Positions 1 to 53,459 of a stretch of 53,459 nucleotides of DNA are shown here, one piece after another (within the stretch, counting starts at the first letter, position 1; every line of letters starts with the position of its first letter). The position numbers and the translations under genes were made by a program. Source of the stretch: Gemmatimonadales bacterium (GTDB taxonomy: Bacteria > Gemmatimonadota > Glassbacteria > GWA2-58-10); the NCBI GenBank assembly GCA_024278175.1, contig JAJRTS010000057.1, forward strand, positions 1-53,459, read 5' to 3'. Below the pieces are notes generated by a model. The model did not search any database, was not told the DNA's origin, and saw only the letters and a program-made list of their open reading frames with translations.

Positions 1-315
1 AGATAAGATGTTGAGTATGAAGATGAATCGCAAGGATTCAGGAATATCTGCATGGGGGGACATTTACCAGTTTCCCTTGACCGCGGGCCTCCTTTCGTGG
101 CGCGGAACCGTCCGCGGCAAATCTCGATTTCCTGTCGATAGCTATGCGGGGAAACGATATAGAGTGTATTACACCCGTGTCAACATGCAGGTTCCGCTAT
201 TATTACGATGACCGGTGCAAAAGGATTGGAATCCCCGGATGAAGCGCTTATAATATGTGCACCCATACTCTCCCAGGATCAATTTCATCCTCGAAATTAT
301 ACCCGGAGATTAGAG
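1..315. other. Upstream region without a supported gene
   Basis: No gene is supported here. A 67-codon reading frame (8-211) has no recognisable domain and no convincing ribosome binding site. The last part is the leader of the oxidoreductase gene that starts at 316, including GGAG at 304-307. Confidence 0.5.
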
Positions 316-1350
316 ATGTCACGCTACAGAGTCGGCATTGTCGGATTCGGCTGGGTTGCGGGCGCGCATCTGAAGTCCTACGCCGATCTTGAGCAGTTCG
401 AGCCGGTGGCGGTGATGAGCCGCCGTGAGTTGGACCCGGAGATGTTTCGCCGTGAGTACGGCGTGGATATCAAGGTCTACAACGACTACGACAAGTTCCT
501 GGCTGATGATGCTCTGGACATTGTCGACATCTGCACGCCCCATCCGCTGCACCCGGAGCAGGCAATCAAAGCCGCGGCGGCGGGCAAGGACCTGGTGATC
601 GAAAAACCGATAGCGCTGGATTTCGAGAGCGCGGTCGCCATGCTCGATGCCGTGGAAAGGGCGGGAGTAAGGACCTCGGTGTGTTTCGAGGCCCGTTTTA
701 TTTCAGTGGCCCGCGCGATGAAGTCACTTATCGATCAAGGGATGATCGGCGACCCATACTATGCCGAGTGCGACTATTTCCACGGCATCGGCCCGTGGTA
801 CGACCAGTTCGCCTGGAATATCAAGAAGGACATGGGTGGCTCCAGCCTGCTCACCGCCGGCTGCCACTCCATGGACATGATGCTCTACCTGCTGGGCCTT
901 CGCGCCGAGGAGGTGTTCAGTTACTCGACCACCAACCCCCACGAGGCTTTCGCCCCTTACGAATACGACACCACCAGCCTGACCACGATCAAGTTCGAGT
1001 GCGGCAAGGTGCTGGGCAAGGTCAGCTCGGTTACCGATTGCATGCAGCCCTACGTGTTCAACATGAACATAGTCGGCAGCCAGGGTACGCTGAAAAACGA
1101 CCTGTTCCACAGCAAGAAGATCGACGGGATGGAGGGTTGGGCCAAGCTCGATGTCCAGCTTGTCGACAGCGGAGACGTGGAACACCACCCCTACCGCGAG
1201 CAGTTCAGTTATTTCGCCGACTGTCTGGAAAAGGGTATCGAGGGGCACAATAACCTGGCAAGCGCGTTCGAAACCCAGAGGGTCGTGTTGGCCGCCGACA
1301 AGTCCGCCGCCACCGGCAAACCGGTTTCTCTCAAGGAGTTCAGCCGCTGA
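316..1350 (+). CDS. Gfo/Idh/MocA family oxidoreductase (cytoplasmic)
   Basis: This is a 344-residue NAD(P)-dependent dehydrogenase-like protein. The N-terminus reads MSRYRVGIVGFGWVAGAHL, a Rossmann glycine motif (GxGxxxxxH). An EKPIAL motif near residue 97 is the family's catalytic-lysine signature, and the C-terminal half matches the Gfo/Idh alpha/beta substrate domain. I chose the ATG at 316, with GGAG about nine bases upstream. The frame stays open back to 208, but that extension has no family-like sequence. There is no signal peptide, unlike the two Tat-type paralogues at 7593 and 45017. Substrates in this family are mostly sugars, inositols or sugar nucleotides and cannot be told from sequence. 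The sulfatase gene follows 175 bp downstream on the same strand, so a shared role in sulfated-glycan use is possible but not shown. Confidence 0.9.
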   Translation: MSRYRVGIVGFGWVAGAHLKSYADLEQFEPVAVMSRRELDPEMFRREYGVDIKVYNDYDKFLADDALDIVDICTPHPLHPEQAIKAAAAGKDLVIEKPIALDFESAVAMLDAVERAGVRTSVCFEARFISVARAMKSLIDQGMIGDPYYAECDYFHGIGPWYDQFAWNIKKDMGGSSLLTAGCHSMDMMLYLLGLRAEEVFSYSTTNPHEAFAPYEYDTTSLTTIKFECGKVLGKVSSVTDCMQPYVFNMNIVGSQGTLKNDLFHSKKIDGMEGWAKLDVQLVDSGDVEHHPYREQFSYFADCLEKGIEGHNNLASAFETQRVVLAADKSAATGKPVSLKEFSR

Positions 1351-1525
1351 AACACTCCGGCGGCCGGTGCTGATGGCTTGCCGGAGAAACACGGAACCTA
1401 TAAATTCAATCAGTTATTTGTTTCCAAAGGGCGCGGAGCCCGGAATTTTGCGCTTTTTCGGCTGAGTATCGCCCGATAGTGTATCTTTCAACGGGTAAAA
1501 AAACGATCCTGGGAGAGAGTGTGCC

Positions 1526-3091
1526 ATGCGAGACAAATTGTTCGGTAATAACCGCATTTCCAGACGGAATTTCCTGGCCGTGGCAGGCAGCGTGCCATTG
1601 GCGGCCGCGGCCACCGCGCGCGCCCAGGTGCCGGCAAGCCCCGAGGAACAGCCCAACATCCTGATCATCCTCTCCGACCAGCTCGCCCAGCAGGCCGTGG
1701 GAGCCTACGGCAACCGTTACGTACGGACCCCCAATATCGACGTGTTGGCGCGCGGGGGCGTTCGGTTCAGCAAGGCCTACTCCAGTTGCCCGCTCTGCCA
1801 GCCGGTCAGGGCCTGCCTGTGGACCGGACGGCTGCCCCACCAGAGTGGGGTGGACTCCAACGGAATGAACTATCCCGTACCCACGGTGTCAAAGCGCACG
1901 CCCACGCTGGGAGATATTTTCAGCAAAGCGGGCTACGAGGCGGTCAATTTCGGTAAGCGCCACGATGCAGGCAGTTTGCGCGGATTCAGGCTGGCGGATA
2001 TCGAGAAGGCGGAGCTCGACGCCCCGGAGGCCTGGCCGGTCAGCTACGACTCCAGGCAGGACGTGCCCACCACGCGCAAGGTGGTCGAGTTCCTGGGCCG
2101 GGAGCGCAACCGCCCCTTTATCGCCATTGCCAGTCTCAATAACCCCCACAACATCTGCGACTGGATCGGTGCGTTCGAGGGACCCCACGAGGACCTGCCC
2201 CTGCCCGAGGGCGAGCTGCCGCCGCTGCCGGCCAATTTCGAGATCAAGGATTTCGAGAACCGTCCGCTGCCGGTCCAGTATCTCTGCTGCAGCCATCGCC
2301 GCCTGCGGATGGCGGCCCCGTGGAACAAGCTGAACTACCGCCATTACCTGGCCGCCTATTACCACTATACGAAAATGATGGATGCCCAGGTGGGGGAAAT
2401 CCTGGCCGCCCTAAGGGCCTCTTCGGCCGCCAAAAACACGATCGTGGTGTTCCTCAGCGATCACGGCGACGGGATGGGGGCCCACAGGATGGTGACCAAG
2501 CAGGTCAGTTTCTATGAGGAGATGACCCGGATTCCGTTGATTTTCGCCGGGCCCGGGCTGACCGGCCGCGGCAAGATACTGCGTGAGCCGCTGACCTCCA
2601 GTATCGACCTGCTGCCCACTCTCTGTGACCTGGCCGGCCTCAAGGCTCCGGCAGGTCTGCCCGGCCGCAGCATGGCGCCCTGGCTCAGTGGCGAGAGCAA
2701 TCCTCCCGTCAACGAGTATGTTGTCAGCCAATGGCAGACCGAATGGGGTTACACTGTCAGTCCCGGACGGATGCTGCGCAGCGAGCGGTTTAAGTACACC
2801 TGCTATCTCGAGGGCAACGGCGAGGAGCTTTACGATCTGGAGAAAGACCCCGGTGAAACCCGTAACCTGATCCGTGACAAGGGCTACCGTAAGGAGCTCG
2901 AACGGCACCGCCGCCTGCTCAAGGAGTACACGCGCAATACCCGCGACCCGTTTTTCGGCCAGGGGGTCACTGTCGATCCCCGCTGGCGCAGCCACAAGCC
3001 GGGCTACGCGTATCACGAGGGCCCCTCGGCACCCGAGGCCGCCTGGGCGGAGCAGGAGCAGCAGCAGAAAAACAGCGGGGGGACGCGCTAA
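1526..3091 (+). CDS. Type I sulfatase, Tat-exported
   Basis: This is a 521-residue arylsulfatase-like enzyme that hydrolyses sulfate esters, probably on sulfated glycans. The N-terminus has a twin-arginine signal (SRRNFLAVAG, residues 12-21) followed by an Ala-rich stretch ending near ARA (residue 33). The mature protein starts with the sulfatase core NILIILSDQ, whose aspartate binds calcium. The formylglycine site fits C-x-P-x-R as CQPVR at residues 91-95, followed by a GRLPH motif. Later features are the FLSDHGDG motif and the C-terminal LYDLEKDPGETRNL typical of the family. Cysteine-type sulfatases need a formylglycine-generating enzyme or an anaerobic sulfatase-maturing enzyme; neither gene is in this window. 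The substrate is unknown. Confidence 0.95.
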   Translation: MRDKLFGNNRISRRNFLAVAGSVPLAAAATARAQVPASPEEQPNILIILSDQLAQQAVGAYGNRYVRTPNIDVLARGGVRFSKAYSSCPLCQPVRACLWTGRLPHQSGVDSNGMNYPVPTVSKRTPTLGDIFSKAGYEAVNFGKRHDAGSLRGFRLADIEKAELDAPEAWPVSYDSRQDVPTTRKVVEFLGRERNRPFIAIASLNNPHNICDWIGAFEGPHEDLPLPEGELPPLPANFEIKDFENRPLPVQYLCCSHRRLRMAAPWNKLNYRHYLAAYYHYTKMMDAQVGEILAALRASSAAKNTIVVFLSDHGDGMGAHRMVTKQVSFYEEMTRIPLIFAGPGLTGRGKILREPLTSSIDLLPTLCDLAGLKAPAGLPGRSMAPWLSGESNPPVNEYVVSQWQTEWGYTVSPGRMLRSERFKYTCYLEGNGEELYDLEKDPGETRNLIRDKGYRKELERHRRLLKEYTRNTRDPFFGQGVTVDPRWRSHKPGYAYHEGPSAPEAAWAEQEQQQKNSGGTR

Positions 3092-3104
3092 GACTCTGCC
3101 TCCG

Positions 3105-3146
3105 GCAGTGGACTACCACCAAGCCTGCTTGGTGGTAGTCCACTGC
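3105..3146. repeat. Perfect 42-nt palindrome after the sulfatase gene
   Basis: Two 20-base arms, GCAGTGGACTACCACCAAGC and its exact reverse complement, are separated by only CT. The element lies 13 bp after the sulfatase stop, between converging genes. No T-run follows on either side, so it is not a textbook intrinsic terminator, though it could stabilise a 3' end. Confidence 0.8.
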
Positions 3147-3203
3147 AACACCCCTATCCCTAAGAGTGTCTCTGCTTAGCTGTTTATCCCCCCGGAATCT
3201 GCT

Positions 3204-3617
3204 CTAGTGCTTACCGGGAGCCATCGCCACCCCACGCCGTTCGTACGCCACATAAGCCTCTATGGCCACCATCCGCGGGCCATCAAGTTTGAGCGGCACT
3301 CCCTCCAGCGGGTTCATCAGACACCAGTTGATCATCTCCCTGAGTGCTATCACCCTGCCCAGTTGCTGCTGAAATTTGGGATATGTCTCCGGATGGGTAT
3401 TGGCCGCATTGGGGTGGCACTGCGCACAGGCCACACCGTTGGCGCCAAGCTCCGGACTGACCCACAGCTCCCGGCCCGTCTGCACCACGCTCATGAACTC
3501 TTCCTGCCAGCGCTGCTGATCTTTTGCGGTAAACTCATCGGCCATCAAGGCAATTCCGCCTGCAATCAAAATCGCGACAACGACTATTAAAGAAAGTAGA
3601 GCGACTTTTCTGTGCAT
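3204..3617 (-). CDS. Monohaem c-type cytochrome, SoxA-like C-terminal region
   Basis: This 137-residue exported protein has one haem-binding motif, CAQCH, at residues 64-68. An N-terminal hydrophobic helix (about 5-25) looks like a signal or anchor. The stretch from about residue 90 (REMINWCLMNPLEG, then PRMVAIEAY) resembles the C-terminal part of SoxA-type and related cytochromes; Met116 is a candidate sixth haem ligand. The start at 3617 has a strong AGGAGG upstream; a longer frame to 3722 overlaps the phosphoesterase gene and is unlikely. It is the last gene of a three-gene minus-strand operon, 13 nt after the phosphoesterase. A role as periplasmic electron donor or acceptor for the di-haem peroxidase of the operon is inferred from context. 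Confidence 0.85.
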   Translation of the reverse strand: MHRKVALLSLIVVVAILIAGGIALMADEFTAKDQQRWQEEFMSVVQTGRELWVSPELGANGVACAQCHPNAANTHPETYPKFQQQLGRVIALREMINWCLMNPLEGVPLKLDGPRMVAIEAYVAYERRGVAMAPGKH

Positions 3618-3630
3618 GGTAAATTCCCTC

Positions 3631-4707
3631 CTAATAGTGGACCTGGGGAGAAACCCGTTGACCAGAGTCCTGATACGCGGTGTCTTCCGGCTGACCCGTT
3701 TTCGGGTTGTAAGCCACAACACGGTTTGTGTTGTTGTAAAGGTTATACTTCATAGCCACACGTCCGCTGGCCATGTCAACGAACTGCCAGCCGGTGGCAT
3801 CCCGCTCGAAAAACGGATCAGCGCGGTTCATGGGCACGGTGAGCCTGGCCAGGTGGCTCTCGGCCTGGGCATAGCTTTCCGGATACGGCCAGGGCCAGGC
3901 TGTGGCCATCACCGCATGGAAGCTGATATTGCCGATCTGGTTGTACTGTATCTGGTGCACATGGCCGTAAATGACGGTGACATCGTCTAAGGGACGCAGC
4001 AAAGCCTGCACTTGCTCCGCATCCTCTGTCCAGAAATTCCACCCCTTGTAGATCTTCTGGATCGGGGAGTGAGAAAATACCACAACCGGGGTCTCTTTTG
4101 TCACTTTCGCCAGGTCCTGACGAAGCCATTCCAACTGCTTCTTCCCAACCATAAAAGGCGAGCCGTTGGGATTGTCGAGACCTGCCATCTCGTTCATGCG
4201 CTGCTCGGCGGTAGGCCAACGCTCATACGTCCACTTATCGTAGGTGAGGATAGAATTCAACACCACAAAGTGCACACCCTTGTGGTCCCAACTGTAGTAA
4301 TGCGGCCCGTACAACTCTGACCAGTATTCGCCCAGATCGAGGTAATAGTCATGCTCGCCCATGACGCAGTATACCTTGTTGTTCAGCCTGGCAAGCATCT
4401 CGGCTCCGTGGTCAAGCTCGGATTTCTTACCGAGCTGGGCAAGGTCGCCCCCGAAAACCACGAAGTCAGGTTTGGGTGTGAGCAGGTTAGTTTCAGCTAC
4501 GGCACGGATCAATCCGCGGTCCCAGTTACGGACAAAATCAGAACCCTTGATATGCTGAATGTGTGAGTCGGAAACGTATGCGAAAGTAAAGTTCTTGCGC
4601 TGGTCGGCAAAGGCGAGTTCCACCGTTGTTAACGGCAAACAGCCCGCAGTGGCAAGCGCCCCCGCACTCTTGAGGAAATCTCGACGGCTTAAGCTGGATT
4701 TTTCCAT
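3631..4707 (-). CDS. Calcineurin-like metallophosphoesterase, Tat-exported
   Basis: This is a 358-residue metal-dependent phosphoesterase. The N-terminus has a twin-arginine signal (SRRDFLKSAG, residues 7-16). The dinuclear-metal motifs are in order: SDSH (D47, H49), GGD (86-88), GEHD (117-120, in place of the usual GNHD), FSHSP, and GHVH near residue 240. The Asn-to-Glu change at the GNHD position is notable because that Asn normally bridges to the metal. The gene lies between the di-haem peroxidase (11-nt gap) and the cytochrome c (13-nt gap), so the three are probably co-transcribed. The substrate could be a phosphodiester or phosphomonoester in the periplasm; the sequence does not say which. 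Confidence 0.9.
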   Translation of the reverse strand: MEKSSLSRRDFLKSAGALATAGCLPLTTVELAFADQRKNFTFAYVSDSHIQHIKGSDFVRNWDRGLIRAVAETNLLTPKPDFVVFGGDLAQLGKKSELDHGAEMLARLNNKVYCVMGEHDYYLDLGEYWSELYGPHYYSWDHKGVHFVVLNSILTYDKWTYERWPTAEQRMNEMAGLDNPNGSPFMVGKKQLEWLRQDLAKVTKETPVVVFSHSPIQKIYKGWNFWTEDAEQVQALLRPLDDVTVIYGHVHQIQYNQIGNISFHAVMATAWPWPYPESYAQAESHLARLTVPMNRADPFFERDATGWQFVDMASGRVAMKYNLYNNTNRVVAYNPKTGQPEDTAYQDSGQRVSPQVHY

Positions 4708-4718
4708 GGGTGTCTCCT

Positions 4719-5867
4719 CTACTTTTTGATGTCTGACTTTGCCAGATGCGCGTACTCGGGGCTGGTGAGGGCTTCCATAAACGCCACCAGATCGTCGACC
4801 TGATCAGCAGTCAAATTGAGGGGACGGATTCCTCCGCTGAGAAAATCGTTCACCGGCTCGCCCTCGTTGGTCACACCGCCCAGGTTGTAGTGCATGACTA
4901 CTTCCCATAAAGTCGCCAGACTGCCGTCGTGCATGTAAGGTGCGGTGACGTCTATGTTACGCAGAGTCGGGGTCTTGAAAGCTCCCAGACCATCGAAGCT
5001 CCGGGTTATGGCAAACCGGCCCAACTCAGAGGTACGCTTGTCCGTGAGCACCTTGACATCGACTTCAGAGGCTGTAGCCTCGGCCTTCAGGAACTCGCTT
5101 GCCAACCCCGGCACATCGTCCTGGATGTCGTTTATCCCCACACCGATATTGTGGAACCGGTTGTCGGTGAACAAGGCCTGTGTCTGTTCGATGAGATGGC
5201 AGGAAACACAACGCCCCTGGTTTACGAAAAGGTCGAACCCGCGCTTCTGCGCCGGGGTAAGGGCATCCTCTTCGCCCGCGTAATACCAGCGGTCGAATGG
5301 AGAGTCGCCGGCGATCTGCGTTCGCTCAAAGGCGGCAATGGCCCGGGTAACTTCGGTCATGGTGATATCGTTTCCGCTCTTGCCGAAAACGCTCTTGAAT
5401 GCTTTTACATATTCCGGGGCTGTCCGTACAATCTCAAGGATCGGCAGATGGTCCTTCAGGCCCATTTCCACCGGATTGGTGAATGGGTGAAGGGCCTGGT
5501 CTTCCAGGCTGGGAGAACGGCCATCCCAGAAAAGCGATTCAAAGTACACGGCATTAATCACGGTGGGTGAATTGCGGGTCCCGGTAAGCTTATTGATCCC
5601 CTCCGAGACTGAAAGCGGACTATCGGTGAAAGCTTTTTCGGCCAGATGGCATTTGGCACAATTTACATCACCTGTGGAGCTGAACCTCATGTCGTTGAAC
5701 AGCTTTTCACCCAGGGCTACTTTTTCCGGGGATTGGGGATTATCCTCAGGGTAGGGGACAGGGGGCAGGCCCAGGGGAACAGAGCCACTGGATGCGTTCT
5801 CTGCTGTCGCGCCCACCATACAGAAAATCCCCGCAATAACAGTGATAACGTAAAGGAATTTCCTCAT
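4719..5867 (-). CDS. Di-haem cytochrome c peroxidase / MauG family protein
   Basis: This is a 382-residue periplasmic protein of the CcpA/MauG family. It has a signal peptide (MRKFLYVITVIAGIFCMVGA) and two haem motifs, CAKCH at 70-74 and CVSCH at 220-224. Family landmarks include FWDGRSPSLEDQ near 113 and YMHDGSLATLWEVVMHYN in the C-terminal part. Members reduce hydrogen peroxide using electrons from small cytochromes, or oxidise protein substrates as MauG does. I chose the start at 5867 because GAGGAGG lies just upstream; the frame extends to 5981 without a plausible signal peptide. It is the first gene of a three-gene operon, and the Fur-family gene lies next upstream, which suggests peroxide-responsive control. 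Confidence 0.9.
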   Translation of the reverse strand: MRKFLYVITVIAGIFCMVGATAENASSGSVPLGLPPVPYPEDNPQSPEKVALGEKLFNDMRFSSTGDVNCAKCHLAEKAFTDSPLSVSEGINKLTGTRNSPTVINAVYFESLFWDGRSPSLEDQALHPFTNPVEMGLKDHLPILEIVRTAPEYVKAFKSVFGKSGNDITMTEVTRAIAAFERTQIAGDSPFDRWYYAGEEDALTPAQKRGFDLFVNQGRCVSCHLIEQTQALFTDNRFHNIGVGINDIQDDVPGLASEFLKAEATASEVDVKVLTDKRTSELGRFAITRSFDGLGAFKTPTLRNIDVTAPYMHDGSLATLWEVVMHYNLGGVTNEGEPVNDFLSGGIRPLNLTADQVDDLVAFMEALTSPEYAHLAKSDIKK

Positions 5868-5950
5868 GGTTCCTCCTCGCAAATTTGAAAAGGTGAGTTT
5901 TGGCCAGGGACGTCCAATTATCCTGCTGTCTTTGTCATTAGGCGCTACTC

Positions 5951-6155
5951 CTTTAAAGGGGCGTTGGAAGAAAACGTTCAACGCCCGAGGTAAAATATTT
6001 CGCTCGGTTGGTTGTCAAGGGCAAAACAAGCCGCTTTTTACCGGTTCTGCTATTCATTTTATTTCAAGCAGTTAGATTGCTCCCACCGGCTTTCGGCCAG
6101 CAACAGCGGGGAACGGCCCTTGACAACCCAATTCTCATACTTCCGTTATTTTTCA
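5951..6155 (+). repeat. Dispersed intergenic repeat, copy A
   Basis: About 205 bp that aligns with 38176-38378. It starts with a small hairpin (GGGCGTTGGA ... TTCAACGCCC), then GGTTGTCAAGGGC, a diverged centre, and the complementary arm GCCCTTGACAACC near 6115-6128. The outer arms can fold the whole element into one large hairpin. It fills most of the space between the peroxidase start and the Fur-family gene. No open reading frame inside looks coding. Confidence 0.75.
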
Positions 6156-6271
6156 ATTCGCTTCTAAAGATTCAGGGCGGAAGACATCGGGTTCTCTTTT
6201 TACTTAGATTGAACCGGCCTGAGTGGACCACAAAAGAAACGGTGTTCAATCCATTACTCAGCGTTACTGCC

Positions 6272-6712
6272 TTAAATGCAGTCGGTACAAACGCCCCTGA
6301 GTTCCAAATAAGTCTGATTGATTTTCCCCCATGAGAGAACTTCATCAGGAATCTTAAATCTATCCGCATCAGCGCAGTGGAAATCGAGCACTTTACCACA
6401 TACTTTGCAGACAAAATGATGGTGGGGGGTCGTGTCCAGGTCGAAGCGGGCACGTCCGCTAAAAAAAGAAACTCTATTCAATACGTTTTCCCGCTCAAGC
6501 ATTGAAAACGCTCTGTAAACCGTATCCATCGAGATTGTTGGAATGCGTTCTTTTACATTTTTATAGATCATTTCGATATCGGGATGCTCTCCGTGCGAGG
6601 CCAATTCTCGAAAGATTTCCAAGCGTTGGTGGGTCAATTTAATCCCGGCATCTCTGGCTGCCTGGATGTACCCTTGCAACCGTAACTTTTTATCATCTCT
6701 TTTCAAACTCAT
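6272..6712 (-). CDS. Fur/PerR family metalloregulator
   Basis: This 146-residue DNA-binding repressor belongs to the Fur superfamily. A winged helix occupies about residues 10-85 (LTHQRLEIFREL, then TISMDTVYRAFSMLERENVL). The regulatory metal site region reads RFDLDTTPHHHFVC. Two CxxC pairs, 102-105 and 142-145, form the structural zinc site seen in PerR and many Fur proteins. I placed the start at MSLKRDD (6712) because the 18-residue extension to 6766 is not family-like. The neighbouring MauG-type peroxidase and the rubrerythrin 5 kb away favour a PerR-like peroxide role, but the residues that separate PerR from Fur cannot be decided by eye, so no symbol is given. Confidence 0.9.
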   Translation of the reverse strand: MSLKRDDKKLRLQGYIQAARDAGIKLTHQRLEIFRELASHGEHPDIEMIYKNVKERIPTISMDTVYRAFSMLERENVLNRVSFFSGRARFDLDTTPHHHFVCKVCGKVLDFHCADADRFKIPDEVLSWGKINQTYLELRGVCTDCI

Positions 6713-6734
6713 TAAGTAAAAACTCCGAGTAAAA

Positions 6735-6792
6735 AAATTCCTGTAAATTGACCATCCCCGCAGCAAGCCGCAGGGAATTCTTTTCGATTAAG
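6735..6792. repeat. REP-like palindromic element, copy 1
   Basis: The segment contains CCCCGCAGCAAGCCGCAGGG followed by AATTC and a CGATTAAG-like end. A close relative lies at 42718-42777, sharing AAATTCCTG, the GAC spacer, the palindrome and GGGAATTC. On the minus strand the core CCCTGCGGC/GCTGCGGGG folds into a 9-bp stem with two G-T pairs. It lies in the leader or promoter region of the Fur-family gene. Confidence 0.65.
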
Positions 6793-6805
6793 AATTATTC
6801 CTACC

Positions 6806-6830
6806 TAGTAATTATTATAATCCATATAAG
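6806..6830. promoter_or_regulatory. Possible Fur/PerR-type operator
   Basis: An AT-rich stretch, TAATTATTATAATCCATATAAG, partly matches the Per-box inverted repeat TTATAATnATTATAA. It lies about 100 bp upstream of the Fur-family start, where autoregulation is common. The match is partial and AT-rich sequence matches such boxes easily. Confidence 0.2.
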
Positions 6831-6889
6831 TATCGAAGTCAAATCTTTGAAAATGTAGTGGGGGTAGACTGTACACTCTCGACAGCTTG

Positions 6890-6980
6890 ACAATTTTGGT
6901 ACATCCACAGAAAAATGGACACCTGATCAAGCCACATTTTTCAGCCGTTCAAACTGGGTGGAACTAAGGTGGGACAAATT
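6890..6980 (-). mobile_element. Possible remnant of an IS3-type element end
   Basis: On the minus strand the frame just before 6927 reads HLSSTQFERLKNVA and a stop, which resembles the C-terminus of IS3-family transposases. It is followed by a GGTGTCCATTTTTCTGTGG stretch like an IS terminal repeat. There is no intact transposase here. The call rests on resemblance only. Confidence 0.3.
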
Positions 6981-6983
6981 ACT

Positions 6984-7024
6984 CTAAAGACAAAACAAGG
7001 GTTTGGTCGAAATCGACCAAACCC
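6984..7024 (-). terminator. Intrinsic terminator of the tRNA-Phe gene
   Basis: On the minus strand, GGGTTTGGTCG and CGACCAAACCC form an 11-bp stem with loop ATTT, followed by TTGTTTTGTCTTT. It starts about 10 bp after the CCA end of the tRNA. Confidence 0.85.
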
Positions 7025-7034
7025 CTTATATCAG

Positions 7035-7110
7035 TGGTGCCGAGGGACGGATTTGAACCGCCGACACGGGGATTTTCAGTCCCCTGCTCTACCGACTGAG
7101 CTACCTCGGC
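7035..7110 (-). tRNA. tRNA-Phe (GAA)
   Basis: A 76-nt tRNA on the minus strand with the CCA end encoded (7035-7037). The acceptor stem is GCCGAGG/CCTCGGC with discriminator A. The D-arm contains AGCTCAGTCGGTAGAGC. The anticodon loop reads CTGAAAATC, giving anticodon GAA, and the T-arm contains GGTTCAAATCC. Its own promoter and terminator flank it, so it is a single-gene unit. Confidence 0.97.
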
Positions 7111-7152
7111 ACAAAATCTACCTGGATTGGATTCCCCTCAGGAAGCTGCAAG

Positions 7153-7180
7153 AATATAGTCTGATCACCGTATTTGTCAA
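7153..7180 (-). promoter_or_regulatory. Sigma70-type promoter of tRNA-Phe
   Basis: On the minus strand, TTGACA (7175-7180) and TATATT (7153-7158) are separated by 16 bp. The -10 box ends about 42 bp before the mature tRNA 5' end. Confidence 0.75.
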
Positions 7181-7536
7181 TATGGTTGTTTGATACCTGT
7201 TTGCAATCAAACCCGGTCAGCAGGGCCGCCAGACCGGTGCCGCGACCTGTACTTCAAGAAACAAGCCCGGACTCAACATCACGATTCCTTAAAATAGCAA
7301 CAGGCCAACCTGGCGTCCCGCTGAGCAGTCCGATTGGGCTGTCAGGCTGCAAGGGGAGAAGAAGGAACGGCCCTCCCAAAAAACCGCCACAAAACATTCC
7401 AAGTCTCTGCCAATATAACAGATACACCCCCTATACCGGGACTAACAGAGAACTCACGCTGATCTCATTGCAGGCTAACCGCTTAACCGAAACGTCTTGA
7501 ATTAGCGCATCTCACTTAAAGAACTTTCTACAGAGT
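7181..7536. other. Non-coding spacer before the DnaA-box cluster
   Basis: I see no supported gene. A 108-codon frame (7174-7500) has no domain or ribosome binding site. The right part is richer in A and T than its surroundings and borders the DnaA-box-like cluster. Confidence 0.4.
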
Positions 7537-7577
7537 TGTGGAAACAATTGTGGATAACTCTTGTGGACAATCCACAA
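7537..7577. promoter_or_regulatory. Cluster of DnaA-box-like sites
   Basis: Four 9-mers related to TTATCCACA lie within 41 bp. On the minus strand these are TGTGGAAAC (7537-7545), TGTGGATAA (7549-7557, a perfect box) and TGTGGACAA (7562-7570). On the plus strand there is CAATCCACA (7568-7576). The last two form the palindrome TTGTGGA-CAA-TCCACAA. The first three are spaced 12-13 bp apart. This may be part of a replication origin or a DnaA-titrating site. Confidence 0.5.
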
Positions 7578-7592
7578 GTTTCACCCCTCGCG

Positions 7593-8978
7593 TTAGTTAG
7601 ACGGATGGTCCAGAATCTCCTCGTTGTTCCTGTCCCAGAACATCTTTTTACCCTCGCGGTATGCTCTGGTCGCCATCACAACCGCCACCGCGTGGGCGAA
7701 TCCCGTTTCGATACTGCCGTGGGGGCGTTTGCGTGAGCGGATGCACTCCAGCCAGTTGTCCGTGTGGTTGCTCAGGTTATCGTCCTGGCGCACGGGCGGG
7801 ATTTCGTTCTCGAGTCCATCGGCTTTGACCATCTCCGGCTCAGGTTCTCCCTTTGCGCTGTGGTCGAACACCACGTTGTCGCCCCAGGCGCTGACCATCT
7901 CCGGCTTGAAATACCAACGCGGACTACCCTCGCCGCCGGGAGAGTAGAGCGTGCCTTCGGTACCGCGGATAACCGTGTGGTCGCCGTGGTAGTTACCGAA
8001 TGATGAACTGTAGCTGTAGAGCACTTCCTTGCTCTGGAAAGTGGAGAGGCACTGGAACGTATCCGGGTTCTCCCGCACGTCGTGCCAGGCGAATATCCCG
8101 CCGTTGGCCACCGTGTCGTCGGGAATAAACGTGTCGAGGAAGAAATGGGCCAGCCCCGCGCCGTGGCTGTACCACTGGTCGGTGATCCCGCCGGAAAAAT
8201 CCCGGACAATCCTGAACTCGAAATAAACTCTGGGGTCGAACGGCCGCCAGGGCCTTCCCAGCAGCCAACGCTCCCAGTCCGTGTCCTGCTCGCGGATAGC
8301 GGCGATATCCGGGTCTCTGGGCAGGTACCAGCGCGGGCCGTTGTAGTTCCAGCTCTGCTCAATCTTGGTGATCTTACCCAGACGGCCGCTGCGGATAATC
8401 TCGCGCACTTTCCGATGGTAGGGGCAACTCAGCCACTGGCTGCCCATCTGGGCTACCTGACCGCTCTCCAGCACCGCTTCGTGGGCCAGCTTGGCGTCCT
8501 CCAGGGTGTTGGCCATCGGCTTCTCGCAATAGGCATCCTTGCCGGCGCGGACCACCTCGGCCAGGATGCGCGCATGCTGATGGTCCCCGGTGGCCACCAT
8601 CACCGCGTCCAGATCGCGCTCGGCCAGCAGGTCCTCGGAGTACTTGAAGGTTTCAGGGCTGTTGCCGAACAGTTCTTTCACATCGGCGGCCGCCTTGTCC
8701 AGGTTGACATTCCAGATGTCGCAGAGACTGACCAGTTCGATATTGTGACCTTTCTCCATGCTCAGCTTGAGCATCCGCCGCAGCCCCCCCGAGCGGTCGC
8801 TGCAACCGATCTGGCCGATCCTGATCCGGTCGTTGGCCCCGACAACGCGGCTGTAAGAGGCCGCCGTGCCGGCCATGGCCATTGCCCCGGCAGCCACTCC
8901 GCCTGCCTGACCCAGAAAATTACGGCGGGTGATTTTTTGCTCGTTGCTGTTCCGCTTGTTATCCTGTGCCGTTGCCAT
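7593..8978 (-). CDS. Gfo/Idh/MocA oxidoreductase, Tat-exported
   Basis: This is a 461-residue periplasmic oxidoreductase of the type common in Planctomycetes and related bacteria. A Tat signal TRRNFLGQAGG begins near residue 17, followed by an Ala-rich hydrophobic stretch. The Rossmann domain starts at IRIGQIGCSDRSG. The catalytic-lysine motif is CEKPMANTLEDA. The C-terminal region includes GGITDQWYSHGAGLAHFFLD and the HTDNWLECIRSRKRP segment typical of this subfamily. The start at 8978 follows GGAGGGA. Exported members are usually thought to act on sugars or glycosides with tightly bound NAD(P); this is inference here. An alpha/beta hydrolase gene lies 51 bp upstream on the same strand. Confidence 0.92.
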   Translation of the reverse strand: MATAQDNKRNSNEQKITRRNFLGQAGGVAAGAMAMAGTAASYSRVVGANDRIRIGQIGCSDRSGGLRRMLKLSMEKGHNIELVSLCDIWNVNLDKAAADVKELFGNSPETFKYSEDLLAERDLDAVMVATGDHQHARILAEVVRAGKDAYCEKPMANTLEDAKLAHEAVLESGQVAQMGSQWLSCPYHRKVREIIRSGRLGKITKIEQSWNYNGPRWYLPRDPDIAAIREQDTDWERWLLGRPWRPFDPRVYFEFRIVRDFSGGITDQWYSHGAGLAHFFLDTFIPDDTVANGGIFAWHDVRENPDTFQCLSTFQSKEVLYSYSSSFGNYHGDHTVIRGTEGTLYSPGGEGSPRWYFKPEMVSAWGDNVVFDHSAKGEPEPEMVKADGLENEIPPVRQDDNLSNHTDNWLECIRSRKRPHGSIETGFAHAVAVVMATRAYREGKKMFWDRNNEEILDHPSN

Positions 8979-9029
8979 CGTCCCTCCTGCACTAAACCAG
9001 GTTATAAAACATTTATTACACACAGTAAA

Positions 9030-10187
9030 TTACCAGTCCCGCTTCAACCATCTGTCCAGCCATTTGTACGCCCGCTGGCGGATCTCCGGTGGGAAATCGT
9101 GGTCGCCATCGGTGTAGACAGTCTCGAACCTGTCTGCCGCACCCAGAACTCCGTACAGCCGCGCCACCTGCTTCAGCGGCTCCTCCACCGCGTGAAAATC
9201 GGGGAAGATATGGTCCTGGCGCGCGGAGTAGTTAAACAGCGGCCGGGGCGCGCAAAGCGCGGCCACCTCGTGGAAATCGCAGGGAACGATTCCAGCACGA
9301 ATATAGCTGCGCAGCCGCTGGCCAAAATGGACGAACCAGGTGTCGCGGGCGAACCGGAACGGGTGGGTGCTGGTGGCCATCGATACAAAACCGCAGGAAG
9401 TCACCGCCGCCTTGACCCTGCTGTCGAACGCCTGGTGAAAGAACGCGTTGTAACCGCCCAGGCTGTGCCCGATAACTCCCAGCCGCGAGGTGTCGGCCGC
9501 GGGCACCGTGGCTAGGAAATCCACCGCGCGCATGTGGTCGGAAAGCATTTTGCCCATCGCCGACCAGCGGGGATGCAGCCGGTAGAATGGGCCGGTGTCG
9601 AATGGCTCGGCTCCCTCGTAAACCCGCTCACCGGCCGTAATGCAGTCCGGGGCGAACACCACGTAGCCCCTGCGCGCCAGTTCCTCGCCGTAATAGCGGT
9701 TATCCCGCACCCGCTCTATGCCGACAGTCACTTTCGCGCCGGGAGTGATAGTGGTGTGCATGGCGATAATCGAGGGCCGTGGGCCGGACGGGCTTGCGCC
9801 ATCTGGAATCAGCAGCCAGCCGTTGATCTTGTCACCGGTGCCGGAGTTGAACGTCACCTCGCGACGGAGATAACCATCGCACTGCTGCTCAGCGATAACT
9901 TTCACGTCCAGCGGCCCGCTGAACGGCGGGGCCTGGCCCAGCAGCTCTTTCGCCCTGGCCTCTATTGACGAGCGCTTGGACTCCCAGGCCTCCGGGTCCG
10001 CGATCCGGGTCCGGACCACCGGGCCACCGGTAATCTGATTGGCGGGCAGATAGTCAGTCAGGATGTCGGTCAGGGGCACGGGCCATGCGCCCGCAAGGGT
10101 GTCCGTCCGGCTCCGGCAGAATGCGGAAGGGGAGAAACTGAGCAGTATAACCAGGGTTACCAGCAAAACCATCATCTCTATCTCCAC
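9030..10187 (-). CDS. Alpha/beta hydrolase (dienelactone hydrolase/acetyl xylan esterase-like), exported
   Basis: This 385-residue protein starts with a hydrophobic signal (MMVLLVTLVILLSFSPSAFC). The catalytic nucleophile motif is GHSLGG near residue 240 (IGHSLGGYNAFF). A candidate acid lies in SARQDHIF, and a candidate histidine in TDGDHDFP near the C-terminus. The fold and the CAPRPLFNYSARQD segment resemble acetyl xylan esterase and related Planctomycete-type hydrolases, so carbohydrate deacylation is a reasonable guess. It lies between a class V aminotransferase (19-bp gap upstream) and a Tat-exported Gfo/Idh enzyme on the same strand, which suggests one operon of about 4 kb. Confidence 0.85.
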   Translation of the reverse strand: MEIEMMVLLVTLVILLSFSPSAFCRSRTDTLAGAWPVPLTDILTDYLPANQITGGPVVRTRIADPEAWESKRSSIEARAKELLGQAPPFSGPLDVKVIAEQQCDGYLRREVTFNSGTGDKINGWLLIPDGASPSGPRPSIIAMHTTITPGAKVTVGIERVRDNRYYGEELARRGYVVFAPDCITAGERVYEGAEPFDTGPFYRLHPRWSAMGKMLSDHMRAVDFLATVPAADTSRLGVIGHSLGGYNAFFHQAFDSRVKAAVTSCGFVSMATSTHPFRFARDTWFVHFGQRLRSYIRAGIVPCDFHEVAALCAPRPLFNYSARQDHIFPDFHAVEEPLKQVARLYGVLGAADRFETVYTDGDHDFPPEIRQRAYKWLDRWLKRDW

Positions 10188-10206
10188 GGTAACACGGTAA
10201 AAAAAC

Positions 10207-11358
10207 TCAATCCAGTGCGGCCAGCAAGCGCGCGATATCGTCCCGGTTGTTGTAGTAGTGGGGGCTGACCCTGAGGGCCGCGCAGGGGAAGCCGAGGCTG
10301 ATTTTGTTGGCGCGCAGCCGTCTCAGCAGTTCGAACGCGTCCCCGTTGCGGGGCCGGAAGCAGGTGATCCCGCTCCGCTGGCTCTCGCCCTGCGGGCTGA
10401 CAAGCTCGTAGCCCCGCCGCGCCAGACCCTCTACCAGCAGTTCACCGAGCTCCAGGATATGGGCCTCGATTTTCTCCGGCCCCAGTTCCAGCATGGTCTC
10501 GGCGCTTTTTCCCAGCGCGTGGATTCCGGCGATATTGAGCGTACCGCCCTCGAAACGCCTCGCGTCCGCAGCCAGGGGTTTTTCGAACGGGGCCGGGTCG
10601 CCGCCGCCGGTGAGAAACTCCAGGGGGTCGGTTATGCTCAGCCACGATGCGCCCACCGGGCTGAGCAGGTTCAGTTTTTCCCGGTTAAGGTAGCAGAACC
10701 CCACGCCCTCGCCGGCCATCATCCACTTGTGAGCGCCCACGCTGACCAGGTCGGCGTTCCATTCTTTTACCCGGCTGACCAGCGCGCCCACTCCCTGCAC
10801 GCCGTCCACCGCGAAAAATATCCCGCGCTCACGGCAGACAGCGCCCAGGACAGCCAGCTCGTTGCGCACCCCGGTATGGAACTCCACCCAGGAAACTATC
10901 AGCATCCGGGTGCGCGAGTCGATAGCGGCGAGAATGTTATCGAGACTGAAAGTGTTGTCCGGCTCCGGCTCCACGATCCGCAACTCCACTCCCCGGCCCG
11001 CCAGCAGACTCAACGGCACTGTCACCGCCGGGAACTCGCCGCGCAGGCTGACCGCGTTATCACCCGGCTTCCAGGGATACCCCTGCGCGGTGAAAGTGAG
11101 TCCCTCAGAGGTGTTCTTGCTGAAAAATATCTCGTCGCCACCCGCGCCCACCAGCGTTGCCAGCATACCCCTGATTATTACTATCCGCCGGTGCCAGCGG
11201 CCCTCCAACTCACCACCGTCGCTGGAATACCCGTCAAGGATCTTTTTCGCCTCGGCCGTGATAAACGGGGGAACCGGGGCCACGGCGGCGTTGTTCAGGT
11301 ACACCCGTTGACCGGTTATCGGGAATTTTTTCCTGATCTCTGCAAAAAAATCCGGCAT
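10207..11358 (-). CDS. Aminotransferase class V (cysteine desulfurase/isopenicillin-N-epimerase-like)
   Basis: This 383-residue PLP enzyme starts MPDFFAEIRKKFPIT with the family signature VYLNNAAVAPVPP. The cofactor lysine is in VSVGAHKWMMAGEGVGF near residue 215, preceded by the VDGVQGVGAL aspartate motif. The reaction may be an epimerase, lyase or desulfurase type; the sequence does not decide. I rejected the 111-residue extension to 11691, which is unlike the family. The ATG at 11358 follows GGAG about ten bases upstream. No Fe-S scaffold genes accompany it, which argues against a dedicated IscS role. Confidence 0.88.
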   Translation of the reverse strand: MPDFFAEIRKKFPITGQRVYLNNAAVAPVPPFITAEAKKILDGYSSDGGELEGRWHRRIVIIRGMLATLVGAGGDEIFFSKNTSEGLTFTAQGYPWKPGDNAVSLRGEFPAVTVPLSLLAGRGVELRIVEPEPDNTFSLDNILAAIDSRTRMLIVSWVEFHTGVRNELAVLGAVCRERGIFFAVDGVQGVGALVSRVKEWNADLVSVGAHKWMMAGEGVGFCYLNREKLNLLSPVGASWLSITDPLEFLTGGGDPAPFEKPLAADARRFEGGTLNIAGIHALGKSAETMLELGPEKIEAHILELGELLVEGLARRGYELVSPQGESQRSGITCFRPRNGDAFELLRRLRANKISLGFPCAALRVSPHYYNNRDDIARLLAALD

Positions 11359-11472
11359 CCGGTTGGTCTCCTCCCGAAAAACGGACAGGTAAGTTGGTCG
11401 AGAATAATAACATATTAGGCCGGAGCGGGCGGATACGCAACAAAACAGAGGTGCAGCAGGGGGGCGAGGAAA

Positions 11473-11510
11473 ACAAAAAAAACCCGGACCGGCTGTTTGC
11501 CGGTCCGGGG
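11473..11510 (-). terminator. Intrinsic terminator of the rubrerythrin gene
   Basis: On the minus strand, CCCGGACCGGC and GCCGGTCCGGG form an 11-bp stem with loop AAACA, followed by eight T residues. It starts about 26 bp after the rubrerythrin stop. Confidence 0.92.
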
Positions 11511-11536
11511 CTGAGGATAGTACTGAACCGAATGGC

Positions 11537-12106
11537 TTAGTAATTCTCGACAAACAACTCAAAATGGGCCTGGGGATGATCACAGGCCGGGCAGCGCAGA
11601 GGCGCCTGAGAGGCCTCGACAACACGCCCGCACTTGCGGCACTTCCAGTAAACCTTGCCGTCGCGTTTGAAAACCGTGCCCTCTTCCACATTTTTCAGCA
11701 GCTTGCGGTAACGCTTCTCGTGCTCGGCCTCCACCTTGGCCACCTCGCGGAACAGCCTGGCCACCTCGGGGAAACCCTCTTCATCGGCCACATCGGCGGC
11801 CCCGGGATAGATCTCGGTGTGCTCCTCCTGCTCGCCGTCCGCCGCGAACTTGAGGTTCTCGGCCGTGGTGCCGATATCGCCGGGATAGCCGGCGGTGATC
11901 TGGGTTACACCACCGGGAAGGTGGCCAAAGAAAGCCTGGGCGTGGACCCGCTCGTTGTCGGCGGTTTCCAGGAACAGGGCCTCGATCTGCTTGAAACCCT
12001 CCTTGGCGGCCACACTGGCGTACATCGTGTAGCGGCCGCGGGCCTGAGACTCGCCGGCGAATGAGGCCAGCAGGTTGTGCTCGGTCTTGCTTCCCCTCTT
12101 AACCAT
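11537..12106 (-). CDS. rbr: Rubrerythrin
   Basis: This 189-residue cytoplasmic peroxidase detoxifies hydrogen peroxide in anaerobes and microaerophiles. The N-terminal ferritin-like four-helix domain carries the di-iron ligands ([40 protein letters not shown]). The C-terminal rubredoxin domain has CRKCG and CPAC metal-binding pairs (about 156-176). The length is that of classical rubrerythrin. The start at 12106 follows CCGGAG; a promoter with good spacing lies 140 bp upstream and a strong terminator follows, so it is a single-gene unit. The peroxide theme matches the Fur/PerR regulator and MauG-type peroxidase 5 kb away. Confidence 0.97.
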
Positions 12107-12246
12107 CTGGAACACTCCGGGAATAATGTAAAAAAGAAACAACCGTTCAAAACAGCTTTTTATCCTGGCCGCGGACCGGGTATCCGGCAAACGAAAAATC
12201 CCGGCCCGCCAGAGCTGATAAAGCAATAAACGCAAAGCGGGCATAA

Positions 12247-12275
12247 ATGTTAACAATCTGCCAATCAAGAGTCAA
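12247..12275 (-). promoter_or_regulatory. Sigma70-type promoter of the rubrerythrin gene
   Basis: On the minus strand, TTGACT (12270-12275) and TAACAT (12247-12252) are separated by 17 bp. This gives a leader of about 130 nt before the ATG at 12106. Confidence 0.65.
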
Positions 12276-12340
12276 GCCCTGCTTGACGCAACAGATAGAG
12301 AATGATTAGCAGGCGCAATAGAGCGATGGCAGGTGGAGTG

Positions 12341-14128
12341 TCATTCAAAGGAGGACCCGGTGCCGGCCCTGGCAGCCGGAGCGGGTGCCGACCAGAACCG
12401 GCCGCTCAGCTTCCAGCCTGCCCGGCGGGCACTGGCCAGCAGATCGTCGTCCAGCTCGACCTCGAACCAGAAGTCCGTGCTGTCGGCGCGGCGCAGCGCG
12501 ATCTCATCGAGGTTGGGGCTGACCAGGCCGCGCAGCACATCGGGGTCCAGCACCGGCTCGATACCTATCGCCGCGCGATCGCTCCCGGTCAGACCATCGG
12601 CCTTGCGCCCGCGCACCAGTATCCCGCCGGGCCCACGGCGGGTAGCCACTTTTTTGTGGTCCAGTACGCGCTCGTCGGGGATAATATAGCTGGAGCGAAG
12701 CACCTGCTGGAGCTTGCGCGCGGTTTGTAGCTGGTCGGCGGTGAGCTCGCTGGTAAACCAGGCCTCGATTTCGATCCCGATCGACACGTCGCTGACCCGG
12801 CTCACCCCGTTCCAGAAACAACGGTAGTCGACCGGGTTGCCCGAGTGGTCGCGGGGGTTTTTGTCGGGATCGACAATCAGAAAGCACTTACCGAGCTCAT
12901 CGATGTAGAAATTTGTGACAGCCTTGCGGTAGATGTAGTTCAGACTGAACTGGCTGCGTTTTTTCTCGCGCAGAATTTTTTCCACCTCCGGCTCGATGCC
13001 GGTGCGATGCCAGATAATCATGTCCGGGAACGCGGGCTTGCCATTCTCGAATTGACGTTTGAGGGGCGGCAGATACTTGAGCCGCCTGCGGTAGTAAGCC
13101 TTGCGACGGGTGACATGGTGGCTCAGGAGTATCTCCAGCCCGTTATCGTAAACCAGCTTCCGTTTTGTTTTCTTCCGCAAAGCGACCGGCGGGTTGGAGT
13201 TAAAATATCTCCCGTCCAGCAGATAAGCCGGCAGATAATAAACCTTGCCCGGCCAGAGCGGCTGGTTCATGTTGTAGTGACGGATCTGTTGGGCCAGATA
13301 ACGCAGGTGCTGCTTCTGATTGTTGTGGAAAGCGTATGTTTTCGGCCACTGGGAGGCCGGGGCCAGATAGCGGTCGGCCAGGTCGGCGTAACTCTCGCCC
13401 TGGGCCGCAGTGTGACGGATATCGTTTTCATCGACAGGGTAGTACCGCTCACGGGGCACGTAGTGCCCGGCCGAGGTCTCGATCAGCTTCAGCCTTGAGC
13501 GTAGCGAGTCATAGTACTGCTCGGCCAGGTAGAGCGGAATGTGAAACGTAGCGGCCCGGTAGCTGTAGCCCTCGCCCGTGCGGCGGTAGATATCGCGGAC
13601 GTCACTGACAATAGTACGCACCATGTTGGCGTGCCGGCGCCTGTCACCAGCTCTCCCGGGCATGCAGAACTGACGGACCACGCTGCCCAGGCTCTGGCCA
13701 CGTCCGGCTTTTATCCGTAAAAACGGCTGATCGCCGAAAAAAAGCACCGTGTCAAGGACTACGCTGCTTTTGGGGCGGACCCTCTGACGGCGGCGCAACG
13801 GAACGTCGCTGTCGGTTTCCAGCGGGATGTAGATTGTTACCCCGCGCGGGATGCGGTTGGCGCTGGTGATCCTGGAAAACGCGGGATTGTAGTCCCGGTT
13901 GAACTCGAATACAGCCCGCCACTGGGTGGGATCGACCCCGTTGTCGATCAGCGTGTTCCACAAGCTGCCGCCCATCCTGGCTGTAAAATACTGGTCGCCC
14001 GTGGTGTTATCGTTGTCCGAATCAGCCGCCCGCGAAACGTCGCACAGCAAGAGAACTGACAGCAGCAGAAAAAAACTTAACGCTCTGCCCGAATTTGCAC
14101 ACCTGTGGCTGGAAAGGGTTACTCTCAT
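12341..14128 (-). CDS. Exported LysM-like / N-acetylmuramoyl-L-alanine amidase-like protein
   Basis: This is a 595-residue exported protein. After a signal peptide (SFFLLLSVLLLCDVSRA) the N-terminal part has a LysM-like segment (YFTARMGGSLWNTL ... IPRGVTIYIPLE), and a second one lies near the middle (GESYADLADRYLAPASQW). The C-terminal third resembles amidase_2: MIIWHRTG, SLNYIYRKAV, NFYIDELGKCFLIVDP, SIGIEIEA and LDHKKVATRRGPGG. The histidine in WHRTG and the one in LDHKK sit where the zinc ligands would be expected. The usual DPG after the second histidine is replaced by GPGG, so activity is uncertain. I chose the start at 14128 (MRVTLSS); a longer frame to 14224 adds no plausible signal. 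It faces away from the mnmE operon. Confidence 0.7.
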   Translation of the reverse strand: MRVTLSSHRCANSGRALSFFLLLSVLLLCDVSRAADSDNDNTTGDQYFTARMGGSLWNTLIDNGVDPTQWRAVFEFNRDYNPAFSRITSANRIPRGVTIYIPLETDSDVPLRRRQRVRPKSSVVLDTVLFFGDQPFLRIKAGRGQSLGSVVRQFCMPGRAGDRRRHANMVRTIVSDVRDIYRRTGEGYSYRAATFHIPLYLAEQYYDSLRSRLKLIETSAGHYVPRERYYPVDENDIRHTAAQGESYADLADRYLAPASQWPKTYAFHNNQKQHLRYLAQQIRHYNMNQPLWPGKVYYLPAYLLDGRYFNSNPPVALRKKTKRKLVYDNGLEILLSHHVTRRKAYYRRRLKYLPPLKRQFENGKPAFPDMIIWHRTGIEPEVEKILREKKRSQFSLNYIYRKAVTNFYIDELGKCFLIVDPDKNPRDHSGNPVDYRCFWNGVSRVSDVSIGIEIEAWFTSELTADQLQTARKLQQVLRSSYIIPDERVLDHKKVATRRGPGGILVRGRKADGLTGSDRAAIGIEPVLDPDVLRGLVSPNLDEIALRRADSTDFWFEVELDDDLLASARRAGWKLSGRFWSAPAPAARAGTGSSFE

Positions 14129-14260
14129 CCTGACCGGAAACTCCGTGTTTAACAATGGCTTGAGAACAATGTAGGCAGAAAGATAACAGAATTGCCGTGT
14201 TGCCGCAAAAAAATGCTGCAACATTCGGGCCCCTGGGAATCCGTAATGCTCAGGAATAAT

Positions 14261-14289
14261 TTTACAAACAGGTCCCGATTTTGTAGATT
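14261..14289 (+). promoter_or_regulatory. Sigma70-type promoter of the mnmE-mnmG operon
   Basis: TTTACA (14261-14266) and TAGATT (14284-14289) are separated by 17 bp, about 60 bp before the ATG at 14351. Confidence 0.55.
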
Positions 14290-14350
14290 GTGTGCCCCGC
14301 TTGTTTTTTTGTGAACCGGTACGCCGCGGTACGTCCCGTGGAGGTTGACG

Positions 14351-15004
14351 ATGGCAATCCTGGCCGATTTCGGCACATCATGGACCAAGGTGCTCGACAC
14401 CGGCAGCGGCCGCAGGGAAATTACCCGGACCAAGGACCTGGTGGATTTCTCCGTGGAACTGGCCACGGGCCACAACACGCGTCAGCGCGCCCGCAGGAGC
14501 GTGAACGAGCTGATCGCCCTGGGGGATGGAGCGATGCATCTTGTGGATGACAAAGAGTTTACGGTTCTCGACGTGGGCTCGCGTGACGTTAAATATGTCC
14601 GCTTCAACGCCGGCCGGGTCAGCGAGATGAACTGGTCGGCCAAGTGCGGCGCGATGACCGGGTTCACGCTGGAGCTGATCCTGAACTATTTCGAGATCGA
14701 CCCCGCAGCAGTGGAAAAAGGCGACAGCGTGATGGGTATCACCTGCGGGGTGCTGGGCATGGAGCAATTGTTCGAACAGATCGCCGGCGGCGGAGCGCCC
14801 GAACGGGCGGTGGCGAATTTTACCCGCGGGCTTGCAGTGAACGCTTACCGCTTTATCGGCCAACCGGAGCGGTTCTATCTCTCGGGCGGGATGTGCGACA
14901 ATCCACTGTTCCTCCGCTCGTTCCCCGAGTGGGTCGAGGTGCTGCCGTTGGGAAGGTTCGTGCTGGTGGAAGGACTCAGGAAGGAGTTAGGCTGCGATGA
15001 GTGA
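14351..15004 (+). CDS. BadF/BadG-type ATPase (activase-like), short form
   Basis: This 217-residue protein belongs to the ASKHA/BadF fold. The phosphate-1 loop is ILADFGTSWTK near the N-terminus, the second is FTVLDVGSRDVKYVRF (about 75-90), and the adenosine-type loop is YLSGGMCDNPLF near 180. Longer relatives activate 2-hydroxyacyl-CoA dehydratases or benzoyl-CoA reductase by ATP-driven electron transfer from a 4Fe-4S cluster. Here Cys residues in SAKCGAMTGF and GITCGVLG sit where such a cluster could be bridged by a dimer. No dehydratase gene is present. The gene overlaps the next PP-loop gene by 8 bp, so its partner is probably that protein. GGAGG lies six bases before the ATG. Confidence 0.75.
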   Translation: MAILADFGTSWTKVLDTGSGRREITRTKDLVDFSVELATGHNTRQRARRSVNELIALGDGAMHLVDDKEFTVLDVGSRDVKYVRFNAGRVSEMNWSAKCGAMTGFTLELILNYFEIDPAAVEKGDSVMGITCGVLGMEQLFEQIAGGGAPERAVANFTRGLAVNAYRFIGQPERFYLSGGMCDNPLFLRSFPEWVEVLPLGRFVLVEGLRKELGCDE

Positions 15005-16049
15005 TGAGAAGATCAGGGCGGTGGCGATGCTCTCCGGCGGGCTGGACAGCTCGCTGGCGGTAAAGATCGTCATCGACCAGGGCATAGAAGTTGTCGGTGT
15101 CAACTACAGCACGGGCTTCTGCCTCACGGACCACCGTCGCAAGATGGTGGGCATGGGCGCGGAAATCGACCCGAAATCCGTGCGCAACGAGGCTCTTCAG
15201 GCCGGAGCCAGGTGGCGTATTCCGGTGGAGATTATCGATATCTCGAAAGAATACATGGATATCCTGACCAATCCCCGCTACGGCTACGGCAAAAACGTCA
15301 ACCCCTGTATCGACTGCCGGATTTTCATGCAGAAAAAAACGCTGGAGTACATGGAAAAAGTGGGAGCAAGGTTCATTATCACCGGCGAGGTGCTGGGCCA
15401 GCGGCCGATGAGCCAGATGAAACAGTCCATGCACCTGATCGAGATGAGAAGCGGAGCGGAGGGCAAGGTGCTGCGCCCGCTCTCTGCCAAGCTGCTCAAG
15501 CCCACGATCGCCGAGACCCAGGGCTGGGTGGACCGCAAGAAACTCTTTGGCTTCAAGGGCCGTAGCCGCAAGCCGCAGATGGAACTGGCCAGTAAAATCG
15601 GCCTGGCCGAGTACCCTCAACCCGCCGGCGGCTGCTGTTTCCTGACAGATCCCAACTACGCACGCCGGATGCAGGACCTGTTTAGCCATCAGGATAAAAA
15701 AACCCTGACCACCGAGCAGGTGATGCTGCTCAAGGTGGGCCGCCATTTCCGCGTCGACAACAGGTCGAAAGCCGTTGTCGGGCGCAACGAGGCCGAGAAC
15801 CTGCTGATGGAAAGCCAGGCCGGAGACAGGATACGCTTCAACTGCACGGAGGTGGTGGGCCCGCTGACCCTGTTGGAGGGCGAGTGCGGAGACAAGGCCG
15901 TGGAACTGGCCGCCCGCCTGACCGCCCGTTACGGCGACGGCAAACAGCTCGATAAAGTGGAAGTAAAAATGGAAACCCACGATGGCGGCGAGCGCGTGCT
16001 CACGGTTGAGCCGATGGATGACCCTGAATGCGACAGGATGAGAATCTGA
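14997..16049 (+). CDS. PP-loop ATPase with C-terminal NFACT-R-like domain (ThiI/MnmA-like tRNA sulfuration candidate)
   Basis: This 350-residue protein has an N-terminal PP-loop (AMLSGGLDSSLAV, about 11-23). The pyrophosphatase domain contains NPCIDCRIFM near 101-110, a CxxC that could carry persulfide or metal, and FIITGEVLGQRPMSQ. A GGCCFLTD motif follows near 209. The C-terminal part, KVGRHFRVDNRSKAVVGRNEAENLL, resembles the NFACT-R RNA-binding domain known to be fused to ThiI-like enzymes. The likely role is RNA thiolation or a related adenylation, but the target is unknown. It overlaps the upstream BadF-like gene by 8 bp and mnmE by 22 bp, so the three are translationally coupled. The neighbourhood (mnmE, mnmG) supports a tRNA-modification role. 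Confidence 0.75.
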   Translation: MSDEKIRAVAMLSGGLDSSLAVKIVIDQGIEVVGVNYSTGFCLTDHRRKMVGMGAEIDPKSVRNEALQAGARWRIPVEIIDISKEYMDILTNPRYGYGKNVNPCIDCRIFMQKKTLEYMEKVGARFIITGEVLGQRPMSQMKQSMHLIEMRSGAEGKVLRPLSAKLLKPTIAETQGWVDRKKLFGFKGRSRKPQMELASKIGLAEYPQPAGGCCFLTDPNYARRMQDLFSHQDKKTLTTEQVMLLKVGRHFRVDNRSKAVVGRNEAENLLMESQAGDRIRFNCTEVVGPLTLLEGECGDKAVELAARLTARYGDGKQLDKVEVKMETHDGGERVLTVEPMDDPECDRMRI

Positions 16050-17413
16050 CAGCGCGTGCGTCCAAAACTGGCAGCGGCGACACTGTTGTCGCCCTTTCGA
16101 GCGCGCGCGGGGTCGGCGCGGTGGCTGTCGTGCGCCTGAGCGGGCCGGATTCGTGGGCTATCGCCCGCAAAATGGTGGCCGGGAGAAAAAAATTCGGCGC
16201 GCTTAGCCCACGCAAGATGGCCCTGTGCAACCTGATCGGCGGCGGCGGGGAACTGATCGACAGGGCGCTGGCGGTCAAGTTTGCCGGCCCGGCAAGCTAC
16301 ACGGGCGAGGACAGTGTTGAATTTCACTGCCACGGCGGGCTGGCGGTCAGCTCGGCGGTGATAGATGCCGCTCTTCGGCACGGGGCACGCAGCGCCACCG
16401 CCGGGGAGTTCACCCGCAGGGCCTTCCTTAACGGCCGGCTGGACCTGGCCCAGGCCGAGGCTGTGGACAGTCTGGTCCACGCCCGCACCGATGAGGGCCG
16501 GCGGGCGGCACTGGCCGGGCTGGATGGCGGTCTCGGCACGCAGGTGGAGGCCATGCGACGCTCGCTGATAGAGCTAAAGACCGAACTTGAATACCGGATA
16601 GACTTCCCCGACGAAGCCGGCCAGGGCCTCTCCGCAGAAAAAATCGAATCCCTGCTGGATGACTCGCTGGCGAAGCTGGCCGCGCTGCTGCAGGGAGCAC
16701 GGCGTGCGCTGCTCGCCTGCCGTGGCGCCGTGGTGGTGATAGCCGGCGCGCCCAACGTGGGCAAGAGTTCGTTGTTCAACACTCTGCTCGGCAGCAACCG
16801 CGCGATAGTGACCGCCACGCCCGGCACCACCCGCGACGCGGTAGAGAGCGAACTTGTGCTTGACGGGCATCTTGTACGCCTGGTGGACACCGCCGGACTT
16901 CGAGAGAGCAGCGGCGAGGCCGAGCAGATGGGGGTGGAGTATAGCAGGCATTATATTGCAAGCAGCGATGTGGTGCTGTTCGTCCACGAGGCGGGCAGCG
17001 ATTTCAGGCGGGCGGAGAGCGAATTCCTGGCTGAATACGGTCACGGCAAGCTGGTGCGGGTGCTGAGCAAGGTTGATCTTAACCCCGTGCCTGATGACGA
17101 GGCAGAGGGATTCATCCCGGTCTCCGCCAAAACCGGCCAGGGCATGCCGCGGCTCAGGCGCGCAATTGCCACCGCGGTGGAGTCGGCTACCGGCGGCTCC
17201 GGGGAAAAGACATCGCCAGTCACCAGTCTCCGTCAACAGAAGCTGCTGGAGGAAGCCCGCGAGTTGCTGAGGGCTGCTTGCCCGGCCAACCCGCCGGAGA
17301 TTATCGCGGCGGATATCGACGAGGTCTGCACGCGGCTGAGCGAGATCACCGGCCGGATTTCAGGCGAGGACGTGCTCGATTCCATCTTCTCAAGGTTCTG
17401 TATCGGCAAGTAG
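16028..17413 (+). CDS. mnmE: tRNA modification GTPase MnmE (TrmE)
   Basis: This 461-residue GTPase works with MnmG to install the 5-carboxymethylaminomethyl group on wobble uridine of tRNAs. The N-terminal folate-binding domain begins DTVVALSSARGVGAVAVVRLSG. The GTPase domain shows G1 GAPNVGKSS, G2 TPGTTRD, G3 DTAG and a G4 of SKVD where most members have NKxD. The C-terminus ends FCIGK, whose cysteine is the essential catalytic residue. The start overlaps the preceding gene by 22 bp. A 34-bp perfect palindrome containing a parS site begins four bases after the stop, and mnmG follows at 17501. Confidence 0.97.
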   Translation: MRQDENLTARASKTGSGDTVVALSSARGVGAVAVVRLSGPDSWAIARKMVAGRKKFGALSPRKMALCNLIGGGGELIDRALAVKFAGPASYTGEDSVEFHCHGGLAVSSAVIDAALRHGARSATAGEFTRRAFLNGRLDLAQAEAVDSLVHARTDEGRRAALAGLDGGLGTQVEAMRRSLIELKTELEYRIDFPDEAGQGLSAEKIESLLDDSLAKLAALLQGARRALLACRGAVVVIAGAPNVGKSSLFNTLLGSNRAIVTATPGTTRDAVESELVLDGHLVRLVDTAGLRESSGEAEQMGVEYSRHYIASSDVVLFVHEAGSDFRRAESEFLAEYGHGKLVRVLSKVDLNPVPDDEAEGFIPVSAKTGQGMPRLRRAIATAVESATGGSGEKTSPVTSLRQQKLLEEARELLRAACPANPPEIIAADIDEVCTRLSEITGRISGEDVLDSIFSRFCIGK

Positions 17414-17425
17414 GCGCCGGGCGAA

Positions 17426-17441
17426 TGTTTCACGTGAAACA
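17426..17441. promoter_or_regulatory. parS: parS centromere site 1
   Basis: TGTTTCACGTGAAACA is an exact match to the ParB-binding parS consensus. It sits at the centre of a 34-bp perfect palindrome (17417-17450), 13 bp after the mnmE stop. Site 2 is centred 57 bp away. The longer palindrome could also act as a transcript-end hairpin. Confidence 0.93.
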
Positions 17442-17482
17442 TTCGCCCGGACGCTAAATATTATTCCCCAATACATCCCACT

Positions 17483-17498
17483 TGTTTCACGTGAAACA
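17483..17498. promoter_or_regulatory. parS: parS centromere site 2
   Basis: A second exact TGTTTCACGTGAAACA ends two bases before the mnmG start codon at 17501. It occupies the place where a Shine-Dalgarno sequence would lie. ParB bound here could affect transcription or initiation of mnmG. Confidence 0.93.
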
Positions 17499-17500
17499 TC

Positions 17501-19369
17501 ATGGCCAAACGTTCTTTCGACATCGCCGTAATCGGAGCCGGGCACGCAGGGGTTGAAGCCGCCCGGGCGGCCGTGGCTGCCGGGGGCAGCGTGGCCCTTG
17601 TCACCAGCCGCCCCGAGACCATGGGCCAGATGTCCTGCAACCCCGCTATCGGCGGGGTTGCCAAGGGACAGCTCGTGCGCGAAATCGACGCGCTGGGCGG
17701 GCTGATGGCCCGCGCAACCGACAGGGCCTCGATCCAGTTCCGGATGCTCAATACCAGCAAAGGCCCCGCCGTGCGTTCCCCACGCTCCCAGAGCGACCGC
17801 TTCCGCTATGTACGCTCGCTTACGCAACTGGTAAACGAAATCCCCGGCCTCACGGTCGTCTCCGCCACCGCCACGGCTATCGAAACCCGCGAGGGCAGGG
17901 TGCGCGCCGTCCGCACAGACCGCGGGGGAACCCTTGAAGTAAAAGCCGCGGTACTCGCCGCCGGGACATTTCTCAACGGTCTGATCAGGCTGGGGGAGAA
18001 ACAAATCCCGGCTGGACGGGCGGGGGATTCTCCCTCGCTCGCCCTGGCGGAAAGCCTTAAACAACTCGGCCTTGGAGTCCATCGCTTCAAGACCGGCACG
18101 CCCCCCCGGATCGACCGCAACACGGTCAATTTCGGGGCCCTGACCGAGCAGACGGGCGATGAGCCCTCGTACCGTTTCGCCCACTTCCACCGGTGCGAAT
18201 CCCTGCCGCAGGTCAGTTGCTGGCACACCCGCACCTCCAGCCTTACACGCGCGCTTGTCTTGGATAACCTCAAGCTCTCCAGCATGTACGGCGGTTGGGT
18301 GGAGGGCACCGGCCCGCGCTATTGCCCCTCGATCGAAGACAAGTTCGTCAGGTTTCCCCAACGCGACCGCCATCATCTGTTCCTCGAACCCGAGGGACTC
18401 GACAGCGATGAGATGTATCTCAACGGCCTTTCGAACAGCCTGCCCCTGGATGTCCAGACGAAGCTTGTCAACAGTGTCGAGGGCCTTGAAAGCGCGCGGA
18501 TAATCCGGCCGGGATACGCTATCGAGTACGACTGCTACGACCCGGCAGAGCTGGAGCTATCGCTTGAAAGCAGGATCGTACGAGGGCTGTATCTCGCAGG
18601 GCAGGTCAACGGCACCAGCGGCTACGAGGAAGCGGCGGGACAGGGACTGGCCGCCGGGCTTAACGCAGCTCTCTCGCTCAGGGGAGAACCGCCGGTGATA
18701 TTTGGCCGCGCTCAGAGTTATCTGGGAGTAATGATCGACGATCTAGTGACTCACGGAGCGGACGAGCCGTATCGCCTGTTCAGTTCACGGGCCGAATTCC
18801 GCCTCAGCCTGCGCCAGGACAACGCGGACATCCGCCTCTCGCCGCTGGCCCACAGCCATGGTCTGATTACCGGTGAGCAGTTCCGGAGGGTGCGCAGGAG
18901 ACAGGACGAAGTTGCTAAGCTGATTGAGCTGGTGCGCCGGACCAGGGTCGGTGCGGAGCGGATAAATCCCCTGCTTCGCCGTTGCGGCAGCACCGAAACC
19001 AGCGAATCTCCCACCGTGGAAAAAGTCCTTCGCCGCCCGGAGATTGGTGCGCCCGGACTATTCTCGCACCTCGGCGGTGATTTTGCGGGCTTCCCCTCCG
19101 CTGTTATCGCGCAGGTGGAGATGGAAATAAAGTATGAGGGTTACATGACCCGGGAAAGGTCTCGCCAGGAGCAGGCAACCAGACTGGAGCGGGTAAGAAT
19201 TCCAGCCAGGCTGGATTACTCCTCACTTCAGTCATTATCCACCGAAAGCCGTCAGCGTCTGGCCAGCCATCGGCCTTCATCACTTGGACAGGCTTCCAGA
19301 ATTCCCGGATTGCGTCCTGACGATATCTCCGCCCTGATGGTCGAGTTGAGCCGCCGTAAAAATAAATAA
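17501..19369 (+). CDS. mnmG: tRNA uridine 5-carboxymethylaminomethyl modification enzyme MnmG (GidA)
   Basis: This 622-residue FAD enzyme is the partner of MnmE. The N-terminus has the dinucleotide motif IAVIGAGHAGVEAA. Conserved MnmG segments are SCNPAIGGVAKGQLVREIDALGG, GTFLNG, FKTGTPPRI, RYCPSIEDKFVRF, FLEPEG and GLYLAGQVNGTSGYEEAAGQGL. The C-terminal part (FSSRAEFRLSLRQDNADIRL, then EIKYEGYM and the IPGLRPDDISAL helix-hairpin) is complete. No clear Shine-Dalgarno sequence is visible; the leader is the second parS site. The gene closes the operon that starts at 14351. Confidence 0.97.
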   Translation: MAKRSFDIAVIGAGHAGVEAARAAVAAGGSVALVTSRPETMGQMSCNPAIGGVAKGQLVREIDALGGLMARATDRASIQFRMLNTSKGPAVRSPRSQSDRFRYVRSLTQLVNEIPGLTVVSATATAIETREGRVRAVRTDRGGTLEVKAAVLAAGTFLNGLIRLGEKQIPAGRAGDSPSLALAESLKQLGLGVHRFKTGTPPRIDRNTVNFGALTEQTGDEPSYRFAHFHRCESLPQVSCWHTRTSSLTRALVLDNLKLSSMYGGWVEGTGPRYCPSIEDKFVRFPQRDRHHLFLEPEGLDSDEMYLNGLSNSLPLDVQTKLVNSVEGLESARIIRPGYAIEYDCYDPAELELSLESRIVRGLYLAGQVNGTSGYEEAAGQGLAAGLNAALSLRGEPPVIFGRAQSYLGVMIDDLVTHGADEPYRLFSSRAEFRLSLRQDNADIRLSPLAHSHGLITGEQFRRVRRRQDEVAKLIELVRRTRVGAERINPLLRRCGSTETSESPTVEKVLRRPEIGAPGLFSHLGGDFAGFPSAVIAQVEMEIKYEGYMTRERSRQEQATRLERVRIPARLDYSSLQSLSTESRQRLASHRPSSLGQASRIPGLRPDDISALMVELSRRKNK

Positions 19370-19649
19370 CGCCCCCTGAGCCATTTTCCCGTCCGCCCGT
19401 ACCCCCCCGCGCACCCTGGCCAACGCGCCGTTCTGTGGCCATATATATATCCAGATACAGCGCCTCCACAAGGAGCTTTAGCCATTACGCATACAAGAAA
19501 GGCCGTCAAAGCGCGTTCGGCTGCCAGCGACGATTTATGGACTTCCTGGCGGGATATTTTATTGAGGGAATGATTTTTCAGGATACGCAATACGTGATTA
19601 CCGTTGCGCTTTTGCCGTATCTCATTATCCATCAGCGCATTAGCCGGTT

Positions 19650-20345
19650 TTATCGCCCGCGCGGCTCAGCGGGCCAGATTTGCTTGTGCAACTGCAGTTG
19701 CATCCGCGCCGCCGGACGGTCCTCTATCATCCAGCCTGCCAGCTCGGCCTTTTCGAGGCGACCCTCGACGGGGGAGAAAATAATCGGGCAGATTTTTTCC
19801 AGCTTCACCTTTGCAATAATCGATAACGTCCACTCGTAATCCTCGCGGCAGGCCAGCACGAATTTAACCTGGTCGGTTTTAGCCAGCAGGTCGAGATTAC
19901 CCCAGTGGAATCCTTTTTCAGCCCTTGCGCCGGGCGGCTTGATGTCCATCACCTTCAGCACCCTTTTGTCCAGCTTGTCCACCAGCCGTGTTCCGCTGGT
20001 CTCCACCTGCACCTCCAGCCCCTCCTCCAGCAGGGCGCGGCACAAAGCCGGCAGCTCCGCTTGCAGCAGCGGTTCCCCGCCGGTCAGGATCACTCTCGGG
20101 ACCGCATTGGCCCGGCAGATGGAAACAAGCTGCTCCAGCTCTACCCGGGTCGGCTGCTCGTTGCGGGCGTAGGCTGTATCACACCAGTCACAGCCGACAT
20201 CACAACCGGCGAAGCGGATAAAAGTGGCAACAAGTCCCTGCCAGCCGGATTCCCCGCTGAGAGAGACAAACGTTTCACAGACGTCGAACACAGGCAGCGG
20301 TTCCTTTTCTCGCTCACACAGTTGCAGATTATTAATCGAACACAC
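19650..20345 (-). CDS. queE: 7-carboxy-7-deazaguanine synthase QueE (radical SAM)
   Basis: This 231-residue radical SAM enzyme makes 7-carboxy-7-deazaguanine from 6-carboxytetrahydropterin in queuosine (preQ0) synthesis. The N-terminal FVSLSGESGWQGLVATFIRFAGCDVGC pattern holds the Cx3Cx2C cluster motif as CDVGCDWC (about 48-55), followed by the TGGEPLLQ SAM motif. The C-terminus ends with the family's LQLHKQIWP. It overlaps the 3' end of amrS by 14 bp, so the two are probably co-translated. No other queuosine gene is in the window. Confidence 0.92.
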   Translation of the reverse strand: MCSINNLQLCEREKEPLPVFDVCETFVSLSGESGWQGLVATFIRFAGCDVGCDWCDTAYARNEQPTRVELEQLVSICRANAVPRVILTGGEPLLQAELPALCRALLEEGLEVQVETSGTRLVDKLDKRVLKVMDIKPPGARAEKGFHWGNLDLLAKTDQVKFVLACREDYEWTLSIIAKVKLEKICPIIFSPVEGRLEKAELAGWMIEDRPAARMQLQLHKQIWPAEPRGR

Positions 20346-21351
20346 CGGCGATAAGCCCGTTGCAGAAGGCGCAACGGTTACCGCCGCGAAGCGCCATTTC
20401 CGTTACGACAAACCCAATTCGCCCGATAACCATTGTTCCGCACGACGGGCAGAGCGTACTCTCCGACCGGTCTCCCGGGAAGTTGCCGGCATAGAGGTAG
20501 CGCAGCCCCGCGTGCGCTCCGGCATCCAGCGCCCGACGGACCAGAGGGAGCGTTGCAGGGGAGCGATCATTGTATTCATGGTTCGGGAAAAACCGGCTGA
20601 CATGCCAGGGAATATCCACACTTACCGACGCCACAAATTCCGCGATCCGGCTCAACTCCTGCTCGCTGTCGTTCATCCCCGGCACCACCAGGGTGGTCAC
20701 CTCTGTCCAGACTCCTGCCTCGTGCAAGCCTTTGATAGTCTCCAGCACGGGCTCCAGCCTTCCTCCCAGCACCTTGCGGTACGTCTGCTGCTCAAACGCC
20801 TTGAGGTCGATATTGGCAGCATCGATAAATGTGCACAACTCGGCCAGCGGTTCCTGCTCGATAAAACCGTTTGAGACCATGCTCGTGCGCAGCCCCCGCT
20901 GCCTGGCGGCTCTTGCCAGGTCGGCCATGTACTCGAAAAAGATTGTCGGCTCGGAGTAGGTGAAACAGATGCTCCGGCAACCTGAGGCCAGCGCGTCACT
21001 GACCACATTCTCCACCGGAGCGTCATAACCGGGCGGGGCAGCTATGCCGCGGTGCATGGCCATGCTGATTTCGTGGTTCTGACAAAACGGGCAGGAAAGG
21101 TTGCAGCCCACAGTGGCCACGGAATAGGCTTCAGAGCCGGGCAGGAAATGAAACAGTGGTTTTTTTTCAATCGGATCCAGATGGCTCGCGGCCAGCTTAC
21201 CGTATACCAGCGAAAACAACACGCCATCGCGGTTTTCCCGCACGCGGCAGATTCCACGCTTGCCCGGCGCAATCCGGCAGCGGTGTGGGCAGAGGCAGCA
21301 CTCCACCGCGCCCTCATCATCCAAAGGCTGGTAATAACCGGCTTTGCGCAT
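20332..21351 (-). CDS. amrS: AmmeMemoRadiSam system radical SAM enzyme (AmrS-like)
   Basis: This 339-residue radical SAM protein has an N-terminal Cys cluster, CCLCPHRCRIAPGKRGIC (about 18-35), and the SAM cluster motif CNLSCPFC near residue 83, followed by QNHEIS. Family landmarks include GKLAASHLDPIEKKPLFHFLPGS and FPNHEYNDRSPA. A C-terminal pair of CxxC motifs (LCPSCG, RCAFCN) may bind metal. AmrS usually goes with Memo and AMMECR1 partners; neither is in the window. It lies 8 bp after a small Cys-containing gene and overlaps queE. Confidence 0.9.
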   Translation of the reverse strand: MRKAGYYQPLDDEGAVECCLCPHRCRIAPGKRGICRVRENRDGVLFSLVYGKLAASHLDPIEKKPLFHFLPGSEAYSVATVGCNLSCPFCQNHEISMAMHRGIAAPPGYDAPVENVVSDALASGCRSICFTYSEPTIFFEYMADLARAARQRGLRTSMVSNGFIEQEPLAELCTFIDAANIDLKAFEQQTYRKVLGGRLEPVLETIKGLHEAGVWTEVTTLVVPGMNDSEQELSRIAEFVASVSVDIPWHVSRFFPNHEYNDRSPATLPLVRRALDAGAHAGLRYLYAGNFPGDRSESTLCPSCGTMVIGRIGFVVTEMALRGGNRCAFCNGLIAGVFD

Positions 21352-21359
21352 AATCGACT

Positions 21360-21683
21360 CTACTTGGAAGCAGACATCCGCTTGGCGGTATCGAAACCAT
21401 ATGCCTGTTTCATCCGCTTGGCATCAAGGAAATTACCCTTTTCCTCGTAGTGACGGATGATTTTTGCCGCGGTAGCCAGCACAACCAGTTCCTTTTTCTT
21501 CCATGCCTCAGGAAACGCGCGGAAATCCAGGTCTTTGCGCATCTGACCGTATTCTTTTTTCCCGTCGGCCAATTCGCAGATCGCATCGCAGGATGTCTTA
21601 TAAAAACATGTCTCGCCCTTTTTCAGGTGCTTGTACACCGGACAATTATCATTGACATGCACGAACGTACCCTTGATCTGCAT
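21360..21683 (-). CDS. Small cysteine-containing protein of unknown function
   Basis: This 107-residue protein is not one I recognise. It has four Cys near the N-terminus (residues 14, 26, 32 and 36; pattern Cx11Cx5Cx3C) and a Lys-rich helical C-terminal half. There is no signal peptide. The spacing could suit a metal or cluster site. It lies 2 bp after the SPOR lipoprotein gene and 8 bp before amrS, so it is part of a tightly packed operon and the frame is credible. Confidence 0.65.
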   Translation of the reverse strand: MQIKGTFVHVNDNCPVYKHLKKGETCFYKTSCDAICELADGKKEYGQMRKDLDFRAFPEAWKKKELVVLATAAKIIRHYEEKGNFLDAKRMKQAYGFDTAKRMSASK

Positions 21684-21685
21684 TG

Positions 21686-22231
21686 CTACTCCTCGCGTTT
21701 AAACTGATGCGGCGGGATCCGGGTCTGCACGATCCACGCGTTCTTATATCCGTATGAGACCGCCCTGTCGCGCTCATCCGCGGCCGCCTCCATCCCGGCG
21801 AACGCTCCGATTCTAAGCGCATAGCCGCTTTCGATCCTGTCGACATATGCGCTGGCGCCGAACTCTCGCTCCACCCTGGAGACCAGCGCTTCCAGCGTCT
21901 TTTTGTCGGCGGCGGAGGCGAGCTGCACACGCCAGCCCCAGACAGTGTCCGGGCTGAGTACCACCACCGAGGCCGGTCCCCGTCGCAGGGGCGGGCTATC
22001 CGGAAGCAGGCTCGCTCCGGGTGAAGATATTTCCTTGCTCAGAAAAAGAGTGTCCGCCTTCAGGGCCGAGTTCCAGAGCGAATCCAGCCTGCCCGATGTC
22101 TGGACCGGCGCCGCGGCTATCCTGGCGCTTCTGCCGCCAAACCTGTCGGCAAGGCTGCAACCGCTCACCAGCAAAGCCGCCAGGCAAAAAGAGGTGACCG
22201 CTCCTGTATATTTTCCCTTAAGCAGCGCCAT
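21686..22231 (-). CDS. SPOR-domain lipoprotein
   Basis: This 181-residue protein starts MALLKGKYTGAVTSFCL and has a lipobox LLVSGC, giving lipidation at Cys 25 or so. A Ser/Pro-rich linker (about 30-100) leads to a C-terminal SPOR-like domain (WGWRVQLASAADKKTLEALVSR, then YALRIGAFAGMEAA), which in other proteins binds denuded septal peptidoglycan. I set the start at 22231 because the longer frame to 22303 lacks a signal. It is followed after 2 bp by the small Cys protein. Confidence 0.85.
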   Translation of the reverse strand: MALLKGKYTGAVTSFCLAALLVSGCSLADRFGGRSARIAAAPVQTSGRLDSLWNSALKADTLFLSKEISSPGASLLPDSPPLRRGPASVVVLSPDTVWGWRVQLASAADKKTLEALVSRVEREFGASAYVDRIESGYALRIGAFAGMEAAADERDRAVSYGYKNAWIVQTRIPPHQFKREE

Positions 22232-22307
22232 CCCCCAGTTCGCAAAGCTGATAACCGTATTCGTTACATGAATATAACGTCTGCCGCGCCGGTAATAAAG
22301 CACCTTA

Positions 22308-25157
22308 TTACTCGTCGTTTTCCTCCACGGACATTTCCTCTTCTTCGTCAGGTTCCGGCAAGTTCTCCATCAGCCACAAACGCTGTTGGGGATCGGGCAT
22401 TGCGTACGGGACTTTTATCGGCAGGCGCCCCTCGGCAGTAAAACCGCATTGTTCCAACTGCTCCTGCTTTTCCGGAGTGTACCAGGTCACCATCACCCGC
22501 TCGTCCGCCACAACGAACGCCAGTACACCGCGGTAAATTCCGATCCTGCCGACATTCTCCGGATCCATAAACCCGCTGTCCACCGAACGCTCGCTAACTT
22601 CCTCCGGCACAGGCTTCAGACCGTGCTTCTCCATATTAGCCAGCGCTTTCTGGTTTTGCTTTGCCTGCAGTCTGCTCTCCTCCTCCTGGCGGCAGCGCTC
22701 TTTCTCCTGCTCGGGAATCATCGCGTGAAGCGTTTCGATATCTTCCTGGTCCGGTTTGCTGTATGGCAGGTCGGTGATCGCTTCCCGCAGCGTGTAACCG
22801 GCACCGACCAGCATGGCCACTTTTTCGTCCGTCTCGGGAGTAATGTAGTAATTGCGGGCCGTGTCGATAAAAAAGAGCAGTTCGCTCCGGCTGAAATAGC
22901 CACCCACGTGCTGGGCGTTAACCTGCTCGATCAGCACGCTGCGTTCGATCAACCGGCTGTCGAGTTCTTTCAAGCCCAGTTGCGCGGCGATATCCGCCGC
23001 CAGGTGATCTTCCCTGCTGCCGTGGGCCTGCTCTATTTCCTGACGGCTGCGCTCCAGCTCACCGGCGGGAAGGTTCTGCTCCAGCCACAAAAGGTCCTCG
23101 CTGGAATCAGAACTATGCGGGATCGCGAACCGGCTGGTGGCGTAAGTGTAATTCGCCTTTTTCAGCGCTTCCAGCTTGCCCGGCGTACTGGGAGTAACCC
23201 ACACGGCGGCATCGGGGCCGACAACGCCCAGCATGTCGACCTCTGCATAGTAGCGCCCGATCTGCCCCACGATTTCTTTATCGCTGCGGGCTGCGCGGCT
23301 GCGAATTTCCTCCGGCAACTCGTCATCGATACCCAACTTCTCCAGCAGCTTTTTCCTGCCCTCCACGGTTTTTTTTCGCTCCAGTTCCGCAAGCTCCTGG
23401 GTGCTACGCTCCAATTCACCCGCGGGAAGAGATGTCTCCAGCCACTTCCTGTCCTCCTGCGTACCCGAACCGTACGGCACACGCACCATCGTTTCCGGCA
23501 CCCTGTAACCGGCCTCGCGCAGAGCGGCCTCTTTCCACGGGACCGTGGGCGTGACATGGAACCGGCCATCCTCGCGCACATAGCAGGTCACGCCGTTACG
23601 TGAGCAGAAAGTACCGATTAGCTCGATATTTTCCTCCTCGGTTGCGGCCGAGCGCTTTACAAGTTCATCCGGGAGCTTTTTAAGCCCGGCCCCCTCCAAT
23701 ACCTTTTTGCGCTGTGCGTCGCCTTGCTTCCGGCGCTCTTCCTCGCGCTCCCGGCGGCTTTCCTCAATTTCCCGGCTGGAGAGATGACGCTGGATGAACT
23801 CCATATCCTGTGGAGTTCCATCTGAATGCGGCATGGTGAATCCCGTCCGGGCCGGGCTGTAGTTGACCCCCTGGAGCAGCTCCACTTTGCTGTTGGCCGC
23901 GGGCGTAATGTAAACCGATCCAGAGGGTTCCACATAGCCCAGGATGTCGTTGCGGATAAAATACTGGCCCACATAGGCCGGTTGTTTCTTGTCGGTAAGG
24001 ATCGAGCGGTCGGTAAGCTCGACCGGCAAGTCGCCCAGGCCCAGTTTGCGCTGAAGTTTCTCCGCCTGCTCGAACTGTCTCTGCTGTAATTCGTTACGCG
24101 TGCTCCTTTTGGCTTCGTCCCAGTGCTCCGGGGCGATATTCTCCTGCAGCCAGTTTACATCCTCTGCTGTTTTCAGCGAGTGGGGCACTCTTATCGTGCT
24201 GCCCATAAACTGATAGCCGTGTTCCTTGAGTATCTCCAGCTTTTCACGGGTGGCCGGAGTTACATATGTAACACCCTCGGCATCGGTGAAACTGAGAATA
24301 CCGTTATGCGAACCGCTCATCCCGGCATACTCTGCGTAATCCTCCTGGCAACGCGCGCTGGCACCCATCAACTCGGCGGGCAACTCCTTGAGGCCCAGCT
24401 CCTCTATTCTCTGCCTGGCCCGGCGGATGTTATCCTCCGCGCGCCTCTGCTCGATTTCCGCCTCGCAACGGGTCCATTCATCGGCCGGAATGTTTTCCGC
24501 CAGCCAGCGGGTGTTCGCCGGGTCGGCCAGCGAATACGGCACCTTGATCATCGAGCCGACCCACTGATAGCCGTGCTGTTCGAGCAGTTCCTGCTTCAAC
24601 TCGGAAAAGGGGGTAACCCAGGTGGTGGTGTTCCAGTCCGTAAAGGAAAGCACGCCGTGGTAGGCCGCGCACAGCCCCACATTCAGGAAGTATTTCTGGT
24701 CGACACTCACGCAGCGGGCAAGAAAATCCTTCGGCAGTTCCCCCAGCCCTTCAAGGTTCACCTCGATAATGGAAGAATAAACCTTGCCGTCCAGTTTGGG
24801 CATCCGGTTTTCTTCCAGCGAACGGCGGATTTCGCTGCGCGGAAGTTTTCTCTTCAGGTGGCGCTTGCTCTTGACCGAGCCGTCGGAGTAGGGGACCTCG
24901 ATCTGCGGACGCGGTTTGCTGAAGCCACAGCTTTCGAGGAGATCTAACTTGAGGCGCGTGCCGGGGGTAAGGTAGACGGAGCCGTCGTGGTCGACAAAGG
25001 CGATAATACCTCCCTTGAAGCCGTAGCTCAGCGCCTGCTCCTTGCGAGGTTCATCCAGGCGGATACTGCGGCAGATCAGCCCCGGCGGGGCCTTGCGCTC
25101 ACGTGCAGCGTCCTGGTTTTGCTCGGCTTTGTCTTTTTCGGCTTCCACCTGGGCCAT
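22308..25157 (-). CDS. 949-residue protein of eight divergent ~118-residue repeats, unknown function
   Basis: I do not recognise this protein. It consists of eight divergent repeats (roughly residues 25-113, 135-232, 250-350, 370-470, 487-585, 603-703, 722-820 and 843-940). Each repeat runs: a short LGLKELPxEL helix, an RS or similar pair, a YVGxYxxRNGILSFVD-like strand pair, xYVTPxTxxKLxLLxxxGY, a V/IPYS or IPHS turn, then DxxWLxxNLPxxELERSRQE. Acidic, Gln/Arg-rich linkers that look coiled-coil-forming join the repeats. There is no signal peptide or membrane segment, so it is probably cytoplasmic. The repeats are only modestly similar, which indicates old duplication. GGAGAG precedes the start. 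Its neighbours are a DUF218 protein and a SPOR lipoprotein. Confidence 0.85.
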   Translation of the reverse strand: MAQVEAEKDKAEQNQDAARERKAPPGLICRSIRLDEPRKEQALSYGFKGGIIAFVDHDGSVYLTPGTRLKLDLLESCGFSKPRPQIEVPYSDGSVKSKRHLKRKLPRSEIRRSLEENRMPKLDGKVYSSIIEVNLEGLGELPKDFLARCVSVDQKYFLNVGLCAAYHGVLSFTDWNTTTWVTPFSELKQELLEQHGYQWVGSMIKVPYSLADPANTRWLAENIPADEWTRCEAEIEQRRAEDNIRRARQRIEELGLKELPAELMGASARCQEDYAEYAGMSGSHNGILSFTDAEGVTYVTPATREKLEILKEHGYQFMGSTIRVPHSLKTAEDVNWLQENIAPEHWDEAKRSTRNELQQRQFEQAEKLQRKLGLGDLPVELTDRSILTDKKQPAYVGQYFIRNDILGYVEPSGSVYITPAANSKVELLQGVNYSPARTGFTMPHSDGTPQDMEFIQRHLSSREIEESRREREEERRKQGDAQRKKVLEGAGLKKLPDELVKRSAATEEENIELIGTFCSRNGVTCYVREDGRFHVTPTVPWKEAALREAGYRVPETMVRVPYGSGTQEDRKWLETSLPAGELERSTQELAELERKKTVEGRKKLLEKLGIDDELPEEIRSRAARSDKEIVGQIGRYYAEVDMLGVVGPDAAVWVTPSTPGKLEALKKANYTYATSRFAIPHSSDSSEDLLWLEQNLPAGELERSRQEIEQAHGSREDHLAADIAAQLGLKELDSRLIERSVLIEQVNAQHVGGYFSRSELLFFIDTARNYYITPETDEKVAMLVGAGYTLREAITDLPYSKPDQEDIETLHAMIPEQEKERCRQEEESRLQAKQNQKALANMEKHGLKPVPEEVSERSVDSGFMDPENVGRIGIYRGVLAFVVADERVMVTWYTPEKQEQLEQCGFTAEGRLPIKVPYAMPDPQQRLWLMENLPEPDEEEEMSVEENDE

Positions 25158-25221
25158 TGCCGTGAACTCTCCGCTGGTCCTTGCAGCCTGTTTTATAAAT
25201 TGGCGACTACATATATGTTAA

Positions 25222-25249
25222 TATATAGTGGCCACTAAAAATATGTAAA
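25222..25249 (-). promoter_or_regulatory. Possible promoter of the repeat-protein gene
   Basis: On the minus strand, TTTACA (25244-25249) and TATATA (25222-25227) are separated by 16 bp within an AT-rich patch. It overlaps the last codons of the DUF218 gene and lies about 65 bp before the repeat-protein start. Confidence 0.4.
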
Positions 25250-25858
25250 CCGGTAGAATACTAATTTCAGATATTCGTTACAAACCTTGATCAACTCCCG
25301 CTCCCGGGTCCACCATCGCTCAAGCTCGATTTTTTCCCGCTCAAGGGGCACACAGCAATATGTCAGGCTGATCTCCGAGCCCTCGAACACCCGCTCGAAA
25401 CACATTTTCACCCTGCGCATGTGAAACGGAGAACTGACAACGATCAGCGAGGAGAGTTTCAGGCGACGGGCCGTTTGCAGCGTGGCGTGCGCATCGCTCC
25501 AGGTGGAGGCTACATCTGTGTTGATAGTGACCCTGTCGCGCGGGATCCCGCGGGATTCGAGGTCTTCCAGCACACTTGTCACCGGGTCGATGGGCCGGCC
25601 GAAATAGTAGGTCGTGTCGCTCACATTGAATATCAGCCGGCCGGCGTAACCCTGGCTGAAAAGCTCGATCGCATGGCTGCGGCGACGACTCTGGCCGGCC
25701 ACCGCCACTATCGCATCGCTGGCCACCGGCTGCTGGTCTATCACCAGCCAGTTGCCCATGGCTGCAAGCCACCAGCCGTGGCTCAGCCACAGCATGGCCA
25801 TCAGTGCCCCGGCAAGGCCCAGCAAAACAAAACCACAACCAACGAGCCGCCGGATCAT
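25235..25858 (-). CDS. DUF218 (YdcF/SanA/ElyC-like) membrane-anchored protein
   Basis: This 207-residue protein has one N-terminal membrane helix (about 8-30, LVGCGFVLLGLAGALMAMLW) and a periplasmic DUF218 domain. The domain starts SDAIVAVAGQSRRRSHAIELF and includes STWSDAHATL and the LIVVSSPFHMRRVKMCFERVF signature. DUF218 proteins in other bacteria affect envelope polysaccharide or lipid-carrier metabolism; the exact reaction is not settled. The downstream repeat-protein gene starts 77 bp later and may have its own promoter. Confidence 0.88.
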   Translation of the reverse strand: MIRRLVGCGFVLLGLAGALMAMLWLSHGWWLAAMGNWLVIDQQPVASDAIVAVAGQSRRRSHAIELFSQGYAGRLIFNVSDTTYYFGRPIDPVTSVLEDLESRGIPRDRVTINTDVASTWSDAHATLQTARRLKLSSLIVVSSPFHMRRVKMCFERVFEGSEISLTYCCVPLEREKIELERWWTRERELIKVCNEYLKLVFYRFTYF

Positions 25859-25951
25859 CTGTCAGTTCTCCCGAAGAAAAAAATAAACGGCTTGGCTTCG
25901 GTGGCGGGCAATCCGTTCTCGGTGTCAATCCGAAAAAAAGTGTGCCGGAAC

Positions 25952-26014
25952 ATTCGAAAGTATGGGAAAACGGTTGTCAGGGGACGCCCGGAGTTTTATT
26001 TCAACGCCCCTCTA
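25952..26014 (-). repeat. Dispersed intergenic repeat, internally deleted copy C
   Basis: Read on the minus strand, TAGAGGGGCGTTGAAATAAA (26014-25995) is followed after a short spacer by CTGACAACC and CCCATACTTTCGAAT. The same blocks lie 150 bp apart in the full copy at 38176-38378, so the centre is missing here. Its first three bases are the stop codon of the TPR gene. Confidence 0.6.
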
Positions 26015-26884
26015 GTTCCGCAGCTTCTCCAACATTCTCCTTACCATCGGAGCCATTTTGTGGTCGGGAGCCTTTTCCAGGAACCGCCCCAGGCTCCGGA
26101 TCGCCTCGTCCTTCCGGCCGCTCATCTCGCAAACCAGTGCGATATAATAGTGGAAAAGCGGCTCATCGGGATCAAGGGCCGCCGCGCGACGGAAAACCTT
26201 TTCCGCGGACTCGAAACGCTCAAGCTGGCTGAGCGCCTGCCCCAGCCCCAGCAGCACCTGCACGTCGAAAGAATCAACCGCGACAGCCTGCTCCAGCACG
26301 GCCCTGGCCTGGAACGGCATCCCCTTGTCCATGTATATTTTCCCGATCATGCGCATGGCGTCAATCATATCCGGCTTGATCTCGAGCACTTTGTTGAGCG
26401 CCACGAGCGCCTCGTCCTGACGGCCCTCGAGCATATACGAGCCGCCGATACCGAACTGAGCGTAATAGAACGTGGAGTCCAGGGCCAGGGCCCTACGGTA
26501 TGCCGCCCGTTTCTCGTCCAGATCGTTGAGAGTCCGTCCGTAGAGAAAATTGAACACCGGCGAATCCGGTTTTTTTTTCAGCATGTTGCTGTACATCCCG
26601 GTCACTTCCTCGCCACGCCCCACGCTGCGGAAGGTGTCCATGTAACGCAGGTGAGCCTCCAGGAACTGGTCGTCCGCGACGATGGCGGCCTTCAGTTTTT
26701 CCAGCGCCTCGTTGAACCGTTCTTTTTCAGCCAGTTCAAGGCCTTGCTCGTAAAGACTTATCGCGCGGGAATTTTTACTGTGTAGTTCCCTGCCTGCCGC
26801 TAGCGAGAATGTGCACGAAGCCAGCGTCAGAACCAGTGCGCCCTGGAGTGCGCGGATCGCCGCGCCGCATAAGAGCCGAATCAT
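26012..26884 (-). CDS. Tetratricopeptide-repeat protein, exported
   Basis: This protein of about 290 residues has an N-terminal hydrophobic export signal (GALVLTLASCTFSLAAG) and then six to seven tandem TPR-like helical pairs. Clear units include ISLYEQGLELAEKERFNEALEKLKAAI, AQFGIGGSYMLEGRQDEALVALNKVLEI, KIYMDKGMPFQARAVLEQAVAV and VLLGLGQALSQLERFESAEKVFRRAAAL. TPRs mediate protein-protein contacts. I chose the ATG at 26884, nine bases after GAGG; starts at 26899 or as far as 27025 are possible. The stop codon lies inside a dispersed repeat. A DUF4091 protein gene lies upstream on the same strand. Confidence 0.8.
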   Translation of the reverse strand: MIRLLCGAAIRALQGALVLTLASCTFSLAAGRELHSKNSRAISLYEQGLELAEKERFNEALEKLKAAIVADDQFLEAHLRYMDTFRSVGRGEEVTGMYSNMLKKKPDSPVFNFLYGRTLNDLDEKRAAYRRALALDSTFYYAQFGIGGSYMLEGRQDEALVALNKVLEIKPDMIDAMRMIGKIYMDKGMPFQARAVLEQAVAVDSFDVQVLLGLGQALSQLERFESAEKVFRRAAALDPDEPLFHYYIALVCEMSGRKDEAIRSLGRFLEKAPDHKMAPMVRRMLEKLRN

Positions 26885-27035
26885 CGCCGTTAACCTCATT
26901 TTCAGATAACCGTTTCGATCTGCCGCGATTAGCGTCATTATTCTAACCATTCCGCTGCCTGCTGGCAATAGAAGCGCTCCCGCCAACCGCTGTTTACCGA
27001 CCTCATAAAAGCGTATTGAAAACAAACCGCGGCGG

Positions 27036-28760
27036 CTAGCCCGCCAGTTCGCGGATCACCGCGTTGATCACCGCGCGGGCCTCCTCCACGTCAGGCATCA
27101 GGCCGCAACTGTCGAACCTGGCGGCCTGCTCGACCGCCTTGTCCATTTTCTCGATCAGGTCGTCGCGCCCGGCCTCTTTGGCCAGCTTCATCGCCATGCC
27201 AAGCACCTCGTAGTCCTGGATTCCCTGGCGCATCAGTTCCCAGCGGATCGAGTCCAGCGGGCCATCCGGTCCGGGATAGACGAAAAACATATCTCCGCTG
27301 GGCCACTTGTAACGGGGTTGGTTCCAGATATCCTCGGGGTAGAAATTGACCGCCCAGCGCGTGTAGCCGTCGAAGCCGAACTTCCAGGTAACCCAGCCGA
27401 TAAAGCGGGTCTCGCGCAAGTGGCTGAAGATGAACGTGTTGGGGTAGTGGGGCCAGCAGGCCGTGTACCAACTCACGTAGCGCTCGTCGGCGGCCATCTC
27501 TTTTACCAACGGCTCGATCTTTTTCCAGCGGTCCCGGTTGGTCAGATCGTCGATCGGGAAGACTATCTCATCGCCGGTCTTGCGCTCATCACCCGGGTAC
27601 CCGCCCGAGGAAACGACCTTGAAATCAGCGGCATTTTCGACCACGAAATTGTAGATGATTTTCATCACCTTCGCGGGCTTCTCGTCGAAACCCAACATGG
27701 CGATATCAAACCAGCCTTTTTCTTCCAGATGTTTCTGGAGCACGGGCAGGAAAGCAGTCCAGATTTCCTCCCACAGCGGCTCGCCCACTTCCAGCTTGAT
27801 GTTACGCATTTCGCCGTCAGTTGTGTCGCGGTAGATAATACTGGCGTCCAGCGTGCCGCCCGGCCCCTTGACCAGCGCGTACATGTCGATCTTGTCCCTG
27901 ATCCCGGCCTCGATCATCAGGCCCACATAGCGGTCGAAAATAGTGAAATCCCACTGGAACCTGTCCGCCGCGCCGGCCTTGAACTCACCGGGATAGTTCC
28001 ATTTAACCATCGACGGGTACTCCACCCCCGCCTGACTGCGCCACGGCTGCTCGATTATGCTGGTCATAATCGATTTCATCCCGTGGGCGGCGAAATTGGC
28101 CGCGTACTTCTCCAGCAGGCTCCAGTGCTGCTCGCTCCAAAGCTGAACTCCGTGGGTACGGCCCACACCGGCCGGGTCCTGCCAGATATTGAGATAGAAC
28201 TTCCAGTCGGGAGGAGGGGGCAGCACCGCGGGCAGCACTTCCAGGACGACCTCGAACTCCACGCTGCCGCCCGGGGCGGCGCTGGCCGTGAAAGAACCCT
28301 CGTATTTGCCGGGAACGGCGTCGGAGGGTACGGCAACAGTGATCCAGAGCGGCTGGGCCAGGTTTGCCGGGACTTTAACCGAGAGGACCTCCAGCAGGGG
28401 ATCGGCTGTCATGGTCATGGTCTCGTCCACCGGCACGTACCCGCAGTAGCGCACGCGGACCGCTCCGGCGGGGATAACAGCGCCGCCGGGGCCGGTCAGG
28501 GGACCCATCGCGCCGCTGAGCTTTCTGATATCCGCGCTGGAGCGGATAACGGCCTGGGCGGAAAGCACCTCGCCCGCCAGTCCGGTCATTGCCAGGGTTC
28601 TGTTGTCCGGCTCACGGGTAAAAGCGCCGCGATAGGTTTTGACTTCTATCGGCGCGGCCCAACCGATGAGGGTCGCCTCGCCGGCCTTCCCACCGCCCGG
28701 TGAGGCGCAGGATGAGAGGGTGATGACGAGAACGGAGATCAGGGCCAGGGTTCGCAGCAT
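27036..28760 (-). CDS. DUF4091 (GH123-like) lipoprotein
   Basis: This 574-residue lipoprotein starts MLRTLALISVLVITLSSC, with a lipobox ending at Cys 18. The N-terminal half is a beta-sandwich-like region (AQAVIRSSADIRKLSG, later GKYEGSF). A catalytic-barrel-like part runs from about residue 185 (DWKFYLNIWQDP). The C-terminal DUF4091 signature is GDMFFVYPGPDGPLDSIRWELMRQGIQDYEVL. GH123 enzymes cleave beta-GalNAc linkages, and candidate acids lie in MLGFDEKPAKV, but activity on any glycan is inferred from family only. GGAGA precedes the start. A second DUF4091 gene lies at 32899. Confidence 0.88.
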   Translation of the reverse strand: MLRTLALISVLVITLSSCASPGGGKAGEATLIGWAAPIEVKTYRGAFTREPDNRTLAMTGLAGEVLSAQAVIRSSADIRKLSGAMGPLTGPGGAVIPAGAVRVRYCGYVPVDETMTMTADPLLEVLSVKVPANLAQPLWITVAVPSDAVPGKYEGSFTASAAPGGSVEFEVVLEVLPAVLPPPPDWKFYLNIWQDPAGVGRTHGVQLWSEQHWSLLEKYAANFAAHGMKSIMTSIIEQPWRSQAGVEYPSMVKWNYPGEFKAGAADRFQWDFTIFDRYVGLMIEAGIRDKIDMYALVKGPGGTLDASIIYRDTTDGEMRNIKLEVGEPLWEEIWTAFLPVLQKHLEEKGWFDIAMLGFDEKPAKVMKIIYNFVVENAADFKVVSSGGYPGDERKTGDEIVFPIDDLTNRDRWKKIEPLVKEMAADERYVSWYTACWPHYPNTFIFSHLRETRFIGWVTWKFGFDGYTRWAVNFYPEDIWNQPRYKWPSGDMFFVYPGPDGPLDSIRWELMRQGIQDYEVLGMAMKLAKEAGRDDLIEKMDKAVEQAARFDSCGLMPDVEEARAVINAVIRELAG

Positions 28761-28925
28761 GACATTCTCCAATCGGACTTAAGTTATCTAGCCATAGGGT
28801 TGTGCTTTTCTCAAAAAAGAGCAGGCTGAAATGACTTCCGGCCACCGCTTAATATGTGCATACCACCGCTGTTTGGCAAGCCGCCACATCTGGCAATGGC
28901 AGGGCCTTGCCGATCCCGAAAAATG

Positions 28926-28954
28926 TTGACAGTCCGATTGGCGCGGGCCATAAT
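28926..28954 (+). promoter_or_regulatory. Sigma70-type promoter of sixA
   Basis: TTGACA (28926-28931) and CATAAT (28949-28954) are separated by exactly 17 bp, about 55 bp before the sixA start at 29010. Confidence 0.8.
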
Positions 28955-29009
28955 TGGTAGAGGAGAGAAGTTAATACCACCGGACGCCAGCCAATCAAGG
29001 AGGTTAGCG

Positions 29010-29468
29010 ATGAAAGCGTATCTAGTCCGTCACGGCCAGGCTGTCGCACCTCAGGTGGATTCCTCCCAGCCCTTAAGCGACCAGGGCCGCGGTGAAATCG
29101 AACACGTGGCCCGCACGCTGAAAAACATGAACGTCAAGTTGTCGGCGATCTATCATAGCGGCAAGCTCAGAGCTGAGGAAAGCGCAATGATCCTGGCCGG
29201 CGCCCTGGAAACCGGCAAGGCGAAAAAAACCACCGGACTGGCGCCCAACGACGAGCCGGCCGAAGCGCTGGAGCTGATCGAGGCCGGCGACGGGGACATT
29301 ATGCTGGTGGCCCATCTGCCACTGCTGGATCGTCTGTTGCGCGTGCTGGTCAAACCCGGCCCGGACGATGAGCTGCCGGAGTTCGACACGGGTACGATTG
29401 TGGCTCTGGAACCCGCCGAAAACGGCTGGCGGGTTTTCCGCGTCCTGGGCCCGCACATGATCTGGTGA
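29010..29468 (+). CDS. sixA: Phosphohistidine phosphatase SixA family
   Basis: This 152-residue histidine phosphatase starts MKAYLVRHGQA, where RHG carries the catalytic phospho-accepting histidine. Other family landmarks are LSDQGRGEI, IYHSGKLRAEESA and the second histidine in DIMLVAHLPLLDRLL. SixA removes phosphate from phosphohistidine in phosphorelay or PTS proteins. AAGGAGG lies just before the ATG at 29010, which settles the start against the longer frame to 28854. It has its own promoter and a strong terminator, so it stands alone. Confidence 0.92.
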   Translation: MKAYLVRHGQAVAPQVDSSQPLSDQGRGEIEHVARTLKNMNVKLSAIYHSGKLRAEESAMILAGALETGKAKKTTGLAPNDEPAEALELIEAGDGDIMLVAHLPLLDRLLRVLVKPGPDDELPEFDTGTIVALEPAENGWRVFRVLGPHMIW

Positions 29469-29493
29469 GCGAGTTGACCCCAAAATAACAGCA

Positions 29494-29529
29494 ACAAACG
29501 AAACCCGCCTTGCGGCGGGTTTCGTTTGT
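29494..29529. terminator. Intrinsic terminator after sixA
   Basis: ACAAACGAAACCCGCC and its exact complement form a 16-bp stem with loop TTGC. The A-rich and T-rich base of the stem lets it work in both directions. Confidence 0.88.
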
Positions 29530-29639
29530 CTCAAAGCGGGCGTAGCTCTTCCACAATGACAGTTTTTGCCTTATATTGCTCACCCCTTCTCAACAATAAA
29601 ACACTAACTCATAAATCACATTGATTCAGGAGACGAAGT

Positions 29640-30932
29640 GTGAAACTGATTCAGCAAGCGGACCCCCGGCAGGTGCAGACAATCGAGCTTGGCGACGACA
29701 GCTACACGGACAGGCTCTACGGCTGTTTCCGGTTCGACAATCCCCGCGCCGACGGGTTCCAGGCAGAGCGTGAGCTGGAATTGGTCATGCGCAGCGGAGT
29801 GCGGCACAAGATCACTGTGCCACAAGAGCTGAAAATAGCGCTCGATGCGGGCAAGGCGGTCAACAACGAGAGCTTCTACATGGAAACGATCGGCGAGAAC
29901 CTGGATTCGATGCTGCTGCTGACCTTGCGCGCCGGCTGGAACCAGGTCGAAGAGGACCTGAAGCGAATCGTGGACCTGGACCCGCAGGGTAATTTCGTGG
30001 CCGGCTTCCGGGGCGAGGGCTACGACATCCCGGTCTCCACGGCCAGCGTGGCCCCCGTGGGCGAGCGCAACACATGGATCGGGATGATCCTAGTCCACCC
30101 GGAACTGCGGCGTCAGGGAATCGCCAACGCGATGATGCAGCACTGCGTACAGTACGCTATCGAGCAGGGCAAGGTGATCAACGGGCTGGACGCCACGCCG
30201 ATGGGCAACACGGTCTACGGCGCGGTGGGCTACGTGGACAGCTTCCGCATCTGGCGCTCGTGGTTCGACCCGTCGCAGTTCAACAGCGGCTCTTTCGACC
30301 CGGCCAGGATCGGCAGAATAACGACCGGCGACCTTGACGAGCTGATCCGCTACGACAGCGCCCGCTGGCTGGAGCGCGGCAACATCATCCGCGCCCTGTT
30401 CGCCGACAGCGCCGAGGAAGCCTACCTCGCGCGCAACGGCAACGGCGAGATCGAGGGCTACGTGCTGGCCCGCCCCGGTCGCCTGCGCTACTTTATCGGA
30501 CCCTTCGTGGCCGACGACGAAACAGTGGCCCGCAGCCTGCTGACCTGTGTGTGCCAGAGCCTGGCCGCCCGCGAGGTGAAAGAAGCGTTTATCGACACGC
30601 CGGAGGGCAAGTTCGCCGATCCGGGAACCCACGACAAGAGCATGTTCGACCAGACCGATAAACCCTCCGGCCACAAGCTGATCGACAATCTGGCCCCTGT
30701 GCGCGATTTTACCCGCATGTACCAGGCCGTGGACGAACGCAGGGCGGAGGCGCTGGTCAACGAGTTTATCGCCAAGGAAAAGCTGGATCCGGCCAACAGC
30801 CGCGTTGAGCGGTTCAGCAACGCCATGTACGGCTCGGTGGCCAACTACACCGAGACAATGGGGTTCATGGAGTACGAGGAGCGCTCATTGCAGCAATACC
30901 ACTGGAGCATCACCGGGCCGGAGAAGGGATAG
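29640..30932 (+). CDS. GNAT-family N-acetyltransferase
   Basis: This 430-residue protein starts with GTG at 29640, about eight bases after CAGGAGA. The GNAT acetyl-CoA-binding motif is VHPELRRQGIANAMMQHCV near residue 155. The following GLDATPMGNTVYGAVGYVDSFRIWR matches the YitH-like group. A second GNAT-like domain seems to follow (about 210-330), including EIEGYVLARPGRLRYFIGPFVADDE. The acceptor substrate is unknown. The exported GH-like gene starts 40 bp downstream on the same strand. Confidence 0.88.
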   Translation: MKLIQQADPRQVQTIELGDDSYTDRLYGCFRFDNPRADGFQAERELELVMRSGVRHKITVPQELKIALDAGKAVNNESFYMETIGENLDSMLLLTLRAGWNQVEEDLKRIVDLDPQGNFVAGFRGEGYDIPVSTASVAPVGERNTWIGMILVHPELRRQGIANAMMQHCVQYAIEQGKVINGLDATPMGNTVYGAVGYVDSFRIWRSWFDPSQFNSGSFDPARIGRITTGDLDELIRYDSARWLERGNIIRALFADSAEEAYLARNGNGEIEGYVLARPGRLRYFIGPFVADDETVARSLLTCVCQSLAAREVKEAFIDTPEGKFADPGTHDKSMFDQTDKPSGHKLIDNLAPVRDFTRMYQAVDERRAEALVNEFIAKEKLDPANSRVERFSNAMYGSVANYTETMGFMEYEERSLQQYHWSITGPEKG

Positions 30933-30972
30933 GTATTTTACCGCGGGTACATCAGAAAAGGAGTCTGCGTCC

Positions 30973-32505
30973 ATGGGATATAGGCCCGTTTCCATAAAAT
31001 TCCTGCTTGCGGCTTTGACTATTATTGCCCTGATGGGCTTGACGAGAACGGACGCCGCAGCGGAATTAGCGATTGTCAACGGCTGGTTCGTGCATAACGG
31101 CAAGGTGGTGTGGGGCTACGCCCAGCACAACGGCTGGTGGCGCAAGGGCCAGCGGCCGAACCTTACCCGCAACGCCGCTGGCGAGATTGGCCCGAACCGT
31201 ACCGAGGACCTCGAACTGCTGACCGACAACATGCTGCAATGGGGCTGCCCGGGGTTCGAACACAATTTCGGCCTCTGGTACGACCGTCGCAGGGATACCC
31301 ACGATACCGCCAAACGCGGCGACGCTAACGTTGTTGGCCCGTTCCTGGAAATGCCCTGGCAGCGCAGCAGCCAGGGCGCGGCCTGGGACGGGTTGCCCCA
31401 ATACGATCTGACCCGGTTCAATCCGTGGTATTTCGACCGTCTAACGGAATTCGCCCGCCTCAGCGACCGCAAAGGCACACTCCTGCTGCATAATTTCTAC
31501 ATGCAGCACGCCCTGCTGGAGATCAACCCGCACTATGTCGATTTCCCCTGGCGGGAAGTCAACTCTATCCAGCAGACCGGTATGCCGGACACAATCCCCG
31601 CGGCCAGCGCCTTCTACGATACAACCAACACCGCCCTGCTGGAACTTCATCGCCTCTACATCCGCCATTGTCTCGACAAGCTTGGCGGCTACGACAACGT
31701 TATCCACTTTCTGAGCGAAGAGTATACCGGACCATCGTCGTTTGTCCGCTTCTGGGCCCGCACGGTTTCCGACTGGGAGAAAGAAAACGGCAGGCAGGTA
31801 AAGCTGGCCTTGAGCGCCACCAAAGACGTGATGGACGAGATTCTCGCCGATCCCGATCTGAAAGACAGATTCGAGGTTATTGACTTACGTTACTGGTGGT
31901 ACAAACAGGACGGGAGCCTTGTGGCGCCGCCGGGTGGAGAAAACGTTCCCGGCCGCTACATGGGCCAGATCAATGCCACTTCACCCGAGCAAATCCACCG
32001 TCAGGTGCGCCAGTACCGGACCCTGTACCCCGGCAAAGCGATAATTCACAGTTACGAAGCCTCCCGGCAGGGTACCTGGGCATTCCTGATGGCCGGCGGC
32101 TCGCTGCTGATCCGTCGCCTTCAGTACATCGGCGCCTCGGACCCCTACCGCTACATACAGCCATCGGATACCCGGGCCGTCAAACCGCTCTACGACTTCA
32201 TCAACACTCAGCTAGCCGCCAAACTGCAGTCGATGATACCGCTTGATATAGTATCAGGTGAATCACAATCCGTCTGGTGTATCGGTAAGCCGGGCGCCAG
32301 TTACCTTCTCTACAGCATGCACGGCGGCAGGCTGAAGGTTGACCTTCGCGGCACAACCGGCCGTTTTAACGCCAGCTGGATCGATCCCCGTAACGGAAAG
32401 CTGACACCGCTTACGCCTTCGGACACAATTGAAGCCGGGAAAATACTAACTTTCGACACTCCCGACAGCGAAGACTGGGCGTTATGGATCAAGGCGGTCG
32501 AGTAG
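30973..32505 (+). CDS. Exported glycoside-hydrolase-like protein
   Basis: This 510-residue protein has a signal peptide (KFLLAALTIIALMGLTRTDAAA) after an MGYRPV start that follows AAGGAG. The core looks like a TIM-barrel glycosidase: YFDRLTEFARLSDRKGTLLLHNFYMQHALLEI, a candidate acid/base in VIHFLSEEYTG, and IIHSYEASRQGTWAFLMAGGSLL. A short beta-sandwich-like end (YSMHGGRLKVDL ... WALWIKAVE) closes the protein. I cannot assign a GH family or substrate with confidence. The last ten codons and the following 230 bp are part of a duplicated segment that recurs at 44781-45024. Confidence 0.75.
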   Translation: MGYRPVSIKFLLAALTIIALMGLTRTDAAAELAIVNGWFVHNGKVVWGYAQHNGWWRKGQRPNLTRNAAGEIGPNRTEDLELLTDNMLQWGCPGFEHNFGLWYDRRRDTHDTAKRGDANVVGPFLEMPWQRSSQGAAWDGLPQYDLTRFNPWYFDRLTEFARLSDRKGTLLLHNFYMQHALLEINPHYVDFPWREVNSIQQTGMPDTIPAASAFYDTTNTALLELHRLYIRHCLDKLGGYDNVIHFLSEEYTGPSSFVRFWARTVSDWEKENGRQVKLALSATKDVMDEILADPDLKDRFEVIDLRYWWYKQDGSLVAPPGGENVPGRYMGQINATSPEQIHRQVRQYRTLYPGKAIIHSYEASRQGTWAFLMAGGSLLIRRLQYIGASDPYRYIQPSDTRAVKPLYDFINTQLAAKLQSMIPLDIVSGESQSVWCIGKPGASYLLYSMHGGRLKVDLRGTTGRFNASWIDPRNGKLTPLTPSDTIEAGKILTFDTPDSEDWALWIKAVE

Positions 32506-32736
32506 AGATATCCAGGCGCGGTAAAGGAGGGCGGGCAGGCACGGTAATTGCTTTTTACGGAGAGCTGTGCATTATCATAACTTACTGCGGTTCCGGCAAT
32601 TACCGTGCCTGCCCGCCGCAAGCCCTGCCTGTTGCTTCCGGCCATCCGCGATTGACAGGCAAGTGCATAAACGCGAACGGCGGCCCTCGATGGGCCGCCG
32701 TTCGCGCCTGGCCAACCCTCTCTGATCGTTAAGCTT
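32477..32736 (+). repeat. Two-hairpin intergenic repeat, copy 1
   Basis: This 260-bp segment is closely related to 44781-45024. Hairpin 1 has perfect 21-bp arms (32531-32551 and 32596-32616, GCGGGCAGGCACGGTAATTGC) around a 44-nt loop. Hairpin 2 is a 15-bp perfect stem (32672-32706) with loop TCGAT. The loops and flanks have diverged from copy 2, but the stems are intact. No T-run follows either stem. It could be a structured 3' region, a small RNA or a mobile intergenic unit. Confidence 0.85.
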
Positions 32737-32898
32737 GCGGAAAACCATTGATACTCACGATGAGAACGGATAGTTTTTCGCAGAGATGATGGGAATCTCT
32801 TAATGCAAGCTGAAAAGGACGAATAATTTCGCTCGGAATCGAAAAAGAAAACCATTTTGAGCAGGTCCAATTCTGAAAATGAGAAGATCGGATTAATT

Positions 32899-34461
32899 AT
32901 GAAAATTCGACTGTTTTCAATTGCAATGGTATTCAGCTTGCTGACTACCTGCGCTGAATTCGTGGAAAAACAGCCGTTTTTCGAAGTGGGTGTGGAATCG
33001 AGTATGATCAAGGTTCTTTTCGATCAGCCTGTACAATACGAGTTAACCGATACCGTGGAGTTGTCTGCCGCAGGTGGAGAATACGAGGCGTTCCAACTGG
33101 TGATATACGGTCACAAAGACACTCTCAGGTCAGTGCGCTGCAGGTTGAAGCGGTTGGAGGGTGGTAAAACCGGAATGGAGCCGGCAGTAGTTTCTTTCAA
33201 TCCGGTGGGATATGTTCCCACAACCGTTGCTTGCGATAAGTACGAAAGCTCAGTCGGCTGGTGGCCCGATCCTTTGCACAATATTGATGAATTCGATGTA
33301 ATTCCAGATGAGGTTCAACCTGTATGGGTTACGTTTTATGTTCCCCGAGGTACACCTGCGGGAAATTATTACGGTAAAATCATAGTGTCTTCAGCCAAGG
33401 GAGCGAGCCGGGAACTTAATGTTAAACTCCGGGTCTGGAGTTTTGATATTCCCCTTACACCTTCACTCAAAACCCTGACCTGGGTGAGGGATATGTCCGA
33501 TTATTACGGTTATCCGAAGGGCAGCCCTGAGGATATCAGGATCAAGAAAGCAATGTACGACCTGCTGTTGAGCCACCGGCTCGGCCCGGGAGGAAACATT
33601 GAGTTAAATGATGATGAAATAGGCTATTGCATGGAACGCGGGATGAATGCATTTCTGCTGGAGGTGATTCCGAACCTCAAACGTAAAAAAGAAGATTCCT
33701 ATTCTGAAGAGTATCAGAAAAATCTGGTGCAAAAACTTAAAGGATGTGCTGAAAAATTCGGGCCGCGAGGCTGGCTTGATGGCATGGCATACGTTTACAA
33801 TTACGATGAGGCAGGTAAGGAACATTGGCCTCTTGCCAAACAGATGTACGAGTTGGTGAAGGGTGTAGACCCCAGGCTTAAGGTGATACAGTGCCTGAAT
33901 ATCCCCGAGGGAGTCAGGGCTCTTGCAGGATATGCCGACACCTGGGATGTATACATAGCTCAATATGAAGAAACGGGGGTTGACGAACGGGTGGCCGAGG
34001 GGGATGAAGCCTGGCTTGCCGTCTGCTGCTATCCCGTTGACCATCCGAATTTTTTCCTTGAATACCCCGCTATTGATGGCCGGTTGATCGGCTGGATCTG
34101 CTGGCAAACCAATGTCAGCGGATTCGAATACTGGTGCCCTAACAGGTGGGAAGATAACAAGCCATTAAGCCGGCTCAAAGGAGACTGGAAGGCAAATACG
34201 TTCCTGAACTACAATGGCGACGGTTATCTCACTTACCCGGGGCCCGATACTACAATCCTGGCATCTATCCGCCTTGCCAACTTCAGGGACGGCCTGGAAG
34301 ACTATGAATACATAAAGCTGCTTGCTGAGCTTAAAGGCGATACTCGACCAGTGAGCGAAGTGGTCAGTTCCACCAGTGAATTTACCGATGATCCCAATAC
34401 ACTTCTGCGGGTCAGAGAATCAATTGCCATTGAGATCGAGAAATTATTAAAAGGAAAGTAG
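32899..34461 (+). CDS. DUF4091 (GH123-like) exported protein
   Basis: This 520-residue protein starts MKIRLFSIAMVFSLLTTC, a lipoprotein-like signal. The N-terminal region is a beta-sandwich (GGEYEAFQLVIYGHKDTLRSVR), followed by VWVTFYVPRGTPAGNYYGKIIV and a barrel-like part. Candidate acids sit in YVYNYDEAGKEHW. The C-terminal DUF4091 signature is GDGYLTYPGPDTTILASIRLANFRDGLEDYEYIKLL. It resembles the protein at 27036 in architecture but not closely in sequence. The DNA is visibly richer in A and T than its neighbours, including the leader before 32899, which suggests transfer. Confidence 0.88.
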   Translation: MKIRLFSIAMVFSLLTTCAEFVEKQPFFEVGVESSMIKVLFDQPVQYELTDTVELSAAGGEYEAFQLVIYGHKDTLRSVRCRLKRLEGGKTGMEPAVVSFNPVGYVPTTVACDKYESSVGWWPDPLHNIDEFDVIPDEVQPVWVTFYVPRGTPAGNYYGKIIVSSAKGASRELNVKLRVWSFDIPLTPSLKTLTWVRDMSDYYGYPKGSPEDIRIKKAMYDLLLSHRLGPGGNIELNDDEIGYCMERGMNAFLLEVIPNLKRKKEDSYSEEYQKNLVQKLKGCAEKFGPRGWLDGMAYVYNYDEAGKEHWPLAKQMYELVKGVDPRLKVIQCLNIPEGVRALAGYADTWDVYIAQYEETGVDERVAEGDEAWLAVCCYPVDHPNFFLEYPAIDGRLIGWICWQTNVSGFEYWCPNRWEDNKPLSRLKGDWKANTFLNYNGDGYLTYPGPDTTILASIRLANFRDGLEDYEYIKLLAELKGDTRPVSEVVSSTSEFTDDPNTLLRVRESIAIEIEKLLKGK

Positions 34462-34465
34462 CGCC

Positions 34466-34492
34466 AGCAGCGTGTTCCTTCAACACGCTGCT
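34466..34492. terminator. Hairpin between converging genes
   Basis: AGCAGCGTGTT and AACACGCTGCT form an 11-bp stem with a 5-nt loop, right after the DUF4091 stop and touching the stop of the converging FG-GAP gene. The right arm CTTCAACACGCTGCTA recurs at 38376-38391 in dispersed repeat copy B. The plus-strand flank is T-rich (TGGTGTTTTGTTCT). Confidence 0.6.
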
Positions 34493-35729
34493 ATGGTGTT
34501 TTGTTCTCCCACCAGACAAGTGATGCCGTGGCCTCGGTGAGGTCCGCACCGCAGACCACATCCAGGTCCCCATCGCCATCAACATCCATCGCAAGGCACG
34601 GCCTGCCGACCTCGGGCGGATCGGCAACCCTGTACTTTGTCCACGGCTCAGTCGGGTCTTCACCTCTCCTGAAAAAAACCAGCCCGCCACGGTGGTAACC
34701 AAATGGTCCGGACTCTTTAAAAGAACAATCAGGGACCCAGAGCTCGCTGACTCCATCTCCATCTATATCGAATAAAGCGTTTACGTGGGGATAGTACTGT
34801 GTACCGATTGCGAAGCGTGTCCAGAGCCCGGTCGACGGAACCGGATTCTTGTACCACATGATCTTACCGGGATTCCCATGGGCTTCGGTCACCAGGATGT
34901 CCGGCCTGCCGTCCCGGTCGATATCCTCTATTTTCAGCCCTCCGTAGGTATCTATCGGCTCGACAGGGCTTACCCTGTGTCGGGTCCAGGCTCCTCTGCG
35001 GGGGTTGCCGTCCGGGTGTTCGTACCAGTAGACTGAACCTGTTGTGTCGCCGCTGCCGCCGGCGAAAACCACATCCTGGTCGCCGTCCAGGTCGATATCC
35101 ACGGTCCAGACTTCGTGGGCGTCCCAGTCCTCGTGGACCCCGATCTGCCTGAGTTGCCAGTGGTCCGCGGGTTTTCCGGCAGGGTTAAAAAGGATCCGCA
35201 CGCCTCGCTCACCCGGTTTTCCGCGTGGGAAAACGACATCCCTGTATCCATCCCCGTCAATGTCGGTCAGCTCCACCCGCTCGCCATCGCGGTGCACCCC
35301 CGGTGATTCCAGGATCATCGGTGTTCGCCAGGGCTTGTTAACGTCACCTCCCTGCTTCAAGGGATTAAGGCAAAGGTAGACATTGCTGTTATCGAACGAC
35401 AAAGCGACAACATCGATGTCGCCATCGTTGTCCACATCTCCGGTGGTCAGGGATATGTTCCAGCGGATCGGGAATTCGGGATCGGAAAGCCGGCGGCGTA
35501 CCCAGGGGCCTTTTTTCGGGTTCCCGGGTATTTCATACCAGTATATTCCATCGTACGGCTGGGGATCGTTCCGCACACTCTGGCCAAACAAAATGTCGAG
35601 TTTCCCATCGCCGTTAAGGTCTGCGGACCCCAGGCCGGCCATGCCGTACATTTTAACTCCTGCTTCGATATCGTGCCTCTGCCACTCGTGCTTCCGGTCG
35701 ATTTCGTTCTCTGTGGCGATCCCGGCCAT
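34491..35729 (-). CDS. FG-GAP/VCBS-repeat protein; signal peptide in another frame (probable frameshift)
   Basis: The in-frame part encodes 412 residues with FG-GAP/VCBS calcium-binding blades: ADLNGDGKLDILFG, GDVDNDGDIDVVAL, TDIDGDGYRDVVF, VDIDLDGDQDVVFAG, EDIDRDGRPDILV, FDIDGDGVSELWV and MDVDGDGDLDVVCG. These form a seven-bladed propeller-like fold. The first in-frame ATG gives no signal peptide. A good one (MHLIKFRTGGLQITLAGVLF) starts at 35806 in another frame after AAAGGTG. One extra base in the T5 run (35746-35750) would join them into a normal secreted protein. The gene is thus either frameshifted, mis-sequenced or expressed by slippage. It converges on the DUF4091 gene. Confidence 0.82.
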   Translation of the reverse strand: MAGIATENEIDRKHEWQRHDIEAGVKMYGMAGLGSADLNGDGKLDILFGQSVRNDPQPYDGIYWYEIPGNPKKGPWVRRRLSDPEFPIRWNISLTTGDVDNDGDIDVVALSFDNSNVYLCLNPLKQGGDVNKPWRTPMILESPGVHRDGERVELTDIDGDGYRDVVFPRGKPGERGVRILFNPAGKPADHWQLRQIGVHEDWDAHEVWTVDIDLDGDQDVVFAGGSGDTTGSVYWYEHPDGNPRRGAWTRHRVSPVEPIDTYGGLKIEDIDRDGRPDILVTEAHGNPGKIMWYKNPVPSTGLWTRFAIGTQYYPHVNALFDIDGDGVSELWVPDCSFKESGPFGYHRGGLVFFRRGEDPTEPWTKYRVADPPEVGRPCLAMDVDGDGDLDVVCGADLTEATASLVWWENKTP

Positions 35730-35942
35730 TGTGAAACCGACGACAGAAAAAGAACGCCCGCCAGAGTTATTTGTAATCCGCCAGTTCTAAACTTGATAAG
35801 ATGCATTTTTCACCTTTCAGCAGGTCAGCAAGTGCTGTTTTACGTCTGTTCGGGAACGATGACATCCGGGCCAGAAGCCCTGCATGCAATGCAATCACAA
35901 CGAAATAGCCGAGCCGGGATAAAAACGATGGGGATGAGCCTG

Positions 35943-37952
35943 TTACGGCCTGCGTCCCAGGGGAAAGAGGCCGGAACTGGCGGCTCCCCACTCGTAAGCG
36001 CCCAGATCCGGAGCCTCCCCGAGAAAACCGTCGTTGATATTCGGCAGCGCCACTCCGCGGTCTATGCACGGGCTGCCATCTTCCAGGCGCAGATCGCCCT
36101 GGTCCGGGAGCAGAAACCCGGGATCAGCGGCCAGTCCGTACTCTTCCCAGCCCAGGTTCTCCCTCAACTGCTCAATCGAATACCAATATTCACCCATGTA
36201 GAAAAACAACCGCTGGTGCGGAGTGCCGGTGTAGCTGTAAAACCAGAGGGGGTCCGAGGCGTACCAGGCATTGTAATCGATGTCATTGTTTGCCTGGGGA
36301 ATTTTTCTGATGTTGAAGGCAAAGTCGGTCCCGTAAAAGATGTTGTTCCTGTAAGTCTGGCCCTCCAGAGACCTGCTGAGGTCGATAACGCGATGCTGCT
36401 GGTAATTGCCGTAGATGCTGTTGTGGTAGAGATAGCAAAGCCCCGGTCCGCTGCTGCCGAACTTGAACGACTTCAAGGTAGTGTTGTAGACCACGTTGTA
36501 CAAAACGTAAGTCGGGCCCACGTTGATCGGAGCCAGCGAGATGCCGACCAGCATGTCGTGGCAATAGTTGTTCCAGATCCGGAAGTTGATGCAGGGCCCT
36601 TCAGGCTCCATTATGTCATCGCTTATGTCATAGATCTCGTTGTCGTAAACGTCCCAGTCGCAGTTGTAGGTTTCATCCCAGATGTCGTCCCAGTTCGAGG
36701 GGGAAGGAACCAGGCCGTCGAAAAGACCGTGCATGTAGTTGCCGCGGACCACGGTGCCCCGGCCCCCGTCGCTCATCACTCCCCCTCCCTCTTCGCAGTG
36801 CCCCTTGGTCATGGGCCAGGGCCAGTGGGGTTGCAGAGTGTCCCAGATATGGTTGTTCTCGATAAGGTTGCCCTCGGCCGCGCTGGTGCCCGAAAGCTGA
36901 ACCTTGGCGCGCATCCCATGTATCGAGTTGCCTCGGATGACGCACCAGGATGAACGGTCGAGATGGATTCCCATCCCCACCGGCCCGGTGCCGTAATCGC
37001 GGATCTCCAGTCCCTCGATCAGCACATAATCCGCCCCCTCGAGGTGGAAACCCGTATTAAGGGCCGCCACCTGCATCATCACGGCCGAGGGGTCCTCGGC
37101 CGTGGACAAACGGACGTAGAGCCTGCTTGTCGCTTCATCCTGGTACCATCCTCCGGGGGAGCCGCAGATGAACGTGTCGAACTCTTCCCGGGTTTCGTAG
37201 TGATACAGGCGTTGGCCGCGAGCCCCCACGTAGGATGTTTTATAGCCCGGGTATGTGTAATAGACATCGCTCTCTATCTCGCTGCGCCAGCGTTCTGTCC
37301 CGTACGGGCTGTCGTAGCTGGGATCCGCCCCGGAGAGAATCACTCCCTTGCCCCGGGCGATAAAGGCGATGTATTTGTCTTTTTGGCCGGAGGTGGTCAG
37401 CTGCACCTGCTCGTGGTAGCTTCCCGGCAGGATGCGCACTACGCTTCCGGGACGCACCAGGTCGGCTGCTCTCTGGATCGTGCGCAAGGGTTTGGCCAGC
37501 GATGTCCCCGGGTTCGCGTCATCACCTGCCGGATCGACATAGTATTCACGGCCACCGCCCGTGGGAAAGCGCTCCGAGCGGGTAGTCACCGGGATTATTC
37601 TGTCCTCTTGTTCCACGTCGTTTACGCTAGCGGGGTCGGCTACCGTGATTTTCACCTCGTAGCGGGTGCCGGGGTTAAGGAAAAAAACACTCCCGGCAAA
37701 GCGACTGCCTTTGATCCTTCCCAGCGGCTGGGCTTGCCGCCACCGGCCAGCTCCTTTCAACCGGTAGCTTACAGAGGCAGTGGCGTTGGAGTCGGCGTCT
37801 CCCTCGTAAGCCAACCGCAAGCCGATGCTCTCGAAAGTAGGATAAGCTTCAACTGCTTTTACCCGGATTCCGTTCTCGTCCGCCCGCAGAGCGGTGCAAC
37901 CAACCAGGATAAAGAACAGTATGGCCCAAAGGGATTGTAACCGAATGCGCAT
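35943..37952 (-). CDS. Right-handed parallel beta-helix lipoprotein
   Basis: This protein of about 669 residues starts MRIRLQSLWAILFFILVGC, with a lipobox. An N-terminal fibronectin-III-like domain spans roughly residues 25-120 (NGIRVKAVEAYPTFESIGLRL ... GTRYEVKITV). The YYVDPAGDDANPGTSLAKPLRTIQ segment is the DUF1565-type entry to a beta-helix. Many short helix rungs follow (GMGIHLDRSSWCVIRGNSIHGM, GNLIENNHIWDT, VVRGNYMHGLFDGL, DVYDNEIYDI). The C-terminal GSPCIDRGV ... DLGAYEWG is common in these proteins. Relatives are polysaccharide lyases or binding proteins; the catalytic type is not evident. An ATG at 37964 is the alternative start. Confidence 0.85.
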   Translation of the reverse strand: MRIRLQSLWAILFFILVGCTALRADENGIRVKAVEAYPTFESIGLRLAYEGDADSNATASVSYRLKGAGRWRQAQPLGRIKGSRFAGSVFFLNPGTRYEVKITVADPASVNDVEQEDRIIPVTTRSERFPTGGGREYYVDPAGDDANPGTSLAKPLRTIQRAADLVRPGSVVRILPGSYHEQVQLTTSGQKDKYIAFIARGKGVILSGADPSYDSPYGTERWRSEIESDVYYTYPGYKTSYVGARGQRLYHYETREEFDTFICGSPGGWYQDEATSRLYVRLSTAEDPSAVMMQVAALNTGFHLEGADYVLIEGLEIRDYGTGPVGMGIHLDRSSWCVIRGNSIHGMRAKVQLSGTSAAEGNLIENNHIWDTLQPHWPWPMTKGHCEEGGGVMSDGGRGTVVRGNYMHGLFDGLVPSPSNWDDIWDETYNCDWDVYDNEIYDISDDIMEPEGPCINFRIWNNYCHDMLVGISLAPINVGPTYVLYNVVYNTTLKSFKFGSSGPGLCYLYHNSIYGNYQQHRVIDLSRSLEGQTYRNNIFYGTDFAFNIRKIPQANNDIDYNAWYASDPLWFYSYTGTPHQRLFFYMGEYWYSIEQLRENLGWEEYGLAADPGFLLPDQGDLRLEDGSPCIDRGVALPNINDGFLGEAPDLGAYEWGAASSGLFPLGRRP

Positions 37953-38175
37953 GAAGGTGTTCATCCTTTATCGACTCCTTACGGTGCATGTAAAAAACTG
38001 AAAGTTGCCTGGGTGTCCGGGTTGCCGATAATGGGCCACAAGGTCCATTCACCTGCCCCTGGTGTTCAAAGCCCGGCTTATTCACATTATTAAGGGCGGT
38101 TACTATGGTTATAAAATGGATGAATTACATACTGATGGCTAAGGTGGCCTGGTTTGTCAAGACAAAAACAAGTTG

Positions 38176-38424
38176 CTTAAAGGGGCGTTGAAATAAAGAT
38201 GTTCAACGCCCGCAAATGAAACATTTTGCGCTGTTGGTTGTCAAGGGCAAGGCAAGCCGTTTCTTTTGCTGAACCCGTTACTTGTGTTATGTCAGGCAGT
38301 TGCATCGCTCACGCCAGTTTGGGCTGTAATAGCGGAAAACGGCTCTTGACAACCGGATGCCCATACTTTTGAATACTTCAACACGCTGCTAGAGGGGCGT
38401 CAAAATAAAACATTCAACGCCCCC
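38176..38424 (+). repeat. Dispersed intergenic repeat, copy B
   Basis: The first 200 bp align with copy A at 5951-6155: the GGGGCGTTGAAATAAA box with its TTCAACGCCC partner, GGTTGTCAAGGGCAAGGCAAGCCG, a diverged centre, then CGGCTCTTGACAACC and CCCATACTTTTGAAT. It is followed by CTTCAACACGCTGCTA and a second GGGGCG box hairpin (38394-38424). It lies in the 520-bp space between the M23 and beta-helix genes, which has no supported gene. Confidence 0.75.
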
Positions 38425-38487
38425 GGGGTTCACCATGTCAGCGCTGCGGCAGGGTAAGCCATCCGCCACTTTCAGCGTGTGATTCGA

Positions 38488-40086
38488 TCACTTCGCCGCC
38501 CGGGGCAGCACGTGCACGTACAAGCGGGTTGCGGCGGGGTAGCCGTCATGGCCCGTGCGCGTGACCGTTACTATGTAGTGGCCCGGCTCGGCGAATCTAT
38601 GGGCGGTCCAACCGTAGCCGCCCGGATGCTGTTCCATTGCGCGGTAACCCAGGCCCGGGTGGCCAAAATCCTTCAGATGATAATCATAGCCCTCTAACGA
38701 TTCGGTCTCAACCGGCGGGCTGCCGTCGCCGAAATCCCAGCTTTCCCGGCCTTCCAGCGAGTTGAAAGAGCGCACCTGGAAAATCACCGGGTCGCCGGCT
38801 TCGATACCGAACGTGGGATAAAAGGCGGCGTGGAGTATCGGCACCACTTTGGGGGGAATCACTTTTTCGATTACCTGGACCAGGGCAAAGTCATAGGCCC
38901 GGTTGCCGGCAGCATCCTCAATTTTAAGTCTCTCGCAGTAACTTCCCGGGCTGCTGTAAACCCTCTGCTGCAGCGGGCCGGTTGCGCTGGAACCATCGCT
39001 GAATGTCCACTGGAAGCTGGTTATCCCGCCGTCGGAAAAACATTTTGATTTACCGCCGTCCAGGGTGACTGTCTGCCCCGGGCGAGCCACCTGGTGCGGC
39101 CTGGCCACGGCGATTAAAGCCGGCTTGTATTGCTCGAGATAGGATTGCCAGAGATAGGCGTAGCCTTCCTCGGTACCCCACTTGCCGGAGGGCTGCTTGC
39201 TGAAAATCTCGAAATGCAGATGATTATACCCTCCACTGGTCCCGACCCTGCCCAGCAGGCCCAGTTTCTGCCCTGCCTTAACCCTTGTTCCCGGTTTGAT
39301 TGCCGGGTCTATCTCGGCAAAGTGGAGGTAGTTGATATACCAGCCCCTCTCATCGAGGATATAGACAGCGTCCGGAATTACTCTTAAGCGAGGAGTGTCG
39401 GCGCTCACCATGATGCTGTCCCGGCCGGAAACCACCACCAGCCCGTCGGTGGCCGAGACCACTTCGTCCAGCCGCTCGGCTCCGGCGATATCCAGACCGG
39501 CGTGGTAATAGATCGAAGTCTGGCCGGAGGTTTCGCCGCCGTCCACGTAAGCCGGCTCGTTACTCATCTGGGTGAGCGAGGCGAACCAGCGCTGCCTGAG
39601 CGGGTAAACAAAGGTTCCCGGAGCGATATAGGGTGAACCCGCGGGCCAGAGCCTGAGCCGGGCGTCTTTTTCCAGACCCCAGAAGTTGCCGCTGGTGTTC
39701 TCGTAGTACCCACCGGTAATGGGGCAGTCCAGCAGCAGATTACCGGCAACAGTGGGGAGGTTATAGTTGGCGGCTTCCAGCTCGATTGTCTTTCCATCCA
39801 CCGCCACTGTTACCCGGCAGGTCCGGATGGCGGAGCGAAGGCTGTCGCGCGTATACTTTATTTCGAGCACTTTCACCGTGGCAGCGCTTCCATCGGACAG
39901 TTCCACTTTCCGGGTTTCGCCGATATCAAGGTCCACCACCGTTCTGAGAGCTTTACGGGCAGGGGAGGCCGCGGATAAGACACCAAAAGAAATCAGCAGG
40001 CAGAAAAGAGAAACGGCGGAAAAGAGGAAGCGTTTTACTCTCCGCGCGCAAACAGAACAGTGCGCTGATTCGACGGAAAACCTCAT
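38488..40086 (-). CDS. M23-family metallopeptidase-like protein with PKD domains, exported
   Basis: This 532-residue protein has an N-terminal export signal (RFLFSAVSLFCLLISFGVLS) and AGGAGG just before the ATG. The M23/LytM part shows the metal motif HAGLD (near 193) and HLHFEI (near 290), and reads GTRVKAGQKLGLLGRVGTSGGYNHLHF as in peptidoglycan endopeptidases. Two PKD domains follow, SFQWTFSDGSSATG and SWDFGDGSPPVETES, which often bind polysaccharide or protein. The VYPLRQRWFASLTQMSNEP segment before the M23 core looks like a substrate-groove region. Peptidoglycan or another peptide target is possible. Confidence 0.88.
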   Translation of the reverse strand: MRFSVESAHCSVCARRVKRFLFSAVSLFCLLISFGVLSAASPARKALRTVVDLDIGETRKVELSDGSAATVKVLEIKYTRDSLRSAIRTCRVTVAVDGKTIELEAANYNLPTVAGNLLLDCPITGGYYENTSGNFWGLEKDARLRLWPAGSPYIAPGTFVYPLRQRWFASLTQMSNEPAYVDGGETSGQTSIYYHAGLDIAGAERLDEVVSATDGLVVVSGRDSIMVSADTPRLRVIPDAVYILDERGWYINYLHFAEIDPAIKPGTRVKAGQKLGLLGRVGTSGGYNHLHFEIFSKQPSGKWGTEEGYAYLWQSYLEQYKPALIAVARPHQVARPGQTVTLDGGKSKCFSDGGITSFQWTFSDGSSATGPLQQRVYSSPGSYCERLKIEDAAGNRAYDFALVQVIEKVIPPKVVPILHAAFYPTFGIEAGDPVIFQVRSFNSLEGRESWDFGDGSPPVETESLEGYDYHLKDFGHPGLGYRAMEQHPGGYGWTAHRFAEPGHYIVTVTRTGHDGYPAATRLYVHVLPRAAK

Positions 40087-40257
40087 TGCTCCTCCTGTTT
40101 AGATATGTGAATGCCAACTCACTACTGCAGGCATTCGGCAACAGTGGTGAACCGGTGTTGCCGGCCGGGCGCCGCAGCAGATCCGGCGCACGGGAACAGC
40201 CAAAAACGAGGTTTCTCCCATTAGAAGCGATAGATCGGTTGTCCGCTTCCGCGTTTT

Positions 40258-42681
40258 TTAGCGGATCAGGTTGCGCCACCTCATCGCGGGGTAAGGCTCG
40301 ATATCTTCAAAGGCGCCGGGGACTCCTTTAGCCGGTCCATAATACAGGCTGCCTCCGAGAGTGGTCAGATAGAGCATCTCGGGGTTGTGGGGGTCGGGGA
40401 TGGGACGATGGCCCCACTTAAAGTTGTAGCCTTCCAACTTGTACCACGTGTCCCCGCGGTCGTCGCTGCGGAAGGCCGCGAAATCGAAGGTATTGATAAA
40501 GACCGTAGAGGGCCGGCGGGGGTCCACGGCCGCTGCGAAGACATGTGCCTGCCCGTCAAAGACTCTCTGCCAGGTTTCTCCCCCGTCCTCGGTACGGAAA
40601 AGCCCTCCGCCCGTTTCCACTCTATCGATAAGTCTCGGCCAGCAGCTCAGGTACATTCTGCGGGGGGTGTCGGGGTCGAAAGCCAGATCGCTCGGCCCGT
40701 TGACTCCGGCGGGCAGAGGGACGACGGACCAGCTCGCCGCCCCGTCATCGCTGCGGTACAGCACGCCGTCCACCAGCGCCTTGTTCACCACGTTGCGGAA
40801 AACGACCAGATACAACCGTCCCGAGGGCAGGCGGACCATACGCCAGGCGTTGCGGTTGACCCCGAGGCCGTTGGAAGCCTCCCGCCACGTTTTTCCGCCA
40901 TCGGTGGACTTGAACACTCCTTTGCCGAAAGCACTAACGTAGAGCGTACGGGATTCGACCGGACTGGTGGGGTCGAGCAGGATATGGGTCGGTACCGTGT
41001 TCTCCGGCAGGCCCTGGTTCGATACCTGCCAACTGAGACAGCCATCCTGCGAAACAGCCACGCCTCCCTTGCGACGCCCCAACTGACCGGAGCGGAACAT
41101 CTTGTGACGCGGCAGGTCGTGAGCATTGGACCAGACCGACCAGGCCCGGCCCTTGACTTGAGGATCGAAAGCAACCCCGTAGCAGGTGTTGCGCCAATCG
41201 AGCGGGATTCCCTTGATTGCATGGACCCAGCTCCGCCCGCCGTTGAAAGTTTGAAAAAGCCCGAAATCACTGTAGGTAACGCAAAAGTGCTGCTCGTCAA
41301 ACGGGTCGAAATGAACTCCGTAAGTGCCGGTTCCCTCGATTCCCCGCGTAGTGGCGGAACCGTCGGGAAGATCGATACTGCCAAGTTGCTCCCAGTGGCC
41401 GCCTCCATCCGTGGTGCGGAAAGTGCGGTTGTCCGTAACATAACAGACATCAGGGTCCGTGGGGCTGATCCCGTAAGCGTTGGGAGCACCCGCCCAGCCG
41501 ACACCGTAACTGCGTTCCTTCCAGTACCCGCTGTAATTGTTCGTCAGGATGCTGTCTTCGTTGGAGCGGTATACCCAGTGCCATTGTTCGCCTGCCGAGT
41601 CGGTTTTCAGAGTGCCGAAATGCTGCTCAGGTTTACCCTCGACCCGGGTAGGATATGAGCTGCAGGAGAGATAAACCACCTCGGGCCGGCCCTCGCAAAC
41701 AGCCAGGGTGACAAAGCGGGGCAGCTCGCCGGTGACCGGCAGGTCAGCCAGCAGATTATTGTTTACTTGCGCCCAGTGCTGTCCGCCATCGGTGCTGCGG
41801 TAGATTCCGCCCAGTACCCGGTTGTCATCCTGCTGCATCTCGGCCAGGAGATAGAGGATAGCTCCTTCCTTGCCCCGGCCTCCATCCACGGCCCTGATTT
41901 GTTCGACCGGCAGGGGCAGCGGGGTTACTTTTCCGGAGCTTGTTGAGATTCTGAGGGCCGCGCGCTGAGTGAAAACGGTAATCTCATCCGGATTATCATC
42001 CCAGCTTCCCGGGAAGATCGCAAGGACTTTGCCGCTGGCGAGCCGGGCCAAAACTTTCCAGTTTGCCCCCCGGTCGGTGGAGACCAGAATCCTGGTGGAG
42101 TCACTTTCCGGCAGCGGACGGGATACGTTGTCGAAATGGTAGGGCGCTCCCAGGCTGATATAAATCCGCCGGCTGTCGGCGGGGTCGACCCGGACTTTAT
42201 CTATTATTCTGCCCGGAACGCCTCCGGCCGTTTCCAGCACATGGTCCGCGTGGTCGCTTAGCGTCAGTTCGGCCACCACGTCCTGCGGGTCGGGATAGAT
42301 CAAGCGCCAGCGTTTGCCTCTGTCCTCCGAGCGGTAGAGGCCCGTATTGGAGGCATAGACGGTGTTGGGCTGATTGGGATCAAATTCGAAGTCGGCAATG
42401 ACAGTGCGCAGGTTGAACGTCCGCCAGGATTTTCCCCCGTCCTCGGTGACAAAAGCGCAGGTCATGTCACAGCGCACGAAAGCGTGATCCGGGTCGCTGG
42501 GGTTGACCGTGGCTCCATACACGGCGCCTCCTCCTCCGGGGCCCAGTATTTTCCAGCCCGCCGCCGCCTGCCCGGCAGGTTTTGTGTCAGACTGTTCCGG
42601 AGTTTTCGAGCAGCCTGCCGCCAATGGCAGACTGAGTGCAACCAGCATCAATATTTTTTGCGGCAAACCAAGGTTTTTCAA
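40258..42681 (-). CDS. Asp-box (BNR) beta-propeller lipoprotein, GH74/sortilin-like
   Basis: This 807-residue lipoprotein starts MKNLGLPQKILMLVALSLPLAAGC. It carries about ten Asp-box motifs (S/T-x-D-x-G-x-x-W), including TEDGGKSW, SEDRGKRW, STDRGANW, STDGGQHW, TTDGGGHW, STDGGKTW, SDDGAASW, TEDGGETW and SDDRGDTW. These sit at blade turns of one or two seven-bladed propellers, as in GH74 xyloglucanases and sortilin-type proteins. Catalytic aspartates of GH74 cannot be assigned by eye, so function stays open. The leader contains a GGGGCGTTGAAATAAA box and a REP-like element. Confidence 0.87.
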   Translation of the reverse strand: MKNLGLPQKILMLVALSLPLAAGCSKTPEQSDTKPAGQAAAGWKILGPGGGGAVYGATVNPSDPDHAFVRCDMTCAFVTEDGGKSWRTFNLRTVIADFEFDPNQPNTVYASNTGLYRSEDRGKRWRLIYPDPQDVVAELTLSDHADHVLETAGGVPGRIIDKVRVDPADSRRIYISLGAPYHFDNVSRPLPESDSTRILVSTDRGANWKVLARLASGKVLAIFPGSWDDNPDEITVFTQRAALRISTSSGKVTPLPLPVEQIRAVDGGRGKEGAILYLLAEMQQDDNRVLGGIYRSTDGGQHWAQVNNNLLADLPVTGELPRFVTLAVCEGRPEVVYLSCSSYPTRVEGKPEQHFGTLKTDSAGEQWHWVYRSNEDSILTNNYSGYWKERSYGVGWAGAPNAYGISPTDPDVCYVTDNRTFRTTDGGGHWEQLGSIDLPDGSATTRGIEGTGTYGVHFDPFDEQHFCVTYSDFGLFQTFNGGRSWVHAIKGIPLDWRNTCYGVAFDPQVKGRAWSVWSNAHDLPRHKMFRSGQLGRRKGGVAVSQDGCLSWQVSNQGLPENTVPTHILLDPTSPVESRTLYVSAFGKGVFKSTDGGKTWREASNGLGVNRNAWRMVRLPSGRLYLVVFRNVVNKALVDGVLYRSDDGAASWSVVPLPAGVNGPSDLAFDPDTPRRMYLSCWPRLIDRVETGGGLFRTEDGGETWQRVFDGQAHVFAAAVDPRRPSTVFINTFDFAAFRSDDRGDTWYKLEGYNFKWGHRPIPDPHNPEMLYLTTLGGSLYYGPAKGVPGAFEDIEPYPAMRWRNLIR

Positions 42682-42695
42682 AATGGGAATCTCCT

Positions 42696-42777
42696 TTAGA
42701 GGGGCGTTGAAATAAAGAAATTCCTGGAAACCGACTGCCCCCGCAGCAAGCTCAGGGGAATTCTATCGACTAAGGTG
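42696..42777. repeat. GGGGCGTTGAAATAAA box joined to REP-like element, copy 2
   Basis: TTAGAGGGGCGTTGAAATAA (42696-42715) is the same box seen at 5951, 25995 and 38176. It runs straight into the REP-like palindrome (42718-42777: AAATTCCTG, then CCCCGCAGCAAGCTCAGGGG and AATTC), whose other copy is at 6735-6792. The pair lies 15 bp upstream of the Asp-box gene start. Confidence 0.65.
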
Positions 42778-42927
42778 TAAACTGTTGTTGACGCGATTGA
42801 GGGCAAGTGCTTAACTCAGAGCCCATTATTAGCGGGGCAATGCCGGCTCGCGGGGAAAACAGGCGCAACAGGCAGCCACCTGTCCCACTTTTACCTGTGG
42901 CATGTTCCCTTCTGCGGCCCCGCTGGT

Positions 42928-44613
42928 TCACTGCCCGGAACGGCCGGTTTCGGCCTCGACAAAATCACCCAACTCCAGATAACGCCTGTAAAGACGGTTG
43001 TATATTTCAACGTACCCGGGCCGGGGCGAGTACTGGGCGCTGAACCCGGCGCTCATCGCGCTCTGCGCGCTCAGGACGTTATCGTACAGCCCGGCGGCTG
43101 TCGCAGCGAACATCGCCGCCCCCAGGGCGCAGGCCTGTTCGCTGGCGGCGATTGAAATCCGGCGGTTCATCACATCGGCCACGGTCTGCATCACGTAGGC
43201 GCTCTGCGTGGCCACGCCGCCCAGGGCGATCACCTGCTCGATCGGCACGCCCTCGGCCTCGAACCGCTCGGCGATCCGTCGCGCCCCGCAGGCGGTGGAC
43301 TCGACCAGCGCGCGGAACAGGCGGGGCGGGTCGCTGCCGAGGCCCAGGCCTGTAAGAGCGCCGGTCAGACGCTGGTCGGCATCGGGGGTACGGCGGCCGT
43401 TGAGCCAGTCCAGGGCCAGCACGGTGGTGTCTTCGGGAGCCAGCGCCTCGGCACGGCGGGTAAGCTCCCCGTAAATTTTACTCCTGAGCTGTGAAGCGAG
43501 CTCATCCGCCCGGGCCGCGGAAATTCCCTCGACAGACGGCAGGATTTCGCTCAGCGGCCAGCAGAGCAGACCCCGCAGCCAGGCGAACACATCGCCGAAC
43601 GCACTCTGGCCCGCCTCCATGCCCACCATCCCCGGAATCACCGAGCCATCGACCTGCCCGCAGATACCGCGCACCGCCCTGGCACCCACGTCTTCGGCCG
43701 GGGCCACCAGCATATCGCACGTGGAGGTGCCGATCACCTTGGTCAGCGCGTAGGGCACTATCCCCGCGCCCACCGCGCCCATGTGGGCATCGAGTGCGCT
43801 TACCGCCACGGGAATGCCCGGCCGCAGGCCGAGCCTGTCTGCCCACCGGCGGCAGAGAACACCCGCCTGTTTATCGCTGGTACTCGTTTCAGTGTAGAGT
43901 TTTGCGCGGATGCCAGCCAACACGGAGTCCAGCCGGGAGAGGAACTCCTGGGACGGCAGGCCCTGCCAACTGGCGTGCCACATCGCCTTATGCCCCGCCG
44001 CGCAACGGCTGCGGGGAGCGACTCTGGGGTCACCGCCACCGGTGAGAGTCCAGCAGAGCCAGTCGCAGTGCTCCATCCAGGAGAATGCAGCCAGCCGCAC
44101 GCGCTCACTGGCGCGCGATACGCGCAGTATCTTGGACCAGAACCACTCGCTGCTGTAGACCCCGCCCGAGTAGAGCGTAAAGTCGGTACCGTCCCAGCCA
44201 TGGGCCAGTTCGTTGATCTCTTCGGCCTCACCCACGGCGGTGTGGTCTTTCCAGAGCACGAACAGGGCGTCGGGATCACTCTCGAACTCCGGCAGCAGAC
44301 CCAGCGCCACGCCGTCGGAGTCCACCGGCCCGGGCGAGGACCCGGTGGTGTCCACTCCGATCCCGCGTATGTGCTCCGAGGCTCCGGACGGGCAGAGGGC
44401 CAGGGCTTCGGCTACCGCGCGTTCCAGCGCCTGAAGGTGATCCAGGGGATGTTGACGAAAGCGGTTGGCCGAAGGGTCACAGAAGCGGCCCTCGCTCCAG
44501 CGGGTAAAAGGAGCCACCGCGCTGCCCAGCTCGGCCCCGGCGGCGGCATCAACCACCAGCGCACGCACGGAGTCCGTGCCGAAATCAACTCCGAGTACGA
44601 ATGAGTTTTGCAT
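42928..44613 (-). CDS. araB: Ribulokinase-like FGGY kinase
   Basis: This 561-residue sugar kinase has the FGGY N-terminal phosphate loop VLGVDFGTDSVRALVVDAA. The ribulokinase group is indicated by GIGVDTTGSSPGPVD, LWKDHTAVGEAEEINELA, GVYSSEWFWSKILRV, and the C-terminal KVIGTSTCDMLVAP and IALGGVATQSAYVMQ. The length matches AraB (about 560). It phosphorylates L-ribulose or a related ketopentose. No araA or araD lies in the window, so the pathway is incomplete here. It is preceded by a 400-bp space that holds repeat copy 2. Confidence 0.92.
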   Translation of the reverse strand: MQNSFVLGVDFGTDSVRALVVDAAAGAELGSAVAPFTRWSEGRFCDPSANRFRQHPLDHLQALERAVAEALALCPSGASEHIRGIGVDTTGSSPGPVDSDGVALGLLPEFESDPDALFVLWKDHTAVGEAEEINELAHGWDGTDFTLYSGGVYSSEWFWSKILRVSRASERVRLAAFSWMEHCDWLCWTLTGGGDPRVAPRSRCAAGHKAMWHASWQGLPSQEFLSRLDSVLAGIRAKLYTETSTSDKQAGVLCRRWADRLGLRPGIPVAVSALDAHMGAVGAGIVPYALTKVIGTSTCDMLVAPAEDVGARAVRGICGQVDGSVIPGMVGMEAGQSAFGDVFAWLRGLLCWPLSEILPSVEGISAARADELASQLRSKIYGELTRRAEALAPEDTTVLALDWLNGRRTPDADQRLTGALTGLGLGSDPPRLFRALVESTACGARRIAERFEAEGVPIEQVIALGGVATQSAYVMQTVADVMNRRISIAASEQACALGAAMFAATAAGLYDNVLSAQSAMSAGFSAQYSPRPGYVEIYNRLYRRYLELGDFVEAETGRSGQ

Positions 44614-44755
44614 AGAAGGATCTCTCCCGAGCAGGATTGAACCCGTTGGTTCTCCGGTTTACCTGCTGCAATATTAGCTTTTACACCGGTTGCAGGCAAA
44701 GTTTTTCGCCGGCGTAAAAAGGCAGCCGCCCATTGACAGTGAATCCCGGCCCTGA

Positions 44756-44809
44756 AAGCCGAAACAGGCTCACGGCAACCGGGCGTTGTGGTTCAAGGAG
44801 GTCGAGTAG
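44756..44809 (+). pseudogene. Remnant of the 3' end of a GH-like gene
   Basis: The plus-strand frame before TAG at 44807-44809 ends RALWFKEVE, against WALWIKAVE at the end of the GH-like protein at 32505. The reading frame is broken by a stop at 44753. The sequence then continues as repeat copy 2. It looks like the tail of a lost second copy of that gene. Confidence 0.55.
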
Positions 44810-45024
44810 AGATATCCGGGCGCGGGAAAGGAGGGCGGGCAGGCACGGTAATTGCTCTTTACAGAGAGTCGAACGTTCTCATAACTCACTGCGGTTCCGG
44901 CAATTACCGTGCCTGCCCGCTGCTTGTGGCCGTCCATGGTTAACGGGCAAGTGCATAAACGCGAAAGGCGGCCCTCGATGGGCCGCCTTTCGCGCCTGGC
45001 CAATCCTCTCTGATCGTTAAGCTT
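44781..45024 (+). repeat. Two-hairpin intergenic repeat, copy 2
   Basis: This 244-bp relative of 32477-32736 has the same 21-bp perfect arms (44835-44855 and 44900-44920) and a diverged 44-nt loop. Hairpin 2 (44960-44994) keeps a 15-bp perfect stem in which a C-G pair of copy 1 (32678-32700) is A-T (44966-44988). Its right end includes the stop codon of the oxidoreductase gene at 45017. Confidence 0.85.
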
Positions 45025-46375
45025 TCAGCAGTTCGTCCACCTGCACCGTGCGTTCCCACTCGATTGAGCGGCGGGCGGCGATCCCGACTATGATACTCAT
45101 CGACCCGGCGCGCACTCCGGCGGTCTGCTCCATCGGGTCCGCGGTGTTGCGGAAAATCATGTTCTGCATCTTGTCGTCGGCGCCCCAGTGACCGCCCTTG
45201 CCGGCCGTGTGCTCCTCGGACTCGCTGAGCGAGAACGTGCGGCTTTCACTGAACAGGGGAGAGACCCTGAAATCCGACAACGCCTTCTGCTCCCAGGGCT
45301 GGCTGTGGTAGACCCGTACGTCCAGGCGGCCGTTGGAGCAGTTAAATCCCACCTGATAGCCCTCGTAGGGCATGAAACAGTTGAGCGAGTATGTAAGCAG
45401 GATGTCGTTGTGGTAGCGGATATTGGCGCTCATCGTGTCCCAGATGTTGATCTGCTCGCGGAACAGGCAGGCGTCGCGAAGGTAGCCGTCGTACTTCTCG
45501 TTGTCCACGTAAAGCCGCATACTATAATCGTTTTGGGTAATATCCCAGTAATAATCGCATTTACTGGTGTGCGGACAGGTGCGGCAGTTCTTACCGCGGA
45601 ACGGACTGTTCCAGCCGTACTTACGAAGGTCTCCGTGGGCGTTGACCTCCATCGGCTCGGCCCCCAGCCACCAGTTAAGCAGGTCGAAATGATGGGTGGC
45701 CTTGTGGACCCACAACGAACCGCCGTACTGCTTGAAACCGTGCCAGCGGCGGAAATAGGAGGCTCCATGATCGGTGTTGAGAAAGTAGTTGAAATCGACC
45801 GAAGTTACCTGGCCAAGTTCGCCGGAGTTGAGAATCTCCGCGATCTTTTCGGCCTCGGGGTTGTAGCGGTAGTTGAACGTTACCCGTACGTGTCTGCCCG
45901 TGCGTTTCTCCGTATCGATAATATCCTGGCACATCTTCTCGTCCGTGGCCATCGGCTTCTCGGTGATCACGTCGCAGCCCAGCTCCATAGCCCGGCAGAT
46001 ATACTTGGCATGGAAGCAGTCGGTGGTGGTTACGATCACCGTGTCGGGTTTCCTCTCGCGGATCATCCTGTCGAACTCGGTGTCCAGGTAAACCGGAACG
46101 TCTATCCCCATGTAGCGCTTGGCGTTCTCCAGGCGGCCCGGGTTACGGTCGCAGAGGCCCACGAACTCCACCACGTCGCCGTAGTTCTGCACCAGGCGAT
46201 GTCCCCACATGCTTATCCCGCGTGTGCCGGTACCCACAAGGCAGTACTTCTTCGGCTTACCGCTGGGCGCGAACCGAAACGGACCGCGACCCATTATCAT
46301 CGGTGCGATAATGGCGGCGTTGGCCGAAGTTGTCAGAAATTTACGGCGGTCCATCTGTTTTTCCTGGTAGGACAT
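45017..46375 (-). CDS. Gfo/Idh/MocA oxidoreductase, Tat-exported
   Basis: This 452-residue protein has a Tat-type signal DRRKFLTTSANAA (residues 9-21). The Rossmann region begins KKYCLVGTGTRGISMWG. The catalytic lysine motif is ITEKPMATDEKMCQ, and YRYNPEAEKIAEIL follows. The C-terminal domain contains a Cys motif, CRTCPHTSKC, that is unusual in the family and may bind metal. The start at 46375 follows GGGAGGAAACC; the frame open to 46447 adds no signal. Three Gfo/Idh genes of different subgroup lie in this window. The stop codon is inside repeat copy 2. Confidence 0.92.
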   Translation of the reverse strand: MSYQEKQMDRRKFLTTSANAAIIAPMIMGRGPFRFAPSGKPKKYCLVGTGTRGISMWGHRLVQNYGDVVEFVGLCDRNPGRLENAKRYMGIDVPVYLDTEFDRMIRERKPDTVIVTTTDCFHAKYICRAMELGCDVITEKPMATDEKMCQDIIDTEKRTGRHVRVTFNYRYNPEAEKIAEILNSGELGQVTSVDFNYFLNTDHGASYFRRWHGFKQYGGSLWVHKATHHFDLLNWWLGAEPMEVNAHGDLRKYGWNSPFRGKNCRTCPHTSKCDYYWDITQNDYSMRLYVDNEKYDGYLRDACLFREQINIWDTMSANIRYHNDILLTYSLNCFMPYEGYQVGFNCSNGRLDVRVYHSQPWEQKALSDFRVSPLFSESRTFSLSESEEHTAGKGGHWGADDKMQNMIFRNTADPMEQTAGVRAGSMSIIVGIAARRSIEWERTVQVDELLKA

Positions 46376-46561
46376 GGTTTCCTCCCGGCGGGGACAGCAG
46401 TTAAGTTGTCCTTGGTTACTTTGGAATGGTAGTCTATAGGTATCCATTTATCAGGACAAAGGGATAGCTTAACTTGTCGTTTGCAATCTAAAGATTGTAC
46501 GGGGAAGTGGCAAGCGGAATGTTAGCGGGCAGTCGCAACCAGAAGATTAACCAACTCGGTG

Positions 46562-48025
46562 CTATGGTGTTTTAATCTCCTCGGTGTCGATCTCAAACTT
46601 CTTGATCCGGTACTGGAGGGTTTTGTAGCTGACTCCCAGCAACTTTGCCGCGCCCACCACCCGTCCCCCGGCTTGCTGGAGCGCCTGGCGGATCAGCGAT
46701 TCTTCCACGGTTGCCAGGTCCACACCCCCGGCGGGAAGCCTGAAATTTATCGCCGAATTGCCCGGCATACCGGGCCCTGAACTTTCGCCTGAATACCCTG
46801 TGCTATCCTCGTTTAAAGCTCCACCCTCGAAAACGTAACTCGGCAGCTCGCCGCTCTCAATACGAATATTGTCCGAGAGCACGACCAGTTGTTCCACCAT
46901 GTTCTCCAGCTCGCGAACGTTGCCCGGCCAGTCGTAGTCGGCCATTGCCTCCACCGCCTCCACCGCGATACCGATCCCCGGCTTGTCATATTTTCGCCTG
47001 TATTTATCAAGAAAGTTTTTCACCAGCAACGGGATATCTTCCTTGCGGCGCCTGAGGGGCGGAAGGTTGATATTGACCACGTTGAGCCGGTGAAACAGGT
47101 CGTCGCGGAACCGGCCCTCGGCCGCCAGCTTGCGCAGGTCCTGGTTGGAGGCGGTCACTATCCGCACGTCCACCGCTATTGTCTGGTCCCCGCCCAGGCG
47201 TTGTATTTCCCGCTCCTGGAGCGCGCGCAGGAACTTGGCCTGAAGGTCGTAGTGCAACGTACTGATCTCATCGAGGAACAGCGTGCCGCCCACAGCCGAC
47301 TCGAACTTGCCGATTCGTCTGCCGGAGGCCCCGCTGAACGCACCCTTCTCGTGGCCGAACAGCTCACTCTCGATCAGGTTCTCCGGGATCGCCGCGCAGT
47401 TGACCGCCACGAACTGCCCCTTGCGCCGGGCTCCGCTGAAATGAATCGCCCGGGCAACCAGTTCCTTGCCGGTCCCGCTCTCCCCCGAGATCAGCACAGT
47501 GGAATCATTGTTCAGCACCTTGCCGATCAAGCGGTACACCTCGGTCATCGCAGCCGAGGCCCCGATCAGCTTGTCAAAGTGATAGCGGTTTTCCAGCTCG
47601 GCGTGCAGGGCCTTGTTCTCCCGTGCCAGACGGCTGCTTTTCAGCGCTTTCTCCAGCACGATCAGCAGCTCGTCCTTGCGCAGAGGCTTGTTCAGGTAAT
47701 CGGTCGCACCGTACTTCATCGCGGTCACCGCCGTATCCACTGTCCCGTAGGCCGTCACCAGCACCACCACCGTGTTCTCGTCGGCGGCGATAGCGCGCTC
47801 CAGCACCTGGATCCCATCCACGCCGGGCATTTTAAGGTCGGTGACCACCGCCTGGTAACTGCCCTTCTCCAGCAACTCCAGCGCCCGCTCACCACTCTCG
47901 GCCAGGTCCACGCTGTAGCCCTCGTCCAGCAGAATGTCGCCGATCACCGTGCGCTGGGAAATCTCGTCCTCGACCACCATTACGCGGATTGCCGATTTGT
48001 TGATCGTCGTGCCGTTGCCGCCCAT
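46562..48025 (-). CDS. NtrC-family sigma54-dependent response regulator
   Basis: This 487-residue regulator has a receiver domain with phospho-acceptor Asp 63 (VVTDLKMPGVDG), preceded by the acidic pair in VMVVEDE and followed by VTAYG and the KPL lysine. The AAA+ domain carries Walker A GESGTGKE, the loop GAFSGA (usual form GAFTGA), Walker B GGTLFLDEIS, and the FRDDLFHRLNVVNINLPPLRRRKEDIP motif. A Fis-type helix-turn-helix at the end (EESLIRQALQQAGGRVVGAAKLLGVSYKTLQYRIKK) binds DNA. The histidine kinase gene ends 17 bp upstream, so they form a pair. Targets are unknown. Confidence 0.95.
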   Translation of the reverse strand: MGGNGTTINKSAIRVMVVEDEISQRTVIGDILLDEGYSVDLAESGERALELLEKGSYQAVVTDLKMPGVDGIQVLERAIAADENTVVVLVTAYGTVDTAVTAMKYGATDYLNKPLRKDELLIVLEKALKSSRLARENKALHAELENRYHFDKLIGASAAMTEVYRLIGKVLNNDSTVLISGESGTGKELVARAIHFSGARRKGQFVAVNCAAIPENLIESELFGHEKGAFSGASGRRIGKFESAVGGTLFLDEISTLHYDLQAKFLRALQEREIQRLGGDQTIAVDVRIVTASNQDLRKLAAEGRFRDDLFHRLNVVNINLPPLRRRKEDIPLLVKNFLDKYRRKYDKPGIGIAVEAVEAMADYDWPGNVRELENMVEQLVVLSDNIRIESGELPSYVFEGGALNEDSTGYSGESSGPGMPGNSAINFRLPAGGVDLATVEESLIRQALQQAGGRVVGAAKLLGVSYKTLQYRIKKFEIDTEEIKTP

Positions 48026-48042
48026 TTAAACCCCTTGTGCCG

Positions 48043-49563
48043 TCATGGCAGAATGATCCTGAATTCGCTGCCCGTGCCCAGGCTGCTGGTAACCTCTATC
48101 CGGCCGCCGTGGTCGCGGATAATATCGTTAACGATCGCCAGCCCCAGGCCGGAGCCGTTTTCCTTGGTGGAAAAATACAGATCGAACACCCGCTCGATAT
48201 TTTCCCGCTCGATCCCGCAACCCGTATCACTGATAGTTATTGCCGCCGGGCCGCCGTCCTCACCGGCCGTGGAAATCCGCAGCCTGCCTCCCGAGGGCAT
48301 CGCTTCCACCGCGTTGATCACCAGGTTCAACAGCACGGTTTTCATTTTCTCCGGATCAATCTCGCGAACGAGAGCGGGAGAGCCGTAAGCCGCCTCCGCC
48401 CTGACGCCCCTGTCCTGGATATCGCGGGCCAGCAGGGTCAGCACCTCGCCGATCAGGCCGTTAAGGTCCGCCGGGGCGCGCTCCAGGCTCGACATCCGGC
48501 TGAAGTTGAGAAACGTATCGACTATCTTGCTCAGCCGCGCCACCTCGCCCTGAAGGTTGGTGCTGTAGCGATGGTAGAGCAGCCGGTCGTCCTCGCCCGC
48601 GAACCGCAGCTTGTCGCCCAGGTGCTGGAGAGAGAGAGAGATGGCGTTGAGCGGGTTCTTGATCTCGTGGGCGATTCCGGCGGCCAGCTTGCCCAGGCTG
48701 CTCAGCCGCTCCTGACGGTAAATCGTCTGCTCCATGTCCTTTTTCTGCTTCAGCCGCTCCAGCATGTGATTGAACCCGCCCACGAGCTGCCCGATCTCGT
48801 CCTTGCGTTTCGTCTCCACCCGGCAGTCCAGGTCCCCGCTCTCAACCCGGCTGAACGCCTCGCTCAGCCGCAAAATCGGCCGGGTGAAATGACCGCTGTA
48901 AAGCAGGGTCAGCACCAAGCCGACTCCCAGGCTGGCTAGGGCGATCAACAGGCTGGTGGTGCGGCTGCGGCGAAAATCATCGAGGAAGTCCGAAATCTCG
49001 TACTGGATATGAACGAACCGGACCTGTCCCTGCTCCACCACCGGGATGGAAAATTGAAGCACGTCATCGGCCGGGGGCAGCAGCGGGCGGCTGGAAATCA
49101 GATAGCTCCAGTTGGAGCTTTTACGGCTTATCTCATCCATCACGGTCACGGTGACGCTGAAAAAGGAACTACCCGCCCCGGACGAGGATGCCCGGTCGGC
49201 GAACGAGCGCAACCGCGCTATCCTGCGATACAACTCGCCGGTGGAACCGGCTCCACCCAGGGTGCGGCCCAGGTTACCCTCCACGAAGTCCAGGAACTGC
49301 CGGAACTCGGCCGCCACAACCGGCGTGGCCAGGATATCGGGATTCCGGGAGCCACCCGGCGGAGTTACCCGGTTCCTGAGCTGGTTGTCGATATGCAGGA
49401 TCGTCTCGTTGATTTGACGGTTCAGCTCCAGCAGCTTATCGACAACCTTATGCTGCTGGCTGTTATAAATCAGGAACTGGGTCGTACTCACCGCCGCCAG
49501 CAGCAGGGTAAAAATAATCGTCAGCCGGGCGCGGATACCGAATCTGTAGTTTTTCTCAGCCAT
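48043..49563 (-). CDS. Membrane sensor histidine kinase
   Basis: This 506-residue kinase starts MAEKNYRFGIRARLTI with a first membrane helix (about 14-32), a periplasmic sensor region of roughly 170 residues, and a second helix (TTSLLIALASLGVGLVLTLLYSG). A HAMP domain follows (FTRPILRLSEAFSRVESGDLDCRV). The phospho-acceptor histidine is in LAAGIAHEIKNPLNAI. N, G1 and G2 boxes are VLLNLVINAVEAMP, ISDTGCGIE and GSGLGLAIVNDI. The start at 49563 follows GGAAGAG; the longer frame to 49848 lacks a plausible beginning. It is followed closely by the sigma54 response-regulator gene. Confidence 0.94.
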   Translation of the reverse strand: MAEKNYRFGIRARLTIIFTLLLAAVSTTQFLIYNSQQHKVVDKLLELNRQINETILHIDNQLRNRVTPPGGSRNPDILATPVVAAEFRQFLDFVEGNLGRTLGGAGSTGELYRRIARLRSFADRASSSGAGSSFFSVTVTVMDEISRKSSNWSYLISSRPLLPPADDVLQFSIPVVEQGQVRFVHIQYEISDFLDDFRRSRTTSLLIALASLGVGLVLTLLYSGHFTRPILRLSEAFSRVESGDLDCRVETKRKDEIGQLVGGFNHMLERLKQKKDMEQTIYRQERLSSLGKLAAGIAHEIKNPLNAISLSLQHLGDKLRFAGEDDRLLYHRYSTNLQGEVARLSKIVDTFLNFSRMSSLERAPADLNGLIGEVLTLLARDIQDRGVRAEAAYGSPALVREIDPEKMKTVLLNLVINAVEAMPSGGRLRISTAGEDGGPAAITISDTGCGIERENIERVFDLYFSTKENGSGLGLAIVNDIIRDHGGRIEVTSSLGTGSEFRIILP

Positions 49564-49998
49564 GTTCTCTTCCGGACTCGCGTCCGGCAGCGTGTCGCAA
49601 AAACGCTCGCCAGCGGAATCCATTTTCTCAAGAGTTCGCCCAAAGGAATGAATCGGCTGCCCTTGACAACAAAACAACAATAAATCTGACTTCGCCGGCC
49701 GCCGGACGTTTTCTCCGGCGACCCGCCCTGCAACACAATCAAAGCCCTGCGCCACGGGAAAAGCAAAAGCCGTGCCCGTGCCCGCCGCTGTCCGGCCGCA
49801 ATCGTAGCGAAACCGCTCTCCACTGCTGTCCTGGTGCTTTGCGCACACAATAAACCGGGCTTGTCCGCTCTGAGTGAATTATACCCTATATGGGGCAGAG
49901 TGTTCAAGCCCCTCCTTATCAGGGGGGCGACAAAGGTTGACCGGGCCGTTGCTATCCGGCTAATTTATCAGCCTGACGATCAACCGGGAGGATGGGTT
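49564..49998. other. Intergenic region between divergent kinase and DUF481 genes
   Basis: No gene is supported. It must hold promoters for both directions. A short inverted repeat, GCCCCTCCTTATCAGGGGGGC, lies near 49907-49927. I see no clear sigma54 -24/-12 pair. Confidence 0.4.
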
Positions 49999-50907
49999 AT
50001 GCATTGGCGTAAATCGACTAGACTTGCAGCACTTACGGTACTCGCCGTACTTATTTCGGCAGCGCAGCCGCTGGCGGCTCAGTCCCGGCCTGACACCTCC
50101 TCCGTGCGGAGCAGGGCCACGGCCCTCAGGGACCATGCCGACTCGCTGAGCGCACGGGCCGACTCGCTGGACAAATCCGCCGGTGCTCTCAAGTCCAGTG
50201 CGGACAGCCTGCTGGCGGCAGCCGGGATGGTACGTCCGCCGAAGCCGGATCTCTGGCACGGCAGTTTCGGGCTGGGCTATACGCTCAACCGCGGCAACTC
50301 CGAACAAACCTCGCTGGTCACTACATTCGACAGCGGGCGCAAGGGGCAGAAAACCCGTTTCTTTTCGCACAGTTCGATAACCAGCATCAGCGGCGAGGGC
50401 AGGGAGAGGACCAACAAGGGCTCGTCCAAGAACAAGTTCGAACTGGAGCAGAACAGGCGTTTTTTTTACTTCGCCGCCCTGGACGCCTACTATAACCGCC
50501 AAGCCGGAATCGACCTTCGCCTCTCCCCCGGCGCCGGTATCGGTATCGCGGCCCTGTCCCGTAAGAAGCTGCGGCTCGATTTCAATTTCGGAGCCAACCC
50601 GGTCACCGAATTCCTTCGCGGCCAGCCCAACCGCACCAGGGGCCACTACCTGGCCAGCGAGGCGCTGGACGTGCAGCTCAACGGCCGGACCCGGCTGACC
50701 CAGAATTTGAGCTGGAAACCCCGGTTCGATAAGACCGAGGACTACCTGCTCAATTTCGGCATCACGCTGGCCAGCCAGCTCACCCGCAGTTTCGACCTCA
50801 ATATGACACTCGAGGGTAAATACGACAGCCGTCCGCCCGTGCGCACACCGGCGGTCAAGCGCCAGGACTGGATGTTTTATACATCGGTATCCTACAATCT
50901 GTGGTAA
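49999..50907 (+). CDS. DUF481 (YdiY-like) outer-membrane beta-barrel protein
   Basis: This 302-residue protein has a signal peptide (LAALTVLAVLISAAQPLAAQ). A predicted coiled coil follows (SRATALRDHADSLSARADSLDKSAGALKSSADSL, given here only as residues about 35-70). The C-terminal part is the DUF481 barrel: LWHGSFGLGYTLNRGNSEQTSL, strongly alternating strands, and a terminal aromatic (VSYNLW) typical of outer-membrane barrels. GGGAGGA precedes the ATG at 49999. Function is unknown, and DUF481 is often linked to salt or envelope stress. It is followed by its own terminator. Confidence 0.88.
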   Translation: MHWRKSTRLAALTVLAVLISAAQPLAAQSRPDTSSVRSRATALRDHADSLSARADSLDKSAGALKSSADSLLAAAGMVRPPKPDLWHGSFGLGYTLNRGNSEQTSLVTTFDSGRKGQKTRFFSHSSITSISGEGRERTNKGSSKNKFELEQNRRFFYFAALDAYYNRQAGIDLRLSPGAGIGIAALSRKKLRLDFNFGANPVTEFLRGQPNRTRGHYLASEALDVQLNGRTRLTQNLSWKPRFDKTEDYLLNFGITLASQLTRSFDLNMTLEGKYDSRPPVRTPAVKRQDWMFYTSVSYNLW

Positions 50908-50960
50908 AATTCCCCCCCGAGCCGGTAGAATCGGGTTGGTTTCGTGCCGGGGGGAGTTTT
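50906..50960 (+). terminator. Terminator after the DUF481 gene
   Basis: AAAATTCCCCCCCG pairs with CGGGGGGAGTTTT around a 28-nt loop that can form a smaller hairpin. The stem is closed by A/T-rich ends. Confidence 0.6.
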
Positions 50961-51007
50961 ATATTCAAACGTGATCTTTCGCCATTTTACCAGCGCTCGA
51001 TAAATGA

Positions 51008-53053
<2,046 letters not shown>

Positions 53054-53271
53054 ACGGCTGCGGGGAAACCCTGGCGGAAATAATCAGCCGTTGTATTCGA
53101 TTTCGACGACACCCTGCCACCAGACACCACCAGCGCGCGTTCGGCTGGCCGCTGAGCGCTCATTAACCCGCAACTGACCGGTTTACATCATGTTACACAT
53201 GTGCTACCCGATTGTCGATCTCGATTTCGCCGGCCCGCGGCGGGCTGTCCGCTATAACCACTGCTCTCGGG

Positions 53272-53459
53272 TCTGAAATAGACTCCTTGAGCGAAGATGT
53301 TTGGCATTCGTTTGGCGATAAAGACGAAGAAGCTGTTCAATTTTATTACCAACCTGCCAAATGGCCCAAACCTTACCGCTACATCGTGGTCAGAAAGCCG
53401 AAAGGCCAGGATTTATTTGGACCCCTCTATCGCTACCATGCCATCGTTACCAATCAGAG
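53272..53459 (+). pseudogene. Transposase-like fragment, runs off the window
   Basis: The frame from 53272 encodes FYYQPAKWPKPYRYIVVRKP, then GPLYRYHAIVTNQ, a pattern like the middle of IS1380-type transposases. No start codon or N-terminal part precedes it; upstream the same frame reads low-complexity sequence to a stop at 53164. It may be a truncated element or a partial one that continues beyond the window. Confidence 0.5.

Follow-up and report, generated by a model that had tools for sequence, protein, structure and literature searches.

Paired parS sites between mnmE and mnmG as a probable chromosomal centromere in a Glassbacteria-like bacterium

Two exact parS sites in the mnmE-mnmG spacer

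The window, meaning the whole 53,459-nucleotide stretch analysed, comprises the entire contig C46 of a draft genome of 4.18 Mb in 113 contigs, with 97% completeness. The genome is Glassbacteria-like, its nearest named relative being Candidatus Glassbacteria (MnmG 61% identical). The tRNA-modification genes mnmE and mnmG are separated by a single 87-bp spacer, and the features of the locus are as follows.

16028..17413, plus strand: mnmE (trmE), tRNA-modification GTPase, with strong Pfam matches to MnmE_helical, TrmE_N and MMR_HSR1
17417..17450, plus strand: perfect 34-bp palindrome CCGGGCGAATGTTTCACGTGAAACATTCGCCCGG with site 1 as its core, beginning 3 bp past the mnmE stop
17426..17441, no strand assigned: parS site 1 (mnmE-proximal), exact 16-bp consensus, beginning 12 bp past the mnmE stop
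17483..17498, no strand assigned: parS site 2, exact 16-bp consensus, ending 2 bp short of the mnmG ATG
17501..19369, plus strand: mnmG (gidA), tRNA uridine-modification enzyme, with strong Pfam matches to GIDA and SAM_GIDA_C

Both sites are exact copies of the 16-mer TGTTTCACGTGAAACA, with a centre-to-centre distance of 57 bp, and together they fit in 73 bp. The pair and the perfect palindrome around site 1 are thus present as described in the original prediction, which had also argued that the sites are not plausibly due to chance. Base composition gives an expectation of 4.9e-6 exact copies for the window, against two seen, and of 3.8e-4 for the genome. A scan of the window allowing up to 3 mismatches found no parS beyond the two exact sites, with a shuffle expectation of 0.14, and a chance origin of the two 16-mers was rejected on the shuffle and composition expectations.

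The scan was extended to the whole draft genome, in which no parS with at most 1 mismatch was found besides the two spacer copies. One site was found at 2 mismatches, and at up to 3 mismatches there were 13 sites including the two exact ones, little above the 8 obtained with a reversed-pattern control. A wider set of degenerate parS sites was therefore rejected. The original prediction had been made dependent on parS not being spread around the chromosome, and the only two copies both lie in the mnmE-mnmG spacer.

Palindromes close to start codons are often operators, and site 2 abuts the mnmG start, as would be expected of a palindromic operator of another kind, such as one bound by an HTH repressor. 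That the sites are such an operator, or arose by chance, is nevertheless very improbable given two 16/16 matches where almost none are expected, the lack of further copies in the genome, and the conservation of the site across phyla beside mnmG or parA.

The ParA and ParB of the genome

As stated in the original prediction, parA and parB are absent from the window. A profile search of the genome located parB at C50:127420-127947 (TIGR00180, 174.8 bits) with parA immediately upstream, forming the single canonical parA-parB pair of the genome (C50:126.5-128.2 kb), which removes the objection that a genome without parB would have posed. The adjoining parA encodes a ParA of the deviant Walker ATPase type, with a Walker motif. 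Downstream of parB, the translations indicate what we take to be a peptidase-like gene and a bactofilin-like gene, with a presumed ATP synthase operon not far off.

The C50 ParB contains ParB_N, HTH_ParB and ParB_C domains, and its nearest PDB match is Bacillus subtilis Spo0J (E 4e-50). It carries the motifs GERR (the CTP motif), LGKGL (the ParA-contact motif) and ENLQR. At the positions equivalent to R173 and G201 it has R and G (within GKDR and AGHAR), the parS type and not the Noc type; these two residues are absolutely conserved in, and required for, ParBs that read parS (PMC7383237). Judged by its sequence, the C50 ParB is the probable binding partner of the spacer sites. The genome also encodes further ParB-like proteins, one of which, in a 526-aa frame, lies near a DnaA-like ATPase fragment (C37:4771-5166 and 2354-2935); this pair may belong to a mobile element.

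We consider the two spacer sites to be the chromosomal centromere of a ParABS segregation system, with a probability of about 0.93, because the sites are exact, are the sole copies in the genome, are conserved in relatives, and are accompanied by a matching ParA and ParB. Reasoning from other species, the C50 ParB would form a CTP-dependent clamp at each parS on loading and slide from there onto the flanking DNA across mnmE and mnmG. The C50-encoded ParA would then draw the ParB-parS complex, and hence the origin region, apart after replication.

Conservation in the family and comparison with known systems

The relatives examined in the same family are denoted G001 to G005, with G000 for the present genome and G001 the closest, a member of the same genus. 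In each of the four relatives with a readable spacer (G001-G004), a search at up to 1 mismatch gave one pair of parS sites in the mnmE-mnmG interval and no others in the genome; G005, in which neither such a parS nor mnmG was found, is uninformative on this point. The spacing between the sites is variable (57, 58, 46, 93 and 47 bp in the five family genomes), and a conserved inter-site distance was rejected.

The other families of the phylum share the site, often beside mnmG. There parS adjoins parA, usually in the mnmG-parA interval and mostly in the order mnmG-parS-parA-parB, whereas in the present family it lies upstream of mnmG and is detached from parAB. In one phylum genome, G031, parS occurs on both sides of mnmG.

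Among the closest known arrangements is that of the Alphaproteobacteria, best studied in Caulobacter crescentus, with the order mnmE-parS-mnmG-parS-rsmG-parA-parB. In this class parS is common in the mnmE-mnmG spacer, with another site at the rsmG start, and the present locus shares both the 16-bp site and the spacer position with many of these loci. It differs in that mnmG is not followed by parAB, a search for rsmG-family genes gave no match, and both sites share one spacer. The Caulobacter parS sites form a cluster some 8 kb away from the origin (PMC5815017). The consensus is likewise shared with the Spo0J-parS system of B. subtilis, whose Spo0J is the closest solved ParB by sequence; the strongest B. 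subtilis parS sites are dispersed around the origin across tens of kb (PMC5815017), unlike the single-spacer pair here. Overall, the locus is a well-conserved chromosomal parS of the ordinary kind, its layout being mildly unusual, and the original reading of it is supported.

A search for rsmG (gidB, TIGR00138) gave no match in the six family genomes G000-G005 and gave matches in 13 of 14 control genomes; this 16S rRNA methyltransferase may have been lost throughout the lineage.

Separation of parS from parAB and position in the chromosome

From contig bounds alone, parS on C46 and parAB on C50 are at least 34 kb apart. Exact 141-bp overlaps between contig ends gave the chains C46-C107-C49 and C50-C74-C62, and if these are true joins the bound rises to about 162 kb. 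In the same-genus relative G001, mnmEG and parAB are separated by at least about 108 kb. In the Glassbacteria-like family parAB has split off from mnmEG, and parS has stayed beside mnmEG. This parting, in which parS kept its place beside mnmG, is mildly novel, and suggests that the position of parS is held by chromosomal location and not by linkage to its own genes.

The original prediction had further argued for a near-origin location from the identity of the flanking genes. This argument is weak here, since the neighbouring genes are not the classical set: mnmG is followed by neither rsmG nor parAB. The dnaA-dnaN-recF-gyrB genes of this genome lie on a separate 18-kb contig that is not joinable to C46, and attempts to bridge mnmEG, parAB and dnaA through relatives' contigs or contig-end overlaps gave no link to dnaA. 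GC skew of the draft was uninformative as to where the locus lies with respect to the origin. Among relatives in the phylum whose contigs are long, parS and dnaA are 25 kb (G028), 53 kb (G012) and 143 kb (G009) apart. Sampled GC skew in G012, although noisy, turns from mostly negative to positive at about 1.0 Mb, and dnaA (1.015 Mb) and parS (1.069 Mb) lie close to this change. For the present genome we infer the closeness of parS to the origin from other species. The pair of sites gives a location for the probable centromere of an uncultured lineage.

A predicted hairpin around site 1

Folding prediction gives a very stable RNA hairpin for the 67-nt segment that follows the mnmE stop (-33.5 kcal/mol, z -8.4). 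To compare the sites across the five family genomes, z-scores were calculated by shuffling the flanks with the parS core kept fixed; the observation is post hoc. The site 1 stem gave z-scores of -6.8 (G000), -0.2 (G001), -3.1 (G002), -1.7 (G003) and -5.2 (G004), corresponding to a strong predicted hairpin just past the mnmE stop in four of the five genomes. Site 2 gave values of -0.5 to +1.0 across the family and is never in such a hairpin. The site 1 stem sequences vary between genera, with a bulge in G002 and an internal loop in G003. A recurrent hairpin around one parS site is mildly novel, and was absent from the original prediction.

The palindromic flanks may be a mutational by-product, in which the inverted 16-bp repeat prompts replication to switch templates, so that one flank is copied onto the other and the hairpin is functionless. 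Long extensions are indeed sporadic, with palindromes of at least 32 bp at 3 of 91 perfect parS sites; the arms are lineage-specific, and the same-genus relative has no extension. This origin is harder to reconcile with a feature that recurs within one family at site 1 but spares site 2, and with the persistence of imperfect, bulged stems in G002 and G003, and we give it somewhat less than even odds.

Alternatively, site 1 may be dual-purpose, serving both as parS and as the apex of an RNA hairpin where the mnmE transcript is ended, paused or protected. Such a hairpin would partly uncouple mnmE from mnmG, possibly modulated by DNA-bound ParB. The unusually stable stem at site 1 in G000, G002, G003 and G004, formed by differing sequences and with bulges or internal loops in G002 and G003, is consistent with this model, as are comparable hairpins at parS in the alphaproteobacteria L083 and L066. 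One of these, the Pseudolabrys genome L083, has a 42-bp perfect palindrome around its mnmE-proximal parS (L083:9896-9937). Against the model, the stem is missing in the closest relative, and of 31 alphaproteobacterial parS sites no more than 60 bp from an mnmE stop only 5 reach z < -1.64. As an intrinsic terminator, site 1 of the present genome has the stable GC-rich stem and lacks a U-tract directly after it; a U-tract is likewise lacking in G002 and G004, TTTTTT follows the stem in G003 only, and a simple terminator scan at site 1 gave no call. Because the present genome lacks the U-tract and G001 lacks the stem, we regard a functional hairpin as doubtful. Its stricter form, in which the hairpin is under selection and the mnmE-proximal parS is a centromere as well as an element for ending or processing mnmE transcripts, linking ParB occupancy to mnmE/mnmG expression, is less likely again. 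If the hairpin were functional, one sequence would serve both chromosome segregation and transcript ending. A general post-mnmE hairpin at alphaproteobacterial parS was rejected, its occurrence there being only sporadic.

Site 2 and the start of mnmG

In G000 and G001, site 2 sits at the position of a ribosome-binding site, 2 bp ahead of the ATG. No Shine-Dalgarno-like sequence was found before the mnmG ATG (window positions 17483-17503), where parS site 2 lies instead. In G003 site 2 overlaps the start codon, sharing the A of the ATG, and in G004 the near-consensus site would be read as MFHVKH, provided that the overlapping ATG is the translation start. ParB bound at parS3 and parS4 of Pseudomonas aeruginosa has been reported to affect expression (PMC7022226), and by analogy ParB on site 2 could affect expression of mnmG. 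On the minus strand at 22308-25157 of the window is a 949-aa ORF with no Pfam match, which is conserved beside mnmG in all four family relatives.
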